Source: Lysobacter soli (lineage in GTDB: Bacteria > Pseudomonadota > Gammaproteobacteria > Xanthomonadales > Xanthomonadaceae). From it: a stretch of DNA of 64,000 nt. Under the pieces are notes generated by a model. It saw only the letters and a program-made list of their open reading frames with translations. It did not search any database and had not been told where the DNA came from. The stretch spans positions 62,001 through 126,000 of the forward strand of contig NZ_QTJR01000004.1 of the NCBI RefSeq assembly GCF_003382285.1, in the 5' to 3' direction. The position numbers were made by a program, and so were the translations under genes. This document shows positions 1 through 64,000 of this stretch, piece by piece (position 1 is the stretch's first letter; every line of letters starts with the position of its first letter).

Positions 1-30
1 ATCACGACGTTGCACGATCGAACTTCCCCG

Positions 31-1365
31 TCACACCGCGTCGGACAGCGAGGTGAAGGTGAAATCGCGCAGCTTCATCGGCGGGATCATCATCACGAAC
101 GAGGATTCATCGCCGGCCACGCGCACCGGACGGCCGAGTTCCTCGATGTTGTTGAGCATGATCACCGGCGACTCGTTGAAGCGGAAGTTCTTCACCGGGT
201 GCTTGATCTGGCCGTTCTCGATGTAAAAGGTGCCGTCGCGCGTGAGGCCGGTCAGCAGCACGGTCTGCGGATCGACCATGCGGATGTACCAGGTGCGCGT
301 GACGAGGATGCCCTTCTGCGTGCCGCGCACCAGGTCGGCCGTGGACTTGTCGCCGCCGGCGACCAGCAGGTTGCCCGGCTCGCCCACGGCGCGCTTGCCC
401 TGCTTCTTGGCCCAGTAGCGCGAGTAGTTGAGCGCGACGACCTTGCCGTTCTCGACGATGTTCATCTTCTCGCGCGGCAGGCCTTCGGAATCCCACGGCA
501 GCACCGGCGCGCGCGGATCCCACGGGTCGGCGCTGATGTTCACGCGCGAGTCGTAGACCTGCTCGCCGAGCTTGTTGCCGCCGCCCTTCTTCGACAGGAA
601 GCTGCGGCCTTCGTCGGCCTGGCGCGCGTCGAAGAAATTCATCATGAACGAGATCAGGCCCGCGGCCGCGGCCGGTTCCAGGATCACGGTGTACTTGCCC
701 GGCTCCAGCGCCTTGGCTTCGGCCGATTCGGTGGCCTTGCGCATGGCGGTGCGGATGTCGGCGTCGGCCTTGAAGTCCGACGCGTCCTTCAGGTTGCGAC
801 CGACCCAGCCCGAACCGCGGCCGTCTTCGGTGCGCACGGTGCAGGTGTAGTTGAAGTTCGCGCCGCGCTGGTAGGCGAAGTTGCCGTTGGAGTTGGCGAT
901 GGCCACGAAGTTCTGGCCGTCTTCCAGGAAGCCCGCGGCGATCAGCTTCTCGCCCTTGCACGGGCCGATGGAATCGGCCGCCACCTTGGCGCGGTATTCC
1001 GGCGTGATGCCCGCCGTGGATTCGCTGAAGGTCGGGCTCGGCTTGTAGGTCTGCTTCTCGATCGCCGGCATGAACTCCGGGTTTTCCGGCGCCAGGCGCG
1101 CGAGGTCCTCGGCGCGACGCACGACGCGTTCGAGCGAGGCGTCGTCGAACTCGTTGATGGTCGCCGTGCCCACGCGGTTGCCGAAGGCGACTTCGACCGC
1201 GAGTTCGGTGTTGTCGACGATGCCGCTGGTGGAGATGTTGTTCAGCGCGAAACGGATGTTGCCGTCGACCGAGCCCGACAGCGTCGCGCTGATCTGGTCG
1301 GCCTTGGACAGCTTGATGACCTTGTCCAGGATGGCCTTGGACTGTTCTTCGGTGAAGATGCTCAT
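31..1365 (-). CDS. TldE/PmbA-like protein, partner of the adjacent TldD
   Basis: A 444-residue protein of the TldD/PmbA family. It lacks the HExxxH zinc motif present in its upstream neighbour, so it is the TldE/PmbA-like, non-metal-binding half. In E. coli TldD and TldE form a heterodimeric protease that finishes peptide maturation and degrades unfolded peptides; that role is family knowledge, not shown here. The start is preceded by GGAGAAC about seven bases upstream. It begins 23 bp after the stop of the TldD gene, so the two are very likely co-transcribed. No signal peptide is visible at the N terminus (MSIFTEEQSKAILDK), although the partner carries a twin-arginine signal. Confidence 0.85.
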   Translation of the reverse strand: MSIFTEEQSKAILDKVIKLSKADQISATLSGSVDGNIRFALNNISTSGIVDNTELAVEVAFGNRVGTATINEFDDASLERVVRRAEDLARLAPENPEFMPAIEKQTYKPSPTFSESTAGITPEYRAKVAADSIGPCKGEKLIAAGFLEDGQNFVAIANSNGNFAYQRGANFNYTCTVRTEDGRGSGWVGRNLKDASDFKADADIRTAMRKATESAEAKALEPGKYTVILEPAAAAGLISFMMNFFDARQADEGRSFLSKKGGGNKLGEQVYDSRVNISADPWDPRAPVLPWDSEGLPREKMNIVENGKVVALNYSRYWAKKQGKRAVGEPGNLLVAGGDKSTADLVRGTQKGILVTRTWYIRMVDPQTVLLTGLTRDGTFYIENGQIKHPVKNFRFNESPVIMLNNIEELGRPVRVAGDESSFVMMIPPMKLRDFTFTSLSDAV

Positions 1366-1388
1366 TTATTCAGTTCTCCAGCGCGCGA

Positions 1389-3017
1389 TCAGCCGAGGCT
1401 GCGGGCGGTGTTGATGACGTTGATGCCGTTGAAGCGCGCCGTGCTCGAACCGTGCGAGACCGCCGAAACCTGGCCCGGCTGGCCCTTGCCGTCGAAGAAC
1501 GAACCGCCGAGGCGATAGTCGCTTTCGTCGCAGACGGCGGCGCAGGCGTTCCAGAATTCCGGCGTGCGGATCTGGTAGGCGACGTCCTCGATCTGCTGGG
1601 TGATCTTGCCGTTCTTGATCTCGTAGAACAGCTGGCCGCCGAACTGCGCGTTGTAGCGCTGCTGGTCGATGGAGAAGGAACCGTCGCCGATGATGTAGAT
1701 GCCGTTCTCGACGTCCTTGATCATGTCGGCGACCGACAGCTTGTTCTTGCCCGGCGCCAGCGACACGTTGGCCATGCGCTGGAACTGCACGCTCGACCAC
1801 GAGTCGGCGTAGCAGCAGCCGTCGGATTCGGTCTTGCCGAGGATGTGGGCCTGGTCGCGGATGGTCTGGTAGTCGACCAGCTTGCCGTCGCTGATGAGGT
1901 CCCACTTCTTGGTCTTCACGCCTTCGTCGTCGTACCCGACGGCGCCGAGGCTGCCCGGCTGGATCTTGTCGGCGAAGATGTTGACGATGCCGCTGCCGTA
2001 CTGGAAGCGCTCCTTCTGCTTGTCCAGCGTGGCGAAGCTGGTGCCGGCGTAGTTGGCTTCGTAGCCGAGCACGCGGTCGAGTTCGAGCGGATGGCCGACC
2101 GACTCGTGGATGGTGAGCCAGGTGTGCGACGGATCGAGCACGAGGTCGTACTTGCCCGGCTTGACCGACGGCGCCTTCAGCTTGGCCTTCGCCTGCTTTG
2201 CGGCCGCGATGGCGTCTTCCTTCATGTCGTACGACAGGCCGTAGTTCACGACGCCGTTCGGCGAGATCACCTTGCCCGACGATGCGCCGTCCAGGTACTC
2301 GAACCCCAGGCCCATCGGCGAGGACAGGCCGTCGCGCGTGCGGAACTTGCCGGTGGCCTGGTCGATGGCGGTGACGGTCATCGGCGCCCAGATGCGGTGC
2401 ACGTCCTGGTCGATGTAGCTGCCGTCGGTGGACGCGAAGTACTTCTGCTCGTTCACCAGGAACAGCATCGAGTTGACGAAGTTCGCGCCGGCGTTGATCG
2501 CCGCGGCGTTCACGCCAAGCAGCAGGTCGGCCTTGTCCTTCAGCGGCACTTCCATCGCGTTCTTCTTGATGGGCGTCTTCCACGACACCTCGCCCACGCC
2601 CGGCGCCTTGGCCAGCTGGACCGGCGTGGTCTGCATCTTCGCGTTGGCCTTGGCGATCGCCGCGGCCTGCTGCGCGGCCTTCACCACGCCCTGCGTGTTC
2701 AGCGCGTTGGTGGCGGCGAAGCCCCACGCGCCGTTGACCAGCACGCGCACGCCGATGCCGGTGGACTCGGTGTTCACGACGTTCTGGACCTTGTCCTCGC
2801 GCGTGATGACGAACTGGCGCAGGTAACGGCCGATGCGGACGTCGGAATAGCTGGCGCCCGCGGACGTGGCGGCCTGCAGCGCGGCGTCGGCCAGCTGCTT
2901 CTTCTTGGCCACGTCGAGGGTGGTGAGCAGCTCTTCGGCGGCGATGGCGCGGCCGAACGGCAACATCAGCCCGGCGACACCGATGCCGGACATGGTGAGG
3001 AAGGAACGTCTATCCAC
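1389..3017 (-). CDS. TldD-like zinc metalloprotease with twin-arginine signal
   Basis: A 542-residue TldD-family protein. The zinc motif HESVGH lies at residues 304-309, in the position of the family HExxxH site. I chose the GTG start at 3017 because a G-rich ribosome binding site precedes it and because it gives a clean N terminus MDRRSFLTMSGIGVAG, a twin-arginine signal followed by a hydrophobic stretch and an AIAA cleavage-like region near residue 27. The frame stays open 22 codons further upstream, but that extension is basic and unlike the family. It is first gene of a two-gene unit with the TldE-like gene. Export through Tat would place this protease outside the cytoplasm, unlike E. coli TldD. 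The substrate is unknown. Confidence 0.88.
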   Translation of the reverse strand: MDRRSFLTMSGIGVAGLMLPFGRAIAAEELLTTLDVAKKKQLADAALQAATSAGASYSDVRIGRYLRQFVITREDKVQNVVNTESTGIGVRVLVNGAWGFAATNALNTQGVVKAAQQAAAIAKANAKMQTTPVQLAKAPGVGEVSWKTPIKKNAMEVPLKDKADLLLGVNAAAINAGANFVNSMLFLVNEQKYFASTDGSYIDQDVHRIWAPMTVTAIDQATGKFRTRDGLSSPMGLGFEYLDGASSGKVISPNGVVNYGLSYDMKEDAIAAAKQAKAKLKAPSVKPGKYDLVLDPSHTWLTIHESVGHPLELDRVLGYEANYAGTSFATLDKQKERFQYGSGIVNIFADKIQPGSLGAVGYDDEGVKTKKWDLISDGKLVDYQTIRDQAHILGKTESDGCCYADSWSSVQFQRMANVSLAPGKNKLSVADMIKDVENGIYIIGDGSFSIDQQRYNAQFGGQLFYEIKNGKITQQIEDVAYQIRTPEFWNACAAVCDESDYRLGGSFFDGKGQPGQVSAVSHGSSTARFNGINVINTARSLG

Positions 3018-3269
3018 TGTTGTAGTACCCCCGGAGTGGGCCCGCGGACGCCGGAACGGCGGGCGGGCAGGCGATCGAGACAAAATCGCACCGACTGTGG
3101 GTGGGGGGCTCGGGGGCCGTCAAGTGACGAACGGGCTATAGGCGTTGGTCGTAAGGCGGCGCGGGGCGGAAGTGTGCGCTGGGTCGTGTGCGACGCTCGG
3201 GGCAGCGACTGTGCCGAATGCGGTGGAATGGCGAGGAACTCGCCAGGCACCGCATTCAATGGATGGCGA

Positions 3270-4103
3270 TCAACCGGCGATCGCCACTGCCGCGCCGCTG
3301 ACGCGTACGCCGTCGCGAAGGTTTTCCGGCACGGCGACGTCCAGCCGGCTCGGTCGCCCAAGGTCCACGCCCTGGTGGATGACGAACGCGCGTTCGGCAG
3401 GCAGCGCGTCGTTCGCCGCCAGGTACGCGCCGAGCGCTGCGGCCGCGGCGCCGGTCGCCGCATCCTCGACCACGCCGCCGGGCGGGAACGGGTTGCGTGC
3501 GTGGAAAGTGGTGTCGTTCTCGCGATGGATGAGGTCGATCGTCGTCCAGTCGCGCGCGGCCATCAGCGCGGCGAGTGCGTCGTAGTCGTAGTCCAGCCGC
3601 GCGAGTCGAGCGCGCGACGCGACCGCGATCACCGGATGCCACGCACCCGCGTATCCGATCGCCGGCGGCAAGGCGGGATCGAGTTCATCGCGATCCCAAC
3701 CCAGCGCGGCCAGCACGGCCGTCAGGTCCTCGTCCGCGAGCGGCTCCACGCGCGGCGCCACGCTGACCAGCGTCGCGCGTTGGCCCGCATCGACGTCCAC
3801 CCGCACGACGCCGGCGCGCGTGTGCAACGTGCGCTCGCCCGCGCCGTGCCGCTGCGCATGCGCGATGACGGCGGCGACAGTCGCGTGCCCGCAGAAGGTG
3901 ACTTCCGCCCGTGGGCTGAAATAGCGCACGTCGAACGCGCCGTCCTCGCGCGGCGAGAAGAACGCGGTTTCCGAATAGCCGACGTCGGCGGCGATCTGCT
4001 GCATCTGCGCGTCGGTGAGTCCGCGCGCGTCGAGCACGACACCGGCGGGATTGCCGCCGGCCGGATCGGTGGTGAAGGCGGTGTAGCGCAGGATCTCGGT
4101 CAT
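3270..4103 (-). CDS. PhzF-family isomerase/epimerase
   Basis: A 277-residue protein of the PhzF family. The N terminus reads MTEILRYTAFTTDPAGGNPA, the usual start of the first diaminopimelate-epimerase-like lobe. The catalytic glutamate of the family is in DVGYSETAFF near residue 45, and the C-terminal lobe has the Gly/Ala-rich ATGAAAAALGAYLA segment. Only the true phenazine-cluster PhzF has a proven reaction. No phenazine genes are nearby, so this is a generic PhzF-like enzyme of unknown substrate. It stands alone between the TldD/E pair and the autotransporter. Confidence 0.9.
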   Translation of the reverse strand: MTEILRYTAFTTDPAGGNPAGVVLDARGLTDAQMQQIAADVGYSETAFFSPREDGAFDVRYFSPRAEVTFCGHATVAAVIAHAQRHGAGERTLHTRAGVVRVDVDAGQRATLVSVAPRVEPLADEDLTAVLAALGWDRDELDPALPPAIGYAGAWHPVIAVASRARLARLDYDYDALAALMAARDWTTIDLIHRENDTTFHARNPFPPGGVVEDAATGAAAAALGAYLAANDALPAERAFVIHQGVDLGRPSRLDVAVPENLRDGVRVSGAAVAIAG

Positions 4104-4193
4104 GGCGGGCGTCCTTGGACTGGTGACGGTCCATGGTTGGCGCCGCCCCGTGTCCAGAACAACCCGCGCCGAAGGACGCTGTGTTGTGCACAG

Positions 4194-4220
4194 GCCGGCA
4201 CCGCGCGTGGCGGTGCCGGC
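4194..4220 (-). terminator. Hairpin 3' of the autotransporter gene
   Basis: A perfect 11-bp stem, GCCGGCACCGC pairing with GCGGTGCCGGC around a 5-nt loop, begins ten bases after the autotransporter stop codon. No run of U follows, so it may act as an mRNA 3' stabiliser or a weak terminator. Confidence 0.4.
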
Positions 4221-4229
4221 GTGCGTGCG

Positions 4230-7200
4230 TCAGGGCTTGGCGGCGTCCTGCGGCTGCGCCGCGTCGACGGCGTCGTCACGGAAGTTCGCTGCGCTCGCCG
4301 CCGCCGGCGAGAACGACAGCAGCAGGCCGAAGGTGCTGCTCGGACGCTGGCCGTCGGCGTGCTGGCGTCGGCCGAGCAGCGACAGCTTCCAGCCGCGGGC
4401 CAGTTCCATGTCGATGCCGCCGCCGTACGTCAGCGCGTTGTCGCCGTAGCCGCGCATGCCGAGCACATAACCGCCGTCCACCGGCAGCACGACGTAGTTC
4501 AGTTCCACGTCGCTGCGGTTCTCCAGCGTTTCGCGGTATTCGAGCATCCAGTACGGACGGAACGCCGAACCGCGCGGGGTGAGGATCGGGAAGCTGCCCT
4601 CCACGCCGAGCGACGCGCCGCTGTTCTCGACCGTCTGCGAACCGTAGGCGAGGTCGTAAATGCCCAGCCCCTGTTCGCGATACGCGTCGAGCGTCGTGCG
4701 GCTGGCGTCGAGGCGGCCGTAACCGGTCAGCGTCATGCCGATGCCGCCGCCGTGCTCGTAGCCGGCGGTGAGCGAACCGAACGCCTGGTCGCCGCTACGC
4801 GTGGCAGTGGCGGTCGCGTCGGCCACGTCGCTGTGGCGGCGGATGTCGAAGTCCAGCTCGCCCCAGCCGACGATGCCGTCGACGAACCAGCGCTGCGTCG
4901 GAAGCCACAGGCCGTACATCGACACGGCGCGCTGCTGCGCGTCCAGTCGCGAACGCGCGTCGTCCAGGTCGGTGTCGTCCCAGCCCCAGCCGCCGGCGAC
5001 GCCGAACAGCAGGCGGTCGTTGAAGCGCCAGTCGGCGCCGACGGTGACGCCGTCGCTCTGGAAGTCGGAATCGCCCTCATCGCGTCCGCCGCTGGTGATC
5101 GCGCCCGCCGACCACACCGCGAGGCCGGTAGGCAGGTGCGCGGTGTCCATCGACGCGAACTGCTCGGCGCTCATCGACACCGCGCCGCCGGAACGGCTCG
5201 CCATCGCGAACGTGAGGTCGTTGCGCGAGTGGTTCGCGGTGGCGAAGCGCTGCTCGCGCAAGCGGCCCTGGATGTTCGACAGCTGCGCCGCGGCGAAGCG
5301 CACGCTCGCATCCACCTGCGCCTGCAATCCGCCGGCGACGCTCGCGTCCTTGGTCGGATCGGGGCGATCGGTGACGGTCAGCGTCGCACTCACCGTGCCC
5401 TGCGCGTAGTTGCCGTCGGCGGCCTGCGTGGCGACGAGCGTGGTCACGCCCGCACCGACGATGGTCACGCGACGCCCGCTCACGGTGGCGACCGCCGGAT
5501 TGCTGCTGGTGAAGGTGAACGCGCCGCGGCTGTCGCTGCCCGGATCGGGCAGATCGAACGCGGCCTCGCCGACGACGCGGCTCATCTCGCCCAGCCACGA
5601 CAGCGTCGGCGTCGCGCGACCGATCACCACCGGCAGCGCGACCTGCGGCGCGGCGACGTAATCGTTCGAGCCGGCCTGGTCGGCGGTGAGCGCGCACGTG
5701 CCGGCCGCCTTCATCGTCACGACATTGCCCGCGACCGTGCACACGGCCTGCGTCGTGCTGGCGAACGTCACCGGATTGCCCGACGCACCACCCACGGCAG
5801 CGAGCGCGAAGGTGCCGTTCGGCGCGAACACCGGCGCCGACGGAGTGGCCGTGAAGCCGGTGATGACCTGCGTCGCGGCGGAAATCGCCACGTCGAGCGT
5901 CAGCTGCGGCGCGGCGTTGTAGTTGCCGTCGCCGGCCTGGTCGGCGGTGAGCGAGCACGTGCCGGCCGACAGCATCGTCACGGTGCTGCCGTTGATGGTG
6001 CACACCGAGGTCGTCGTGCTGCCGAACACGACCGCGCTCGTCGACACGCCCGGCGTCGCCGACACGGTGAACATGCCGTTCGGCGCGAACACGGGCGCGG
6101 TCGGATTGGCGACGAAGTTCGTGATCGCCTGCGTCGCGGCGCCGATGGCGATGTCGAGCGTGACGCGCGGTGCGGCGCTGTAGTTCGCATTGCCGGCCTG
6201 GTCGGCCGTGAGCGAACACGTGCCCGCCGCGAGCATCGTCACCGTGCTGCCGGCTACGCTGCATGTCGCCGCGGTCGTGGAGGTGTACGTCACCGGCAGG
6301 CCCGAAGCGCCCCCCGTGGCCGTCACGCTGAACATGCCATTCGGCGCATACACCGGCGCGGCGGGGTTGGCGGCGAAGCCGGTGATCGCCTGCGTCGCCG
6401 CTCCGATTGCCACGTCGAGCGTCACGCGCGGCGCGGCGTTGTAGTTCGAATCGCCCGCCTGGTCGGCGGTAAGCGAACACGTGCCGGCGGCAACCATCGT
6501 CACGACGTTGCCGGCAACGGTGCAGACCGATGCCGTCGTGGTGCCGAACACCACCGCGCTGGTCGACACGCCCGGCGTCGCCGACACGGTGAACGTGCCG
6601 TTGGGCGCGTAGACCGGCGTCACCGGATGGGCGGCGAAGCCGGTAATCGCCTGGCCCGCCGTCGCAATGGCGACGTCGAGCGTCGCCTGCGGCGCCGCGC
6701 TGTAGTTGGCGCTGCCGGCCTGGTTCGCCGTGAGCGAGCACGTACCCGCCGACAACATCGTCACCGTGGTGCCGGCCACGCTGCACACGGAAGGCGCGGC
6801 GGAAGCGAACAGGACCGGAGCTCCCGATGCCCCGCCCGTGGCCGCGATGGCGAAGGTGCCGTTCGGCGCGAAGGTCGGCGCCGCCGGCGTCGATGCGAAA
6901 CCGGTGATCGCCTGGGGCGCGGCGCCGATGGTGACATCCAGCAGGACGCGTGGCGCGGCGTTGTGGTTCGCGTCGCCCGCCTGGTCGGCGGTGAGCGAGC
7001 AGGTGCCGGCGGCGAGCATGGTCACCACGTTGCCCGCGATGGCGCACACCTGCGGCGTCGTGCTGCCGTAGACCACGGCGCTCGTCGACACGCCCGGCGT
7101 CGCGGACACGGTGAACGTGCCGTTCGGCGAGTAGACCGGAGCCACGGGATTGGCGGCGAAGCTGGTGATCGCCTGGCTGGCGGCGGCGATGGTGACGTCG

Positions 7201-10124
7201 AGCGTGACGCGCGGGGCGGCGCTGTAGTTCGCGTTGCCGGCCTGGTCTGCGGTGAGCGAACACGTGCCGGCGGCGAGCATCGTCACGGCGTTGCCGGCGA
7301 CCGTGCACACCGACGCCGTCGTCGACGCGAACACGACCGGCAGGCCCGACGCGCCGCCGGTGGCGGCGACGGTGAAGGTGCCGTTCGGCGCAAACGTCGG
7401 CGTGGTCGGCGTTGCGGCGAAACCGGTGATCGCCTGCGCCAGCTGGCCGACGACGATGCCCGAGGTGTTGCCGACGTTGTTCAGCGTGAGCAGCGCCGCA
7501 TTGCCCGCGACGTCGGCGATCGTGCCGCCGTTCGACACGACGGCAGTACCGACCACCGGACCGTCGAGGTCCTGGTCCCCCGCCGCAACGGTGTAGTTGA
7601 AGGTCAGCGTCGTCGTGCCCGAACCGCTCACGTAGGTCGCTTCACGCGCGCCGCCGACGTCCAGCGTCAACGGCAGCGACGGTGTGCCGGTGACGGTCAC
7701 GTTCTCGTCGAAGGTCACCTGGAACGTCAGCGTCTGCCCGGCGATGTACTGGCCGGCCGCGGGCGTGGCGACGCTGTCGATCTGCGCCCCGGCCTGGTCG
7801 ATCGAGTACGCCGGCCCGGCGTTGTAGCCGGGAGCCGCGTTGCCGGCCGCATCGGTGATGCCGGTGTTCGCGTTGAGATTGAGCCTCAGCGTGCCGCTGC
7901 CCGACACACCGGTGACGGTGATGCGGTAACGGATGTTGTCCGACGTCACCAGGCCGGCAGCGGAGCCGGTGGTGCCGTTGGTGCCGACCAGCGTGAAATC
8001 GCTGACGGTCACGCCGATGACGGGTTCGCTGAAGGTCACGTCGAACGCCACCGTCGTCGCATTCGTCGGCGATGCGTCGACGAGGGCGATCGCACTCACG
8101 ACCGGCGGCGTGTTGTCCAGCGGCACGACGGTGATCGCGACGTTGTCGGTGTCGGTCTTCGCGCCGCCGAAGCCGGTGTTGCCGAGGTCGTTGGTCGTGA
8201 TCTGCAGCGACGCGGGGCCGTAGTAGCCCGTCGTCGGCGTGAACCGGAGTCCGTCCAGCGCGGCATTGATGTTGGCCAGCGTGCCGCTGAAGGTCATCGT
8301 GGCGTCGTTGCTGCCATCGCCCACGGCGAAGGTCAGGCCCGCCGGGCTCGTCAGCGACAGCACGCCGTTGCTCACGGTGAGCGTCACCTGCACCTGCGCG
8401 CTGCCGGCATCGGCGTCGTCGATCGAGATCGTGTTGCCGAAGTTGAGCGTGTCGTTCTCGGTGACGGAACGGGCACCCGGCACCGTGTTCACCGGCGCCT
8501 GGTTGTTCGTGCCGACGAGCACACCGGTGGTGCTGCCCATGGAGTTGAGCGTGAGCTGCGCGGGCGTGCCGTAGCCGTTGGCGATGCTGCCGCCGTTCAA
8601 GGACAGCGTGCCGACGAGGATGCCGTTGGCGTCCATCTGCCCGGCCAGCACCGTGTAGCGGAACAGGGCGGTCGACGCGGTCGGGCTCGCCAGATACCTC
8701 GCCTGCACCGTCGTGGTACCGATCGTCACCGCGATCTGCGGGGTGCCGGCGATGGCGACGTCCTGGTCCCACGTCACGGTGAAGTCGAGGTTCTGCCCCG
8801 GCCCGTAAAGCCCGTTCGCCGGCACGGCGACGGACGTCACCTGCGGCGCGGTGTTCGGCACCACGCTGTTCGACGCCGCCGACGCCGGTCCCGTGCCGGC
8901 GGTGTTCTCCGCGGTGACGGTGAAGGTGTAGGCGACGAAATTGGTGAGACCGGCGACGCGGATCGGGCTCGCGTTGCCCGTGGCGGTGTTGCCGCCCGGA
9001 TTCGCGGTGACCGTGTAGTTCGTGATCGCCGAGCCGCCGTTGGAGGCCGGCGCGGTAAAGGCCACCGTCGCTTCGGCATCGCCCGCGGTCGCCGTGCCGA
9101 TCGTCGGCGCATCCGGGAGGATCGCGTTGACGACGAACGACTGCGACACGCGCGGGGCCGGGTCGTACACGGTGTCGCCGGCCTGATCGGCGTGGATGGT
9201 GCAGGTGCCGGCCGAGAGGAAGGTCAGCGTGCCGCCCGCGGTGATCGTGCAGATCGAGGTTGTGCCGGAGCTGAAGGCGACCGCCAGGTTCGACGTCGCC
9301 GTCGCGGTCAGCGTCGGCGAGGTGCCGAAGTTCTGCGCGCCCGGGTTCTGGAAGTCGATGCTCTGCACCGCCTTGGGCGTCACGGCGTTGGACGATGCGG
9401 ACGCGGCGCTCGCGCCCATCGTGCTGCGCGCGGTGATCGCGAAGCGGTACGTGACGCCGTTGGTGAGCCCGCTGACGGTGATCGGACCGTTCGCGCCGGT
9501 CGCGGTGATGCCATCGGGCTGCGAGGTGACGGTGTAGTCGTCGATCGGATAGCCGCCGTCGAACGGCGCGGCGAAGTTGACGACCGCCTTGCCGTCGCTG
9601 GCCGTCGCGGTAACGACCGTGGGCGCGTCCGGTGCGCGCGGCGGCGCGTAGCCCAGCTCGACGGTGTTGGTGGAGCCGGAGCGTGCGGCGGCGGCGGTGC
9701 GCGTCGCGCGCCAGCGACCGAGCGCGGTCACCTTGCCCATCGCCACGTCCATGTCGGTCGTGGTGTAGGTGAAGGTGCACGTGGTGGTCGCGTTGACCGC
9801 GACCGGCAGGCTCGGGCAACTCACGGCCGACATGCCGGACGGACTACCGCTGGTGAAGCTCAGCCCGGCGATCTCGGCGTTGCCCGCCGAGAGCTGGACG
9901 TAGAACGTCAGCGGCTGACCCGCGCGCGAGAACGAGGGCCGGTTGGCGCCCGTGATCGACACCGTGGTGCTCTGCGCGACCACCGGCGCGGCGAACACGC
10001 CGGCCAGCAACGCGACCATCGCAATGGCCGCGTGGCGCATCGCGCCCGATCGACCCGACATGCGCAGCGCGCGCACGACACCGTCCACGCCGACCCATCG
10101 ATGGGTCGCGCCCGAATTCCACAT
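4230..10124 (-). CDS. Giant autotransporter with Ig-like repeat passenger
   Basis: A 1964-residue type Va autotransporter. The start at 10124 has AGGGGA six bases upstream; a longer frame exists but lacks this. The signal peptide is unusually extended, with its hydrophobic core after residue 36 and likely cleavage after PVVAQ. Passenger order: a beta domain with an early Cys pair, FN3-like, Ig-like, FN3-like, an SwmB-like domain, a cadherin-like segment, two more Ig-like domains, seven tandem 87-residue repeats, a final Ig-like domain and a short helical linker. The last 290 or so residues form the beta-barrel translocator, with alternating aromatic strands ending at FGLLLSF. A 26-residue Ala/Asp-rich tail follows that last strand, which is unusual. 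A role in adhesion is inferred from architecture alone. Confidence 0.9.
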   Translation of the reverse strand: MWNSGATHRWVGVDGVVRALRMSGRSGAMRHAAIAMVALLAGVFAAPVVAQSTTVSITGANRPSFSRAGQPLTFYVQLSAGNAEIAGLSFTSGSPSGMSAVSCPSLPVAVNATTTCTFTYTTTDMDVAMGKVTALGRWRATRTAAAARSGSTNTVELGYAPPRAPDAPTVVTATASDGKAVVNFAAPFDGGYPIDDYTVTSQPDGITATGANGPITVSGLTNGVTYRFAITARSTMGASAASASSNAVTPKAVQSIDFQNPGAQNFGTSPTLTATATSNLAVAFSSGTTSICTITAGGTLTFLSAGTCTIHADQAGDTVYDPAPRVSQSFVVNAILPDAPTIGTATAGDAEATVAFTAPASNGGSAITNYTVTANPGGNTATGNASPIRVAGLTNFVAYTFTVTAENTAGTGPASAASNSVVPNTAPQVTSVAVPANGLYGPGQNLDFTVTWDQDVAIAGTPQIAVTIGTTTVQARYLASPTASTALFRYTVLAGQMDANGILVGTLSLNGGSIANGYGTPAQLTLNSMGSTTGVLVGTNNQAPVNTVPGARSVTENDTLNFGNTISIDDADAGSAQVQVTLTVSNGVLSLTSPAGLTFAVGDGSNDATMTFSGTLANINAALDGLRFTPTTGYYGPASLQITTNDLGNTGFGGAKTDTDNVAITVVPLDNTPPVVSAIALVDASPTNATTVAFDVTFSEPVIGVTVSDFTLVGTNGTTGSAAGLVTSDNIRYRITVTGVSGSGTLRLNLNANTGITDAAGNAAPGYNAGPAYSIDQAGAQIDSVATPAAGQYIAGQTLTFQVTFDENVTVTGTPSLPLTLDVGGAREATYVSGSGTTTLTFNYTVAAGDQDLDGPVVGTAVVSNGGTIADVAGNAALLTLNNVGNTSGIVVGQLAQAITGFAATPTTPTFAPNGTFTVAATGGASGLPVVFASTTASVCTVAGNAVTMLAAGTCSLTADQAGNANYSAAPRVTLDVTIAAASQAITSFAANPVAPVYSPNGTFTVSATPGVSTSAVVYGSTTPQVCAIAGNVVTMLAAGTCSLTADQAGDANHNAAPRVLLDVTIGAAPQAITGFASTPAAPTFAPNGTFAIAATGGASGAPVLFASAAPSVCSVAGTTVTMLSAGTCSLTANQAGSANYSAAPQATLDVAIATAGQAITGFAAHPVTPVYAPNGTFTVSATPGVSTSAVVFGTTTASVCTVAGNVVTMVAAGTCSLTADQAGDSNYNAAPRVTLDVAIGAATQAITGFAANPAAPVYAPNGMFSVTATGGASGLPVTYTSTTAATCSVAGSTVTMLAAGTCSLTADQAGNANYSAAPRVTLDIAIGAATQAITNFVANPTAPVFAPNGMFTVSATPGVSTSAVVFGSTTTSVCTINGSTVTMLSAGTCSLTADQAGDGNYNAAPQLTLDVAISAATQVITGFTATPSAPVFAPNGTFALAAVGGASGNPVTFASTTQAVCTVAGNVVTMKAAGTCALTADQAGSNDYVAAPQVALPVVIGRATPTLSWLGEMSRVVGEAAFDLPDPGSDSRGAFTFTSSNPAVATVSGRRVTIVGAGVTTLVATQAADGNYAQGTVSATLTVTDRPDPTKDASVAGGLQAQVDASVRFAAAQLSNIQGRLREQRFATANHSRNDLTFAMASRSGGAVSMSAEQFASMDTAHLPTGLAVWSAGAITSGGRDEGDSDFQSDGVTVGADWRFNDRLLFGVAGGWGWDDTDLDDARSRLDAQQRAVSMYGLWLPTQRWFVDGIVGWGELDFDIRRHSDVADATATATRSGDQAFGSLTAGYEHGGGIGMTLTGYGRLDASRTTLDAYREQGLGIYDLAYGSQTVENSGASLGVEGSFPILTPRGSAFRPYWMLEYRETLENRSDVELNYVVLPVDGGYVLGMRGYGDNALTYGGGIDMELARGWKLSLLGRRQHADGQRPSSTFGLLLSFSPAAASAANFRDDAVDAAQPQDAAKP
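5610..7440 (-). repeat. Seven tandem 261-bp repeats inside the autotransporter gene
   Basis: Seven units of about 87 codons start near 7440, 7179, 6918, 6657, 6396, 6135 and 5875. Each begins QAITGFAA-like and ends APRVTLDVAI-like. Units alternate between type A (ATGGASGxPV, later NYSAAP) and type B (ATPGVSTSAVV, later NYNAAP) in the order A-B-A-B-A-B-A. Every unit carries a Cys pair separated by 14 residues. The true period is therefore about 522 bp. Confidence 0.9.
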
Positions 10125-10433
10125 GGTGATTCCCCTGGTTGTGCTGCTTCCCCGGCGGCGCCACGAAATGTGATGGCGCTCGCACTTCAGCGGCGCGCAT
10201 ATGACCACGTTCGGCGCCCGAATGCCAGCACGCAGGCGTTCGCAAGCGCCGCACCGCATGAGTCCGCTTCGCGCCGCAACGCGACAGTTTCGGGGTAGTC
10301 GCGAGCGGTTTCCTTCGTAGCATCAATGACTTGCGACGCCATACACGTTCAGCTCGCTTCGGCTTTATCCGACTTCACCGCCGTTTCACGCCGGCGCTCG
10401 CATCAACCCCCTACCTCGCAAGGAGTTGCCGCC
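10125..10433. other. Divergent intergenic region, no gene seen
   Basis: These 309 bases separate the leftward autotransporter gene from the rightward DUF1254 pair and must hold both promoters. I see no convincing -35/-10 pair, palindrome or small gene. The rightward frame stays open from 10326 but has no signal peptide until the start at 10434. Confidence 0.5.
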
Positions 10434-11813
10434 ATGCCCCGTGTCCGCTGGTTGGCTGTCGCTGTTGCCGTCGCCTTGGTCCCGCTCACCGCGTGCAACC
10501 GCACGCCCGCACCGGAGGGCGCCGCCGAGACGCCGCCCGCAACCGCAACTCCCGCTGCAACGCCCGCCCGGTCGTACACCGACCAGGACATCAGCGATGC
10601 GTACATCTACCTGCTGTCGCGCCTGCTGGTACTGCGCCAGCAGCATCTCGACCTGAAGGAAGGCTTCAAGTGGAACGAGATCGTCCACCGCAAGCCGGGC
10701 GCAGTGGACTGGCCGAATCCCAACCTCGACGTTGCCTATTCCGAAGCATGGATCGCCGTCGACGAGAACAGTTGCACGCTGGTGACCGTGCCCAAGGTGA
10801 CGGGCCGCTATTACACCGTGCAGTTCCTCAATGGCTGGGGCGAGACGCTGGCCAACATCAACGAACGAACGCAGCGTGCGCATCCGAACGGCGAGTTCGC
10901 GGTGTGCCTGAAGGGCGCGAACGTGCAGCTGCCGGCGAATGCGACCCGCATCGACCTGCCGGTGAAATACGCGCGCGTCCTGGCGCGCGTGGAACTGGGC
11001 GACGACTGGAAGGGTGCCGAAGCGTTGCAGCACCAGTTCGCGTTCAAGGCCACCGGTACGCCGGCGCTGCCCACGTTGCCGGAGATCCCGCCCTTCGACA
11101 TGGACAAGCTGCCCGGCGTCGAGGCGTTCGAAGCCGCGCCGGCCGTACTCGATAGCGAAGCCGACATCAATGCCGGCATGGACGCGGTGGCGTCGAAGGC
11201 GCGTGCGATTGCCGAAGGCATCAAGGACCCCGCCGAACGCGCACGCGTGGACCAGGTCATCCGCGAGAAGGCGCTGGCCGACTTCGCCAAGGCCTCGCCG
11301 ACCATCGGCCACGGCACGACGAAGAACCATTGGGCCCGCCCGGCCGTATCGGGCACCTACAAGGACGACTGGCTTGGTCGAACGCTCGTCAACTACGCGG
11401 GCATCTGGGCGAACGACATGGACGAGGTGGTCTACTACAAGGGCAATCTGGACGCCACGGGTACGCAGCTCAACGGCGACCACGTGTACACGCTGACCTT
11501 CCCCAGGGAAGACCTGCCGGAGAAGTACGCGAACTACTTCTGGTCGGTGATAGCGGTGGACCCTCGCCACATGCGCGTCCTGCCGAACGCGAAGAACCGC
11601 TTCCTGCTCAATCGCGAATCAGGCCTCAAGTACAACCCCGACGGCTCGCTCACGCTCTACTTCGCCGCCGAAAAGCCGGCCGACGCGCCCGACGGCAACT
11701 GGCTGCCGACACCGCGCGGGCAGGACTACCGCCTCACCTTCCGCTTCTACGGACCGAAGGGCGGCGTAAAGGACGGCAGCTACTTCCCGCCTCCGCTGGT
11801 GAAGCGCTCCTGA
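10434..11813 (+). CDS. DUF1254/DUF1214 lipoprotein (first of pair)
   Basis: A 459-residue protein with a lipoprotein signal (MPRVRWLAVAVAVALVPLTAC, Cys at residue 21) followed by a Pro/Ala-rich linker. AAGGAG lies eight bases before the chosen ATG; the longer frame to 10326 has neither a ribosome binding site nor a signal peptide. The DUF1254 domain occupies about residues 45-180 (PNPNLDVAYSEAWI, VTGRYYTVQFLNGWG) and DUF1214 the last 120 or so residues (YANYFWSVIAVDPRHM, RFLLNRESGL). No biochemical function is firmly known for the family. It is followed after 44 bp by a paralogue in the same direction, probably in one operon ending at the terminator near 13415. Confidence 0.88.
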   Translation: MPRVRWLAVAVAVALVPLTACNRTPAPEGAAETPPATATPAATPARSYTDQDISDAYIYLLSRLLVLRQQHLDLKEGFKWNEIVHRKPGAVDWPNPNLDVAYSEAWIAVDENSCTLVTVPKVTGRYYTVQFLNGWGETLANINERTQRAHPNGEFAVCLKGANVQLPANATRIDLPVKYARVLARVELGDDWKGAEALQHQFAFKATGTPALPTLPEIPPFDMDKLPGVEAFEAAPAVLDSEADINAGMDAVASKARAIAEGIKDPAERARVDQVIREKALADFAKASPTIGHGTTKNHWARPAVSGTYKDDWLGRTLVNYAGIWANDMDEVVYYKGNLDATGTQLNGDHVYTLTFPREDLPEKYANYFWSVIAVDPRHMRVLPNAKNRFLLNRESGLKYNPDGSLTLYFAAEKPADAPDGNWLPTPRGQDYRLTFRFYGPKGGVKDGSYFPPPLVKRS

Positions 11814-11857
11814 TGCGCAGGCACCCGAACACACGAACCCCACGACAAGGACAGCCC

Positions 11858-13378
11858 ATGCGCATCCACACCCTCGCCCTCGCCATCGTTGCCGCGACTT
11901 CGCTCGCGGCCTGCCAGAAACAACCGTCTCCCGACGCGGCGACGCCTGCGCCGCAACCCACCGCCGCCACCGCACCAGCGCCCGCTGCCACGCCAACGCC
12001 CGCACCCGCCGTGCCCGGGCCCGTCGCCGGCACGCGCCTCACCGAACCCTACGTGCGCATGGCCGCGCGCGACACGTACTTCTGGGCGTGGCCGATGGTG
12101 AACATCTACAACCGCCGGCTCGGCTTCAAGGATCTGCCGGGGCCCGGAAAGCTCGGCGGCGTACTGCCGGCGGCACCGCCCAACAGCCTGATGATGCTCA
12201 CCGACTACGTCGCGCCGTCCGAGCGCGAAGTCGCCTGTCCCAACCAGGACGTCGTGTACGGCGGCGGTCCGCTGGCGCTCGACATCGAACCGGTGGTGAT
12301 CCAGGTGCCGGACTTCGGCGACCGTTTCTGGGTGTACCAGGTGGTGGACTCGCGCACCGACAGCTTCGTGAAGCTCGGCAAGATGTACGACACCAGGCCG
12401 GGCTTCTACCTGCTCGCCGGTCCCGACTGGAAGGGAGACGTGCCGCAGGGCATCACCGAAGTCTTCCGCGCCGGCACCAACACCGGCTACGTGATCCCGC
12501 GCGTCGCCTTGCTCGACACCGCGGAAGATCGCGCCGCCGTGCAGCCGCTGGTCGCGCAGATCGACATGTACCCGCTGTCGAAGTTCGACGGAAAGCTGAA
12601 GCAGCACGACTGGTCGAAGAATCCGACGTTCCCGCAACCGCCGCGCGCGCCGGGCGGCGGCGAAGCGCCGAAGGTGAATCCGGATACGTTCTTCGACGAA
12701 CTGCCCGTCGTGCTGAAGGACGCCAAGCCGCTGCCCGGCGAGGAAACCCGCTACGCGCAGGCGCTGGCGCTGGTGGACGCGTTGCAGAAGGACCCGGCGC
12801 TGAAGGCGGCCGCCATCGACGAAGCGAAGAAGGCCGAGCAGGAACTCATCGCGCCGCTGCTGCAGTTCCGCAACTTCGGCGTGCCGCTGCCGCACAACTG
12901 GACGACGGTGCGCAACGGCGCGCAGTTCGGCTCGGACTACTTCACGCGCACCGCCGTTGCCAAGTCGAACATCTACGTCAACAAGCCCAACGAGGCGACG
13001 TACTTCTACCAGGACCTCGACGACAGCGGCGCGCGGCTCAACGGCAGCAAGCGCTACACGGTGACCTTCGACAAGGGTGGCCCGCCGGTGAAGGGCTTCT
13101 GGTCGCTGACGCTGTACGACGCGGATCACTTCTTCGCGCCGAACGAGATCAACCGCTACTCCGTCGGCACGAAGAACAAGGACCTCAAGCCCAACCCCGA
13201 CGGCACGCTGACGATCTACGTGCAGCCCGACGCACCGAGCGACCCGGTGCAGCGCGCGAACTGGCTGCCCTCGCCCAAGGGCGCCGACTTCTCGCTGTAC
13301 GTGCGCACGTACTGGCCGGAGCAGGCGATCCTGGACGGCCAGTGGTCGCCGCCGGCGGTGAAGCCGGTTTCGTCCTGA
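11858..13378 (+). CDS. DUF1254/DUF1214 lipoprotein (second of pair)
   Basis: A 506-residue paralogue of the preceding gene. It has a lipoprotein signal (MRIHTLALAIVAATSLAAC, Cys at 19) and a long Pro/Ala/Thr linker that would let the domain extend away from the membrane. The DUF1254 segment includes PNQDVVYGGGPLALD and DRFWVYQVVDSRTD; the DUF1214 segment includes KRYTVTFDKGGPPVKGFWSL and ends WPEQAILDGQW. An AAGGACA ribosome binding site precedes the ATG. The pair shares architecture but is well diverged, so this is an old duplication. Function unknown. Confidence 0.88.
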   Translation: MRIHTLALAIVAATSLAACQKQPSPDAATPAPQPTAATAPAPAATPTPAPAVPGPVAGTRLTEPYVRMAARDTYFWAWPMVNIYNRRLGFKDLPGPGKLGGVLPAAPPNSLMMLTDYVAPSEREVACPNQDVVYGGGPLALDIEPVVIQVPDFGDRFWVYQVVDSRTDSFVKLGKMYDTRPGFYLLAGPDWKGDVPQGITEVFRAGTNTGYVIPRVALLDTAEDRAAVQPLVAQIDMYPLSKFDGKLKQHDWSKNPTFPQPPRAPGGGEAPKVNPDTFFDELPVVLKDAKPLPGEETRYAQALALVDALQKDPALKAAAIDEAKKAEQELIAPLLQFRNFGVPLPHNWTTVRNGAQFGSDYFTRTAVAKSNIYVNKPNEATYFYQDLDDSGARLNGSKRYTVTFDKGGPPVKGFWSLTLYDADHFFAPNEINRYSVGTKNKDLKPNPDGTLTIYVQPDAPSDPVQRANWLPSPKGADFSLYVRTYWPEQAILDGQWSPPAVKPVSS

Positions 13379-13402
13379 GTCTTCGCGTCACATAAGGAAT
13401 GG

Positions 13403-13430
13403 AAAACGGCGGGAGCGATCCCGCCGTTTT
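13403..13430 (+). terminator. Rho-independent terminator of the DUF1254 operon
   Basis: A perfect 12-bp stem (AAAACGGCGGGA with TCCCGCCGTTTT, loop GCGA) followed by TTTTTC lies 25 bases after the second DUF1254 stop. The A-run on the left arm lets it also work leftward for the convergent fimbrial cluster. Confidence 0.9.
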
Positions 13431-13473
13431 TCTTGCGCGTGACGGTCGCGAACGAGCGCGACGCGCTTTCCGC

Positions 13474-14508
13474 CTATCGGTAATCCACCGTGAACGTCGC
13501 GATCGCCGTGACGGAGCCCGCGCTCATGTTCCCGGTGCGCACGTAACGCGCCTTCAGCGGGATATCGACGGTCGGCGTGTTGACGACGATGTTGCGGATC
13601 ATGTCGGTCGTGGGCGCATCCGACGTCTGGCCGAACACGATCGGCGTGCTGCCATTGAGCAACTGCACACCGACGCCGCTAGCCGTCGATGCAGGCGTCA
13701 GCGACAGGATGTTGCTATGGTTGGTCTGCGTCGTCTGGTCGGTCAGGAACATGTGCATGTTCGTGCTGGTGTTGTCGTCGCCACCCGAACATGCCAGCGA
13801 CACCATGAAATCCTTCTCGCCCAGCGCGCTGCCCACGCTGGCGAAGTCTGCCAGCGACTTCTGGTCGAGCGACACCACCACGTCGGGCGTCGATATCGCG
13901 CAGGTGGGTACCGTGGGCTCGATGACAATGGGTGTCCTCATGCTGAAGATGAGTGCCACGAACGGACCCCCCTGATCCATGCGCCATTCACCGATCGGCC
14001 CGGTGACCGATCCCGTTGCCGTCAACGGCGCATCGGTGGTCTTGATCAGCTGAACTTTGTATGTCGACGGGGTACTGAACTGCGCGCCGTACCCATTGAT
14101 GTTTTGCCTCACGGTGAAGGGGATGCCGCCGTAGTTGTAGATCCGGAGGCCAACGCCCGGAATGTTGGTCTCATACGTATTCATGTATCCGGTCGCCGGT
14201 CCGGACGTCGCAGCCCACTCCCAGTACAGGACCTTGTCGGTGCATTTGACTTCGGGCAGCCCGCCCGGGTTGCCGACGATGTTGCTCGACGAATAGCTCT
14301 GCGTGAAGAGCACCGTGCCCTTGGGCGCATTTGCGCTGACCTGGCTTACAGTTCCGTCGAACTGCAGTACGAAGGGCCCGACCGTCTGAACCGTATACGG
14401 CAGACCGTAATCGTTGGTCATGTTGTATAGCCACTGGCAGCTTGCCCACGCGCACGCAGGGAGTGCGATGGCAAGCACTACAAAACACAAGGCAAGGATT
14501 CGTTTCAT
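13474..14508 (-). CDS. Fimbrial adhesin-like subunit (second)
   Basis: A 344-residue secreted protein with a Sec signal (MKRILALCFVVLAIALPACAWA). AAAGGAG precedes the start at ideal spacing. The C-terminal 150 or so residues form a pilin domain ending in the alternating strand ATFTVDYR that donates to the chaperone and the next subunit. The N-terminal half (from residue 25 to about 190) resembles a two-domain tip adhesin but I recognise no specific receptor-binding family. It closely parallels the neighbouring subunit upstream; the segment TPTVDIPLKARYVRTGNM is shared nearly verbatim. It lies downstream of a terminator-like hairpin, so it may have separate expression. Confidence 0.8.
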   Translation of the reverse strand: MKRILALCFVVLAIALPACAWASCQWLYNMTNDYGLPYTVQTVGPFVLQFDGTVSQVSANAPKGTVLFTQSYSSSNIVGNPGGLPEVKCTDKVLYWEWAATSGPATGYMNTYETNIPGVGLRIYNYGGIPFTVRQNINGYGAQFSTPSTYKVQLIKTTDAPLTATGSVTGPIGEWRMDQGGPFVALIFSMRTPIVIEPTVPTCAISTPDVVVSLDQKSLADFASVGSALGEKDFMVSLACSGGDDNTSTNMHMFLTDQTTQTNHSNILSLTPASTASGVGVQLLNGSTPIVFGQTSDAPTTDMIRNIVVNTPTVDIPLKARYVRTGNMSAGSVTAIATFTVDYR

Positions 14509-14640
14509 TAGAGCTCCTTTGCGCGAGGGCGCGTACGACCCTCGGGCGTGTTGGCAGTCGGAATGAAGCGCAAATCTTTGAAGGCCGAGACTCGGTGCTT
14601 GCCCTCCTGATACGAAAGACGCGGACGTGAAACAAAACAA

Positions 14641-14679
14641 CGCCGGATGCGCCCGCGTGTTCGCGATGCGCATCCGGCG
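14641..14679 (-). terminator. Terminator between the two adhesin genes
   Basis: A perfect 12-bp stem, CGCCGGATGCGC with GCGCATCCGGCG, lies 17 bases after the stop of the first adhesin. On the minus strand it is followed by TTGTTTTGTTT. It would uncouple the second adhesin from the main fimbrial transcript. Confidence 0.7.
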
Positions 14680-14695
14680 TCGGTTTGCGTGTTGG

Positions 14696-15733
14696 CTAGT
14701 TGTACGTGGTCGTGAACGTCGCGATGGCCGTGACGGAACCCGCTGTCATGTTGCCGGTGCGCACGTAGCGCGCCTTCAGCGGGATATCGACCGTCGGCGT
14801 GTTGACGACGATGTTGCGGGTGATGTCCGTCGTGGGCGCCGTCGACGTCGGGCCGAACACGATCGGCGTGCTGCCGTTGAGGATCTGCACCCCCACGCCA
14901 GTCGCAGTGGAACTGGGGTCCAGCGTCAGGATGTTGGTCTGGTTCGACGGCGTCGTCTGGTCGCTCAGGAACATGTGCACGTTCGTGCTGGTGCTCGGGT
15001 CGCCGCCAGAGCAGGCCAATGACACCTTGAAGTCCTTCTCGTCCCGCGTCATGCCGACCGACGTGAAACTTGCGACCGCGTCGGAATCGAGTGACACCTG
15101 CACATCCGGCGTGGAAACACTGCACGTCGGAATGGTCGGCACGATGATGAGCGGATCCTTGAACCTAATGCTGAAAGAAGGTTGCTTGTTGTACATGATC
15201 GTGGCGGCGGCAATGTCTCCCGCAATGGATCCACCCTGCTCAATAGGGCCGATCTTGTAGTACTTGATGTACAGGGTTTCGTTAGTGGCGATGTCGTCAG
15301 ACGTCTGCGGGACGCCCGGCCCCCAGACGAGCGGCCACCCGACAATCTCGATACCGATACCTGGGACGCTCGTCTGGTAGACGTGTGGATACGCTGTCGG
15401 CTGTCCGAGCATGTCGTACCAGGCCCCGATGATCGAACTATCGCATTGGATAACGCCGTACCTGGCTGGAACGCCGTTCTGGTCCACGATCGTCGAGTTG
15501 CCAGCTATCGTCTGCTGTGCCAACACCGTTCCGACAGGAGCCAAAGGATTCACTTTTACGAGGCTCGACGGCGGCGAAAGGAGGAGCGTAAACGGCCCCG
15601 GACGTTCCTGTGTGGGGTCACCGGGAAACCTGCCTTGCTGTGACTGTTCGTAGTACTTGCATGGCACCGCAAAAGCAGCCGTCGGAAGCGCGAACGCGAT
15701 GAGCAGGGAAAGCGCGGCGAAGAATCTGGACAT
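14696..15733 (-). CDS. Fimbrial adhesin-like subunit (first)
   Basis: A 345-residue secreted protein. The start at 15733 gives the signal peptide MSRFFAALSLLIAFALPTAA; the frame is open to 15850 but the upstream part is not signal-like. The two-domain layout matches a tip adhesin: an N-terminal domain of about 180 residues, then a pilin domain with the Cys-containing CSVSTPDVQVSLD strand, NIVVNTPTVDIPLKARY, and a terminal ATFTTTYN donor strand. It follows the usher gene in the same direction. Paralogous to the next gene, with the strongest similarity in the pilin half and a more divergent N-terminal half. Confidence 0.82.
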   Translation of the reverse strand: MSRFFAALSLLIAFALPTAAFAVPCKYYEQSQQGRFPGDPTQERPGPFTLLLSPPSSLVKVNPLAPVGTVLAQQTIAGNSTIVDQNGVPARYGVIQCDSSIIGAWYDMLGQPTAYPHVYQTSVPGIGIEIVGWPLVWGPGVPQTSDDIATNETLYIKYYKIGPIEQGGSIAGDIAAATIMYNKQPSFSIRFKDPLIIVPTIPTCSVSTPDVQVSLDSDAVASFTSVGMTRDEKDFKVSLACSGGDPSTSTNVHMFLSDQTTPSNQTNILTLDPSSTATGVGVQILNGSTPIVFGPTSTAPTTDITRNIVVNTPTVDIPLKARYVRTGNMTAGSVTAIATFTTTYN

Positions 15734-15839
15734 GAGGGATTTCCGGACGCGCCCGGCACCATGGCGCGCGATGTGATGGCTTGGGGCGCTCCCGTGCAGA
15801 CGCATCGGAGGCAGGAGTTCGGGACGCTGTTTCGTGTAG

Positions 15840-18392
15840 TCAGCGCGCATGGCAGCTACCTGCGACGACGTTCAGGCCGGCAGCGTTTGCTTTCGCGTTG
15901 GCCGGCTGCCAGTCGAGCGCGCACTGGCCGCCGTCCCAGTCGATCGTGAGCGCGACGGAGTTGTCGTCCGGCAGCCGCACGAACGCCTGGCCGTTCTGGC
16001 CGACGTAGCCGACGACGCCGCCGCTCGCGCTCTTCACTTCCGAACCAAACGGCAGCGGCTTGCCGTCGTCGCGCGTGGTCTGGATGACGTAGGCGCTGCC
16101 GGTCTTCGTTTCGAACGACACCGGGATGATGGCGCCGGCGCGCGGCACGACGGTGGCGCGCGTCTGTTCCAGTTCGACGTCGTACGAGATGCCCTTGGGA
16201 TCCAGCGACACTTCGTTGAGGCGGTACGGCATGAGGCTGTTGGTGATGGCGTACCCGCGGCGGTCGATCTTGCCGATGCCGTCGCCCAGGCGCGCGCCCT
16301 TGGCGCCATCGGCGTGGAGGATCGCCATCGTCTCGCCCAGCGACGAGGCCAGCGTGACGCCGCCCGGATGCACGACCAGGCCGCCCTGCGCCGACACGCT
16401 CTGCGAGCGCGTGCCGGTGCCCTGCGTGTAGGAGCCATTGACCGATCCGTATGCACCGCGCCAGCCGCCGTAGAGGTTGACGGTGTCGTCGTTCTGGTCG
16501 CTGAAGTTGCCGGTGGCGCCGTAGCTGTACTGGTAGCGGTCGCCGGCCACGCCGGCCACGCCGGCCTGCACGCGGTTGCCCTGCGTGTCGTGCGCGGTGC
16601 CGACGTTGAGCACCGGCGCGCGTACGCTGCGGTCGTTGCCCAGCGGCACCGACAGGGTCATGCCGTAGGTGGTGTCGTAGCTGCCGTCGTTGATGCGCGA
16701 GCGGCCCGCGTTGACGCCGAAGTTCGCACGGCGCCAGCGCGCCGACCAGCCGAGCTGGTAGCTGGTGTTGACGTCGCGACCGGACCAGTAGTCGTGGCGC
16801 GAACCGGTCAGGCTGAGCGAGCCGGCGCGGCCGAGGCTCTGGCTCATGCTCACGGAGAAGCGGTTGCGCTCCACGCCGGAATCCTTGAGCAGGCCGTTCA
16901 TGCCCTGGTTGCGGATGAGGTCGTCCCACTGCGCGGCCTGCGACAGGTCCGCGTAGCCTTGGCTCGAATAGCGGTACGCGGCCAGCGCGAAGTTGGTGTT
17001 CGTCGACGGGATGTTCTTGTTGTACGTGGCGCGCGCGGAGTAACCCGACTGGCTGCCGCGGTCCTCGCTGAAGTTGACGCGCGAACCGGACACGTCCACC
17101 GACACGGCACCGATCGGCGTGTTGAACGCCGCGCCGACCACCGCGCTGCGATACAGGTCGCCATCGCTGGCCTGCAGGCCGGCATAACCGGTGAGCCAGT
17201 TGTTGATGCCGCGCTGGTAGGTGGCTTCGACGAACTTCGGCGCATCGGTGAGGTTCTGGTCGCGCAGTTCGCCGGCGATGGCCGAATAGCGCCACGAACC
17301 CGGACGCAGCAGGTTCGGCACGGCCGCGAACGGCACGTTGAACGAACGCTGGCGGCCGTCGGCTTCGGTGACGACGACTTGCAGGTCGCCGCCGTAACCG
17401 GCCGCGGGCAGGTCGCTGATTTCGAACGGCCCCGGCGCCACGCTCATCTGGTAGATGACGTAGCCGGCCTGGCGGATTTCCACCGTCGCGTTGGTTTCGG
17501 CCACGCCGCGCACGATGGGCGCGTAGCCGGTCATCGAGTCGGGCAGCATGCGGTCGTCGGTCGCCAGCGACACGCCGCGGAAGCCGACCGAATCGAACAG
17601 CTGCCCCGAGGTGAACGTGTCGCCGACGGTGAGCTGCGACTTCAGGCGATCGACGTCGTGCTGCGCGTAGGTGCTGATGTTGGTGAAGTCGGAACCGCCG
17701 CGCTGGTTCCAGCTGTAGTACGACTGGTTGCGCACGCGCCAGCCGGCGACGTTGAGGCCGGCGTTGAGGCCGAGATAGCCCGAACGCGTGTTGCCGCCGA
17801 AGTCGTTGTCGGTGTTGGTGACGTTGGCCGAGTAGCCGAGCGTGAACGCGGTGACGCCGTCGTCCCACAGCTTGGGGTCGACATAACCGCGCGCACTGCG
17901 GCGCAGATAACTCTGCGGGATCGACAGGTGCAGGCCCATGTCGCCCGCGTCGGCATGCACGCGCGCATCGGCGATGAGTTCGCGCAGGTCGAGGCAATCG
18001 CCGTCGAGCGCGTGGCCTTCGGCTTCGAGCTTGGTGGTGTCGATGCCGGCGGCGACGAGCAGGTTGAGGTCGAAGCAGGCCTGGATGTCGTTGTTCGCCT
18101 CGCGGAACGTCACCGTCTCGCGCGAGATGAGCGCGTCGTTGACGTAAAGGTCGACCGACTGCTGGCCGGGCAGGATCGGGTTGCCGCGCTCGAAGCGCGA
18201 GAGGTCCGCGCTGGCGCTGCCGCTGAGGAAGGCCGAGGTGAACTCGACGTTCTGCGGTTCCGGCGACGGATCGGGCGCCGGCGCGGCAAGCGCGATGACC
18301 GGTGCCGTGCCCAGCACCGCCAGGATCGACACGGTGAGGTTGCGGCGGTACGCGGCCGGCGTGGAGCGCGAAAGGGAAGCGATGCGGGACAT
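15840..18392 (-). CDS. Fimbrial outer-membrane usher
   Basis: An 850-residue usher of the FimD/PapC family, a normal length. After a signal peptide ending near residue 37, the N-terminal domain begins with VEFTSAFLSG and the PapC-type RFERGNPILPGQQSVDLYVN stretch. Recognisable features include LDLRELIADA, the barrel segment GYLGLNAGLNVAGWRVRNQS, RLPDSMTGYAP-like plug region, and the C-terminal domain with GYVGQNGQAFVRLPDD and a Cys pair near residues 828 and 847. It assembles the pilus by taking chaperone-bound subunits. It lies between the chaperone and the adhesins in the same direction. Confidence 0.95.
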   Translation of the reverse strand: MSRIASLSRSTPAAYRRNLTVSILAVLGTAPVIALAAPAPDPSPEPQNVEFTSAFLSGSASADLSRFERGNPILPGQQSVDLYVNDALISRETVTFREANNDIQACFDLNLLVAAGIDTTKLEAEGHALDGDCLDLRELIADARVHADAGDMGLHLSIPQSYLRRSARGYVDPKLWDDGVTAFTLGYSANVTNTDNDFGGNTRSGYLGLNAGLNVAGWRVRNQSYYSWNQRGGSDFTNISTYAQHDVDRLKSQLTVGDTFTSGQLFDSVGFRGVSLATDDRMLPDSMTGYAPIVRGVAETNATVEIRQAGYVIYQMSVAPGPFEISDLPAAGYGGDLQVVVTEADGRQRSFNVPFAAVPNLLRPGSWRYSAIAGELRDQNLTDAPKFVEATYQRGINNWLTGYAGLQASDGDLYRSAVVGAAFNTPIGAVSVDVSGSRVNFSEDRGSQSGYSARATYNKNIPSTNTNFALAAYRYSSQGYADLSQAAQWDDLIRNQGMNGLLKDSGVERNRFSVSMSQSLGRAGSLSLTGSRHDYWSGRDVNTSYQLGWSARWRRANFGVNAGRSRINDGSYDTTYGMTLSVPLGNDRSVRAPVLNVGTAHDTQGNRVQAGVAGVAGDRYQYSYGATGNFSDQNDDTVNLYGGWRGAYGSVNGSYTQGTGTRSQSVSAQGGLVVHPGGVTLASSLGETMAILHADGAKGARLGDGIGKIDRRGYAITNSLMPYRLNEVSLDPKGISYDVELEQTRATVVPRAGAIIPVSFETKTGSAYVIQTTRDDGKPLPFGSEVKSASGGVVGYVGQNGQAFVRLPDDNSVALTIDWDGGQCALDWQPANAKANAAGLNVVAGSCHAR

Positions 18393-18468
18393 TGCGGATA
18401 CCGTTGATCTGGGTGCCTCCCGCTGCAGCGGCAGGCGCCGCGCTTTTCGAGGGGCAAGACGTTCCCGT

Positions 18469-18488
18469 GCGCCTCGCGAACGAGGCGC
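18469..18488 (-). other. Intercistronic hairpin between chaperone and usher
   Basis: A perfect 8-bp GC stem (GCGCCTCG with CGAGGCGC, loop CGAA) lies in the 147-bp gap, about 50 bases after the chaperone stop. It has no U-run. It may be an RNA-processing or stabilising element. Confidence 0.45.
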
Positions 18489-18539
18489 CTGGAGTGCGAA
18501 TCGGTGGATGCCGGTGTTAGCGGCGGAGCAGCTCGGGCG

Positions 18540-19265
18540 TCAGCGCGTGTACGCCGCTTCGCCGTCGAGGTAGGCGCCGTAGTCGTCGATGGCGCGATAG
18601 ACGAGGCGACCGGCGTCGTTGCCGCCCTTGATCGGGAAGGTCTCGCGCCCCTTCGCCGGGCACAGCCCGCCCTTGCCGATGGACGGATCGGCCGGTGCGC
18701 CCTTCAGGCGGACGTCGGCGATGGACACGTTGAACGGCGTGCCGTTGGTGCACTCCATCGCCATGCCGTCCTTGTCGTGCACCAGGCGCCAGGTGACCTG
18801 GCCGATCGCGCTGGCGGCGTCGCCGGTCAGCCCGGTCGGGCGATAGAAGATCTTGACGCGCGTGCGCACGGCGAACTGCAGGTAGCTGCGCGTGTCGGAC
18901 GACGGCTTCGGCGGGATTTCCAGCACGTTGAGCCAGTAGACCGATTCGCGATCCTGCGGCAGGTCGCCGCCGGTGAACATGATGCGCAGCGTCTGGCCCT
19001 TGCCCGGCTCCACGCGCGACAGCGGCGGCGTGAGCAGGAACGGCGCCTTGGCGGTTTCGGCCGTGGCGTTGGCGTCGCCGTCGTCGATCCACGACTGCAC
19101 GATGCGCGGCGTGTCGCCCTTGTTGTTCATCGTGACGGTGACTTCGCGCTCGGAAGCGGGATAGATCACGCGCGTGCCGACCAGCGAGATGCCCGCCTGT
19201 GCCGACGAGAAGCACCCGACCGCCGTGAGCATCAGCGCAAGGGTGGTGCGATGGAGGAGTTTCAT
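18540..19265 (-). CDS. Periplasmic fimbrial chaperone
   Basis: A 241-residue PapD/FimC-type chaperone. It has a Sec signal (MKLLHRTTLALMLTAVGCFS to SAQA), then the Ig-fold hallmarks GTRVIYPASEREVTVTMNN, a PPLSRVEPGKGQTLRI strand, the RESVYWLNVLEIPPKP motif and the conserved RVKIFYRP strand. It holds pilin subunits until the usher takes them. It sits between the major pilin and the usher, the usual gene order. Confidence 0.95.
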   Translation of the reverse strand: MKLLHRTTLALMLTAVGCFSSAQAGISLVGTRVIYPASEREVTVTMNNKGDTPRIVQSWIDDGDANATAETAKAPFLLTPPLSRVEPGKGQTLRIMFTGGDLPQDRESVYWLNVLEIPPKPSSDTRSYLQFAVRTRVKIFYRPTGLTGDAASAIGQVTWRLVHDKDGMAMECTNGTPFNVSIADVRLKGAPADPSIGKGGLCPAKGRETFPIKGGNDAGRLVYRAIDDYGAYLDGEAAYTR

Positions 19266-19300
19266 GGGGGAGGTCCGGAGCAGGCGTGCGGAAGAGGGGG

Positions 19301-19323
19301 TGATGCCGGACGTGCCGGCATCA
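19301..19323 (-). other. Intercistronic hairpin after the major pilin
   Basis: A perfect 9-bp stem (TGATGCCGG with CCGGCATCA, 5-nt loop) sits 18 bases after the major pilin stop and before the chaperone ribosome binding site. No U-run follows. Such stems often stabilise the highly expressed pilin mRNA; that role is inferred here. Confidence 0.5.
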
Positions 19324-19341
19324 CCGGGTACTGCGGATGGA

Positions 19342-19911
19342 TCAGTACGAGACGGTGTAGGTCACGTACGTGTTGACCGTACCGGCGGTGGCGCCGCCGT
19401 TCTTGCTGAAGTACTGCGCTTCGTACTTCAGGACGCCCGGCGTGCCCGCAGCCGGCGTGGCGGTCGGGTTGTTGGCACCGGTGACCAGGTTGATCGCGGC
19501 GGTGGTGTCGCGGTTGAGCAGGCGCACGCCAACGTTGGTGGCCGTGCCCGTGGCGGAGTTGTCCAGGAAGCCATCGGCGTTGATCAGCGAGCCCGGCGCG
19601 CCGATGTTTTCGAAGATGAGCTTCGTGACCTTGCCATTGCAGCTATCGGAGGCGCCGCCGCCGACGCTGATGTCGAACGCCTTGGTGCCGGCGATGCTGT
19701 TGGCGCTGCCCAGCGACGAAGCCATGACCGGATCCAGCGTCACGGTCATGTCGGCGGCGCTACCGGCAGCGCCGGAACCCGGGATCACGTCGCAGGTGCC
19801 ATCGCGCAGCACGCCGTTGATGGTGATCTTGCCGGTGGCGGCGAAGGCGGACGGGACGGCCGCGGCGGCGACGACGGCGACCAGGGCGGTGGAGAGCAGG
19901 GTCTTCTTCAT
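19342..19911 (-). CDS. Major fimbrial subunit (type 1-like pilin)
   Basis: A 189-residue pilin with a clean Sec signal (MKKTLLSTALVAVVAAAAVP, cleavage after SAFA). The mature protein starts ATGKITINGVLRDGTC, the donor-strand extension followed by the first pilin Cys; the second Cys is in SDSCNGKVTK. It ends with the beta-zipper strand NTYVTYTVSY. First gene of the leftward chaperone-usher cluster, so the promoter should lie in 19912-20197, where I see no invertible element. Confidence 0.93.
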   Translation of the reverse strand: MKKTLLSTALVAVVAAAAVPSAFAATGKITINGVLRDGTCDVIPGSGAAGSAADMTVTLDPVMASSLGSANSIAGTKAFDISVGGGASDSCNGKVTKLIFENIGAPGSLINADGFLDNSATGTATNVGVRLLNRDTTAAINLVTGANNPTATPAAGTPGVLKYEAQYFSKNGGATAGTVNTYVTYTVSY

Positions 19912-20197
19912 TACGGAGTTCCTGATGTGTGCTTGGGGGATTGGTTGGGCCGCAAGGCCTTGGCCCTAGCGACGGGGTGCATGTTCCTCGTCGCGGCCCG
20001 CCCACAACATCGGACAGTTCCGAAATCAATCAGATAAGTCGCCCAACATTGCGTTGGGACAGCGGGCGATCAGGCCTCAACAGCCGACCGCACGGCGGCG
20101 CGCCTTGCCTTGGCTGCGCCGCGCCGGCAGGAAAGTTTCACGCCCGGGAAATGTCGCGTGCCGACGGTCGGCGAGCGGGCCGACGCGCCGGGAGGAA

Positions 20198-20815
20198 TCA
20201 GGACGCGAACGAACCCGTCCGCACCTCGCCTTCGCGCATGTAGCGATTGACCAGCACGCCGGTGGACGTCGTGCGCGTGGCGTCGAGCCGGAACGCCGAC
20301 GGCTGTGCGCGATCGTCGAACAACCGCTTGCCCTGCCCCAGCAGAATCGGATGCACGATCAGGCGCAGTTCGTCGACCAGCCCGGCCGCCAGCAGTTGAT
20401 GCACCAGTTCGCCGCTGCCTTGCGTGACGAGGTCGGGGCCGTCGGTGCGCTTGAGGTCGCGCACGGCCGCGGCGATGTCGGCGCCCAGCGCGCGGCTGTT
20501 CTGCCATTGCAGCGTGTCGGCATGGTGCGTGGCGACGTGCTTGGTCGCGTGGTTGAACAGGTCGGCGATGAAGCCGTGCGGCGCGCCTTCGCGCACGTGC
20601 GGCCAGTACGAGGCGAAGATCTCGTAGGTGCGACGGCCCAGCAGCAACGCGAACGGCCGCGTGAACACGCCGTCCATCACGTCGCCGGAACCATCGGCAT
20701 ACGGCACGATCCAGCCGCCGTACGCGAAGCCGCCGCTGGTGTCCTCCTCCGGCCCGCCCGGCGCCTGCATGACGCCATCCAGACTGATGAACGCGGCCAC
20801 GATGAGCTTGCGCAT
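20198..20815 (-). CDS. Dihydrofolate reductase-like (RibD C-terminal) family protein
   Basis: A 205-residue protein of the RibD C-terminal/DHFR-like fold. It begins MRKLIVAAFISLDGVMQAPG and carries LLGRRTYEIFASYW and the QGSGELVHQLLAAGLVDELR motif, all typical of this stand-alone family. It is probably an NADPH-dependent reductase of unknown substrate, not folate or riboflavin enzyme proper. It lies upstream of the fimbrial cluster but faces the same way without an obvious link. Confidence 0.88.
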   Translation of the reverse strand: MRKLIVAAFISLDGVMQAPGGPEEDTSGGFAYGGWIVPYADGSGDVMDGVFTRPFALLLGRRTYEIFASYWPHVREGAPHGFIADLFNHATKHVATHHADTLQWQNSRALGADIAAAVRDLKRTDGPDLVTQGSGELVHQLLAAGLVDELRLIVHPILLGQGKRLFDDRAQPSAFRLDATRTTSTGVLVNRYMREGEVRTGSFAS

Positions 20816-20887
20816 GGGATCACTCCGTGCGGATCGACGCGTCCGCCTGTTCTGATGACGAACGGGGACGCGCGGAATCGACAGCCG

Positions 20888-21283
20888 TCAGTCGAGCGAC
20901 TGGATGCCGTCCGGCAACCGCGCCCACGCATGCTTGCGGTCGACATACACCGTCACGGTCGGCGCCGGAAACGTCGGATCGGCGAAGGCGCCGACCGGAA
21001 TCGTCACGAAGCCGGGAATGGCATCCGCCCGCCAGAACACCGTCGCCCCGCACGTGGGACAGAAATGGAAGTGCGCCGTCGTGCCTTCGTCGCCGGTTCG
21101 CGCGAATTGCGTGCTGTCGCCTTCGACGGACGTTGCGTCCTCGGAAAACCGCGCCTGCACGCCGAACGCACTGCCCGTGCGTCGCTGGCAGCACAGGCAA
21201 TGGCAGATGGACACGCGCACGGGCTCGCCGCGCGCGGTGATGCGCAACTGCCCGCAACTGCATGAAGCGACGTGGTCGGTCAT
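20888..21283 (-). CDS. GFA-family zinc protein
   Basis: A 131-residue member of the GFA (glutathione-dependent formaldehyde-activating enzyme-like) family. The zinc ligands are visible: CSCGQL near the N terminus, CHCLCCQRRTG, and CPTCGATVFW. The start at 21283 is preceded by GGGAG with eight-base spacing; the longer frame adds 14 unsupported residues. Most members have no proven activity. It may share a transcript with the RibD-like gene, 72 bp away. Confidence 0.88.
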   Translation of the reverse strand: MTDHVASCSCGQLRITARGEPVRVSICHCLCCQRRTGSAFGVQARFSEDATSVEGDSTQFARTGDEGTTAHFHFCPTCGATVFWRADAIPGFVTIPVGAFADPTFPAPTVTVYVDRKHAWARLPDGIQSLD

Positions 21284-21391
21284 GGCTTTGACTCCCGCGC
21301 GGCTTGGCGGCCGCGGCGGGGTCACTCTAGCTGCGTGTGCGCAGGCGATCCACGTCCTGCGCTGCGTCTCGGACGGCCGGCGGCGGGATCG

Positions 21392-22759
21392 TCAACGCTC
21401 GTACGCGCCGATGTCCGGTGCCGGGCCTTTCACTCGCGGGAAGCCCGGTCCGCGCTGGTCGAACTGGCGACCGAGCACGTTGTTGCCTCGATCCAGCGCC
21501 GGGCTGTCGGCACGCAGCCTGTGCGTCCGCGTCGGTCCTCCGTTGTCGGCCAGGGGCAGTACCCGCGGGTCGGCAAAGGCAAGCGTGTCCGCCGGCGTCG
21601 GCACCTGCGAAGCGCCGATGAGGTTATGGCTGCCGCTTACGGTGCCGTTGGCGATGTCGTATGGCGGCGTGCCCTCGATTCGCCGGTTGCCGGCGACGAT
21701 GCTGCCTTCCAGCCGCAGCGTCGCCGCATACAGCGCGCCGCGTCCGAAATACTCCGGCGGGTAGTAGTGCCACAGATCGCCTTCCGGATAGTTCTCGACG
21801 TTGTCGGTGATCGTGGTGTTGTAGATGGTTACCGTGCCGTTGCTGAACTCCGCGGCGCTGTAGTTGAAGGCCGAGTTGCCCGAAATCGTGCTGTCGGCGA
21901 CGACGCTGTGGCCGGTGCCCATCACCAGCAGGCCGCCGGCTTCGTTCTCGCGATATCCGCCGAGGAAGTCGCGCAGCACCGCGCGGTTGCCCGAGACGGT
22001 CGACTTGTTGAGGTGCAGTACCTGACACGCGATGCCGCCGCCTCGGTTGGCGCTGTTGTCGCGGATCGTCGAATAGCTTGCATCCACTTCCGTGGCGTAG
22101 ATGCCGCCGCCGTCGCCCGTCACGTCGTGGCCGTACACCTGGCTGCGGTATAGCCTCACCGAGCCGCTGGCGAACACGCCTCCGCCGTACCCGTAGATGC
22201 CCGCCTTGTTCTCGAACACGCTGCTGAAATTCAGCACGACGTTGCGCGCCGCGATGCCACCGCCGAAGAGAATGATCGAGGTGTATTCCTCCGAGTAGGC
22301 TTCGCAATGGTGCACGCGCGAGTGGAACAACTCGACGGTGCCGTTGGGCGAATGGATGCAGCCGCCTTCGGCTTCATCTTCTTCGCCGGCGACGCGCGAC
22401 AGGCCATTGCTCACCGATAGCCGCGCGAAATGGAGCGTGCCCGCACCGGTGTGGAGGAACGCACGCCCCTTGCGATTCGCGTCGATGGTCAGCGCCGCGC
22501 TGCCCGGCCCGAGCAGCCGGAGATCGTCCTGCGGCACGTCGATGGTCGCGTTGAGCACGATGCTCGAACAGCGCAACGAACGCAGGTCGATGGCATCGCC
22601 ACTCCCCGCGCTTGCGACTGCAGCCCGCAGGCTGCCCGCACCATTGTCGTTGCAGTTGCCGACCAGTCGCGTGGCTGCGTGGGCGGGGGCGCCCAGCAGG
22701 ACGGGAGCCAGCACGAGGACTATCGGCGCTGCTGCCAGCGCGAGGTGTTGAAGGCGCAT
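21392..22759 (-). CDS. Secreted right-handed beta-helix protein, choice-of-anchor Q type
   Basis: A 455-residue exported protein. A Sec signal (MRLQHLALAAAPIVLVLAPV, cleavage near AHA) is followed by TRLVGNCNDNGAGSLRAAV, the typical opening of this family. A parallel beta-helix follows, with short rungs such as GGGIAARNVVLNFSSVFENK and GGGIYATEVDASYSTIRDNS. The C terminus has PLADNGGPTRTHRL and DIGAYER, the choice-of-anchor Q signature. The role is probably surface-exposed or secreted, but no ligand or enzyme activity can be read. A clear paralogue lies at 36122-37528. Confidence 0.85.
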   Translation of the reverse strand: MRLQHLALAAAPIVLVLAPVLLGAPAHAATRLVGNCNDNGAGSLRAAVASAGSGDAIDLRSLRCSSIVLNATIDVPQDDLRLLGPGSAALTIDANRKGRAFLHTGAGTLHFARLSVSNGLSRVAGEEDEAEGGCIHSPNGTVELFHSRVHHCEAYSEEYTSIILFGGGIAARNVVLNFSSVFENKAGIYGYGGGVFASGSVRLYRSQVYGHDVTGDGGGIYATEVDASYSTIRDNSANRGGGIACQVLHLNKSTVSGNRAVLRDFLGGYRENEAGGLLVMGTGHSVVADSTISGNSAFNYSAAEFSNGTVTIYNTTITDNVENYPEGDLWHYYPPEYFGRGALYAATLRLEGSIVAGNRRIEGTPPYDIANGTVSGSHNLIGASQVPTPADTLAFADPRVLPLADNGGPTRTHRLRADSPALDRGNNVLGRQFDQRGPGFPRVKGPAPDIGAYER

Positions 22760-23083
22760 CGATCCACTCCATCCTTTGGTGGCATCGGCGCATCCGACGC
22801 CCGACCACTTCGCTTTGACGACGACGCGAAGTGCAGCGGGATTCGACGCCTGCGTCGTGGACGTGACAGTGAAGACGCGAATTGCCTCACGCGCGGATCA
22901 CACGAGCGGACATGGAGGACGCCTTGCAGCCATTCAGGGCTGCGTGCGCGGGCTCGCCATCGCGAACCAGGTTTCAGGAGGCGGCATGCTTCGAGCCGCG
23001 CAGGTGACGTTGGCGGAAGATTCGACGCCCAGGCAAACCGTGGGACCGAACGTCGGAGGAAGACCGCCAGGCGTCGGCACACG
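22760..23083. other. Intergenic stretch, no gene seen
   Basis: This is the upstream region of the beta-helix gene on the minus strand. Short open frames here have no ribosome binding site and no recognisable product. No strong promoter or repeat is visible. Confidence 0.5.
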
Positions 23084-23107
23084 AAAAGCGGCCGGATTGC
23101 CGGCCGC
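23084..23107 (-). terminator. Rho-independent terminator of the L,D-transpeptidase gene
   Basis: A perfect 8-bp stem GCGGCCGG/CCGGCCGC with a 4-nt loop is followed on the minus strand by TTTTCG, 47 bases after the stop codon. Confidence 0.85.
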
Positions 23108-23153
23108 TACGTTACTTCTCGTCACACGCCCGGGTAGTCCGGGAAAGCGCCGC

Positions 23154-23870
23154 TTAGCGGCGACGGCGCGTGGTCCCGTCGTCGTGCTGCGCGGTCGCGC
23201 GGCTTTGCACGAACTCCGGGAATACCTCGGCGAGCGGCGTCGAGTCCGGCAGGATGTAGAACACGCCGCCCTTCTCGAACGTCGGCCGGATCACCGCTTC
23301 GTAGAAGTCGGGCTGCACGTTGATGCAGCCGTGCGTGACGCGGTTGTCGTCCGGCGTGGGCGATGCAAGGCGTTCCGGACGTCGTTCGGCCGGGACGCCG
23401 GTCGCCGTCGGGTGCATGGAGACCGCCGAGTCATAATCGACCCACAGCACGCGGCCGGCGTCGGTCGACGGGCCGTAACCGCCTACGAAGCGACCGGCAG
23501 GCGTGGTGCGATCGCGGCCCGGAATTTCGCGAAGCGCGAGACCCGCGACGCCGGGAGCGGAATGGTCGCCGACCGCCGATCCGAAGAGCCCGGGCGTGGC
23601 GCCGCGAAGGCGTCCGTCACCGCCGAACACCAGGATCTGCGCCGCGGCCTTGTCCATGATCGCGAACGGATAGCCCTGGTTGTCGCCGCTGGCGACGATC
23701 CAGCCCGCGAGCTCGGTCACCGTGTCGGACACGGCCTGGTCGGGTGGCAGCTGGTCCATCGCCACCGTGGCCGCCGATTGCTCGGGGCCCTGGGCATGGG
23801 CGACACCGCAGATCGCGAACGTCAGCGCCAGCGCGAGCGCGCCGGAAGCGGCGCGGATTGCAGGGTGCAT
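23154..23870 (-). CDS. L,D-transpeptidase (YkuD domain)
   Basis: A 238-residue exported protein. The YkuD catalytic motif is complete: His153 in SMHPTATG, then THGCIN with His180, Cys182 and Asn184. A Sec signal ends near residue 27 (AHA-Q). Such enzymes make 3-3 peptidoglycan crosslinks or attach lipoproteins to peptidoglycan. The ATG at 23870 is chosen for the signal peptide; a GTG at 23945 lies inside the upstream gene's terminator. The nearest Shine-Dalgarno (AAGGAAG) is 18 bases away, so the start is uncertain. It lies directly downstream of an Lpp-like lipoprotein gene. Confidence 0.85.
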   Translation of the reverse strand: MHPAIRAASGALALALTFAICGVAHAQGPEQSAATVAMDQLPPDQAVSDTVTELAGWIVASGDNQGYPFAIMDKAAAQILVFGGDGRLRGATPGLFGSAVGDHSAPGVAGLALREIPGRDRTTPAGRFVGGYGPSTDAGRVLWVDYDSAVSMHPTATGVPAERRPERLASPTPDDNRVTHGCINVQPDFYEAVIRPTFEKGGVFYILPDSTPLAEVFPEFVQSRATAQHDDGTTRRRR

Positions 23871-23923
23871 GAAGGTATTGATGGGATACTTCCTTGGGAC
23901 GAATGCGTCGGTCGACAAAAGAG

Positions 23924-23949
23924 TCCGGTGGTCAATGAAGACCACCGGA
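23924..23949 (-). terminator. Terminator of the Lpp-like gene
   Basis: A perfect 10-bp stem (TCCGGTGGTC with GACCACCGGA, loop of 6) followed on the minus strand by CTCTTTTG. It separates the Lpp-like gene from the L,D-transpeptidase gene. Confidence 0.8.
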
Positions 23950-24025
23950 TCCTGGGTTCGATCCGTTCGTCACCTTTTGCGTAACTACGCTACGTAGTAC
24001 GAAAGAGCGATTTACGACTGCGCGA

Positions 24026-24286
24026 TCAACCGCGCGGCTTGCGAGCCGGAGCGGCTTCGAGCTGCTGGACGCGGCCTTCCAGGGCGTCCAGGCGCTGGTT
24101 GGCCTGCTGTGCGGACTGGTTGGCCGATTCGGCGCTCTGCGCCGCGCTCTGTACCTTCTGGTCGAGCGAGTCGAGACGCGAGTTGATCGTCGCGAACTCT
24201 TCCTTGTAGGTGGCGCAGCCGCCAAGGCCCGCAATTACGACGGCTGCCACACCGAGCTTCGCCAGATTTTGCTTGGTCAGAATCAT
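24026..24286 (-). CDS. Lpp/OprI-like alanine-zipper lipoprotein
   Basis: An 86-residue lipoprotein. The signal MILTKQNLAKLGVAAVVIAG ends in the lipobox LGGC with Cys24. The mature part is a heptad-repeat helix rich in Ala, Ser and Gln (SRLDSLDQKVQSAAQSAESA, then QQANQRLDALEGRVQQLEAA) that should trimerise. GGAGGATTGG precedes the start. The C terminus is ARKPRG rather than the lysine that anchors E. coli Lpp to peptidoglycan. Its downstream neighbour is an L,D-transpeptidase. Confidence 0.9.
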   Translation of the reverse strand: MILTKQNLAKLGVAAVVIAGLGGCATYKEEFATINSRLDSLDQKVQSAAQSAESANQSAQQANQRLDALEGRVQQLEAAPARKPRG

Positions 24287-24639
24287 TCCAATCCTCCTTC
24301 GTTGGGATATCGGAAATATCGCGGCGCCGGCTGGAGCCGTGACCCGCCTTCAGCTTGCTTCGCAATATGTAGATGCATCGTGAAGATGCGGGTATCTCGA
24401 GGTAGTTAACCCCCTCGAGGGGGGCCTAGCATCGCCCATGCCAGCCATATCTGGCTGAATGTCAGCCATCGGTGAGAAGCGGATGTTCGAAATGAGGCAT
24501 CGGTCACCCGAGTAACGCCTTGGCGCAAACTTTTTCCTGATGCGCAAGTCGATCGCACGTATCAGCGGCGAGTCAGCACAAGCGCCGACACGAACGCACC
24601 ACTGCGGCCACACCGGAGCGCTCAGCGCTGGCTCGGTTA
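24287..24639. other. Intergenic region upstream of the Lpp-like gene
   Basis: This 353-bp stretch must hold the promoter of the Lpp-like gene. It contains a perfect 14-bp palindrome CCCCCTCGAGGGGG at 24410-24423, about 125 bp before the start codon. I see no other gene. Confidence 0.5.
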
Positions 24640-25014
24640 TTACGCGATGCCGCAGTAGTTCCGGTTTTCCGAGATGTTCCGTTGGCGTGGTCGCTTCGCC
24701 CACGCGATTCCCATGCCGAGCATGCTGACCAGAAACATCACGGATACCGTCGCGGCCAATAGCGCGAACGCGATGTCCAACGTGCCCTGCGCGGACCCGA
24801 CGGCAGAGCCGGTCACGTGCAGCGGCAGGAGGAAAAGACCAAAAAGCGTCGCGCGCATCATGCCCTTCCGGAACCGTCGCATGATTCGCGAATATTCCCG
24901 CCCGGTCAGCGGTCTGGAATGCAGGCGATGCATGGACTGGTCGAAGGTCATGTGCTGGCGGTGTATGCAGTCTGTTGCTTGCGGTGTGATGTGGGCGCGA
25001 TCTTCGTTCCACAT
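24640..25014 (-). CDS. Possible small membrane protein
   Basis: A 124-residue frame, not recognised. It has a basic N-terminal half and two predicted membrane segments, ATLFGLFLLPLHVTGSAVG and IAFALLAATVSVMFLVSML, then a short polar tail. The start at 25014 has a G-run about nine bases upstream; another ATG at 24951 has none. The frame stays open beyond 25014 with unlikely, Arg-rich sequence. It could be real or a chance frame. Confidence 0.4.
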   Translation of the reverse strand: MWNEDRAHITPQATDCIHRQHMTFDQSMHRLHSRPLTGREYSRIMRRFRKGMMRATLFGLFLLPLHVTGSAVGSAQGTLDIAFALLAATVSVMFLVSMLGMGIAWAKRPRQRNISENRNYCGIA

Positions 25015-25260
25015 GCGAAGCGCCCCCGTCATAACGCACGTGCATGGCGTCCTCCCCACCGTAGCGCGCCGCCGGGCCGGCGCCCTTCGGCAGCTGCGTG
25101 GTTGGCCTTGCGTCATCGCCCCTGGGGACGCAGCTCTCTCGCGCCTGTCGTCGTTGCCGGGCGGCGAATTGCAGATGGCGCCGTACTGAATGGGCGCCTG
25201 CGGGCGGCTCATTCACTTGCACGGGTCGTTGCGAAGGCGGCGACGCGACGCGATCGTGGG

Positions 25261-26664
25261 CTACATCCTCCCCCACTGCCCGCTACGCTTCATCGCGCCC
25301 CATTGATGCTTGCGCCGCGACATCCATTGCCACATGCCGCGGCAACGCCACAGCGTGTTGAGCTGGCGGTAGCCGAAGTTCTCCAGCACCGCCATCGCGA
25401 ACAGCCACAGCATGTCGCGGCTGCGGTTGTAGACGCGGAAGGAAAGCGCCTCCAGCAACAGGCCGTTGACCGACAGCAGGATGCCCATGCCGAGCGCGAC
25501 GGCGATGAACACGGTGAACGCGACCGGCGACACCCAGCCCATGAGGAAGCCGACGATCATGAAGACGTAGCCGGTCAGCTCGATCAACGGGCCGACCCAT
25601 TCGAACAGCGCCATGAAGGGCCACGCGAGGTAACCCGCCGCACCCGCGCGCCAGCCGAATCGCCACGGCGGATGGAACATCAGGCTTTCGGCCAGGCCGC
25701 GCTGCCATCGCGAGCGTTGCCGTCCCAGCGTGCCGAGATCTTCCGGCGCCTCGGTCCAGCAGATGGGATCGGGCAGATAGCGGATGCGGTACGCGATGCG
25801 CTTGCGCCGATGCCAGCGGTGCAGCCGCACGACCAGTTCCATGTCTTCGCCGACCGTGTCGGTGCGATAACCGCCGACGGCTTCCACGCGCGCGCGATCG
25901 AACAGGCCGAATGCGCCGGAGATGATCAGCACGCCATTCAGCGGCGACCAGCCCAGGCGCCCGAACAGGAACGCGCGCAGGTATTCGATGATCTGCATGC
26001 GCGCGAGCAGGTTGCGCGGCAGCCCGGATTTCACCAGGAAGCCGCCGCGCACTTCCGATCCGTTGGCGATGCGCACGGTGCCGCCGGCGGCGACGGTCCT
26101 TTCGTCCTCGATGAAGGGCTGCACGATGCGCAGCAGGCTGTCGCGCTGGAGGATCGAGTCCGCGTCGACCGCGCAGAACAGCCGGTTGCGCGCGGCGTTG
26201 ATGCCGACGTTGAGCGCATCGGCCTTGCCACCGTTCTCCTTGTCGATCACGCGCAGGTTGCCGTAGCGCAGTGAGCGATAGACGCCGCGGATCGGCTTGT
26301 GCGGCACCGCGCGGCGCACGACCTCCGGGTGCGGGACGAGTTCGAATTCCTCCACCAGCGCCGCGAGCGTGCCGTCCTTCGAGCCGTCGTTGATCACGAC
26401 CACTTCGAAGTCCGGGTACTGCAATTGCAGCATCGAGCGCACCGACGTGCGGATCGTCGCTTCCTCGTTGTAGCCCGGCACGAGCAGCGAGATCGCCGGT
26501 TCGATGCCGAGGTACGGCGCGTCGGTGCCGTACTCGGCGCGCTGGCGCATGTAGCTGCGCAGGCTCAGCATCGACAGCAGGTTGAGCACGAGGTAGCCGC
26601 CGTTGAGCAGCACGAAGTAGCCGATGAAGAACAGCTGCAGGGCGAAGAGGAACTCGCCGCTCAT
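25261..26664 (-). CDS. Family 2 membrane glycosyltransferase
   Basis: A 467-residue processive-type GT2. One N-terminal membrane segment precedes the GT-A domain. Catalytic features: the nucleotide-binding Asp93 in INDGSKDG, the DAD motif at 167-169, the ED pair at 273-274, and the Q-x-x-R-W motif at 316-320 (QRSRW). Three or four membrane helices follow. This layout matches synthases of beta-linked polymers such as poly-N-acetylglucosamine, but the sugar cannot be read. Its start overlaps the stop of the HEAT-repeat gene by ATGA. Last gene of a five-gene operon. Confidence 0.92.
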   Translation of the reverse strand: MSGEFLFALQLFFIGYFVLLNGGYLVLNLLSMLSLRSYMRQRAEYGTDAPYLGIEPAISLLVPGYNEEATIRTSVRSMLQLQYPDFEVVVINDGSKDGTLAALVEEFELVPHPEVVRRAVPHKPIRGVYRSLRYGNLRVIDKENGGKADALNVGINAARNRLFCAVDADSILQRDSLLRIVQPFIEDERTVAAGGTVRIANGSEVRGGFLVKSGLPRNLLARMQIIEYLRAFLFGRLGWSPLNGVLIISGAFGLFDRARVEAVGGYRTDTVGEDMELVVRLHRWHRRKRIAYRIRYLPDPICWTEAPEDLGTLGRQRSRWQRGLAESLMFHPPWRFGWRAGAAGYLAWPFMALFEWVGPLIELTGYVFMIVGFLMGWVSPVAFTVFIAVALGMGILLSVNGLLLEALSFRVYNRSRDMLWLFAMAVLENFGYRQLNTLWRCRGMWQWMSRRKHQWGAMKRSGQWGRM

Positions 26665-27749
26665 GCGCGACCCGCCCTCATCGCGCGCTCGGCGCGGGCG
26701 CGCTCCAGCGCTTCACGCCCGTAGCGATCCTCCACGCGCGGCAGCAGGGATTGCAGCGCGCCGTCGTCCATGCGCGGCAGCGCGGCCAGCGTGTCGGCGA
26801 CTTCCCGGCGCACCCACCAGCTCTGGTCGGCGAGTGCGGGAAGCAGCACCTCGATGTCGGACAGATCCGCCGACGCCCGCAACGCCTGGGCCGCTGTAAG
26901 GCGCACCGCGGGATCCTCGTCGTGCAGCGAACGGACGATCAGCGGCTTGTCGCGCGGATCGCCCAGCTCGCCCAGCGCCTTGAGCGAAGCCTGGCGGTTG
27001 CGCGCATCGGCATCGCCCAAGGCGCGTTCGCGCGCCCACGGCGCCGCGCGCACGGGATCGGCGAAGGCGAGCAGCGGCGCGAGTCGGGCCAACGCACGCG
27101 CGTCGGCGCGCGCGAGCAGATCGAGCAGCGCGTCGGTGACGGCATCGCGTCCGGCCTGACGGCACAGCGCCACCAGGCGCTGCCCGCCCCAGTGTTCGCC
27201 TTCCAGCGCGATCGGCAGCACCGTTCGCGTCGCACGTGGTGCGTCCATCGCGATCAGCGCCTGCGCGGCGGCGAATGCGACGAACGGATTGCGTCCGTGC
27301 GCGAGCGGTTCGACCGCGTCCCAGTGCGCGGCGTCGCCGAGATGACGCAGGGTTTCCAGCGCGACAAGTCGATTGCGCACGCCGGGAAACCGCAGCAGTC
27401 GCAATGCGTACTCGTCGAGCCCGAGCGAGAGCAGCAGCCGGTTCAGCCGCGAGGTCGCCTCGCCGCGCAGCTTGCGTTGCAGCTTGTTCCACAACATGAG
27501 CCACCACAGGCGCCTGCGGCCCCTGGGCGCCGGCAAGTCGCAGACGATGTCGTTGTCCAGGCTCGCCATCGCCATGTGCGGACGCCATTGGCGATCGAAC
27601 GCCTCGCGGGCACGACGCTGCCGCGTCGCCAGCGTGGAAAGCACCAGCACCTGGAGCAGCACGAGGACCGTGACGACCGCGAGCAGCGAGGCGATCAGGC
27701 TGGCCAGCCGGAGCAGCGGATCCACCGGTAGCCAGCTGGTCCATTCCAT
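26661..27749 (-). CDS. Membrane-anchored HEAT-repeat protein
   Basis: A 362-residue protein with one N-terminal membrane helix (LLRLASLIASLLAVVTVLVL region, about residues 12-36) followed by alpha-helical HEAT/PBS-lyase-like repeats, clearest in RNRQASLKALGELGD and DPAVRLTAAQALRASADLSD. The start at 27749 is two bases after the stop of the preceding gene, and its stop overlaps the next start. HEAT repeats bind proteins, so a scaffold for the glycosyltransferase or the sensor is a reasonable guess. No enzymatic motif is seen. Confidence 0.85.
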   Translation of the reverse strand: MEWTSWLPVDPLLRLASLIASLLAVVTVLVLLQVLVLSTLATRQRRAREAFDRQWRPHMAMASLDNDIVCDLPAPRGRRRLWWLMLWNKLQRKLRGEATSRLNRLLLSLGLDEYALRLLRFPGVRNRLVALETLRHLGDAAHWDAVEPLAHGRNPFVAFAAAQALIAMDAPRATRTVLPIALEGEHWGGQRLVALCRQAGRDAVTDALLDLLARADARALARLAPLLAFADPVRAAPWARERALGDADARNRQASLKALGELGDPRDKPLIVRSLHDEDPAVRLTAAQALRASADLSDIEVLLPALADQSWWVRREVADTLAALPRMDDGALQSLLPRVEDRYGREALERARAERAMRAGRA

Positions 27750-27751
27750 CG

Positions 27752-28924
27752 TCAGAAGCGCCGTTCCAGCCCGATGCCGATGCCGCGGCGCGTGTAGAGG
27801 TCGCCCTGCTCCACCACGCCGGCATTCCACAGCCACGACCACCGCTGCGCGAAGACGTGGCGCCCGAACAGCACCGCGCCGCGTACGTCGCTCGCGACCA
27901 CGCCCGTGTCGACCAGCGCCGCCTCACGCCCGAACGCCAGCTGCAGGCCGATCTCGCTGCCGTCGCCGTACGCGCGCGCCAGGCGCACGTCGTGTCCGGG
28001 CGAGTGCGTGTCGCGAAGTCGCGTCAGGTTGAACGTGTACGCCGCGCGCCACTGGCTCCAGTAGCGCTCCACGCCCACCGCGAGCCGGTCGACGCGCGTG
28101 TCGGGATAGTCGCTCGTGCGCAGGCTCGCGCTCCCGATCCAGCCATGCGCGAAGGTGTGCTGCACGCGCAGGTCCGCGTAGTAGCGCGGCAGGAAATCGG
28201 CGTCGGGCACCACGCCCACTTCGGGCTGCAACAGCCAGGTCTCGCCGAGCGGCAGCAACGCACCGGCTTCGATGCCGACGTCGTCGAGGTCGAAGCGCCG
28301 GTCGGCGGTGAGCGCGCCGTAGCCACCGAACCTTCCGCGCTGCGAACTCGATGCATCCACGCGCACGCCGCTCCAGTCGTCGTAGGCGCCATCGAGCCAG
28401 TCGTGGCGCGCCGACACGGAGACGGTGCGCCGGCGTTCCGGCGTCTGCGGCGCCGCTGCGCGCGGCGCGTCCGTGGGCGACGGCAGCAACGGCTCGGGCG
28501 AAACGGCGGCGGCCTGCGCGGCGCGCGCCTGTGCGAGCGCGGGTCCGATGTCCGCGTAGTCCGGCGCGAGGCGCTGCGCGCGCGTGAGCACCTCGATGGC
28601 CTCTTCGTTGCGTCCCGCCCAGCCTAGGGCCTGACCGTAACCCAGCAGGTAATCGACGTTGTCGGGCGCACGCGCCAGTAGGCGCTCGTACAGCGGCAGC
28701 GCGCGCGTCGGCTCGCCGTTCCATGCATGCGTCCGCGCGAGCAGGAACATCGCGTCGGCATCGTCGGGCGCGATCGCCAGGCGTTGTTCGAGCACCCGCG
28801 CGGCGTCGGCGTACTTCCGAAGTTCGACCAGCGCCTGCGCCTGCTCGACCGTCTGCGCGTTCGCCGTGCAGAGGGTCATCGCCAGTCCCAGCACCGAAAG
28901 CCGGGCCGCGTCGCGCAACCTCAC
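27752..28924 (-). CDS. TPR protein with YaiO-type outer-membrane beta-barrel
   Basis: A 390-residue exported protein. The GTG start at 28924 overlaps the stop of the response regulator (GTGA) and gives a signal peptide, VRLRDAARLSVLGLAMTLCT to ANAQ. Residues about 25-150 form three TPR-like units (ADAMFLLARTHAWNGEPTRA, VDYLLGYGQALGWAGRNEEA). A Pro/Ala linker follows, then about 210 residues of alternating aromatic beta strands ending in GIGIGLERRF with a C-terminal Phe, as in YaiO-type barrels. TPR plus barrel is the plan of several polysaccharide exporters. The gene is translationally coupled on one side and adjacent to the HEAT gene on the other. Confidence 0.88.
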   Translation of the reverse strand: MRLRDAARLSVLGLAMTLCTANAQTVEQAQALVELRKYADAARVLEQRLAIAPDDADAMFLLARTHAWNGEPTRALPLYERLLARAPDNVDYLLGYGQALGWAGRNEEAIEVLTRAQRLAPDYADIGPALAQARAAQAAAVSPEPLLPSPTDAPRAAAPQTPERRRTVSVSARHDWLDGAYDDWSGVRVDASSSQRGRFGGYGALTADRRFDLDDVGIEAGALLPLGETWLLQPEVGVVPDADFLPRYYADLRVQHTFAHGWIGSASLRTSDYPDTRVDRLAVGVERYWSQWRAAYTFNLTRLRDTHSPGHDVRLARAYGDGSEIGLQLAFGREAALVDTGVVASDVRGAVLFGRHVFAQRWSWLWNAGVVEQGDLYTRRGIGIGLERRF

Positions 28925-29304
28925 AGCGATCGCCTCAGCAGACGCCGGATGCGTGCCATCAGTTCCTCGGGCTGGAACGGCTTGGTGACGTAATCGTCCG
29001 CACCGATCTCCAGCGCACGCACGATGTCGGCCTCCCGCGCCTTGGCCGTGAGCATCAGCACGGGAACGGAGGTCCACTGCGGCTGCGCGCGGAGGCGTTC
29101 GACCAGTTCCAGGCCGTCGCGGAACGGCAGCATGAAGTCCATCAGCACCAGGTCGGGCACCGCGCCGGTCTGGATGCGTTCCAGCCCGGCCCGTCCGTCG
29201 GCCAGGTGTTCGACCGTGAATCCGTTTCGCTCGAGCAGGTAACGGACGATCAGTGCGATGTCTTCCTCGTCCTCAATCATCAGGACATGGGCGGCGGAGC
29301 TCAT
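28921..29304 (-). CDS. Single-domain CheY-like response regulator
   Basis: A 127-residue receiver domain with no output domain. The acidic pocket is in MIEDEED, the phosphorylated residue is Asp56 (LVLMDFMLP), the switch Thr is in MLTAKA, and Lys108 is in VTKPF. It overlaps the kinase gene by ATGA upstream and the YaiO-like gene by GTGA downstream, so it is translationally coupled on both sides. With no DNA-binding domain it probably acts by protein contact, perhaps on the synthase complex. Confidence 0.93.
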   Translation of the reverse strand: MSSAAHVLMIEDEEDIALIVRYLLERNGFTVEHLADGRAGLERIQTGAVPDLVLMDFMLPFRDGLELVERLRAQPQWTSVPVLMLTAKAREADIVRALEIGADDYVTKPFQPEELMARIRRLLRRSL

Positions 29305-32108
29305 CCGGTCTCCTCTTTCTGCGCGCCGCCGGCCGGCCAGTGGCGCAAGGTATCCAGGATCAGGGTCGCAAGCTCGCGGGCATGGTGGCGTGATTTCACC
29401 AGCCGGCGCAGCACGGCGCGGCTCTCGGCGAGGCCGCCGTCCTGGGCGGAAAAAATGATCACCGGCGTGGGCGGCCGGGCGCGCGCGAGTTCCTCAAGCA
29501 GTTCCGATCCATCGCCGTCGGGCAGCTTCAGGTCGAGGATCACCAGGTCGTGGCGTCGCTGCGAAAGCTGCTCGCGCGCCTGCGCCAGCGAACCGGCCGC
29601 GTGCAGGTTGAGGCCGTGGCCCTGCAGCAGCGCGCGCAGCAGCTCGCAGACGTCCTCGTCGTCCTCCACGTGCAGGACTTCGAAGCGCCGGGACGGATCG
29701 CGCAACGTGGTGCGCACCGTTTCGGCCACCTGCTCCGGATCCAGCGGCTTGCCGAGCCAGTCGACCACGCCGACGGCGCCGCCGCGCAATCCGTCGGAGT
29801 CCACCGAAGGCGGACGTATTCCCAGCAGCAGCACGGGCAACGAGCGGAACTCCGGTTCCGAGCGCAGTTCACGCAGCACGCCGCGCGCGGACGTGCCCGC
29901 CGATCCCAGGTCGATCGCCAGCGCCTTCGCGTTGGGCGATTGCAGCAGTTCGCGCGCCCGCGTGATGTCGTTGGCGAGCAGTGTCCGGTAGCCGTGCTCG
30001 CGCAGCACGCGCGCGAGTTCGTCGGCCAGCGCCGATTCGTCCTGCAACAGCACGACGTACGGCGTGAGGTCGTCGGCCGTGTTGGACGGCGCGGGATCGT
30101 TCAGGCGCATCGCTTCGGGCAACCAGACGAAGAAGCGCGTGCCCTGCCCGGTTTCGGTCTCGAAACCGATGCGCCCGGACATCTTCTCCACCAGCGACTG
30201 CGTGATCGCCAGGCCCAGGCCCGTTCCGCCGCGACGCCGGACGTCGGACGCGTCGGCCTGCGCGAAACGTTCGAAGACGCGCGGACGGAAGTTTTCGGGG
30301 ATGCCTTCGCCGTGGTCGCGCACGTCGATCTGCAGGCCACCATCGCGACGCGTCACCGACACCTCCACGACACCGCCTGCATGCGAATGCTTGATCGCGT
30401 TGGACAGCAGGTTCGCCATCACCTGCGCGAAGCGGTCCACGTCGACCTCCACGACGCCGTCGTCGCCGGGGCCGAACTCGACCGTCACCTCGAACTCGCG
30501 CGCATAGGTCGCGATCTGGTCGATCGACTGCGCCACCATCGCGCGCAGCGGCAAGCGGTGCGTCTGCAGCGACAGGCCGCCCCATTGCAGCTTCTCGATG
30601 TCGAGGATGTCGTTGATCAGCCGCACGAGGCGTTCGGTGTTCTTGTGCGCGATCTCCAGCAGCGGCCGCACGGAATCGGGCAGCTCGCCGGCGGTCCCGC
30701 CCACCACCAGCCCGAGCGCCCCGCGGATCGAGGTCAGCGGCGTGCGCAGTTCATGGCTGATGGTCGAGATGAACTCGTCCTTCATCCGCTCCATGCGCTG
30801 CTGCGCGGAGACGTCGATCACCACCGTGAGCACCTGGCGCTGGCCGTCGGAGCGCACGAGTGGGCGCTTGAGCACCTGCATCCAGCGCTCCTGCTCGCGC
30901 ACGTCGACGATCCGCACGCGATCGGCGCGCCATTCGTCCTCGCCCTGCAGCAGCGCGTCGTCGGCCTGCAACAGCGGTTCGATGATGCGCTGGCCCGCCA
31001 GGTCCGACGGGCGGCGCCCTTCCACCTGCGAGGGCGTGAGCCCCATGGTCGCGGCGAACGCGATGTTGCACAGCGTGAAACGCCCGCCCGCGCTGCGCAC
31101 GAAGACGAGGCTTTCGTCGGAGTCGACGATCGCGCGAAGGAAGTCGTGCTGGTCGCGCAGGGCGCGCTCCTGCACGATGAACTCGGTGACCTCTCGCACG
31201 ATCGCCAGATGCCCGTCGTCAATGGCGACCAGTCGCGCCTCGAACACCTGCCCGCTGGCCTCCTGCGCGGTGAGCGTGTGCACGGCGCTGTCGGCCTGCA
31301 CGTGCGGCAAGGCGGAGCGGATCGCGACCAGCAGCGCCGGCGGCAGCGTCGCCCCGTAGTCGCTGGACAGAAGGCGCGGGTTGCCGTTCGTGTCGAACTG
31401 CCAGAGCAGGTCGGGAATCGCGTCGAGGATCGCACGCTGCCGCGCCTCGCCCGCGCGCGCCAGATGCAATGCCTGCCGACGCTGCACGAGGCTGCGGTGC
31501 ACGGACAGAAGCGCCGCGGCGAGCAGCACCAGCGCCACCGCCGTTCCCCACGTGGTCCAACGTCGGAATTCCGCGACGCGGCGTTCGACGGCGCGGCCCT
31601 CCACAATCATGCGTTCGCGTTCGGCGGCTTCCAACTCGCCCAGCAGCGAGCGCACGCGATCCATCGCCTCCTTGCCGCCCGCCTGCGCCACGCTCTGTGA
31701 CGCCGCTTCGAGCCCGGCGCGACGACGCAGGTCGACGTTCACTTTCGCCAGCCGCAGGCGTTCGTCGATGTCGTGGTTGGTCCTGCTCCACCAGGCCGCA
31801 TCGCGCTGGTTGCCGACCAGCTGGCGCAGCCGCGCACGGCCCTCGACCAGTCGCCGGTTCCCGTCGTGATACGGCTGCAGGAACGCGTCGGTGCCGGTGA
31901 TCACGTAACCGCGCATGCCGGTTTCCACGTCCTGCAACGCGGACAGCGTGTCCTGCACGGTGGTAAGCACTTCGGCGCTGCGCGAGAAGGCCTGGTTGGA
32001 TCGAAGCAGGTCCTCCTGCGTCCGCCGCGCCTGCGCCAGCAGCAACAGGATCACCAGCAACGCGAGTCCGAATCCGATGTTGTGTAAGCGAATCCTTGGC
32101 TTGCCCAC
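29301..32108 (-). CDS. Hybrid sensor histidine kinase with CHASE3 and two receivers
   Basis: A 935-residue membrane kinase. The GTG start at 32108 has AGGGA about nine bases before it; the frame is open further but only to a TTG with no signal. Order: membrane helix 8-26, CHASE3 periplasmic domain to about 165 (DVETGMRGYVITGTD), second helix 186-203, two PAS-like domains to about 435, HisKA with His452 (FISTISHELRTPL), HATPase about 560-665 (NLLSNAIKH, GTGLGLAI), receiver 1 with Asp733 and receiver 2 with Asp859 (LVILDLKLPDGDG). It is first in the operon and its stop overlaps the start of a stand-alone receiver. Confidence 0.93.
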   Translation of the reverse strand: MGKPRIRLHNIGFGLALLVILLLLAQARRTQEDLLRSNQAFSRSAEVLTTVQDTLSALQDVETGMRGYVITGTDAFLQPYHDGNRRLVEGRARLRQLVGNQRDAAWWSRTNHDIDERLRLAKVNVDLRRRAGLEAASQSVAQAGGKEAMDRVRSLLGELEAAERERMIVEGRAVERRVAEFRRWTTWGTAVALVLLAAALLSVHRSLVQRRQALHLARAGEARQRAILDAIPDLLWQFDTNGNPRLLSSDYGATLPPALLVAIRSALPHVQADSAVHTLTAQEASGQVFEARLVAIDDGHLAIVREVTEFIVQERALRDQHDFLRAIVDSDESLVFVRSAGGRFTLCNIAFAATMGLTPSQVEGRRPSDLAGQRIIEPLLQADDALLQGEDEWRADRVRIVDVREQERWMQVLKRPLVRSDGQRQVLTVVIDVSAQQRMERMKDEFISTISHELRTPLTSIRGALGLVVGGTAGELPDSVRPLLEIAHKNTERLVRLINDILDIEKLQWGGLSLQTHRLPLRAMVAQSIDQIATYAREFEVTVEFGPGDDGVVEVDVDRFAQVMANLLSNAIKHSHAGGVVEVSVTRRDGGLQIDVRDHGEGIPENFRPRVFERFAQADASDVRRRGGTGLGLAITQSLVEKMSGRIGFETETGQGTRFFVWLPEAMRLNDPAPSNTADDLTPYVVLLQDESALADELARVLREHGYRTLLANDITRARELLQSPNAKALAIDLGSAGTSARGVLRELRSEPEFRSLPVLLLGIRPPSVDSDGLRGGAVGVVDWLGKPLDPEQVAETVRTTLRDPSRRFEVLHVEDDEDVCELLRALLQGHGLNLHAAGSLAQAREQLSQRRHDLVILDLKLPDGDGSELLEELARARPPTPVIIFSAQDGGLAESRAVLRRLVKSRHHARELATLILDTLRHWPAGGAQKEETG

Positions 32109-32378
32109 GCCTCGCTTCCCTCGATCGCCGGCGCGTCCACCGGCGGCGCGATCCTGCCATGGCGGCGGTGCCACGGCGGTGAAGGCGCCCGATCGATGAG
32201 AGCGAATGCTCAATCGCCCGCCTCGGATACCGTATCGACGTTCGACGCCGCCTCCACGTTGCTAAACCGATTTTCAACGCGTGCATGCCCGTCGTTTGCG
32301 GGCCTTGAAAACCATCGGCGCGAACCTACTCCCATCGCCGGACGGAATGACCGTCCCTTGCCAATTGGAGACCCAGCC

Positions 32379-32852
32379 ATGAACGAGATGGTTCGCAATC
32401 CCCAGTGGCCCGCGCAGGGATCGATGAAGGATCCGGTCAAGCAGATCTTCGACCGCCTTTTCGAGGGGAGCCTGTTCCAGAACACCGCCGACGAGTCGTC
32501 GGTCGTCACCAGCCAATGGGTGCCGCGCGTGGACATCAAGGAAGAAGCCGACCGCTTCCTGCTCTACGCCGACATCCCCGGCGTCGACCCGCAGGACATC
32601 GAGGTGCAGATGGACAAGGGCCTGCTGACGATCAAGGGCGAACGCCGCGAGGAGAAGGTGCACGAAACCGAACGGTACTCGCGCATCGAGCGACGACACG
32701 GCGTCTTCCACCGCCGCTTCGCGCTGCCGGACAGCGCCGACCCGGATGGCATCACGGCATCGGGGCACAACGGCGTGCTGACCATCAGCATCCCCAAGCG
32801 TCCCGAATCGACGCCCCGGCGCATCCAGGTCGGGGCCGTCCTCAACTCCTGA
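32379..32852 (+). CDS. Hsp20 small heat-shock protein
   Basis: A 157-residue alpha-crystallin-type chaperone. The core domain spans about residues 48-140 with VDIKEEADRFLLYADIPGVD, DIEVQMDKGLLTIKGER and the C-terminal GVLTISIPK, including the A-x-x-x-n-G-v-L signature. GGAG lies eight bases before the chosen ATG. It binds unfolding proteins without ATP. It is transcribed divergently from the kinase operon and is followed by a small unknown gene after 19 bp. I see no clear heat-shock sigma promoter or ROSE-like element. Confidence 0.93.
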   Translation: MNEMVRNPQWPAQGSMKDPVKQIFDRLFEGSLFQNTADESSVVTSQWVPRVDIKEEADRFLLYADIPGVDPQDIEVQMDKGLLTIKGERREEKVHETERYSRIERRHGVFHRRFALPDSADPDGITASGHNGVLTISIPKRPESTPRRIQVGAVLNS

Positions 32853-32871
32853 GCCCGGCCGGAGCACGCGC

Positions 32872-33192
32872 ATGGACAGAAGCACCGAAGAAGCCATGTG
32901 CAGCCTGCAGGCGCAGGTACACGTCCAGGGATTGGCGCTGCGTGCGCTGGCTGCCACGCATCCGGATCCGACCGCGCTGCTGGCCGCGTGGCGGAACCTC
33001 CGGGTCGACGCCGAAACCGGACCGATCTCGGTACGCGAGCGCGACAGCGCCTACCTCGATGAACTCTGCCGGATCCGTGCGGAAGACTGGACCGCCGAGC
33101 TGGTGGATCTCACGTTGCCAAGGCTCGATGCCGCAAGGATTGCGGATTCCGACGGTAGCGTCGTCGTCCCGTTGCGCCGGCCGGAGGACTGA
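32872..33192 (+). CDS. Small hypothetical protein downstream of Hsp20
   Basis: A 106-residue, mildly acidic protein that I do not recognise. It starts MDRSTEEAMCSLQAQVHVQG and seems all-helical in its first 50 residues. It is only 19 bp after the Hsp20 stop and ends just before a terminator, so it is probably in the same operon. Confidence 0.65.
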   Translation: MDRSTEEAMCSLQAQVHVQGLALRALAATHPDPTALLAAWRNLRVDAETGPISVRERDSAYLDELCRIRAEDWTAELVDLTLPRLDAARIADSDGSVVVPLRRPED

Positions 33193-33230
33193 AAGGCTGA
33201 CGCCTTCCATGCAGTCGAAGGACGCATGAG

Positions 33231-33259
33231 GGGCGGAGGGAGCGCAATCCCTCCGCTCC
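33231..33259. terminator. Bidirectional terminator hairpin
   Basis: A GC-rich stem (GCGGAGGGA with TCCCTCCGC, 6-nt loop) followed by TTTCTTC lies between the Hsp20 transcript and a convergent small gene. Confidence 0.8.
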
Positions 33260-33272
33260 TTTCTTCAAGCCG

Positions 33273-33452
33273 TCAACGATCGGAGAGACGTCGCTGGCGC
33301 AGCGCCCACATGTTGTCGACCAGGTTCGGGTAACGTCGGCCGGCTGCATCCGCTCGTGCCTTGGCTGCCTTGATTTCAGCGGACGTCAATTGCTTGCGCG
33401 GCGCCTTGCCCGGCGGCGCCGGGCGTTTCCACGGGGGCTGTTTCGGCGCCAT
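33273..33452 (-). CDS. Small basic hypothetical protein
   Basis: A 59-residue basic protein, MAPKQPPWKRPAPPGKAPRK at the start, then a likely helix (SAEIKAAKARADAAG) and the tail VDNMWALRQRRLSDR. GGAAGG lies about eight bases upstream of the ATG. I recognise no family. It converges on the terminator at 33231-33259. Confidence 0.55.
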   Translation of the reverse strand: MAPKQPPWKRPAPPGKAPRKQLTSAEIKAAKARADAAGRRYPNLVDNMWALRQRRLSDR

Positions 33453-33736
33453 GCTCCTCACCTTCCAGACGGGCGTGCGCGCCGACGCAGGCGTGGCGCG
33501 TGGCGGTGTCATTGCCATGATGAACATCGGGCACCGCGTGCTGCTTCGGTAGTTCTACTGTTACTGCGTTGCGAGGCTGGATCAGCGCCCTTCCCTGCTT
33601 CATGTGCATGCCGCGCTGAACGCCGCCGTCGCCTTACCCCTCCACGAACGCGATTCCTTTACGAACCGGGAGCTGCGCTTGGTTGCAATCCGCGCCCCGG
33701 GCTGCGACAACGACGGACCTCCCACCGGGTTCGCCC

Positions 33737-34987
33737 ATGTCCTACGTCCGCTGCCTTCGTGGTATCGCCTCCGGCGTCGAGTACTCCGCCGATGTACCGA
33801 TGAACCTCGATCCCGTCGACGGCCGGCCGGTCGAGATGGTGCTCGACCTGGAGCGATTGGCGCGCGAGAAACCGGATGCCGCGTGGTATCGCCCGCAGCG
33901 TCGCGACCTGTGGCGCTTCGGCGCGTTGATGGCGCTCGATGCAGACGATCCGGTCGACGCCGCGCATCTGGTACCGCTCGGCGAAGGCGCGACGCCGCTG
34001 CTCGATTATTCGGCGCATCCGGTTGCGGCGAAGGCGGGCCTCGCGCTCCAGCTCAAGGACGAAGGCAAGGCGCATCCCGGCTACGGCGCGAACCCGACAC
34101 AGAGTTTCAAGGACCGCGGCATGGCGATGGTCGCCGCGCAGGCACGTCGCCTGGGCCTGACCAGGCTCGCGGTGCCGACGCAGGGCAACGCCGGCGATTC
34201 GCTGGTGCGTTATGCGCTGGAGGGCGGGCTGAGTGTCGTCGTCGCGATGCCGGACGACACGCCGATGCCGATCCTCGGCGGCGTCGCAGCGGCGGCCAAG
34301 CGCCATCCCGATCGCGTGACGCTCGAACTGGTCGGCCCGACCATCCGCGAGGCCGGCGCGTTCCTCAAGGAGCGCTACATCCCCGATGGCTGGTTTTCCG
34401 TCGCGACGTTCCAGGAACCGGGCTGGCGCATCGAGGGAAAGAAGTCGCTCGGCCTCGAACTCGCCGAGCCGTTGCCGGGCGAAACGCGCTGGTCGTTGCC
34501 CGACGCGGTGATCTATCCCACCGGCGGCGGCACCGGCGTGCTGGGAATGTGGAAGGCGTGGGACGAACTTGAGGCGCTGGGCATGATCGATTCGCGACGC
34601 CCGCGCATGCTGTGCGTGCAGAGCGCACGAACGGCGCCGCTCGTGCGTGCGTTCGACGCCGGCGCAGCGGACACGACCGTCGTCGAAGCAGGCGGGACGC
34701 TGGCCGTGGGCCTCAACGTGCCCGGCGGCGTCGGCCATTTCCGCGTGCTCGACATCATCAGGCAGAGCGGCGGCGCGGCGGTGGCGGTCGATGAGGCCGA
34801 CATCGAAACCGAACTCGCAGCGACGTGGCGCCGCACGCACGACTGGATCTCGCCGGAAGGCGCAGCGTGCCTCGCGGCGCTGCCGCAGTTGCTCGACCGC
34901 GGGCTCATCCACCGCGGCGAGCGCGTGGTCGCGGTGAACACCGGCTCCAGCGAGAAGTACCTGCCCACGCTGCGCCACCTGTTGTGA
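33737..34987 (+). CDS. Threonine synthase-like PLP enzyme
   Basis: A 416-residue type II-fold PLP enzyme. The PLP lysine is in NPTQSFKDRG, the phosphate-binding loop is PTGGGTGVLGMW, and PTQGNAGDSL is the asparagine loop. It makes threonine from O-phosphohomoserine if it is a true threonine synthase. It stands alone, not beside thrA or thrB, so it may be a second copy or a relative with another substrate. The start is preceded by a weak ribosome binding site; an earlier in-frame start near 33683 is less likely. Confidence 0.85.
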   Translation: MSYVRCLRGIASGVEYSADVPMNLDPVDGRPVEMVLDLERLAREKPDAAWYRPQRRDLWRFGALMALDADDPVDAAHLVPLGEGATPLLDYSAHPVAAKAGLALQLKDEGKAHPGYGANPTQSFKDRGMAMVAAQARRLGLTRLAVPTQGNAGDSLVRYALEGGLSVVVAMPDDTPMPILGGVAAAAKRHPDRVTLELVGPTIREAGAFLKERYIPDGWFSVATFQEPGWRIEGKKSLGLELAEPLPGETRWSLPDAVIYPTGGGTGVLGMWKAWDELEALGMIDSRRPRMLCVQSARTAPLVRAFDAGAADTTVVEAGGTLAVGLNVPGGVGHFRVLDIIRQSGGAAVAVDEADIETELAATWRRTHDWISPEGAACLAALPQLLDRGLIHRGERVVAVNTGSSEKYLPTLRHLL

Positions 34988-35139
34988 CGACGCGGAGTTG
35001 AACAACGACTCGGCCGCGCCACTGCAACGGCGAGCGCGGCGCCTGCGTAGTTCTACTCGTCCACCCACGGAAAACGACGTGCTTCCCCGCATCGACTGCT
35101 GCTGCAACTACTGAAGCCGGGTGATCCCCTGTCGATATA

Positions 35140-35188
35140 CCTTCGATGACGTAGCACCGACTTGCGGTTCTGCCTACGTCATCGAAGG
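35140..35188 (+). promoter_or_regulatory. Perfect 15-bp inverted repeat over the fasciclin ribosome binding site
   Basis: CCTTCGATGACGTAG at 35140-35154 and its exact reverse complement at 35174-35188 flank a 19-nt spacer. The right arm contains the AAGG of the ribosome binding site AAGGAG, 12 bases before the ATG at 35201. In RNA the stem would hide the ribosome binding site; as DNA it could be an operator. Confidence 0.75.
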
Positions 35189-35200
35189 AGCAACGACATC

Positions 35201-35758
35201 ATGAACATCAAGAAGATCGCACTGGCCCTGACGCTCGCCGTCGGATGCACCGTAGCTGCCCATGCGGGGTCCCCCAGCGCCAATCCCACGGTCGGCGGAG
35301 CGCCGATGCTCGCCAGCAAGGACATCGTCGACAACGCGGCAAACTCCAAGGACCACACGACGCTGGTGGCCGCCGTCAAAGCCGCGGGCCTGGTCGATAC
35401 GCTGAAAGGCGCGGGCCCTTTCACTGTATTCGCGCCGACGAACGCCGCATTCGACGCGCTGCCCAGCGGAGCGGTGCAATCCCTGCTTCAACCGGAAAAC
35501 AAGTCCAAGCTCACCGCCGTGCTCACCTACCACGTCGTGCCGGGCAAGTTGGAAGCGGCGGCCATCGCTGCGCAGATCAAGGCCGGCGGCGGCCAGGCCG
35601 AACTGAAGACGGTGCAGGGCGAGACGCTGACGGCCCGCGCAGCTGGCGGCAAGGTCACCGTGACCGACAGCAAGGGCAACGCGGCGAACGTCACCATCGC
35701 GAACGTGTATCAGAAGAACGGCGTCATCCACGTGATCGACAAGGTGCTGATGCCCTGA
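35201..35758 (+). CDS. Secreted fasciclin-domain protein
   Basis: A 185-residue protein with a Sec signal (MNIKKIALALTLAVGCTVAA, cleavage after AHA) and one fasciclin (FAS1) domain. The H1 motif GPFTVFAPTNAAFDAL, the central TYHVVPGKL and the C-terminal NGVIHVIDKVLMP are all present. AAGGAG precedes the start. Such proteins are exported and often mediate adhesion or stress responses. Its translation may be controlled by the inverted repeat overlapping the ribosome binding site. Confidence 0.93.
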   Translation: MNIKKIALALTLAVGCTVAAHAGSPSANPTVGGAPMLASKDIVDNAANSKDHTTLVAAVKAAGLVDTLKGAGPFTVFAPTNAAFDALPSGAVQSLLQPENKSKLTAVLTYHVVPGKLEAAAIAAQIKAGGGQAELKTVQGETLTARAAGGKVTVTDSKGNAANVTIANVYQKNGVIHVIDKVLMP

Positions 35759-36121
35759 AGATGCGCGCTTCCTTGCGACTCGGATGCGGACGCAGCGGGT
35801 CGCGACTCCGAAGCCACGCGAGCCACGCTCGGGCCTGACGGAGAGAATGGAATGAGCCGCCCGAGGGCGGCTCATTCGCTCGCGGCACGAGTTGCCGGCT
35901 GCCGCAGTCTGGATTGCGCGGGGCAGCGACGTGGAGGCTTCGGCTGCACATCGAGCGGCATCGTCAGCGGCGGTGCCAGTCCGGGTTGCCCACCAAGCGC
36001 GGCCCTCGCGAGAATGACCCGCCGCAGGCGGATACGGCCAGACGGCCCGGCGCAATCATCGTCAGCGAAGTTGCTCCGAACTCGAGCTGGCTTGAGCCGG
36101 TCGATGCAGTCGGCAACGCAT
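35759..36121. other. Intergenic region with a hairpin, no gene
   Basis: A 363-bp gap between convergent genes. It holds one strong hairpin at 35850-35877 (GAATGAGCCGCC with GGCGGCTCATTC) that may serve as a terminator for either gene, though no U-run follows. No gene is evident in the rest. Confidence 0.55.
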
Positions 36122-37528
36122 TCACCGCTCCGTGCTGCCGATGTCCGGCGCTGCGCCTTTCACCCGGGGGAAGCCGGGACCGCGCTGGTCGTACATGCGG
36201 TCGAACAGGTTGCTCCCCTGCCCCAACACGGGGCTGTCCGCCAGCGGCAGGTGCGTGGCGGAGTAGCCGCCGTTGTCGGCCAGCGGTGCAAGTCGTGGAT
36301 CAAGCGAGATGGTGTCGGCCGGCACCGGGACCAGCGGGTACTCGATGAGGTTGTGGGCGCCGACCACCGAACCGGTGGAGGCGCTGATGCCGTAGCCGAC
36401 CGGGCCTGCGACGCAGCTGTTGCGCGCCACGATGGTGCTTTCCAGATGCAGCGCGTCGGCCCGCAGTGCGCCGCGTCTATCGCACGGCCGCAATGGGTCC
36501 TCCCCCTCGCCGCCGTAGATGTTCGTGACCTCCGCGTTGTAGGCGATGGTGCTGTTGTAGATGTCGAGTCTGCCCTGTGCGTAGCCCGCGCTGTTGGTGT
36601 GCGCGCGGTTGTTCGAGATCGTACTGTCGACGATGAGGTGCTTTCCGGCCGGTTCCCCCTCACCGACGGCGAAACCGCCTCCCAAGCCGTAGAGCGTCCC
36701 CCTCCAGTCGTCGCGCACCATGTTGTTGGACAGGGTCGACTTGTTGATGATGAGGTCGGAAAGTCCGGTGAGCGAGCTGACGTACAGACCGCCCCCGATC
36801 GCCCCGGCGTGATTGCGATAAATGCGCGAGTACGTGACGCTGGCGCCGCCTTCCGCCATGACGCCGCCGCCGATGTAACCCTCGTTCTGGTAGACCTGCG
36901 CGTGGTACAGCGTCACACGCCCCTGCGCGTAGATTCCGCCGCCGAAACTGTTTTCGGTGGCGCTGTTGTCGAAAACCGCACTCCAGGTCACCTCGACGTT
37001 TCCCATCGCGCTGATCCCGCCACCCCAGGCAAGCGGTCCGTCGATGAAGCCGAACGCCTCCGCGCTGCATCCGTGTACCCACGCCTGGTGCAACGCGACG
37101 TTGCCTTCGGATCTGATGCAGCCGCCGTACTCGGATATCTGGTTTTCCTGGTCGGCGATGCGGCGCCCATTGGCCACTGACACGTACTCGATGCGCAAGG
37201 TCCCCGTGCCGTCGTGCAGAAACACGCGGTCTTTGCGATTGCCGTCGATGGTGAGTGCGTAACGGGTGCGGCCGCGGATCGTGAGATCCGCCTGTGGCAC
37301 CACGATCGAACCGCTGGTGAGCACGATGGCGCTGCAGCCCAGCGAGCGCAGGTCGATCACATCGCCGCTGGCGGCTGCGCCTATGGCGGCGCGCAGGCTT
37401 CCCGTGCCACTGTCACTGCAGTTGGAGACCAAGCGCATCGCCGCGTATGCCGCAGGCGTCGGGACAGCGACGCCCATCAAAATGATCAGCGTGATGGTGA
37501 ACGATGCGAAGTGCCCGATGCGAACCAT
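36122..37528 (-). CDS. Secreted right-handed beta-helix protein, second copy
   Basis: A 468-residue paralogue of the protein at 21392-22759. GGGAG precedes the start at 37528. A Sec signal ends near YAA, followed by the same opening MRLVSNCSDSGTGSLRAAIG. Rungs such as GGGISAMGNVEVTWSAVFDN and GGGVMAEGGASVTYSRIYRN form the helix. The C terminus has PLADNGGYSATHLP and the choice-of-anchor Q-like DIGSTER. It has more Cys residues than an average exported protein. Function unknown. Confidence 0.85.
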   Translation of the reverse strand: MVRIGHFASFTITLIILMGVAVPTPAAYAAMRLVSNCSDSGTGSLRAAIGAAASGDVIDLRSLGCSAIVLTSGSIVVPQADLTIRGRTRYALTIDGNRKDRVFLHDGTGTLRIEYVSVANGRRIADQENQISEYGGCIRSEGNVALHQAWVHGCSAEAFGFIDGPLAWGGGISAMGNVEVTWSAVFDNSATENSFGGGIYAQGRVTLYHAQVYQNEGYIGGGVMAEGGASVTYSRIYRNHAGAIGGGLYVSSLTGLSDLIINKSTLSNNMVRDDWRGTLYGLGGGFAVGEGEPAGKHLIVDSTISNNRAHTNSAGYAQGRLDIYNSTIAYNAEVTNIYGGEGEDPLRPCDRRGALRADALHLESTIVARNSCVAGPVGYGISASTGSVVGAHNLIEYPLVPVPADTISLDPRLAPLADNGGYSATHLPLADSPVLGQGSNLFDRMYDQRGPGFPRVKGAAPDIGSTER

Positions 37529-37786
37529 GGCGGTGCTCCCAAGATGCACCCCGGCCCGGGGCGCGCGCCTCGTTCGCTGTTTACGCCGACGTCGTACGCG
37601 CGGAGTGAAGTCCGTTTGCCTGTAGCCCACGCCGTGACGTATTCAGATGAGGACGTGATTCAGCTTCCGTGAGCCGCGCGACGAACGGTCGTGCGGGATG
37701 CGGACTCAGCGGGAGGTGCGGTAACCACCCTGACTCGAATGCGACGGACGTAGAAGCACGTGTCGTCCCGGAGCACGGGGAACGAA

Positions 37787-38611
37787 TTACTTCCACCAGA
37801 CGTTGTTTTGCGGCAGCCGATCGGCGCACGTGCCAGCAAGCGACGTCTGTGCGTAAGGTGGGACATGGTCGGCGCGGCCCAGGTCGTGGTAGGACAGTTG
37901 CCGCATGACCTCAGCGAACGACGGGGCGCGGTAGACTCCCGACCATCCCAGCAGTGCGGCCTCCATTTCGCCATCCGACGTCCGGACCTGCGGAAAGAGC
38001 ACGATCTGCTCATACAGGCTATCGCCGTACTTCCCGACCACGATGGCGTCAGCGAAGTAGCTCGATCGCAGCACCACGCTGTCCTGGTCCACGCCATAGA
38101 CGAAGTATGTTTCGTCGCTCGCATGAAGCGGATGCGCATGCGCGATCCGCACTCCCTCCGGATCCAGGCGCGCCACCGTGTCGATGGCGTCGATGGACAG
38201 CAGGCCGGTTTTCCGCGACAGCTCGGACCAGGATGCGTCGGGTTGGGCAGCGGTGAGAAAATCGACGTACGACCGTGGCAACTCAACGCCAAGCGCACGC
38301 TCGCGCGCCTTGATACGCGCGGAAAGGGACACGTCCGGACTGCCCTGGCCCTTCGCGATCAACGCAGGCCCCATGTCGTCGCGCCCTTGCCGTGCCTTGC
38401 TCGCGTCGCGATCCCAGCATGAAAGGAAATCGCGCCATTGCGCTACCGACGCTGCATAGCCGGAGTCACGTGCGATCGTGGTCGTGCGTCCACGGCCCTC
38501 CGTGGGCACGGCGGACGTTCCCGGACAACCTGCCAGCAGGAGCACGATTGTCAACGAGGCGAGGCCCGCCATGGAAACTCGGGCAGGGGGCTGCAGTTTG
38601 TACTTTTCCAT
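37787..38611 (-). CDS. Lipoprotein with SMI1/KNR4-like domain
   Basis: A 274-residue lipoprotein. The start at 38611 gives MEKYKLQPPARVSMAGLASL and a lipobox LLLAGC. The region around RERALGVELPRSYVDFLTAA is the diagnostic opening of the SMI1/KNR4 (SUKH) fold, and YFVYGVDQDSVVLRSSYFAD continues it. Cytoplasmic SUKH proteins are often toxin immunity proteins, whereas this one is membrane-anchored. No toxin gene is recognised nearby. The frame is open another 88 codons upstream, but that part lacks a ribosome binding site. Confidence 0.72.
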   Translation of the reverse strand: MEKYKLQPPARVSMAGLASLTIVLLLAGCPGTSAVPTEGRGRTTTIARDSGYAASVAQWRDFLSCWDRDASKARQGRDDMGPALIAKGQGSPDVSLSARIKARERALGVELPRSYVDFLTAAQPDASWSELSRKTGLLSIDAIDTVARLDPEGVRIAHAHPLHASDETYFVYGVDQDSVVLRSSYFADAIVVGKYGDSLYEQIVLFPQVRTSDGEMEAALLGWSGVYRAPSFAEVMRQLSYHDLGRADHVPPYAQTSLAGTCADRLPQNNVWWK

Positions 38612-39085
38612 CGCGTTGGACGTCCTGCTCGATTCCGACTCCGTACGACCGCGGTTCCAGCATCCGCTTTGCTCCAGGCGGTCCTTTTGCGCACCGCGCC
38701 GGAACTCCTGCTTGTTCAGCAGCGCCAACAGGCAAAGCGCCACGAAGTGCGACGGTGCAATCCATGCGAACTTCAACATCGCGTGCACCGTACGGCGCCC
38801 CCCCCGCCGAGCCGCCAGATTAACGGACATCCTCCGGCACGTCATGATCGCTCCTGTCGGATCGCATCCTGTCATTGCGGGGTTGCGATCCGCCGGATAA
38901 CAGATTGGTCCCCGCCAAGCAGACCTTGAGGCTGATCCACCCTGTCATTTCCGCTACGGACCAATCGCCACACTAGCAGCCCCGCCGTCTGTCCGAACGT
39001 CCGAACCGCCCCTAACGGCCAGGCGTCATCAGCGAGTCCTGGGTTCCGCGCTATCGATCGACAGGCGTTGGGTCGCGAACGGCGC
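38612..39085. other. Intergenic region containing a degraded copy of the local repeat
   Basis: No gene is evident in this 474-bp stretch. It is upstream of the SMI1/KNR4-like lipoprotein and contains the first, degenerate member of the hairpin-doublet repeat family at 38947-39030. Confidence 0.55.
38947..39030 (+). repeat. Hairpin-doublet repeat, copy R1 (degenerate)
   Basis: It keeps the central CTAGCAGCCCCGCC block, GAACGTCCG, CTAACGGCCAGG and the terminal CAT in the family order, but both stems are eroded. It lies 56 bases past the stop of the membrane-protein gene at 39086-39439. Confidence 0.55.
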
Positions 39086-39439
39086 TTACGAGTCTTCGCT
39101 GTTTGCGCCTGCGGATTCGGGCCGGATCAGCGCGACGATTCCCCCTGCCACTGCAAAGATCCCGCCGAGGGTGAAGAACAGCACGCGCGCCGAGAACCCC
39201 ACCGCATCCGCCGCCTTCTCGCAATCGTGTATGCGGGGAGCTCGACCGCAAGTGACGCGCCCGGTCTGGATGGCCTCGTCGGCGTAAGCCAGCAGGACGA
39301 TGCCGAGCGCCACGAATCCCACGAACCCCAACAACCGTTTGGCCGGGGTCATGGTCACCTCGACACGCGTGCGCAACATGTAGAAGACCGACGCGGGCAC
39401 GCCGAAGACAATCAGGACCACGAACAAACCACTATCCAT
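39086..39439 (-). CDS. Small membrane protein, unknown
   Basis: A 117-residue protein with three hydrophobic segments: LFVVLIVFGVPASVFYML, LLGFVGFVALGIVLLAYA and VLFFTLGGIFAVAGGIVALI. Two Cys residues lie in the loop between the second and third. I recognise no family. It is the first of the small genes in the repeat-delimited array. Confidence 0.65.
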   Translation of the reverse strand: MDSGLFVVLIVFGVPASVFYMLRTRVEVTMTPAKRLLGFVGFVALGIVLLAYADEAIQTGRVTCGRAPRIHDCEKAADAVGFSARVLFFTLGGIFAVAGGIVALIRPESAGANSEDS

Positions 39440-39489
39440 GCGAGCAGAGCTCCATCGCGCGTGGCATGCGGCCAGAGGCCGTGCCGGGT

Positions 39490-39552
39490 GGAAGCGGACT
39501 TTAGCACCGCTGACCGTTCATTCCATTGGACGCTATCGGCCAAGAGCGGATA
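39490..39552 (+). repeat. Hairpin-doublet repeat, copy R2 (degenerate)
   Basis: It contains GAAGCGGACTTTAGCA, a shortened centre, then GGACGCTATCGGCCAAGAGCGGA, matching the end of the first stem and the second hairpin of the family. It ends nine bases from the stop of the Ax21-like gene. Confidence 0.65.
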
Positions 39553-39560
39553 TCACGAGA

Positions 39561-40211
39561 TCAGAAGCTGGCACGAAGCCCCACACGATAGCGTCGCAAC
39601 TCGTTCGACTCTTCCCATTCGGCCACCACGCCCCATGTACCGGTAAAGCGGTACTGCGCTCCAAGCGCTCCGATGAAGTGGTCCCGAAAATCGTCGCTGT
39701 CGCGATACCCGACCTTGATCCAGCCCTCGATGCGCTCGCTCGCTCCGCGCAGTCCGACTGTCGCTGAAGTGCCGTCGAGGTCGCGCCATGAAAGATGGGT
39801 GGCTTCCCCACCGTCCACCGTGAAGGTAATGTCCCGATCGATGTTGAAGTAGGTCAGCTCACCTACGAAATCGAGCCTCTCGCCCATCGGCGCGTGGACT
39901 CCCAGACCTGCTTCTGTCGCACGCTGCTCCATCTTCGTGTGCGTCTGGAACGGATCCAAAGACCCCAGGACAACGGTGTGGTGCGACGTGTCATCACGCT
40001 CGGCGTAGCTGCCAAAGACAAAAAGCGAGGGGGTCAGCGCGTAAGAGCCGCGTAGGTACGCCCCACTCGGGTCCTGTGCGCCGAGCGTCTCAGCGCTCTG
40101 ATCGACGCGGTCAAAGCCTCCCTCTACATAGGTGTACGTCAGCCCGCCGGCCACCGCTCCCGACATCGGGATAACCGCCAGCAAAGCCACGCACGCAAGC
40201 GCCTTCTCCAT
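39561..40211 (-). CDS. Ax21-like outer-membrane beta-barrel protein
   Basis: A 216-residue protein with a Sec signal (MEKALACVALLAVIPMSGAV, cleavage near AVA). The mature N terminus GGLTYTYVEGGFDRVDQSA resembles the Ax21/Omp family of Xanthomonadaceae. Alternating strands such as AYLRGSYALTPSLFVFGSYA and the C-terminal RRYRVGLRASF with a terminal Phe mark a small barrel. The once-claimed quorum-sensing role of Ax21 is not assumed here. It lies between repeat copies R2 and R3. Confidence 0.82.
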   Translation of the reverse strand: MEKALACVALLAVIPMSGAVAGGLTYTYVEGGFDRVDQSAETLGAQDPSGAYLRGSYALTPSLFVFGSYAERDDTSHHTVVLGSLDPFQTHTKMEQRATEAGLGVHAPMGERLDFVGELTYFNIDRDITFTVDGGEATHLSWRDLDGTSATVGLRGASERIEGWIKVGYRDSDDFRDHFIGALGAQYRFTGTWGVVAEWEESNELRRYRVGLRASF

Positions 40212-40288
40212 TGCACTCCCCCTGTCCTTGTTGTCGACGTGAACGCAGACGCATCACGGTTATCCGCCTTCCCCCGGACCTGCCGGCA

Positions 40289-40378
40289 GATGTCGGCCAA
40301 GCGGGAAGCAGACATCAGCAGCCCGGCCGCCGGCCATTCCACGCGAACGTCTGCTGTCGCCCGGACGTTCGGACATCT
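40289..40378 (+). repeat. Hairpin-doublet repeat, copy R3
   Basis: It shows the family order with changes: AGCAGACATCAGCAGCCCGG, then GCGAACGTCTGCTGTCG, then CGGACATCT. Stem 1 is poor, the centre good. It lies 39 bases past the stop of the following minus-strand gene. Confidence 0.75.
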
Positions 40379-40417
40379 AGCACATGCCCTTGTGCGTGGA
40401 TACAACTCGCAGCCCGC

Positions 40418-40963
40418 TCACACCAAGGGCCTCGTCCGGGACGGCGTGTCTGGAAGAGCGGCTCCGCACGTCGGGCAGAACTTTGCGTCCCGGAGACCTC
40501 TGTGGCCTCTCGGGCACGTCGCGCCGCGCAGCATCCACGGTCGGCGATACGCCGTGAGCAGGACGCCGAAGCCGGCGGCGTAGAAGAGCATCCAGTGACC
40601 GGAGGAGCCGCGAAGTGTGGCCGGCGCAAGTGCGTCGCTTTGCTGCTTGTGCCCGGCCTCACCATTGAATGCGGAGAAAAAGTTGAGAAATGCGTAGGCG
40701 AACAAGACCAGCAGGAATCCGCGGAACCAGGCCGGGCAGCCGGAAAGCAGTGGCCCCCAGCTCATGAAGCCGCGCTGACCTTGGCTGATGCGAATCGCAA
40801 GAAAGACAACCGGAAACCAGATGACGAAGACCCCCACGTGCAACGCGAACACCGCATTGCCACCAGGGGGCACCACGCCGGTGAGCGCAACGATATGCAC
40901 CAGCGCGCTGCAGAGAAATCCGATTGCTGAGACTGCCAACAAGGGAACCAGGAGTGCGGCCAT
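40418..40963 (-). CDS. Four-helix membrane protein with C-terminal zinc ribbon
   Basis: A 181-residue protein. The start at 40963 has GGGGAGGG just upstream. Hydrophobic segments are ALLVPLLAVSAIGFLCSALV, AVFALHVGVFVIWFPVVFLA, FRGFLLVLFAYAFLNFFSAF and WMLFYAAGFGVLLTAY. The C terminus carries a zinc-ribbon-like CPRGHRGLRDAKFCPTCGAA. I recognise no named family. The long frame beyond 40963 is Arg-rich and not credible. Confidence 0.7.
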   Translation of the reverse strand: MAALLVPLLAVSAIGFLCSALVHIVALTGVVPPGGNAVFALHVGVFVIWFPVVFLAIRISQGQRGFMSWGPLLSGCPAWFRGFLLVLFAYAFLNFFSAFNGEAGHKQQSDALAPATLRGSSGHWMLFYAAGFGVLLTAYRRPWMLRGATCPRGHRGLRDAKFCPTCGAALPDTPSRTRPLV

Positions 40964-41034
40964 CGACCCTCCCCGGTCAGATGCGCTGAAGCCAAGTCTA
41001 TTCAAGGAGCGACATTGCCTGGAGCGCCTTGTAC

Positions 41035-41850
41035 TTACAGAGTGCCGCCAATAGCGAGATGGAATGGAATTCCAACAAGCGTCAGCATCAATACCCACAC
41101 AGCGCTTGCGAGCGGTGCGATCAGGATACGGCCGATGACACGCGATGCACCTGCCTGCTCGCCGAACAACGGCAAACCTGCCCACAGAAATCCAACGCAC
41201 ACGGCGAGCAGCAAGGCGCTGGCGATGAATATGTTTGCGCGGCCGGCGACATTCAGTGCAAACGCCACGTATGCGTAGACCAGCGCTCCCCAGAGCAGCA
41301 AGGCGCCGATTCCCACCATGAGAAAGCGCGCCCTGGGTGCGCTCGATCCAATACTCACAGCCAAAGGGGGCCTCCTGAAGCAAAGGCAATACGCACAGCG
41401 CGGGAACCCCGATGTCCGCTTTGGCTCGTAAGCGGACATTAGCAGCCCGGCAGCCGGACGCCCCAGCCGAACGTCCGCTATCGGCCAGGAGCGGACATCT
41501 GGCATCTGCTGAGAGAAGAATCCCTCGAACACGAGGTCGAATCGCTCCCTCGCTTCCAGCAGTCCTTCAGCGTCGATGCCATCCATCACATAGATGTCCT
41601 TCGGATCGTAATGCGCGACAAAGAGCGAGACTGTCGCGCTGAAAAGACGGAAAACGCGCCAACGCAGCTCCGCGTCCGAGTCGGCGGCAGCTGCAAGCTG
41701 AAACAGCGCCCACTCCACCTTCCAGTATTCGTCCTGCGACCAGGTCGCATCTTCGTACAGCCGCGACCTGAACGAGGTCGTTTCGAACTCACCGGACGCG
41801 GGGTGGTTCTTCGAAATTATCGAGCGGGCGTCCATTGCATCCGACTGCAT
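41035..41850 (-). CDS. Composite frame: acidic protein, repeat-encoded linker, membrane protein
   Basis: One open frame of 271 codons joins three parts. Residues 1 to about 115 are an acidic, soluble-looking domain (DEYWKVEWALFQLAAAADSD). Residues about 116-146 are encoded by repeat copy R4 (WPIADVRLGRPAAGLLMSA). The rest is a membrane protein with three helices (MVGIGALLLWGALVYAYVAF and two more). A separate start for the last part is plausible: TTG at 41364 lies six bases after a strong AGGAGG. I think two genes have been joined by the repeat removing the first stop codon. Whether one or two proteins are made is unclear. Confidence 0.5.
   Translation of the reverse strand: MQSDAMDARSIISKNHPASGEFETTSFRSRLYEDATWSQDEYWKVEWALFQLAAAADSDAELRWRVFRLFSATVSLFVAHYDPKDIYVMDGIDAEGLLEARERFDLVFEGFFSQQMPDVRSWPIADVRLGRPAAGLLMSAYEPKRTSGFPRCAYCLCFRRPPLAVSIGSSAPRARFLMVGIGALLLWGALVYAYVAFALNVAGRANIFIASALLLAVCVGFLWAGLPLFGEQAGASRVIGRILIAPLASAVWVLMLTLVGIPFHLAIGGTL
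41411..41499 (+). repeat. Hairpin-doublet repeat, copy R4
   Basis: A nearly intact copy. Hairpin 1 is 41414-41437 (GTCCGCTTTGG to AAGCGGAC), the centre is ATTAGCAGCCCGG, and hairpin 2 is 41473-41496 (GTCCGCTATCGGCCAG to GCGGAC). It lies inside an open reading frame. Confidence 0.9.
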
Positions 41851-41890
41851 CTTGAGATGGCTCCGATCTATCCAACGCGACTACGAGCAG

Positions 41891-41978
41891 ATGTACGTTT
41901 TGGGTCGAAAGCGGACATTAGCGGCGCGGCCGTCAACAGTTCTGTCCGAACGTCTGCTATCGGCCAGAAGCGGACATT
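41891..41978 (+). repeat. Hairpin-doublet repeat, copy R5
   Basis: An intact-length copy with TTGGGTCGAAAGCGGACATT, a diverged centre (AGCGGCGCGGCC), and CGAACGTCTGCTATCGGCC to AGCGGACAT. It ends 14 bases before the stop of the minus-strand gene at 41992. Confidence 0.9.
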
Positions 41979-41991
41979 TCCTGCTTGGCGA

Positions 41992-42327
41992 TCAGCGGCT
42001 GACCGTGATGGGGTTGAGCTTGTCGCCTTGCTTGTAGAACGCAGGCAACCCGGCAGCACGAGCGATGATCGCGACATCGACAATGTCTTGAACGGTGGCA
42101 TCGTCGCCGTACAGCAGGACGACCGAGGTGACGCCCTCAGACGCCTTGGCTGCACGAATCGCATCGCCCATACGGTCAGGGGTGTAGTTCCGTCCTCGCC
42201 ACGAGAACTCGTCGCCTGGCATCGCTGAAATCTCGGCGGGAACGTCGCCTGCGTATGTCGCCGGCTTCGGGACAGATGCACACGCAGCCAAGAAAGCCGA
42301 AGCCGCGACAATCGCTATCCGTTTCAT
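41992..42327 (-). CDS. Small lipoprotein, unknown
   Basis: A 111-residue lipoprotein with signal MKRIAIVAASAFLAAC, lipobox Cys at 16, and GGGAGGG before the start. The mature part (GDEFSWRGRNYTPDRMGDAI, then SVVLLYGDDATVQDIVDVAI) looks like a small mixed alpha/beta domain of the ExbD/TolR-like kind, in which a sensor residue region VVLLYGDDATVQD is typical; this assignment is tentative. It lies between copies R5 and R6. Confidence 0.7.
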   Translation of the reverse strand: MKRIAIVAASAFLAACASVPKPATYAGDVPAEISAMPGDEFSWRGRNYTPDRMGDAIRAAKASEGVTSVVLLYGDDATVQDIVDVAIIARAAGLPAFYKQGDKLNPITVSR

Positions 42328-42371
42328 GATTCCCTCCCCTGTCGCCCAAGATGCCCGAAGCGAGATCTTCA

Positions 42372-42457
42372 GTGTCCGCTTTGGGTCGGAAGCGGACCTT
42401 AGCAGCCCGGCTGCCGGCCGTCCCGGGCGAACGTCCGCTATCGGCCAGAAGCGGACA
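42372..42457 (+). repeat. Hairpin-doublet repeat, copy R6
   Basis: A well-preserved copy: GTGTCCGCTTTGGGTCG, centre TTAGCAGCCCGGCTGCCGG, then GAACGTCCGCTATCGGCCAG and AAGCGGAC. Stem 1 has one mismatch. Confidence 0.92.
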
Positions 42458-42490
42458 ATTCGAATGCTCCTGGCGGCAGAGGTCACAAAC

Positions 42491-42979
42491 TCAAGTTGCT
42501 GACCAGGTTTCACCGCGCTCGATGGTGTCGTCAGGTTGGCGATCTTCGAGTCGAACCTCTGGCGGTGCCCCAGAAAAGACCTGTAGGACCAGCTCCTCCG
42601 TCCACACTAGCCACTCGGAGAACTCTCCTCGAAACTCGTCGATGGCGGTTAGCGAGTTCCCCGCGAAGTCCCGGAACGAAGATGCCGTTACGCGTCGAAG
42701 AAACCGGCCTTCCTCTATTTCAAGCTTGGGGTCCTCGGCATCGTAGCCTTCGGCGTACGTCAGGACGGCCCTGACATCGTTGAAGACAATCGTGGCGCAC
42801 CTGCTAGAACGCTCAACGGTGACCGGAAAGTAAGGGCCTAGCGTTTGATCTCCAATCTGGACGGGTAGCCGCTCAGTCCCCTTTATCCCTTCCGCAAGGC
42901 GAATGACGAGTGAGCCATACGGGCCTTGCTGGTAAGACTCCAAGAACCAGGTGTGTGCGCTGTTGAGGAGTTTATTCAT
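42491..42979 (-). CDS. Acidic hypothetical protein
   Basis: A 162-residue, acidic, soluble-looking protein. I do not recognise it. Notable segments: MNKLLNSAHTWFLESYQQGP at the start, GYDAEDPKLEIEEGRFLRRV in the middle and GEFSEWLVWTEELVLQVF near the end. The ribosome binding site is weak. GC is clearly lower than in flanking housekeeping genes. It lies between copies R6 and R7 with no partner gene. Confidence 0.65.
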   Translation of the reverse strand: MNKLLNSAHTWFLESYQQGPYGSLVIRLAEGIKGTERLPVQIGDQTLGPYFPVTVERSSRCATIVFNDVRAVLTYAEGYDAEDPKLEIEEGRFLRRVTASSFRDFAGNSLTAIDEFRGEFSEWLVWTEELVLQVFSGAPPEVRLEDRQPDDTIERGETWSAT

Positions 42980-43012
42980 GGGGCCAAGCTATCAAATCGG
43001 CCGCCCAAACGA

Positions 43013-43098
43013 ATGTCCGCTTTGGGTCGAAAGCGGACATTAGCATCCGATCCAGCCTCGACCTGCTCCCAGTGTCCGCTAACGGCCAGAAGCGGACG
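43013..43098 (+). repeat. Hairpin-doublet repeat, copy R7
   Basis: Hairpin 1 is perfect (GTCCGCTTT with AAAGCGGAC), the centre is diverged (TTAGCATCCGATCC), and hairpin 2 is GTCCGCTAACGGCC to AAGCGGAC. It ends seven bases before the stop of the next minus-strand gene. Confidence 0.92.
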
Positions 43099-43104
43099 CT
43101 GGCT

Positions 43105-43548
43105 TCAAAGACGGGTGACCATTCCACCGCCGCGCTCGAACTGTTCCCGGGATTCCGTTGAAGCCTTCTCCGCAAAGGAACCCGGAGTGAAGATGTCGCG
43201 GTAGAGCAGTCGTGGTGAGCGATACGTTTTCAGAAAGTCCTGGAACGAAACCCCGGCTGCAGGACGCTCATCTCGCTCGACGGATACCAGCCAAGGAACA
43301 CGCAGGTCGTGTCTGCCGAGAATGGCGTTAACACGAGCCTCCACGCCGATGTACGGCGGTTCCCCTCCCCCCGCTGCTTGAACTTCATCGACAGTGAACG
43401 TCGTCACGACGACCTCGGGTCGCTCAACACTGGTCAGGGAAACCCAGCCGCTGGTAGCCATGTCTGTGTCTGCGGTGAACTGAACCGCAGGGAATAGCTT
43501 GCCGTTTGACTGAGATTGCAGCCAGATGATGGTGTCGTAGATCGCCAT
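43105..43548 (-). CDS. Hypothetical protein
   Basis: A 147-residue protein of unknown family. The N-terminal half is beta-rich (YDTIIWLQSQSNGKLFPAVQ, RPEVVVTTFTVDEV) and the C-terminal half carries RHDLRVPWLVSVERDERP and QDFLKTYRSPRLLYRDIFTP. GAGGAAGG lies right before the start. No membrane segment or signal. It is flanked by R7 and R8. Confidence 0.65.
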   Translation of the reverse strand: MAIYDTIIWLQSQSNGKLFPAVQFTADTDMATSGWVSLTSVERPEVVVTTFTVDEVQAAGGGEPPYIGVEARVNAILGRHDLRVPWLVSVERDERPAAGVSFQDFLKTYRSPRLLYRDIFTPGSFAEKASTESREQFERGGGMVTRL

Positions 43549-43577
43549 CCTTCCTCATTCGCGCTCGGTAGCCTGAG

Positions 43578-43661
43578 CGTCCGCTTTGGGTCGAAAGCGG
43601 ACATTAGCAGCCCGGCTGCCGGCCGTCCCGCCGAACGTCTGCTATCGGCCAGAAGCGGACT
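43578..43661 (+). repeat. Hairpin-doublet repeat, copy R8
   Basis: Well preserved: GTCCGCTTTGGGTCG with AAAGCGGAC, centre ATTAGCAGCCCGGCTGCCGG, then GAACGTCTGCTATCGGCCAG and AAGCGGAC. It is 146 bases past the stop of the next gene, the largest gap in the series. Confidence 0.92.
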
Positions 43662-43807
43662 TCGCGAGCGCCGATGAATCCGGACTATGCCCTGGACTCG
43701 GCTACCTGTTAGGTAGCTGCGCACTCGATGCCTCGCAACCGAAGAGCCCTGCAGAGCGAATCAAGCCTAGCCTCGGAGTCGTCATCCGCTACGAAGTAGC
43801 GGCCATC

Positions 43808-44248
43808 CTAAAGTGAGCGTAATCCGGAATCGAACGCAAACACTGGAGTGTCGTAGTTGCGAATCGAACCCTCCAGGTAATAGTTGAAGTCGCTTTCGCT
43901 CCGCCCGTTGGAATACACACACTGCAGGCGGGAGAGCCATCTACCGAACGCCAGGTTGACCTTCTGCAAGGACGGGAACCGCCGGAGCGGTGTGGACAAG
44001 AAGTGCGCCTCACCTACAGTCCAAAGCTCGCCGCGCCTAGCGCGCGGGAGGAAAATCGTGACTATGGGCGAAGAGCGCTCGTCGATGTTTCCGCTCCCCT
44101 GATATGCAAGCGGCCCTTGGGCGGAGAAGTAGAGAACGATCCCTCTATCCGTACGCGCCTCGACTGGAGCTTCGTCTAGCGAGCGGAACCACTCAAGAAC
44201 TTCGGAAGGCTGGGACGGGTCTGCGATGAATCTATGAGTAGTACCCAT
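43808..44248 (-). CDS. Hypothetical protein
   Basis: A 146-residue protein, family not recognised. The ATG at 44248 avoids translating a repeat; the frame is open to an ATG at 44326 that lies in copy R9 and would add 26 residues. Segments: THRFIADPSQPSEVLEWFRS, RSSPIVTIFLPRARRGELWT, EAHFLSTPLRRFPSLQKVNL and a C-terminal YYLEGSIRNYDTPVFAF. No signal or membrane helix. It resembles the single-domain soluble proteins of immunity clusters, but I cannot name a fold. Confidence 0.62.
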   Translation of the reverse strand: MGTTHRFIADPSQPSEVLEWFRSLDEAPVEARTDRGIVLYFSAQGPLAYQGSGNIDERSSPIVTIFLPRARRGELWTVGEAHFLSTPLRRFPSLQKVNLAFGRWLSRLQCVYSNGRSESDFNYYLEGSIRNYDTPVFAFDSGLRSL

Positions 44249-44297
44249 GCTCTCAACGATCTCGGCTGCTTTAGTAAAGCTTACCGCGCCCCCCTGT

Positions 44298-44328
44298 GGA
44301 CGTTCGCTTCGGGCGGTAGCGGACATTC
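44298..44328 (+). repeat. Hairpin-doublet repeat, copy R9 (half)
   Basis: Only one hairpin remains, GGACGTTCGCTTCGGGCGG to TAGCGGACATT. The stop codon of the small membrane gene at 44327 overlaps its right end. Confidence 0.55.
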
Positions 44329-44566
44329 ACCTAGGGGGGCGGCGGCGTTGGAACAGCCAGACCGTCAGGCCGACTAGGAATAGCGCGCAGACACCAAGCG
44401 CATAGGAGAACAACAGGAGTTGAGTGCCAACGCGACAGTACTGTTCGGCGTGCTTGAGCGAGGTGGGGCCACACGCGCCGAACCGAAGGGAAGCGGTGGA
44501 GACTGCTGATAGGAAAACGTAGGCCGCGGCAAGAGCGGTGGCGACTGATGCGGCGCCGAACAACAA
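44327..44566 (-). CDS. Small two-helix membrane protein
   Basis: A 79-residue frame with a TTG start and two membrane segments (FGAASVATALAAAYVFLSAV and LLLFSYALGVCALFLVGLTV), ending in the basic tail FQRRRPPR. Four Cys residues are present. No ribosome binding site is seen, so the start is uncertain and the gene itself is tentative. Confidence 0.45.
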   Translation of the reverse strand: MLFGAASVATALAAAYVFLSAVSTASLRFGACGPTSLKHAEQYCRVGTQLLLFSYALGVCALFLVGLTVWLFQRRRPPR

Positions 44567-44625
44567 AAGTCGGAATGCGGAACGTCATTCTGGCGACTCC
44601 AATTGAGATCAACCTTGCATGCACC

Positions 44626-44651
44626 GTCCGCTATCGGCCAGAAGCGGACAT
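44626..44651 (+). repeat. Hairpin-doublet repeat, copy R10 (half)
   Basis: Only the second hairpin is present, GTCCGCTATCGGCCAG to AAGCGGACAT, in the same orientation as the other copies. It lies 38 bases past the stop of the next gene. Confidence 0.85.
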
Positions 44652-44688
44652 CGGCCGCCGAGGTCGTCACGTACCCAGCAAGGAATGG

Positions 44689-45048
44689 TCACCGTACGAA
44701 GTCGGCGAACTCCCTATACACCCCATCCCCAATGACACATTCCTTTGCCCCTGTCGATTCGTCGATGGCGGTGAGAGTGAAGGTCAATCCACTTTCTCCT
44801 TCCTCCAGGTACTTCAGGAGGTACGAGAACGACGAGCGCACGGCATAGTCAGCCACTGCCATGGCTTTCTCCTGCTCTTCGACGCTTAGCCCGCGCAGCA
44901 CTTCATGTATGGGAAGGCTGTACCGAGTCTCGCGCAGAAACTTGTCTGGTTCGCTCAGCCAGGCGCGCAGTACTTCTGGGCCAGAGTCCCGCGCATCCAG
45001 GAGGATGGTCTTGAACCTGTCGGTGATCTCTTCTGCTTCGTTAGCCAT
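44689..45048 (-). CDS. Acidic hypothetical protein
   Basis: A 119-residue acidic protein. The start at 45048 is preceded by GGTGGTGAG; the longer frame to 45204 is repeat sequence. It begins MANEAEEITDRFKTILLDAR and is helical for about 80 residues, followed by GLTFTLTAIDESTGAKE. I recognise no family. It is the last small gene before glmS. Confidence 0.65.
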   Translation of the reverse strand: MANEAEEITDRFKTILLDARDSGPEVLRAWLSEPDKFLRETRYSLPIHEVLRGLSVEEQEKAMAVADYAVRSSFSYLLKYLEEGESGLTFTLTAIDESTGAKECVIGDGVYREFADFVR

Positions 45049-45120
45049 CTCACCACCGTCCATATGATGACTTCGCCAGATAGTTCCGTCCGTTCTCTTC
45101 CGTTGCCTCGGTCGGCACGA

Positions 45121-45158
45121 AATGTCCGCTTTGGGTCGAAAGCGGACATTAACATCCC
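45121..45158 (+). repeat. Hairpin-doublet repeat, copy R11 (half)
   Basis: Only the first hairpin and the ATTAACATCCCG start of the centre remain. The stem GTCCGCTTT with AAAGCGGAC is perfect. It abuts the glmS terminator. Confidence 0.85.
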
Positions 45159-45169
45159 GCCAAAAAGAA

Positions 45170-45195
45170 AACGGCCCTCGCAAAGGAGGGCCGTT
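45170..45195 (-). terminator. Rho-independent terminator of glmS
   Basis: A perfect 10-bp stem (AACGGCCCTC with GAGGGCCGTT) followed on the minus strand by TTCTTTTTGG, 25 bases after the glmS stop. Confidence 0.92.
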
Positions 45196-45220
45196 CCCAA
45201 GCACCGCATTCGGTCCGGCG

Positions 45221-47053
45221 TTACTCCACCGTCACCGACTTCGCCAGGTTACGCGGCTTGTCCACGTCGGTACCGCGCGCCAGTGCGGCGTGGTACGCCA
45301 GCAGCTGCACGGGGATGGCATGCACCACCGGCGACAGCACGCCGACGTGGCGCGGGGCGCGGATCACGTGCACGCCTTCGGACGGGCCGAACTGGCTGTC
45401 CTCGTCGGTGAAGACGAACAGCTCGCCGCCGCGGGCGCGCACTTCCTGCATGTTGGACTTCACCTTCTCCAGCAGGGTGTCGTTGGGGGCGATGACCACC
45501 ACCGGCATGGCGGCATCCACCAGCGCGAGCGGGCCGTGCTTGAGTTCGCCGGCCGGGTAGGCCTCGGCGTGGATGTAGGAGATTTCCTTGAGCTTGAGCG
45601 CGCCTTCCAGTGCGATGGGGTAATGCACGCCGCGGCCGAGGAACAGCGCGTGCTGCTTGGGCGCGAAACGCTCGGCCCAGGCGGTGACCTGCGGTTCCAG
45701 GTTCAGCGCGTGCTGCACGCTGCCGGGCAGGAAGCGCAGCGCGTCCAGGTACTGGCCTTCCTGCTCCACGCTCAGGCGGTTCTGCAACTTGGCCAGCGTG
45801 GCGGCCAGCGTGAACAGCGCCACCAGCTGCGTGGTGAACGCCTTGGTGGACGCCACGCCGATCTCGGCGCCGGCGCGCGTGTAGTACACCAGCCGGCTGG
45901 CGCGCGGGATGGCGCTTTCGGGCACGTTGCAGATGGACAACGTGCGGTCGTGGCCCAGCGACTTGGCGTACTTCAGCGCTTCCATCGTGTCGAGGGTTTC
46001 GCCCGACTGCGAGATGGTGACGATGAGGTGCTTCGGGTTGGCGACGGCCTTGCGGTAGCGGTACTCGCTGGCGATTTCGACCGAGCACGGCAGGCCGGAG
46101 ATGGCTTCGATCCAGTAACGCGCGGTGAGGCCGGCGTAGTAGCTGGTGCCGCAGGCGAGGATCTGCACGCCTTCCACGTCGCGCAGGACGTTTTCGGCAT
46201 CGGCGCCGAACAGCAGCGCGTTGAACGCGTTGGCGTCCATCACCGCCTCGATGGTGTCGGCGATGGCGCGCGGCTGCTCGTGGATTTCCTTCTGCATGAA
46301 GTGGCGGTACGGGCCCAGCTCCAGCGAGGCGAGCGAGACGTCGGACACGTGCACTTCGCGTTCGATGGCGACGCCGCTGGCGTCGAACACGCGCACGGAC
46401 TCGCGCGTGACTTCGGCGGTGTCGCCTTCTTCCAGGAAGATCACCTGGCGGGTGGCCTGCAGGATCGCGGACACGTCGCTGGCGATGAAGTTCTCGCCTT
46501 CGCCCAGGCCCACCAGCAGCGGGCAGCCCATGCGCGCGGCGATGAGGCGGCCGGGTTCGCGCTTGCTGACCACGGCGATGGCGTAGGCGCCCACGAGTTC
46601 GTGCACGGCTTTCTGCACGGCGGCCAGGAGGTCGGCGCCTTGCGACTGGTGGAAGTGGATCAGGTGCGCGATGACCTCGGTGTCGGTCTGCGACTCGAAG
46701 TCGTAGCCGCGGGCGCGCAGGGCTTCGCGCTGCTCGTCGTGGTTTTCGATGATGCCGTTGTGCACCACGGCCAGCTCGCCGAAGGAGACGTGCGGGTGCG
46801 CGTTGGCTTCGGTCACGCCGCCGTGCGTGGCCCAGCGGGTGTGGCCGATGCCGAGCCGGGCGTGGAAGCCTTCGGACTGGGCGGCCGTTTCCATCTCCGA
46901 CACGCGGCCGGTGCGGCGCACGCGGCGGACCTGTTCACCGTCCAGCACGGCAATGCCGGCAGAGTCGTAGCCGCGGTATTCCAGGCGCTTGAGGCCTTCG
47001 ATCAGCACCGGCACCACGTCGCGATCGGCGATCGCTCCCACAATTCCGCACAT
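45221..47053 (-). CDS. glmS: Glutamine-fructose-6-phosphate aminotransferase
   Basis: A 610-residue GlmS, full length for the family. It makes glucosamine-6-phosphate from fructose-6-phosphate and glutamine, the first step toward UDP-GlcNAc for peptidoglycan and lipopolysaccharide. The N-terminal nucleophile Cys2 is in [15 protein letters not shown]. The glutaminase domain has [19 protein letters not shown]; two SIS domains follow with CGTSYYAGL and SQSGETLDT; the C terminus is LAKSVTVE. It is monocistronic with its own terminator. glmU lies 8 kb away beyond the exporter locus. Confidence 0.97.
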
Positions 47054-47144
47054 GCAGCCGTACTCCTGATTCGAAGGGGATTTCCGGAAAGGAAAACAGT
47101 TTAGCGGGAGGTACGCGAAGGCCGCTGTACGGCGGACACGGAAC

Positions 47145-47158
47145 TGTCCGCGCGGACA
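47145..47158. promoter_or_regulatory. Palindrome, probable activator site for the exporter operon
   Basis: TGTCCGCGCGGACA is a perfect 14-bp palindrome centred about 85 bp before the expected sigma-54 start point, the usual enhancer distance. A further GCGGACA lies just upstream and CCGGACA just downstream, giving four related half-sites. Confidence 0.6.
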
Positions 47159-47211
47159 CTCCGGACAGGTCTTGGCGCGCGCAAGTGGTTGAATCCAAAG
47201 GGGCGCGAGGT

Positions 47212-47226
47212 TGGCACGCGATCTGC
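47212..47226 (+). promoter_or_regulatory. Sigma-54 (-24/-12) promoter
   Basis: TGGCACGCGATCTGC matches the sigma-54 consensus (TGGCACG, four bases, YTGC) with the GG and GC dinucleotides ten bases apart. It lies 35 bp before the adaptor start codon. The downstream regulator gene has the sigma-54-activating AAA domain. Confidence 0.8.
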
Positions 47227-47260
47227 GTATTCAGGTGAGCTTCCATCACCAGACGACCGC

Positions 47261-48550
47261 ATGATCCGCGACACCTCCGCCCAAGACCGCGTCCTCGCCG
47301 CGCCCCCCGCGAACCCGCGCCGCAAGCAGCTGCTCATCGGCGGCGGCGTGGCGGCCCTGCTCCTGGTGGCGCTGAGCGTGCCGACGCTGGGTCGCTGGCT
47401 GGGCGCCGGGCAGTCGGTCAGCGGCGAGCGACTGCGCACGGCCGAAGTGCATCGCGGCACGCTGGTGCGGGATGTCTCGGTGCAGGGCCGCATGGTCGCG
47501 GCCGTCAGCCCGACGCTGTACGCGCCGGCCGCCGGCACGGTGACGCTGAAGGTGCGCGCCGGCGACACCATCAAGCAGGGCCAGACGCTGGCGGTGATCG
47601 ACAGCCCCGAGCTGCGCAGCAAGCTGGTGCAGGAGCAGTCCACGCTGGCGAGCCTGCAGGCAGAGGCCAGCCGCGCCGCGCTCGACGCGCAACTGGCGCG
47701 CTCCACGGCGCAGAAGGCGCTGGACCAGGCGGAGATCGACCGCACCGCCGCGCTGCGCGACCTGGAACGCAGCCAGAAGGGTTTCGACGGCGGCGCGGTG
47801 TCGAGCATCGAAGTGGCCCGGGCGCAGGACACGCTGAAGAAGGCCGACATCGGCCTGACGCACGCGCAGCACGACTACGGCCTGCAGGATCGCGGCGCCG
47901 GGCTGGACACGCGCAACAAGCACCTGCTCGCCCAGCGCCAGCAGGCGATCGTCGACGAGTTGCAGCGCCAGGTGGACGAACTCAACATCCGCTCGCCCGT
48001 GGACGGCATGGTCGGCACGGTGAACATCACCGACCGCACGGTGGTGCCGCTCAACCAGCCGCTGCTGGTGGTCGTGGACCTTCGCGAGCTGGAAGTCGAA
48101 CTCCCGGTGCCGGAGAGCTACGCCGACGACCTGCGCCTGGGCATGGGCGCGGAGATCAGCTACGGCGGGCAGAAGTACAACGGCGTGCTGCAGTCGGTGT
48201 CGCCGGAAGTGGTGAACGGCCAGGTCATGGCGCGCCTGCGCTTCGCCGATCAGCAGCCCGACAACAAGCGCCCCACCGGCCTTCGCCAGAACCAGCGCGT
48301 GAGCACGCGCGTGATGATCGAGGAGAAGCCGAACGTGCTGATGGTGCAGCGCGGCCCGTTCCTCGACACCGGCGGCGGCCGCGTCGCCTACAAGCTCGAT
48401 GGCGACACCGCGATCAAGACCGCGATCACCACCGGCGCCAGCAGCCTGTCCGACGTGGAAGTGCTTTCGGGCCTGAAGCCCGGCGACCGCATCGTGATTT
48501 CCGACACCACCGCGTTCAACGGCGCGGACGAAGTGATGGTCAACGATTGA
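47261..48550 (+). CDS. Periplasmic adaptor of a MacAB-type exporter
   Basis: A 429-residue HlyD/MacA-family adaptor. One membrane anchor (LLIGGGVAALLLVALSVPTL, residues about 23-42) is followed by a biotinyl-lipoyl-like barrel half (LYAPAAGTVTLKVRAGDTIK), a long coiled-coil hairpin (about 110-220), the second lipoyl half (NIRSPVDGMVGTVNITDRTV) and beta-barrel domains. It bridges the inner-membrane transporter and an outer-membrane channel not encoded here. First gene of a rightward operon behind a sigma-54 promoter. Confidence 0.9.
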   Translation: MIRDTSAQDRVLAAPPANPRRKQLLIGGGVAALLLVALSVPTLGRWLGAGQSVSGERLRTAEVHRGTLVRDVSVQGRMVAAVSPTLYAPAAGTVTLKVRAGDTIKQGQTLAVIDSPELRSKLVQEQSTLASLQAEASRAALDAQLARSTAQKALDQAEIDRTAALRDLERSQKGFDGGAVSSIEVARAQDTLKKADIGLTHAQHDYGLQDRGAGLDTRNKHLLAQRQQAIVDELQRQVDELNIRSPVDGMVGTVNITDRTVVPLNQPLLVVVDLRELEVELPVPESYADDLRLGMGAEISYGGQKYNGVLQSVSPEVVNGQVMARLRFADQQPDNKRPTGLRQNQRVSTRVMIEEKPNVLMVQRGPFLDTGGGRVAYKLDGDTAIKTAITTGASSLSDVEVLSGLKPGDRIVISDTTAFNGADEVMVND

Positions 48551-48617
48551 CCTGCTTCACGCATCCCACCCTTTCCGCATCACCGCACGCACGAACAGAA
48601 CGACCCAGGAGCCCGCC

Positions 48618-49349
48618 ATGTTGAAGATGACCCACCTGAGCAAGGTTTACCGCACGCACATGATCGAGACGCACGCGCTGCGCAGTTTCGACATCCACGT
48701 GCGCGAAGGCGAGTTCGTCGCCGTCACCGGGCCGTCGGGCTCGGGCAAGACGACGTTCCTCAACATCGCCGGCCTGCTGGAGGACTTCAACGACGGCGAT
48801 TACCTGCTCGACGGCGTATCGGTGAAGGGCCTGGACGACAACGCGCGTTCGCGCCTGCGCAACGAGAAGATCGGCTTCATCTTCCAGGGCTTCAACCTGA
48901 TTCCCGACCTGAACCTGTTCGACAACGTCGACGTGCCGCTGCGCTATCGCCGCATGGGCGCGGGCGAGCGCAAGGAGCGCATCGAGCACGCACTGGGGCG
49001 CGTGGGGTTGTCGTCGCGCATGAAGCACTACCCGTCGGAACTGTCCGGCGGCCAGCAGCAGCGCGTGGCGATCGCACGTGCGCTGGCCGGTTCGCCGCGC
49101 CTGCTGCTTGCCGACGAACCCACCGGCAACCTCGATTCGCTGATGGCGCGCGGCGTGATGGAACTGCTGGAGGAGATCCACGCGCAGGGCACCACGATCG
49201 TGATGGTGACGCACGATCCGGAACTGGCCGCGCGTTCGCAGCGCAACGTGCACATCATCGACGGCCAGGTGACCGACCTGGACGACGCGCCGCGCCTGGG
49301 CGGTGAAGTGCACGCCGCCGCGCACTCCGCCACCGTCACGGCCGGCTGA
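48618..49349 (+). CDS. ABC transporter ATPase, MacB/LolD type
   Basis: A 243-residue nucleotide-binding subunit. Walker A is GPSGSGKTT, the Q-loop is GFIFQGFNL, the signature is LSGGQQQRVAIARAL, Walker B is LLLADEPTGNLD and the H-loop is MVTHDPELA. The family powers extrusion by MacB-type permeases. The gene is 67 bp after the adaptor gene and 11 bp before the first permease. Confidence 0.95.
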   Translation: MLKMTHLSKVYRTHMIETHALRSFDIHVREGEFVAVTGPSGSGKTTFLNIAGLLEDFNDGDYLLDGVSVKGLDDNARSRLRNEKIGFIFQGFNLIPDLNLFDNVDVPLRYRRMGAGERKERIEHALGRVGLSSRMKHYPSELSGGQQQRVAIARALAGSPRLLLADEPTGNLDSLMARGVMELLEEIHAQGTTIVMVTHDPELAARSQRNVHIIDGQVTDLDDAPRLGGEVHAAAHSATVTAG

Positions 49350-49360
49350 GGAACGCACCC

Positions 49361-50680
49361 ATGTTCACCTACTACCTGCGACTGGCGGCCATCTCGCTCA
49401 AGCGGAACCGCATCCTCACCGCGCTGATGGTCGCGGCCATCGCGCTGGGCATCGGCATGTCGATGACCTCGATGACCGTGCTGCACATGATGGGAAGCAA
49501 CCCGATGTCCTACAAGGACGAACAGGTGCGCCGCGTGCAGCTGGACAACTGGGACGTCAACGAACCCTGGGACGAGGATTACCCGACCGAACCGCCGGAG
49601 CTGATGACCTACCAGGACGCCAACAACCTGGTGAACGCGCACAAGGCCGAGCACGAGGCGGCGTTCTTCCCCAACGTGCTTCCGCTGGAACCGGAGAAGC
49701 GCGAGATCAAGCCGTACATGGTCGAAGCGCTGTTCACCACGTCGGGCTTCTTCCCGATCTTCGAGCCGCCCTTCCGCTACGGCACCGGCTGGACGCCGGC
49801 CGAAGACCGCAGCGCCGCGCGCGTGGCGGTGATCGATGCGGAGACGAACGACAAGCTCTTCGGCGGCGAGAACAGCGTCGGCCGCAAGGTGCGCCTGGGC
49901 GGCGAGGACTTCACCGTCGTGGGCGTGCTCGACAAATGGCGCCCGACGCCGCGCGTGTACCACGTCTCCAACGGCGCCTTCAACGATCCGCAGTCGGTGT
50001 TCGTGCCGTTCTCGTTCGGCATCGAGAAGAAGCTCAACAGCAACTCGAACAACAGCTGCTACAAGGATTCCGAACCCGGTTACGAAGGCCTGCTGGCGTC
50101 GGACTGCATCTGGATCGACATGTGGGTGCAGGTCAAGGATGAAGCCGATGCGCAGCGATACCTGGGCTTCCTCAACGACTACGTCGGCGAGCAGAAGAAG
50201 GCCGGCCGTTTCGCGCGTCCGGTGAACAACCGCGTGTACACGGTGTCCGAATTCCTGCAGGCGCAGCGCGTGGTGGGTCGCGACGTCCGCACGCAGGTGT
50301 GGCTGGCGTTCGCGTTCTTCGCCGTGTGCCTGATCAACACCGTGGGCCTGCTGCTGGCGAAGTTTATGGGCAAGGCGCCGGAAATCGGCCTGCGTCGCGC
50401 GGTGGGCGCGAGCAAGCCGGCGGTGTTCGCGCAGTACCTCACCGAATCGGGACTGGTCGGCATCGCCGGCGGCCTGCTCGGACTGGTGCTGACGGGGCTC
50501 GGATTGCTGGCGCTGCGCAAGCTCTATGCAGGCACATCGATCGAACGGCTGGCCGAACTGGACTGGGTGATGGTCGGCCTGTCGTTGCTGATCGCGCTGG
50601 TCGCCAGTCTGATCGCCGGCCTCTATCCGACGTGGCGCGCCTGCCAGGTGCAGCCGGCCACGCAGTTGAAGACGCAGTAA
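49361..50680 (+). CDS. ABC transporter permease, MacB/FtsX type (first)
   Basis: A 439-residue permease. One N-terminal helix (about 20-40) precedes a large MacB-type periplasmic domain, and three C-terminal helices form the FtsX domain with ALFAFFAVCLINTVGLLL-like and EIGLRRAVGASKPAVFAQYL segments. The fused ATPase of MacB is absent; it is the separate preceding gene. Probably pairs with the next permease as a heterodimer. Confidence 0.92.
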   Translation: MFTYYLRLAAISLKRNRILTALMVAAIALGIGMSMTSMTVLHMMGSNPMSYKDEQVRRVQLDNWDVNEPWDEDYPTEPPELMTYQDANNLVNAHKAEHEAAFFPNVLPLEPEKREIKPYMVEALFTTSGFFPIFEPPFRYGTGWTPAEDRSAARVAVIDAETNDKLFGGENSVGRKVRLGGEDFTVVGVLDKWRPTPRVYHVSNGAFNDPQSVFVPFSFGIEKKLNSNSNNSCYKDSEPGYEGLLASDCIWIDMWVQVKDEADAQRYLGFLNDYVGEQKKAGRFARPVNNRVYTVSEFLQAQRVVGRDVRTQVWLAFAFFAVCLINTVGLLLAKFMGKAPEIGLRRAVGASKPAVFAQYLTESGLVGIAGGLLGLVLTGLGLLALRKLYAGTSIERLAELDWVMVGLSLLIALVASLIAGLYPTWRACQVQPATQLKTQ

Positions 50681-50695
50681 GCCGAGGACACCACC

Positions 50696-51931
50696 ATGGA
50701 ATTCCGACCGATCCTCAACGCGCTCATGCGCAACAAGACCGGCCTGCTGCTGATCGCGCTGCAGGTCGCCATCACGCTGGCCATCGTGTGCAACAGCGTC
50801 TTCATCATCCTGCAGCGCATCGAGAAGGTGAACCGTCCCAGCGGCATGGACGAGAAGGCGCTGTTCACCATCACCAGCCTCGGCTTCGCACCGGACTTCG
50901 ACCTGCGCGGCAGCCTGCGCCAGGACCTGGACGCGCTGCGTTCGATTCCTGGCGTGATCGATGCGACCACGATCAACTCCGTGCCGCTGTCCAACGGCGG
51001 CTGGAGCGAAGGCATCGCGACGCTTCCGGAAAGCGCGCCGGAAGACCAGCGCAAGAACACGCCGACCTCGATCTACATCGTCGACGACCACGGCGTGAAC
51101 ACGCTGGGCGTGCACCTGGTGGCCGGCCGCAACTTCACCGCCGACGACGTGAGCTACCGCAGCCGCGACGACAAGGGCACGCCGAATTCGGTGATCGTCA
51201 CGCAGGCGCTGGCCGAGCAGCTGTACCCCGACGGCAACGCGCTGGGCAAGCCGATCTACAGCGGCCTGGGCGGCAAGGGGTCGTCGAGCACGATCGTGGG
51301 CATCGTCGAACGCCTGCAGGCGCCGTGGGTGGGCTGGGACAAGGTCGAGCACGCGCTGCTGGTGCCGCAGTACCAGGACGGCGAGTTCGACAACTCCGCG
51401 CGTTACCTCATCCGCACCGATGCGGCGCGTCGCGACGAGATCATGAAGGAAGCCGAACGCAAGCTGGGCGAGATCAACACCGGGCGCATCGTGCGCGGCC
51501 TGCAATCGGTGGAGGAAGTGCGCGGCGAAAGCTATCGCCAGGACCGCGCGATGACCATCGTGCTGACCACGGTGATCTTCTCGCTGCTCGCGGTGACGGG
51601 GCTTGGCATCGTCGGCATGGTCAGCTTCTGGGTGACGCGCCGCGTGAAGCAGATCGGCACGCGTCGTGCGCTGGGCGCGCGCCGCTTCGACATCCGCCGC
51701 TACTTCATGATCGAGAACGTGATCGTGGTGGGCGTGGGCATCGCGCTCGGCCTGCTGCTCACCTACGGCTTCAACCTGTGGCTGATGAAGCACTACGAAC
51801 TGCCGCGCCTGGCGTGGTACTACGCGCCGCTGGGTGCGCTGACCGTGCTGCTGCTCGGCCAGCTGGCCGTGTTCGGCCCGGCCACGCGCGCCTCCCGCGT
51901 CTCGCCGGCGGTGGCCACGCGTACGGTGTGA
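50696..51931 (+). CDS. ABC transporter permease, MacB/FtsX type (second)
   Basis: A 411-residue permease with the same plan as the previous one: helix near residue 20-38, periplasmic domain containing GVNTLGVHLVAGRNFTADDV, then three C-terminal helices with QIGTRRALGARRFDIRRYFM. It starts 15 bp after the first permease. Two different permeases with one ATPase suggest a heterodimeric exporter, probably for a peptide or envelope-damaging agent, though the substrate cannot be read. Confidence 0.92.
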   Translation: MEFRPILNALMRNKTGLLLIALQVAITLAIVCNSVFIILQRIEKVNRPSGMDEKALFTITSLGFAPDFDLRGSLRQDLDALRSIPGVIDATTINSVPLSNGGWSEGIATLPESAPEDQRKNTPTSIYIVDDHGVNTLGVHLVAGRNFTADDVSYRSRDDKGTPNSVIVTQALAEQLYPDGNALGKPIYSGLGGKGSSSTIVGIVERLQAPWVGWDKVEHALLVPQYQDGEFDNSARYLIRTDAARRDEIMKEAERKLGEINTGRIVRGLQSVEEVRGESYRQDRAMTIVLTTVIFSLLAVTGLGIVGMVSFWVTRRVKQIGTRRALGARRFDIRRYFMIENVIVVGVGIALGLLLTYGFNLWLMKHYELPRLAWYYAPLGALTVLLLGQLAVFGPATRASRVSPAVATRTV

Positions 51932-52038
51932 TCGCCGGACGCCGTGCGTCCGCAGGAACCTCGTAACCGGCGGCGGCCGTCCCCACTCTCTCCGGGACGG
52001 CCGCCGCGTCATGTCGGCCCACTGCTACCCTAAGGCTC

Positions 52039-53373
52039 ATGCGGACCATCCTCGTCATCGACGACAACCACGCGGTGCACGTCGCGCTGGACGTGCTGTT
52101 CTCGCTGGCCGACCTGCGCGTGCTCAGCGCGGAGTCGCCGGACGAAGGCCTGCAACTGCTCGAACGCGAAACCATCGACCTGGTGATCCAGGACATGAAC
52201 TTCACCGCCGACACCACGTCCGGCGAGGAAGGCATCGCGTTGTTCCGCACGATCCGCGACCGCTTCCCCGACCTGCCGATCATCCTGCTCACCGCGTGGA
52301 CGCGGCTGGAGTCGGCGGTCGCGCTGGTGAAGGCCGGCGCCGCCGATTACCTCGGCAAGCCGTGGGACGACCACAAGCTGATGACCACGGTCACCAACCT
52401 GCTGGAGCTGGGTGAGGCGAACCGCGCGCTCGCGCAGCATCGTGATGGCGAACGCCGTCGCCGGCAGGAACTGGAGCGCCAGTACGATCTGCGCGGCGTC
52501 GTGTTCGCCGATCCCGCAAGCGAACGCGTCGTGAGCCTGGCGTGCCACGTCGCGCGGGCCGACGTGCCGGTGCTCATCGCCGGCCCGAACGGCGCCGGCA
52601 AGGAGCGCATCGCCGAGATCATCCAGGCCAATTCGTCGGTGCGCGAAGGCCCGTACGTGACACTCAACTGCGGCGCGTTGCCGTCGGAGCTGATCGAAGC
52701 CGAACTGTTCGGCGCCGAAGCCGGTGCCTACACCGGCGCCAACAAGTCGCGCGAAGGCAAGTTCGAAGCGGCCGATGGCGGCACGCTGCTGCTGGACGAG
52801 ATCGGCAACCTGCCGCCGGCCGGGCAGATGAAGCTGCTACGCGTGCTCGAAACCGGCCGCTTCCAGCGCCTGGGGTCCAACCGCGAGCGGCAGGTGAAAG
52901 TGCGCGTGATCGCCGCCACCAACGCCGACATTCCCGCGATGATCCGCGCCGGCACCTTTCGCGAAGACCTGTATTACCGCCTCAACGTGATCGAACTGCG
53001 CGTGCCGCCGCTGGCCGAGCGTCGCGGCGACATCCTGCCGCTGGCCGAGCACTTCCTCGAAGGCCGCCGTCGCCTCAGCGACGCCGCGCGCGGCGCGCTG
53101 CTGCGGCATGCGTGGCCGGGCAACGTGCGCGAGATGAAGAACGCGATCCAGCGTGCGCTGCTGCTGGGTTCGGCCGATGTCATCGACGCGGAGGAGCTCG
53201 GCCTCGCAGCGTCGCCGCCCGCGCCGCGCACGCACGATGGCGAACCCGGTCGCGACGACATCGAAGCCGCGCTGCAACGCGCCGGCGGCGTGATGAGCCA
53301 GGCGGCGGCGGACCTCGGCCTGAGCCGTCAGGCGCTGTATCGCCGGCTGGACAAGCTCGGCATCGCGCGGTGA
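52039..53373 (+). CDS. Sigma-54-dependent NtrC-family response regulator
   Basis: A 444-residue regulator. Receiver: acidic pair in VIDDNHA, phospho-acceptor Asp52 (LVIQDMNF), and Lys in YLGKPW. AAA domain: Walker A-like GPNGAGKE, the sigma-54 contact loop GAYTGA (Tyr in place of the usual Phe), Walker B GTLLLDEIG, and GNVREMKNAIQRA. A Fis-type helix-turn-helix closes the protein (QAAADLGLSRQALYRRLDKL). It is in the same direction as the exporter, 107 bp after the second permease, and probably activates the sigma-54 promoter at 47212. Confidence 0.95.
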   Translation: MRTILVIDDNHAVHVALDVLFSLADLRVLSAESPDEGLQLLERETIDLVIQDMNFTADTTSGEEGIALFRTIRDRFPDLPIILLTAWTRLESAVALVKAGAADYLGKPWDDHKLMTTVTNLLELGEANRALAQHRDGERRRRQELERQYDLRGVVFADPASERVVSLACHVARADVPVLIAGPNGAGKERIAEIIQANSSVREGPYVTLNCGALPSELIEAELFGAEAGAYTGANKSREGKFEAADGGTLLLDEIGNLPPAGQMKLLRVLETGRFQRLGSNRERQVKVRVIAATNADIPAMIRAGTFREDLYYRLNVIELRVPPLAERRGDILPLAEHFLEGRRRLSDAARGALLRHAWPGNVREMKNAIQRALLLGSADVIDAEELGLAASPPAPRTHDGEPGRDDIEAALQRAGGVMSQAAADLGLSRQALYRRLDKLGIAR

Positions 53374-53377
53374 TGCG

Positions 53378-54694
53378 ATGGACGCGCCGAAGCGCCACTT
53401 CTCGATGGCCGGAAAGCTCGCGCTGCTGTTGTTCGCGGCAATGCTCGGTGCCGTCGGGTTGTGCGCGCTGCTGATCGACTGGCTGGGCAATGCGCTGCTC
53501 GGCGCGAGCCTCACGCTGGTTCTGTGTGCGCTGGTCGCGCCGTTGATCGCGCAGCGTTATCTCGCGCGGCAACTGAGCCTGTTCCGCGCGCTCTCCGGTT
53601 CGGTCGCCAGCTTCCGCGACGGCGATTTCAGCTTCAGCGTCACGCGCCGCTCGCACGACGAGCTCGACGATCTGGTGGAAGCGCACAACGAACTGGGACG
53701 TGTGCTGCGCGACGAGCGCCAGTCGCTGTTCCAGCGCGAACTGCTGCTGGACACCGTGGTGCAGAACACGCCGACCGCGCTGCTGCTGATCGAAAGCCGC
53801 GGCGCGATCGTGTACGGCAACCTCGCCGCGCGCCAGCTCTTCCACGACGGCCGCAAGGTCGAAGGCCTCAAGTTCCCGCAGCTGATGGAGCACACGCCGG
53901 CGCCGCTGCGCGAAGCGCTGGGCGAAGGCCGCGACCGGCTTTTCAGCTTCGAACACGCCGGGCAGGAAGAGACCTACCACCTCGCGCGCCGCGACTTCCA
54001 CCTCAACGGCCGCGTGCACACGCTCTACATGTTCAAGCGCCTCACGGCGGAGTTGAACCGGCAGGAAGTAGCGACGTGGAAGAAGGTGATCCGCGTGATC
54101 AGCCACGAGCTCAACAATTCGCTGGCGCCGATCACGTCGCTGGCGCATTCCGGCGCGGAGCTGCTGCGACGCGAGGATTACGAGAAGCTTGGCCGCATTT
54201 TCGAAACCATCGAGGAACGCGCACGGCATCTGCATGGTTTCCTGCGTGGCTATTCCAGTGTCGCCAAGCTGCCGGTGCCCGAACTCGAATCGGTGGACTG
54301 GGCGCCGTTCCTGTCGCGACTGCAGCAGCATTACGGCTTCCACCGCGGTCCGATTCCGAGCGAACCCGCGCGCTTCGACGCGGCGCAGGTGGAACAGGCG
54401 CTGATCAACGTGCTGAAGAACGCGCACGAGTCGGGCTCGAACGAAGGCGACGTGACGCTGAGCGTGCGACAGATCGGCCGCGTGGTGCGCGTGGAGGTAA
54501 GCGATCGCGGCCCAGGCATGTCGGACGCGGTGCTCGCGAACGCGCTGGTGCCGTTCTATTCCACCAAGCGCACCGGCAGCGGCCTGGGCCTGGCGCTGGC
54601 GCGCGAGATCTGCGAAGCGCACGGCGGCCGCATCGGCCTGGCCAATCGCGATGGCGGCGGGCTGACGGTGAGTCTGACGTTGCCGGTGGAGTGA
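53378..54694 (+). CDS. NtrY-like membrane sensor histidine kinase
   Basis: A 438-residue kinase. Two membrane helices lie at about 11-32 and 38-58 with almost no periplasmic loop, so it may sense within the membrane. A HAMP-like linker, a PAS domain (about 120-215) and the catalytic core follow: His243 in VISHELNNSLAPI, N-box INVLKNAHES, DRGPGM, and the FYSTKRTGSGLGLALA loop. It starts four bases after the regulator stop and almost certainly phosphorylates that regulator. Confidence 0.93.
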   Translation: MDAPKRHFSMAGKLALLLFAAMLGAVGLCALLIDWLGNALLGASLTLVLCALVAPLIAQRYLARQLSLFRALSGSVASFRDGDFSFSVTRRSHDELDDLVEAHNELGRVLRDERQSLFQRELLLDTVVQNTPTALLLIESRGAIVYGNLAARQLFHDGRKVEGLKFPQLMEHTPAPLREALGEGRDRLFSFEHAGQEETYHLARRDFHLNGRVHTLYMFKRLTAELNRQEVATWKKVIRVISHELNNSLAPITSLAHSGAELLRREDYEKLGRIFETIEERARHLHGFLRGYSSVAKLPVPELESVDWAPFLSRLQQHYGFHRGPIPSEPARFDAAQVEQALINVLKNAHESGSNEGDVTLSVRQIGRVVRVEVSDRGPGMSDAVLANALVPFYSTKRTGSGLGLALAREICEAHGGRIGLANRDGGGLTVSLTLPVE

Positions 54695-54776
54695 GGCGTC
54701 GCCGCGCGAGGCGTTTGGTCGCCGTCGCACTGCGCTCCTCCTTTCGCGATAGTCCTGCGCCTGCGACCACATGGGT

Positions 54777-54902
54777 CGTCATCCCGGCGAAAGCCGGGAT
54801 CCAGGCTATCAAGGCATCCGCCGTCGGCGTTCGTGGCAGAGGCGAAGGCACCGCAAGCATCCGAAGGCGCGGGCCTGGGTCCCGGCTTTCGCCGGGATGA
54901 CG
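54777..54902. repeat. 30-bp inverted repeat flanking 66 bp
   Basis: The left arm 54777-54806 and right arm 54873-54902 are reverse complements with one mismatch in 30. Each arm is itself partly palindromic (CCCGGCGAAAGCCGGG). This kind of CGTCATCCCGGCGAAAGCC element is, from memory, a common interspersed intergenic repeat in proteobacteria. It fills the gap between the convergent kinase and glmU genes and could act as a terminator. Confidence 0.85.
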
Positions 54903-54955
54903 CTATGTGTGGCGAGCGAGTCGGGTGAAGTGCCCTCACCCGCGTCGATGCGAAG

Positions 54956-56326
54956 TCAGGCCTTCGGCTTCTTCTTCGGCCGCTGCCAGCCTTCGATCGT
55001 CGCCTGCCGCGCGCGCGCGACCGTGAGCTTGCCTTCGGGCGCATCGCGCGTCACGACCGAGCCGGCGGCGATCGTCGCCTCGCGGCCGATCGTCACCGGC
55101 GCGACCAGCGAGGAGTTCGATCCGATGAACGCCCCGTCCTCGATCGTCGTCGTCGACTTGTTCACGCCGTCGTAGTTGCAGGTGATCGTGCCTGCGCCGA
55201 CGTTCACGCCCGCGCCGATGACCGTGTCGCCCAGATAGGTGAGGTGGTTGGCCTTGCTGGTGACGCCGATGCGCGCGTTCTTGGTCTCGACGAAGTTGCC
55301 GACATGCACGCCATCGGCGAGCACGGTGCCGGGACGCAGGCGCGAGTAGGGGCCGATCTGCGCGGCGCCTTCGACGATCACGCCATCGAGATCGCAGTGC
55401 GCGCGCACTTCGGTGCCCGGGCCGAGCGTGACGTCCTTCAGGCGGCAGAACGGACCGATGCGCACTCCGTCGCCGAGCACGACCTTTCCTTCGAGCACGA
55501 CGTCGACGTCGATCTCCACGTCGTGGCCCACGCGCACTTCACCACGCTGGTCGAATCGCGACGGATCGGCGAGTCGTGCACCCTGCAAACACAGCGCACG
55601 CGCGGCGCGACGCTGGAACGCGCGCTCCAGCTGCGCGAGCTGCCATGCGTCGTTCGCGCCTTCGACCTCGATCGGATCGACGACGTGCACCATCTCGGCC
55701 GCGTTGAACTCGGCGGCGGCAGAGGCGAAGACATCGGTGAGGTAGTACTCGCCCTGCGCGTTGTCGTTGCCCAGGTGCTGCAACCAGCGGCGCAATGCCT
55801 CGCCGTCGGCGACGAGGATGCCGGTGTTGACGGTGCGGATCTCGCGCTGCTCGTCGTCGGCGTCCTTGTGTTCGACGATGCGGCCCACGCGGCCTTGCGG
55901 ATCGCGCACGATGCGGCCGTAGCCGGTGGGATCGTCGAGATCGGCGACCAGTACCGCGATGCGGCCTTCTGCGGCGAGCAGACGCTGCAGCGTCTCGGCA
56001 GTGATGAGCGGCACGTCGCCGTACAGCACCAGCACGCGTGCATCGACCGGCACCGACGGCATCGCGTGCTGCACGGCATGGCCGGTGCCCAGGCGCTGCT
56101 CCTGCTCGGTCCAGTGGAGATCGGTCTGGTCGGCAAACGCGGCACGGACCTGCTCGCCGCCGTGGCCGTAAACGATGTGGATCCCTGCGGCGCCGAGCTG
56201 GCGCGCGGTGTCGATCACGTGACCCAGCATCGGCTTGCCGGCGATCTTCTGCAGCACCTTGGCCGTGGCGGACTTCATGCGCTTGCCCTCGCCGGCGGCG
56301 AGGATGACGACGTGGAGCGGGTTCAT
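54956..56326 (-). CDS. glmU: Bifunctional UDP-GlcNAc pyrophosphorylase/GlcN-1-P acetyltransferase
   Basis: A 456-residue GlmU, the normal length. N-terminal uridyltransferase: [17 protein letters not shown] at the start, [15 protein letters not shown] and [17 protein letters not shown]-terminal left-handed beta helix: [50 protein letters not shown], and catalytic His in the KANHLTY region. It makes UDP-GlcNAc from glucosamine-1-phosphate. The ATG at 56326 gives the conserved N terminus. It lies between the atp operon and the exporter locus. Confidence 0.97.
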
Positions 56327-56439
56327 GCGATGAGGGACTCGTGGACGCGACCGCGGGGATCTTATCAATGCGAAACGCAACGCGCCGTGCGTGTGGGTCG
56401 CGTGCAGGGGCGCGCGCGGGCCTCGCTTAGAATCGCGTC

Positions 56440-56844
56440 ATGCGTAACCGCCCCGATCGTTCGACCCTCGCCCGGCAAGGCGGCCGCTACGTCGTGGTCG
56501 GCGGCGTGCAGCTGCTCGTGGACTGGGCGGTGTTCGTTGCGCTCAGCGCGGCCGGGATTCTGGTGGAGCCGGCGAACATTTTCGGGCGGATCAGCGGCGC
56601 CGCGATTGGGTTCTGGGGAAACGGCCGGTTCACTTTCGCCAGCGCCGACACGGCAGTTGGTCGTCGGCAGTTCGCGCGTTTCGTGATCATGTGGCTTACG
56701 ACGACGGCGATCAGCACCTGGGCGGTGGGGCACATCGACGACGCCGTCGGCCTGCGTTGGGCGTGGTTGGCGAAGCCGGCGATCGACATGACGGTCGCGG
56801 CGATCGGCTTCGTGCTGTCGCGGCACTGGGTGTATCGGCGGTAG
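56440..56844 (+). CDS. GtrA-family membrane protein
   Basis: A 134-residue GtrA-like protein with four membrane helices: GRYVVVGGVQLLVDWAVFVA, the IFGRISGAAIGFWGNGRFTF region typical of the family, RFVIMWLTTTAISTWAVG, and the final AIDMTVAAIGFVLSRHWVYR. GtrA proteins are thought to flip or assist lipid-linked sugars. No GtrB-type glycosyltransferase is adjacent. It is transcribed against both flanking genes. Confidence 0.9.
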   Translation: MRNRPDRSTLARQGGRYVVVGGVQLLVDWAVFVALSAAGILVEPANIFGRISGAAIGFWGNGRFTFASADTAVGRRQFARFVIMWLTTTAISTWAVGHIDDAVGLRWAWLAKPAIDMTVAAIGFVLSRHWVYRR

Positions 56845-56877
56845 GCGCGTACGCGTCACGCCGTCGGACCAAACAGA

Positions 56878-56902
56878 AAGGCGACGGGGTCTCCGTCGCC
56901 TT
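56878..56902. terminator. Bidirectional terminator between gtrA and atpC
   Basis: A perfect 10-bp stem (AAGGCGACGG with CCGTCGCCTT, 5-nt loop) sits between the converging gtrA and atpC genes. The AA/TT ends give short U-runs on each side. Confidence 0.8.
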
Positions 56903-56949
56903 CCTGTGCATCGAGCGGGGCTGCGCGCAGCTATCCCGCAGCGTTGCCG

Positions 56950-57375
56950 TCAGTGCTTCATGTTCTTGCGCAGGCGCTCCAGCGCGCTGAGCTGGGCGAT
57001 GCTCATGGCCAGCTGGCTCTGGGCTTCTTCCATGCTCATCTTCGGATCCTTCTTCGACAGGATCCGCTCGGCTTCTTCCTTCGCGGCGCGGACGGCGGCT
57101 TCGTCGATGTCCTGCGCGCGCACCGCGGTGTCGGCCAGCACGGTGACGACCGTCGGCTGCACCTCGAGGATGCCGCCGGAGATCGCGAAGTCCAGCTGCT
57201 CGCCACCCGGAAGGGTCACCACGACCTTGCCCGGCTTCAGGCGGGTGATCAGCGGCGCGTGCTTCGGCGCGATGCCGAGCTCTCCGATTTCACCGGTGGC
57301 GACCACCAGCTCGGCGTCGCCGTGGAAGATTTCCTGCTCGGCGCTGACGATGTCACAACGAATCGTGGATGCCAT
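56950..57375 (-). CDS. atpC: ATP synthase F1 epsilon subunit
   Basis: A 141-residue epsilon subunit, the rotor protein that links gamma to the c-ring and inhibits hydrolysis. The beta-sandwich begins [20 protein letters not shown], with [15 protein letters not shown] and [18 protein letters not shown] typical. The two-helix C terminus follows. Last gene of the leftward atp operon; separated from atpD by 144 bp that contains an interspersed repeat. Confidence 0.97.
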
Positions 57376-57399
57376 GGAGAACGTGCCTTTCTTCTGCGT

Positions 57400-57506
57400 C
57401 CCCCTCTCCCGCCTGCGGGAGAGGGTTGGGGTGAGGGCGGAAGCGGAGCTTCCACCCTGACCCTCTCACCTTCGCGCACCGGTCAGTGCTGCGATGGGAG
57501 AGGGAA
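57400..57506. repeat. Structured interspersed repeat inside the atp operon
   Basis: CCCTCTCCCGC at 57402-57412 pairs with GCGGGAGAGGG at 57415-57425; GGTTGGGGTGAGGG follows, and GGGAGAGGG at 57496-57504 pairs with the CCCTCTCACC block at 57461. This pattern is, from memory, a widespread intergenic repeat in GC-rich proteobacteria. Here it lies in the transcript between atpD and atpC. Confidence 0.8.
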
Positions 57507-57519
57507 CAAGATCAACCGA

Positions 57520-58983
<1,464 letters not shown>

Positions 58984-59847
58984 TTAGACCGCCGCGGCGC
59001 CGCCGACGATTTCCGAGATTTCCTGCGTGATCGCAGCCTGGCGGGCCTTGTTGTAGACCAGGTTCAGCGTGCCGATCAGCTTGGTGGCGTTGTCGGAGGC
59101 GGCCTTCATCGCGACCATGCGCGCGGCATGCTCGGACGCGACGTTCTCCAGCACCGCCTGGTACACCAGCGACTCGACGTAGCGGTTGAGCACGTGGTTC
59201 AGCACGCTCTCTGCATCGGGCTCGTAGATGTAGTCCCAGTCGTGCCTGGCGACCTGCGTCTCCGACGGCGGCAGCGGCAGCAGCTGGTCGAACGCCGCGC
59301 GCTGGGTCATCGTGTTGACGAAGTCGTTGTAGCAGACGAACACGCGGTCGAGGTTGCCGCTGCTATAGCCGTCCAGCATCACCTTGACCACGCCGACCAG
59401 GTCTTCCAGCTTCGGCTGGTCGCCCAGGTGGGTGACCGAACCGACCATGTTGACCTTGATGCGACGGAAGAACACCGAGGCCTTCTGGCCGATGGTGACC
59501 ACGTCGATCTCGACGCCCTGCTCGTGCCACCTGCGGAACTCGCCGAGCAGCTTGCGGAACAGGTTGTTGTTCAGGCCACCGGCGAGGCCGCGGTCCGACG
59601 ACACGATGATGTAGCCGACGCGCTTCACGTCCTGGCGCTCGACCAGGTACGGATGCTGGTAATCGGAGTTGGCCTGCGCCAGGTGGCCGATCACCTGCTT
59701 CATCACGCGCGCATACGGACGCGAGACCTTCATGCGTTCCTGCGCCTTGCGGATCTTGGAAGCCGAGACCATCTCGAGCGCGCGCGTCACCTTGCGGGTG
59801 TTCTGCACGCTCTTGATCTTGGATTTGATTTCGCGTCCGCCTGCCAT
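58984..59847 (-). CDS. atpG: ATP synthase F1 gamma subunit
   Basis: A 287-residue gamma subunit, the central rotor shaft. The N-terminal helix has [20 protein letters not shown], and the C-terminal helix has [20 protein letters not shown] followed by [20 protein letters not shown], both diagnostic. Usual length and usual position between atpA and atpD. Confidence 0.98.
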
Positions 59848-59914
59848 GCTGCTCTCGTCTGCTTGGATTCAACGGCGCGGGCCGGAGCCCGCGCGGATGA
59901 CCGACTTTCGTCGC

Positions 59915-61465
59915 TTACCAGGTACCGGTCTGCTTGAACTCGGCGATGCCCTTCTTGAAGGTCGCCTCGATCTCGTCGTTCCAGTTGCCGGTGCTGTTGA
60001 TCGTCTTGACCAGCTCGCCCTGCGTGTTGACGAAGTGGGCGTGCAGGCCCTCTTCGAACGCCAGGATCTTGTTGACCGGCACGTCGTCGAGGTAGCCCTC
60101 GTTGACGGCGTAGATCGACAGGGCCTGCAGCGCGATCGACATCGGCGCGTACTGCTTCTGCTTCATCAGCTCGGTGACGCGCTGGCCGCGCTCGAGCTGC
60201 TTGCGGGTGGCTTCGTCCAGGTCGGAGGCGAACTGCGCGAACGCAGCCAGCTCACGGTACTGGGCGAGCGCGATGCGGATGCCGCCCGACAGCTTCTTGA
60301 TGATCTTGGTCTGGGCCGCACCACCGACGCGCGACACCGAGATACCGGCGTTCACGGCGGGGCGGATGCCGGCGTTGAACAGGTCGGTTTCGAGGAAGAT
60401 CTGGCCGTCGGTGATCGAGATCACGTTGGTCGGCACGAACGCGGACACGTCGCCGGCCTGCGTTTCGATGATCGGCAGCGCGGTCAGCGAACCGGTCTTG
60501 CCCTTCACTTCGCCGTTGGTGAACTTCTCGACGTACTCCTCGGACACGCGCGCGGCGCGCTCGAGCAGGCGGCTGTGCAGGTAGAACACGTCGCCCGGGT
60601 AGGCTTCACGACCCGGCGGGCGCTTGAGCAGCAGCGAGATCTGGCGGTAGGCGACGGCCTGCTTGGACAGGTCGTCGTACACGATCAGCGCGTCTTCGCC
60701 GCGGTCCATGAAGAACTCGCCCATCGTGCAGCCCGAGTAGGCCGAGATGTACTGCATGGCGGCCGATTCGGACGCCGTGGCGGCGACGACGATCGTGTGC
60801 GCCAGCGCGCCGTTCTCTTCCAGGCGACGCACGATGTTCGCGACGGTCGAGGCCTTCTGGCCGATCGCCACGTACACGCACTTGATGCCCGTGCCCTTTT
60901 GGTTGATCACCGCGTCGATGGCCAGGGCGGTCTTGCCGGTCTGGCGGTCGCCGATGACCAGCTCGCGCTGGCCGCGGCCGATCGGGATCATCGCGTCGAC
61001 GGTCTTGTAACCGGTCTGCACCGGCTGGTCGACCGACTTGCGCCAGATCACGCCCGGGGCGACGCGCTCCACCGGAGCGGTCTGCGAGGCGCCGATCGGG
61101 CCCTTGCCGTCGATCGGCTCGCCCAGCGCGTTCACGACGCGGCCGAGCAGTTCGCGACCCACCGGCACTTCGAGGATGCGGCCGGTCGTCTTGGCGACGT
61201 CGCCTTCGCGCAGGTGCTCGTAGTCACCCAGGACCACGGCGCCGACCGAGTCGCGCTCCAGGTTCAGCGCCAGCGCGTAGGTGCTGTTCGGCAGCTCGAT
61301 CATTTCGCCCTGCATCACGTCGGCCAGGCCGTAGATGCGCACGATGCCGTCCGACACCGAGGTGACGGTGCCTTCGTTGCGCGCTTCGGCGGTCAGCTTG
61401 ACCTTCTCGATGCGGGTCTTGATCAGTTCACTGATTTCGGACGGGTTGAGCGTGGTGGTTGCCAT
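59915..61465 (-). CDS. atpA: ATP synthase F1 alpha subunit
   Basis: A 516-residue alpha subunit. The P-loop is GDRQTGKTA, and the arginine-finger region is [20 protein letters not shown]. The ATG at 61465 ([20 protein letters not shown]) is chosen over one eight codons upstream because it matches the family N terminus. It makes the non-catalytic nucleotide sites. Normal length. Confidence 0.98.
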
Positions 61466-61513
61466 GGGTTGAGTCCCTTGATCCGGCATAGACCGGAATT
61501 GCAGATGAATTCG

Positions 61514-62041
61514 TTATTGCGACAGCGTCGACTGCAGGCGCTCGAGCTTGCCCTTCAGCGAGCCGTCGATGACCACGTCGCCCGCGTCGATCACGGCGCC
61601 GCCGATCAGCGAGGCATCGACCGCCGTCTCGATCTCGACCTCGCGGCCGAAGCGCTTCTTCAGCGCGGCCTTGATGGCGTCGAGTTCGGCGGACGGCAGC
61701 TCGCTCGCAGCGGTGACCTTCGCCTTGACCACGCGCTCGGCTTCGGCGCGCAGCTCCTCGAACTGGCCGGTGATTTCCGGCAGCAGAACGAGGCGGCGGT
61801 TGTCGGCGAGCAGGCCGAGGAAGCGGGTGAAGGCTTCATCGGCGCCGTCCGGCGCAAGCAGGCCGACCGCGTCGGCAGGGTTCAGCAGCGGGTGGCCGAG
61901 CAGCGCCTGCGCCTGCGGATCGGCAGCCACGCGCGAAGCGAAGGCGAGCGCCTGCGACCACGCAGCGGTGCGACCGCCCTCGCGCGAAAGCGCGAAGGCG
62001 GCACGTGCGTACGGACGGGCGAGGGTCAAGGCCTGGGTCAT
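61514..62041 (-). CDS. atpH: ATP synthase F1 delta subunit
   Basis: A 175-residue delta subunit that ties F1 to the peripheral stalk. N-terminal helical bundle MTQALTLARPYARAAFALSR and the C-terminal GGAVIDAGDVVIDGSLKGKL motif are typical. It lies 48 bp downstream of atpF in the operon. Confidence 0.97.
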   Translation of the reverse strand: MTQALTLARPYARAAFALSREGGRTAAWSQALAFASRVAADPQAQALLGHPLLNPADAVGLLAPDGADEAFTRFLGLLADNRRLVLLPEITGQFEELRAEAERVVKAKVTAASELPSAELDAIKAALKKRFGREVEIETAVDASLIGGAVIDAGDVVIDGSLKGKLERLQSTLSQ

Positions 62042-62089
62042 TTCAGATCATTCCGCTCGAGCGAGCCTGGGTGATGCCGTGTGCACAGA

Positions 62090-62560
62090 TCAAAGCTGGG
62101 CTGCCAGCTCGTCGAGCAGCGCCTTGTGGGCGTTGGCGTCGATTTCGCGCTTGAGCAGCTTTTCGGCGCCGGTCACGGCCAGCGTGGAGACCTGCTTGCG
62201 CAGTTCCTCGCGGGCGCGGTTCGATGCCGCCGCAATCTCGGCTTCGGCCGCCGACTTCTGTCGGTTGGCTTCGGCGATCGCGTCGTTCTTGGCCTGGTCG
62301 ATGATCTGATTGGCGCGCTGGTGCGCCTGCTCGATGATCTCGTTGGCCTTCGTACGCGCGCTGCGCAGCTCGGCGTCGACGCTCTGCTGTGCCTGCGCGA
62401 GGTTCTTCTGGCTCTGCTCGGCAGCAGCCAGGCCCTCGGCAATCTTTTGTTGACGTTCTTCGATCGCCTTGTTCAGCGGCGGCCAAATGAACTTCATCGT
62501 GAACCAGATGAGGATCGCGAACGTGATCATCTGGCCGAAGAAGGTCATGTTGATATTCAT
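62090..62560 (-). CDS. atpF: ATP synthase Fo b subunit
   Basis: A 156-residue b subunit. One N-terminal membrane helix ([20 protein letters not shown]) is followed by [20 protein letters not shown] and a long charged coiled coil rich in Ala, Glu and Gln that forms the peripheral stalk. The C terminus is [15 protein letters not shown]. Confidence 0.97.
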
Positions 62561-62655
62561 GACAGCTCCGATGGAACGCTTGTCTTTCGGGCGGTTACGC
62601 CCGGGAGAGCCGCCCGGGTCACGGACGGCTCAATAGATCGGCTTGCGGCCCGGGA

Positions 62656-62943
<288 letters not shown>

Positions 62944-63011
62944 CTACTGAAACGTTTTGGTTTGGACGACTAAGGAAGGTGAAGCTTGGAAGGTGAAGCG
63001 GTAAAGCGAAA

Positions 63012-64000
<989 letters not shown>

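Follow-up and report, generated by a model that had tools for sequence, protein, structure and literature searches.

Gene cassettes framed by two different 28-bp near-palindromes in Lysobacter: a putative chromosomal exchange system whose recombinase remains unidentified

Next to glmS, the 64-kb window (the whole stretch of Lysobacter soli DNA analyzed here) carries an array of small genes separated by short hairpins. A position-weight scan found 14 hairpins in the window, 13 of them within 38,900-45,200 and all 13 of these on the minus strand, whereas the same scan returned none in dinucleotide shuffles (n = 200) of the reported interval and none in reversed controls from 27 loci. The hairpins are of two kinds, hp1 and hp2; a unit reads hp2-gene-hp1, and a complete site is the junction of two 28-bp near-palindromes, hp1 followed by hp2. 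From the glmS side to the distal end, the array contains the following features:

45121..45154, minus strand: hp2 half-site opening the array, 66 bases past the glmS stop codon, with no preceding hp1 (position-weight score 61.8)
44689..45063, minus strand: cassette gene 1, an orphan of 124 aa; ORF between hp2 45121 and hp1 44623, no Pfam match
44623..44652, minus strand: hp1 closing cassette 1, with no hp2 partner after it (score 46.9)
44327..44566, minus strand: small ORF of 79 aa, no Pfam match
44298..44327, minus strand: decayed hairpin remnant overlapping the adjoining stop codon (weak nhmmer match, E 0.058 on this strand)
43808..44326, minus strand: cassette gene, orphan of 172 aa, no Pfam match; the real start is probably further in
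43576..43663, minus strand: complete site from the hairpin scan (hp1 43634-43663, 24 nt linker, hp2 43576-43609)
43105..43548, minus strand: cassette gene, 147 aa, with a DNA match of ~80% to an array stretch of genome G004 (L049 10570-11244)
43012..43100, minus strand: complete site, 25 nt linker
42491..42979, minus strand: cassette gene, orphan of 162 aa (ORF; Pfam scan)
42371..42459, minus strand: complete site, 25 nt linker; best covariance-model match in its own genome, the model having been built from this site and five other window sites
41992..42327, minus strand: cassette gene, 111 aa; unit also in G004 (97%) and G008 (92%), beside other neighbours
41890..41978, minus strand: complete site, 25 nt linker
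41440..41850, minus strand: cassette ORF entering its site; sub-threshold match to the immunity protein Imm41 (E 9.7e-05, 22.8 bits against a cut-off of 26.9)
41411..41499, minus strand: complete site, 25 nt linker
41035..41364, minus strand: cassette gene, 109 aa, no Pfam match
40418..40969, minus strand: gene of 183 aa, matching a zinc ribbon below threshold and not separated from the preceding gene by a site
about 40287..40379, minus strand: decayed complete site (nhmmer E 1.5e-18, the copy itself being one of six in the profile)
39561..40211, minus strand: outer-membrane beta-barrel gene, 216 aa (PF13505, E 1.1e-09)
39489..39556, minus strand: decayed site, hp1 39525-39554 plus the beginning of hp2 (nhmmer, scan)
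39086..39439, minus strand: gene of 117 aa (ORF)
38970..39025, minus strand: final site remnant at the distal end of the array (weak nhmmer match, E 0.003)

An earlier note on this DNA had described about ten small genes, of lower GC than their surroundings, separated by eleven copies of one repeat in uniform orientation. The array, its orientation and the gene count all stand, as does the composition (0.59-0.64 GC per kb in 39,001-45,000 versus 0.63-0.68 in the adjoining 2 kb on each side), and the ORF said to be fused with a repeat does extend into its own site. Eleven sites or remnants are indeed present (five well-kept complete sites, one decayed complete site, two lone halves, and three weak remnants), but each complete copy is the junction of two different near-palindromes. 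What had been taken for a single element at the 3′ end of each gene is actually the end of one unit (hp1) joined to the start of the next (hp2). An Rfam search of the interval gave nothing above threshold, only two chance matches far below it.

The same anatomy recurs across 55 stretches from 11 genomes, which together contain 274 hp1, 235 hp2, 162 complete sites, and 179 units; no stretch from G005 entered these statistics, and loci L060-L089 were left out, having been inspected only partly. Alignment and per-position conservation resolve both palindromes into an 11-6-11 layout with nearly alike arms and different cores, hp2 being ATGTCCGCTTT-CGACCC-AAAGCGGACAT (core CGACCC) and hp1 ATGTCCGCTTC-TGGCCG-ATAGCGGACAT (core TGGCCG), with the limits of the 6-bp core set by varying bases on both sides. 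Given the near-symmetry of the arms, only the core (TGGCCG versus the reverse complement GGGTCG) hints that the two sites lie inversely around the gene. The linker measures 24-26 nt in 142 of the 162 complete sites, the start codon lies a median of 25.5 nt past hp2, and the stop codon a median of 11 nt ahead of hp1. The longest ORF runs in the sense of the array in 138 of 155 units, the other 24 of the 179 falling outside the counted size range of 150-900 nt. On contigs C25, C12, C24, and C23 of the window's own genome, hp2 alone opens the array and hp1 alone closes it; the same genome has two single units, each hp2-gene-hp1, and, on C10 and C23, isolated complete sites without a cassette array. 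Comparison of these loci establishes, as far as sequence can, a unit that mostly carries one gene, in one direction. The encoded proteins are mostly orphans (97 singletons among 138), and a PADLOC scan of 122 of them yielded one weak match; the remaining 16, mostly relatives of retained proteins and one of doubtful frame, were submitted to neither Pfam nor PADLOC. The labels "P2-like phage genes" and "cation-efflux gene" are our own reading of the sequence, without a profile match. Spurious peptides such as MSALGRKRT and VRFWPIADI are said to recur in alphaproteobacterial annotations and support nothing here.

The site model matched all 12 Lysobacter genomes searched, with 16-84 matches in ten of them and 1 and 7 in G005 and G006, respectively; owing to the near-symmetry of the site, these counts include some sites twice, once per strand. 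The array itself is absent beside glmS in all 11 relatives. Within stretches of 15.8-16.0 kb (glmS and ~14 kb downstream), 10 of the 11 lack any element, and the remaining one, G008, has three hairpins at a distance of 4-5 kb from glmS. The interval thus differs among relatives, and the same genes in the same order throughout, which the earlier note would have counted against a cassette system, were not seen across the genus. The full site had no match at E 0.01 among PLSDB plasmids or INPHARED phages; in viral contigs the exact hp2 pattern was not found, and the hp1 pattern occurred in five stretches. Other bacteria contain single, dispersed hp1 copies.

Gain, loss, or swapping of single units with junctions inside the repeats, the outcome that would favour a cassette system, was observed between G004 and G011, which are 97-99.7% identical around one array. 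Retained sites there enclose different content, and the breaks fall within hp1 or hp2. At hp1, the last mismatch directly precedes TGGCCG in two junctions and lies at position 4 in a third, while in the fourth the first mismatch comes two bases past the core; a further difference (L049/L116) has its break elsewhere than at a site, and G004 carries one complete site, without a gene, that G011 lacks. In all, 33 homologous unit pairs were found (for example, G000/G002 at 99% and G004/G010 at 96%), and single units, some from the window among them, recur in other arrays beside other neighbours, the identity reaching 99% at most. G001 carries two units at two loci each (98% and 97%), and G000 and G001 share a two-unit block at least 99.9% identical, the upstream flank of which changes at the start of hp2. 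Comparison alone accordingly shows that near-identical single units occupy different loci and occur in more than one species, and that content switches within hp1 and hp2. For the single unit on contig C10 of G000, no clean empty site was found in relatives, because the right side is rearranged; the left flank is conserved in several of them to about 36-43 nt before hp2. A search with a whole array of G004 was swamped by repeats and not used.

To locate the breaks, alleles were pooled over 23 upstream and 22 downstream pairs, leaving out the 6 of the 33 pairs that fall below 85% identity and pairs with a matching outer flank. In the pool, alleles between the gene and the core accompany the gene, and matches on the far side of the core do not exceed chance: for hp2, the match is 0.87 versus a background of 0.64 at positions 22-23 and 0.57 versus 0.54 at position 15; for hp1, it is 0.75 versus 0.55 at positions 10-11 and 0.57 versus 0.68 at positions 18-19. 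Downstream linkers match at background level (0.40 versus 0.40), upstream linkers show some excess identity (0.56 versus 0.44), and in some single pairs the entire site is identical. When each family is represented by one pair, placing a common breakpoint beyond the core costs ~12 log units on both sides. Letting breakpoints vary nevertheless gives a better fit than a single fixed one (log-likelihood -182.9 versus -195.5 for hp2 and -179.3 versus -190.3 for hp1), and for hp1 the alternative that nothing of it is carried lies just 1.5 log units below the best. Bootstraps are unstable, placing the hp2 breakpoint at 16-17 in 1140 of 2000 replicates but at 33 in 522, and the hp1 breakpoint at 18 in 819 of 2000 but at 0 in 707. 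Not all pairs break at an identical point, and resolution at hp1 is weak.

No recombinase common to the 12 genomes emerged among the matches to PF00589, PF00239, and PF01797, except Xer-type proteins, with two matches in each genome. Integrase genes near arrays (G001, G003, G004, G010, G011) were considered and set aside; they differ from one another except for a near-identical pair in G004 and G011. In the window's own genome, none of the five PF00589 proteins, all scanned, passes the integron integrase cut-off. Only G005 and G006, the genomes poorest in sites, yielded an integron integrase; for the other nine, this was judged from the PF00589 list and three scanned proteins, not from every protein. 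Y1 transposase was absent from all 12 genomes at E 1e-5, with a control positive in 5 of 14 genomes, including Escherichia coli.

We somewhat favour the explanation that these arrays constitute a chromosomal gene-cassette system in which exchange would take place at two heterospecific sites through an unidentified recombinase acting in trans. Recombination would pair like sites (hp1 with hp1, hp2 with hp2), allowing two arrays to trade a gene without moving the linker block between cassettes; units may also be added or lost. Action in trans is inferred because the arrays as a rule encode no recombinase, and present activity has not been shown. A tyrosine recombinase would fit the layout best, and a serine recombinase is not excluded. 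The suggestion that this is an uncharacterized way of collecting genes therefore holds for the pattern of unit exchange and recurrence, but no recombinase can be named.

Homologous recombination between the repeats is the main rival, although we regard it as rather unlikely. Here the repeats would be islands of homology that hairpins, spread earlier by an unknown route, had provided, and RecA would swap the genes after DNA uptake or between arrays. In its favour, arrays do share sites of ~90 nt, the fit improves when breakpoints may vary, breakpoints in hp1 are hard to resolve, certain upstream linkers resemble each other, and the enzyme has not been found. If breaks fell anywhere in the 90 nt, however, the downstream linker and the right hp1 arm should often move along with the gene, which the pooled matches just given (0.40 versus 0.40 and 0.57 versus 0.68) do not bear out, and RecA leaves unexplained why one gene lies between each pair of unlike sites, at near-fixed spacing and in a common orientation. 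Spread of REP/BIME-type palindromes by a RAYT (Y1) transposase, with the palindromes lying between genes by chance, would account for paired, intergenic repeats downstream of stop codons and for dispersed hp1 singles in other bacteria. We find it very improbable, given the lack of a Y1 transposase in all 12 genomes, the lack of a GTAG end, and the genes that loci have in common together with the sites; RAYT as the mobilizer is contradicted here.

A degenerate integron, with attC changed beyond recognition and the integrase acting in trans or lost, appears clearly unlikely. The R and L boxes of attC read RYYYAAC and GTTRRRY, and attC-like ends, judged by the attC motif, stand directly ahead of hp1 in several units and in Pseudoxanthomonas. 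The integron stretches of G005 and G006 (72 kb) contain homologs of 4 of the 116 cassette families, against none in 159 kb of control DNA. Of three window sites tested, one folds as a single strand far better than shuffles (z -4.3 and -5.0 for the two strands), the other two showing no clear excess (z -1.0 and -1.9). The motif search for attC ends, though, hit 6 of 179 units, little above the 3 and 4 in controls; a fuzzy search, run without a control, gave 11 units before hp1, several of them weak and two being the same unit in G004 and G011. No attC boxes occur in the consensus of 179 hp1 and 179 hp2 sites, Rfam reports nothing above threshold, array ends are split between hp1 and hp2 rather than inside the R′ box, integrase is confined to the two genomes with 1 and 7 site matches versus 16-84 in the other ten, and the integron stretches fetched from these two lack any hp site. 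Xer-mediated modules as in Acinetobacter, recombined by the host XerC and XerD, share the 28-bp 11-6-11 layout with its 6-bp core and the framing of genes by two sites; two Xer-type recombinases exist in 12 of 12 genomes, and the distance from array end to dif is ~0.4 kb in G008 and G010. This reading has hardly any claim on belief, since the dif of the genus (GCATAA-TGCATA-TTATGT.AA.T in four of seven genomes) is by eye unlike the hp arms (ATGTCCGCTT), which are themselves nearly equal and thus offer no separate XerC and XerD arm.

Integrons are the textbook means by which bacteria stockpile single genes. Gain, loss, and swapping of single genes with breaks inside the palindromes make the present arrays look like a gene-collecting system separate from known integrons; ten of the twelve genomes searched in the genus have many such non-integron sites, framing mostly orphan genes. 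It is possible, though we put it forward only tentatively, that they represent, after integrons and dif modules, a third type of cassette platform in bacteria, one of natural recombinase-mediated exchange at two heterospecific 28-bp sites with the trans-acting enzyme unknown, which would have largely replaced the integron in most of the genus and absorbed integron cassettes whole, including attC. If so, the system would be widespread, given related hp1 sites in Pseudomonas, Pseudoxanthomonas, and Betaproteobacteria. The arrays expose a reservoir of orphan genes, supply precise sites for tracking down the enzyme, and suggest that an exchange reaction otherwise known from engineering has a natural counterpart; the sites being short and defined, the reaction is directly testable. 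The four core strings occurred in no paper searched (subscription papers being mostly outside coverage), and none of the papers retrieved on Lysobacter cassettes, CALIN, dif modules, or dif-like sites describes such a system, judged by title and the start of the abstract.

Among known systems, sedentary chromosomal integrons and CALINs are alike in having one-direction arrays of mostly orphan single-gene cassettes with a structured site in each gap, and a few cassette gene families are common to both; they differ from the arrays described here, which lack an attC consensus, frame each unit with two different sites, and number several per genome; in the window's own genome no integrase was found, and sites are scarcest in the two genomes where an integron is confirmed. 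As in integrons, single cassettes are inserted and deleted here, judged from genome comparison without experiment. REP/BIME elements and CGTC REPs are likewise short palindromes, often paired and mostly downstream of genes, and CGTC REPs also lack a known dedicated enzyme (PMC3733652). The CGTC REP stems presented there start with AT and have loops of 4-5 nt, whereas the present arrays have CGTC or TGTC followed by CGCTT, and genes are shared together with the repeats. Closest in layout are the Acinetobacter pdif modules, in which genes are likewise framed by 28-bp 11-6-11 sites, the recombinase is encoded elsewhere by the host, and one module replaces another by way of the sites on each side, whose 6-bp spacers are identical (PMC13141974). 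The comparative pattern fits such exchange between identical-spacer sites, again without experiment; unlike pdif modules, the Lysobacter arrays are chromosomal, with uniform gene orientation, arms unlike dif, two fixed cores (CGACCC on the left, TGGCCG on the right), and sites coupled at ~25 nt.

The window array comprises about ten small minus-strand genes running from glmS to the distal flank, in a genome of 3.95 Mb on 27 contigs.

38947-45158, minus strand: array of small genes between glmS and the distal flank
41992-42327, within the array: gene of a unit that recurs in two other genomes
33683-34987 and 36122-37630: genes of the far flank of the array

The repeat family that the earlier note had recognized in this interval was borne out, with 13 hairpins on a single strand against none in 200 shuffles. 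A repeat does stand between most neighbouring genes, but the notion of one structured element per gap had to be amended: the 90-nt repeat is the joint of two sites, namely two near-palindromes of 28 bp, hp1 (ATGTCCGCTTC-TGGCCG-ATAGCGGACAT), which ends one unit, and hp2 (ATGTCCGCTTT-CGACCC-AAAGCGGACAT), which begins the next. Within this genome, the arrays of contigs C25, C12, C24, and C23 open on a lone hp2 and close on a lone hp1, and two units that stand singly, on C23 and C10, read hp2-gene-hp1; the unit, or cassette, is therefore hp2-gene-hp1. Isolated complete sites (hp1-linker-hp2) are also present on C23 and C10. Across 55 stretches from 11 genomes, we counted 162 joints, with a linker of variable sequence measuring 24-26 nt in 142 of them. 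A preceding hp1 is missing from 57 of the 179 units and a following hp2 from 75, numbers that are upper limits for true array ends because decay also yields halves. Among 179 copies per site, collected by weight matrix and hence biased towards conserved copies, each of the six core bases is conserved at 96-98%, as are most arm bases, whereas those adjoining the core are more variable (hp2: position 15, T 0.68/C 0.31, and position 22, A 0.70/G 0.26; hp1: position 10, T 0.65/C 0.28, and position 18, A 0.78/T 0.16). The two sites of L. lactosilyticus, L. dokdonensis, and L. gilvus can nearly adjoin, with a linker of few bases instead of 25 (fetched loci L063, 6382-6447; L067, 7103-7166; L078, reverse complement, 89-155). 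Another short inverted motif (GTATAACCGGACCC...GGGTCCG or the reverse) recurs beside hp sites (unit starts in L121 and L140; after 2514 in L051), and one gammaproteobacterial genome (G216) holds five copies of a palindrome variant whose core is TGGCAC or TGGCAT.

The longest open reading frame runs in the array direction in 138 of 155 units of 150-900 nt. In these 138, the start codon lies a median of 25.5 nt past hp2 and the stop 11 nt ahead of hp1, 31 stops being inside or past hp1. The median protein length is 131.5 aa and the mean GC 0.588; by BLASTP, the proteins fall into 116 groups, 97 of them singletons. Pfam searches of 122 cassette proteins returned eight families, four of them DUFs, in at most 11 proteins; one ORF of the window gave a sub-threshold match to Imm41.

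When the glmS interval was compared across 11 relatives, as the earlier note had proposed, the array was absent there in all 11; three hairpins in G008 lie 4-5 kb from glmS. The far flank of the window array also adjoins arrays in G001 and L. changpingensis CM-3-T8 (G007), in both of which glmS is elsewhere; thus, the far side of the locus is older and the glmS side was rearranged. The DNA downstream of glmS differs within the genus, being 99.6% identical between Lysobacter sp. MMG2 (G004) and G011 and in parts common to G001, L. arvi UC (G002), G007, and G008 (L035-L045). Individual units recur between genomes. The one holding the gene at 41992-42327 has counterparts of 97% identity in G004 and of 92% in G008, with differing neighbours; between the window's genome and L. 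arvi UC, a 576-nt unit shows 99% identity; one unit is 96% identical between G004 and G010, whose GlmS proteins are 95% and 89% identical to the window's; and a two-unit block shared with G001 is at least 99.9% identical, versus 93.6% for the glmS stretches of this pair. Within G001, two units each occupy two places (98% and 97% identity).

The predicted gain, loss, or swap of single units was indeed found in one array common to G004 and G011 (glmS stretches 99.6% identical), where blocks are 97.2-99.7% identical and cassettes differ between retained sites. The first cassette is different, with hp2 and hp1 retained; two cassettes of G004 stand in place of one other in G011; one further joint is preceded by a different cassette; and a geneless complete site occurs in G004 but not in G011. 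In the hp1 copies at these junctions, the last mismatch on the exchanged side falls directly before TGGCCG at two junctions and at position 4 at a third; at a fourth, the first mismatch lies two bases past the core. In a fifth difference (L049/L116), the break is not at a site.

The allele comparison covered 27 pairs of units with 85% identity or more, at sites whose outer context differs (23 upstream and 22 downstream); matched unrelated units from the same genomes served as background. In the pooled data, alleles lying between the core and the gene move together with the gene (hp2 positions 22-23, 0.87 versus 0.64 background; hp1 positions 10-11, 0.75 versus 0.55), and those beyond it do not exceed background (hp2 position 15, 0.57 versus 0.54; hp1 positions 18-19, 0.57 versus 0.68). 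Identity of the downstream linker is at background (0.40 versus 0.40), that of the upstream linker somewhat above it (0.56 versus 0.44). When each family was reduced to one pair (17 and 16), the common breakpoint that fitted best was position 16-22 in hp2 and position 18 or earlier in hp1. Shifting it past the core is about 12 log units worse, and a break at the left edge of hp1 only 1.5 log units worse than the best; bootstraps were unstable, and giving each pair its own breakpoint improved the fit by 11-13 log units. Overall, the results argue against common carry-over beyond the core; that every break falls at one single base is not shown.

Judged from sequence alone, unit anatomy and breaks are compatible with exchange between like sites of two kinds, and we lean towards site-specific exchange at two heterospecific sites by an unnamed enzyme acting in trans. 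Homologous recombination between the repeats, to which we give a rather low probability, remains the serious rival, and both processes may act together.

With a covariance model of six window sites, every one of the 12 genomes of the genus gave matches at E 0.1 or better; their number ranged from 1 to 84 (some sites counted on both strands) and was lowest in G005 (1) and G006 (7). Among the matches listed, many cluster on one strand, a few hundred bases apart. Outside the genus, within the same family or order, four weak matches were obtained in 3 of 18 genomes. In the GTDB collection, 30 stretches hold the exact hp1 24-mer: those of Lysobacter or Lysobacteraceae bacterium P (n = 20), Pseudoxanthomonas (n = 4), Pseudomonas (n = 3), and MAGs (n = 3; Oxalicibacterium, Pseudomonadales, Betaproteobacteria). 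When up to three mismatches were allowed, counting by eye gave 35 genomes with the 24-mer among 398 of the phylum, the own one included, versus seven with the reversed control. In Betaproteobacteria, single genes stand between an hp2-like and an hp1 site (L069, 3700-4400; L075, 1079-2560), one resembling by eye a Lysobacter cassette protein and one reading as a cation-efflux gene. An hp array adjoins genes that read as P2-like prophage genes, judged by eye without profile search, in G039 (L056, L058), a 19.7 kb IMG/VR contig.

A true integron integrase (TIGR02249, E about 1e-142) is encoded in both G005 and G006, adjoined by at least 31 (L185 with L173) and at least 25 (L187 with L174) attC motifs, respectively; the fewest hp sites are thus found in the two genomes with a confirmed integron. 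No hp sites were found in their fetched integron stretches. An attC-like end stands directly ahead of hp1 in several units, for example, in G004 (L121), G010 (L143, L140), and G001 (L127), and in Pseudoxanthomonas too. The L121 cassette shares 66% protein identity with a G006 integron cassette, and in 72 kb of integron DNA from G005 and G006, homologs turned up for 4 of the 116 cassette families; 159 kb of control DNA gave none. From these ends and shared families, integron cassettes have probably entered the hp arrays. Ends abutting hp1 (L121, reverse complement 148-790; L143, 5672; L140, 5404; L127, 7186; L050/L123; L065, 195; L071, reverse complement 4062) mostly read GTTGGC(G) followed at once by hp1, as if integron cassettes had inserted next to it.

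Every one of the 12 genomes encodes two strong Xer-type tyrosine recombinases, to which NCBIfam gives the names XerC and XerD in the window's genome. The set of other tyrosine recombinases varies by genome, no further one common to all 12 being evident; serine recombinases occur in six and Y1 transposases in none of the 12. The window's genome also has an ORF for a small serine recombinase (PF00239) next to a complete hp1-hp2 site that stands alone (L189, 1181-1889). In 4 of 7 genomes the chromosomal dif was located; its arms, by eye, are unlike those of hp sites. The hp arrays stop about 0.4-0.5 kb from dif in G008 (L177, dif at about 1513) and G010 (L178, dif at about 1819); in G008, they flank dif on both sides, both pointing towards it, and in G001, the nearest known array is about 18 kb away.

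In the favoured site-specific exchange, like would be traded for like at two kinds of site, so that the gene would be swapped and the rest left in place. In the Acinetobacter literature, dif modules are described as being replaced in this way through two site pairs whose spacers are identical (PMC13141974). Because hp sites are distinct from dif sites and the enzyme is unknown, we do not file the hp cassettes as dif modules, although the working mode, replacement through two site pairs, would be alike.
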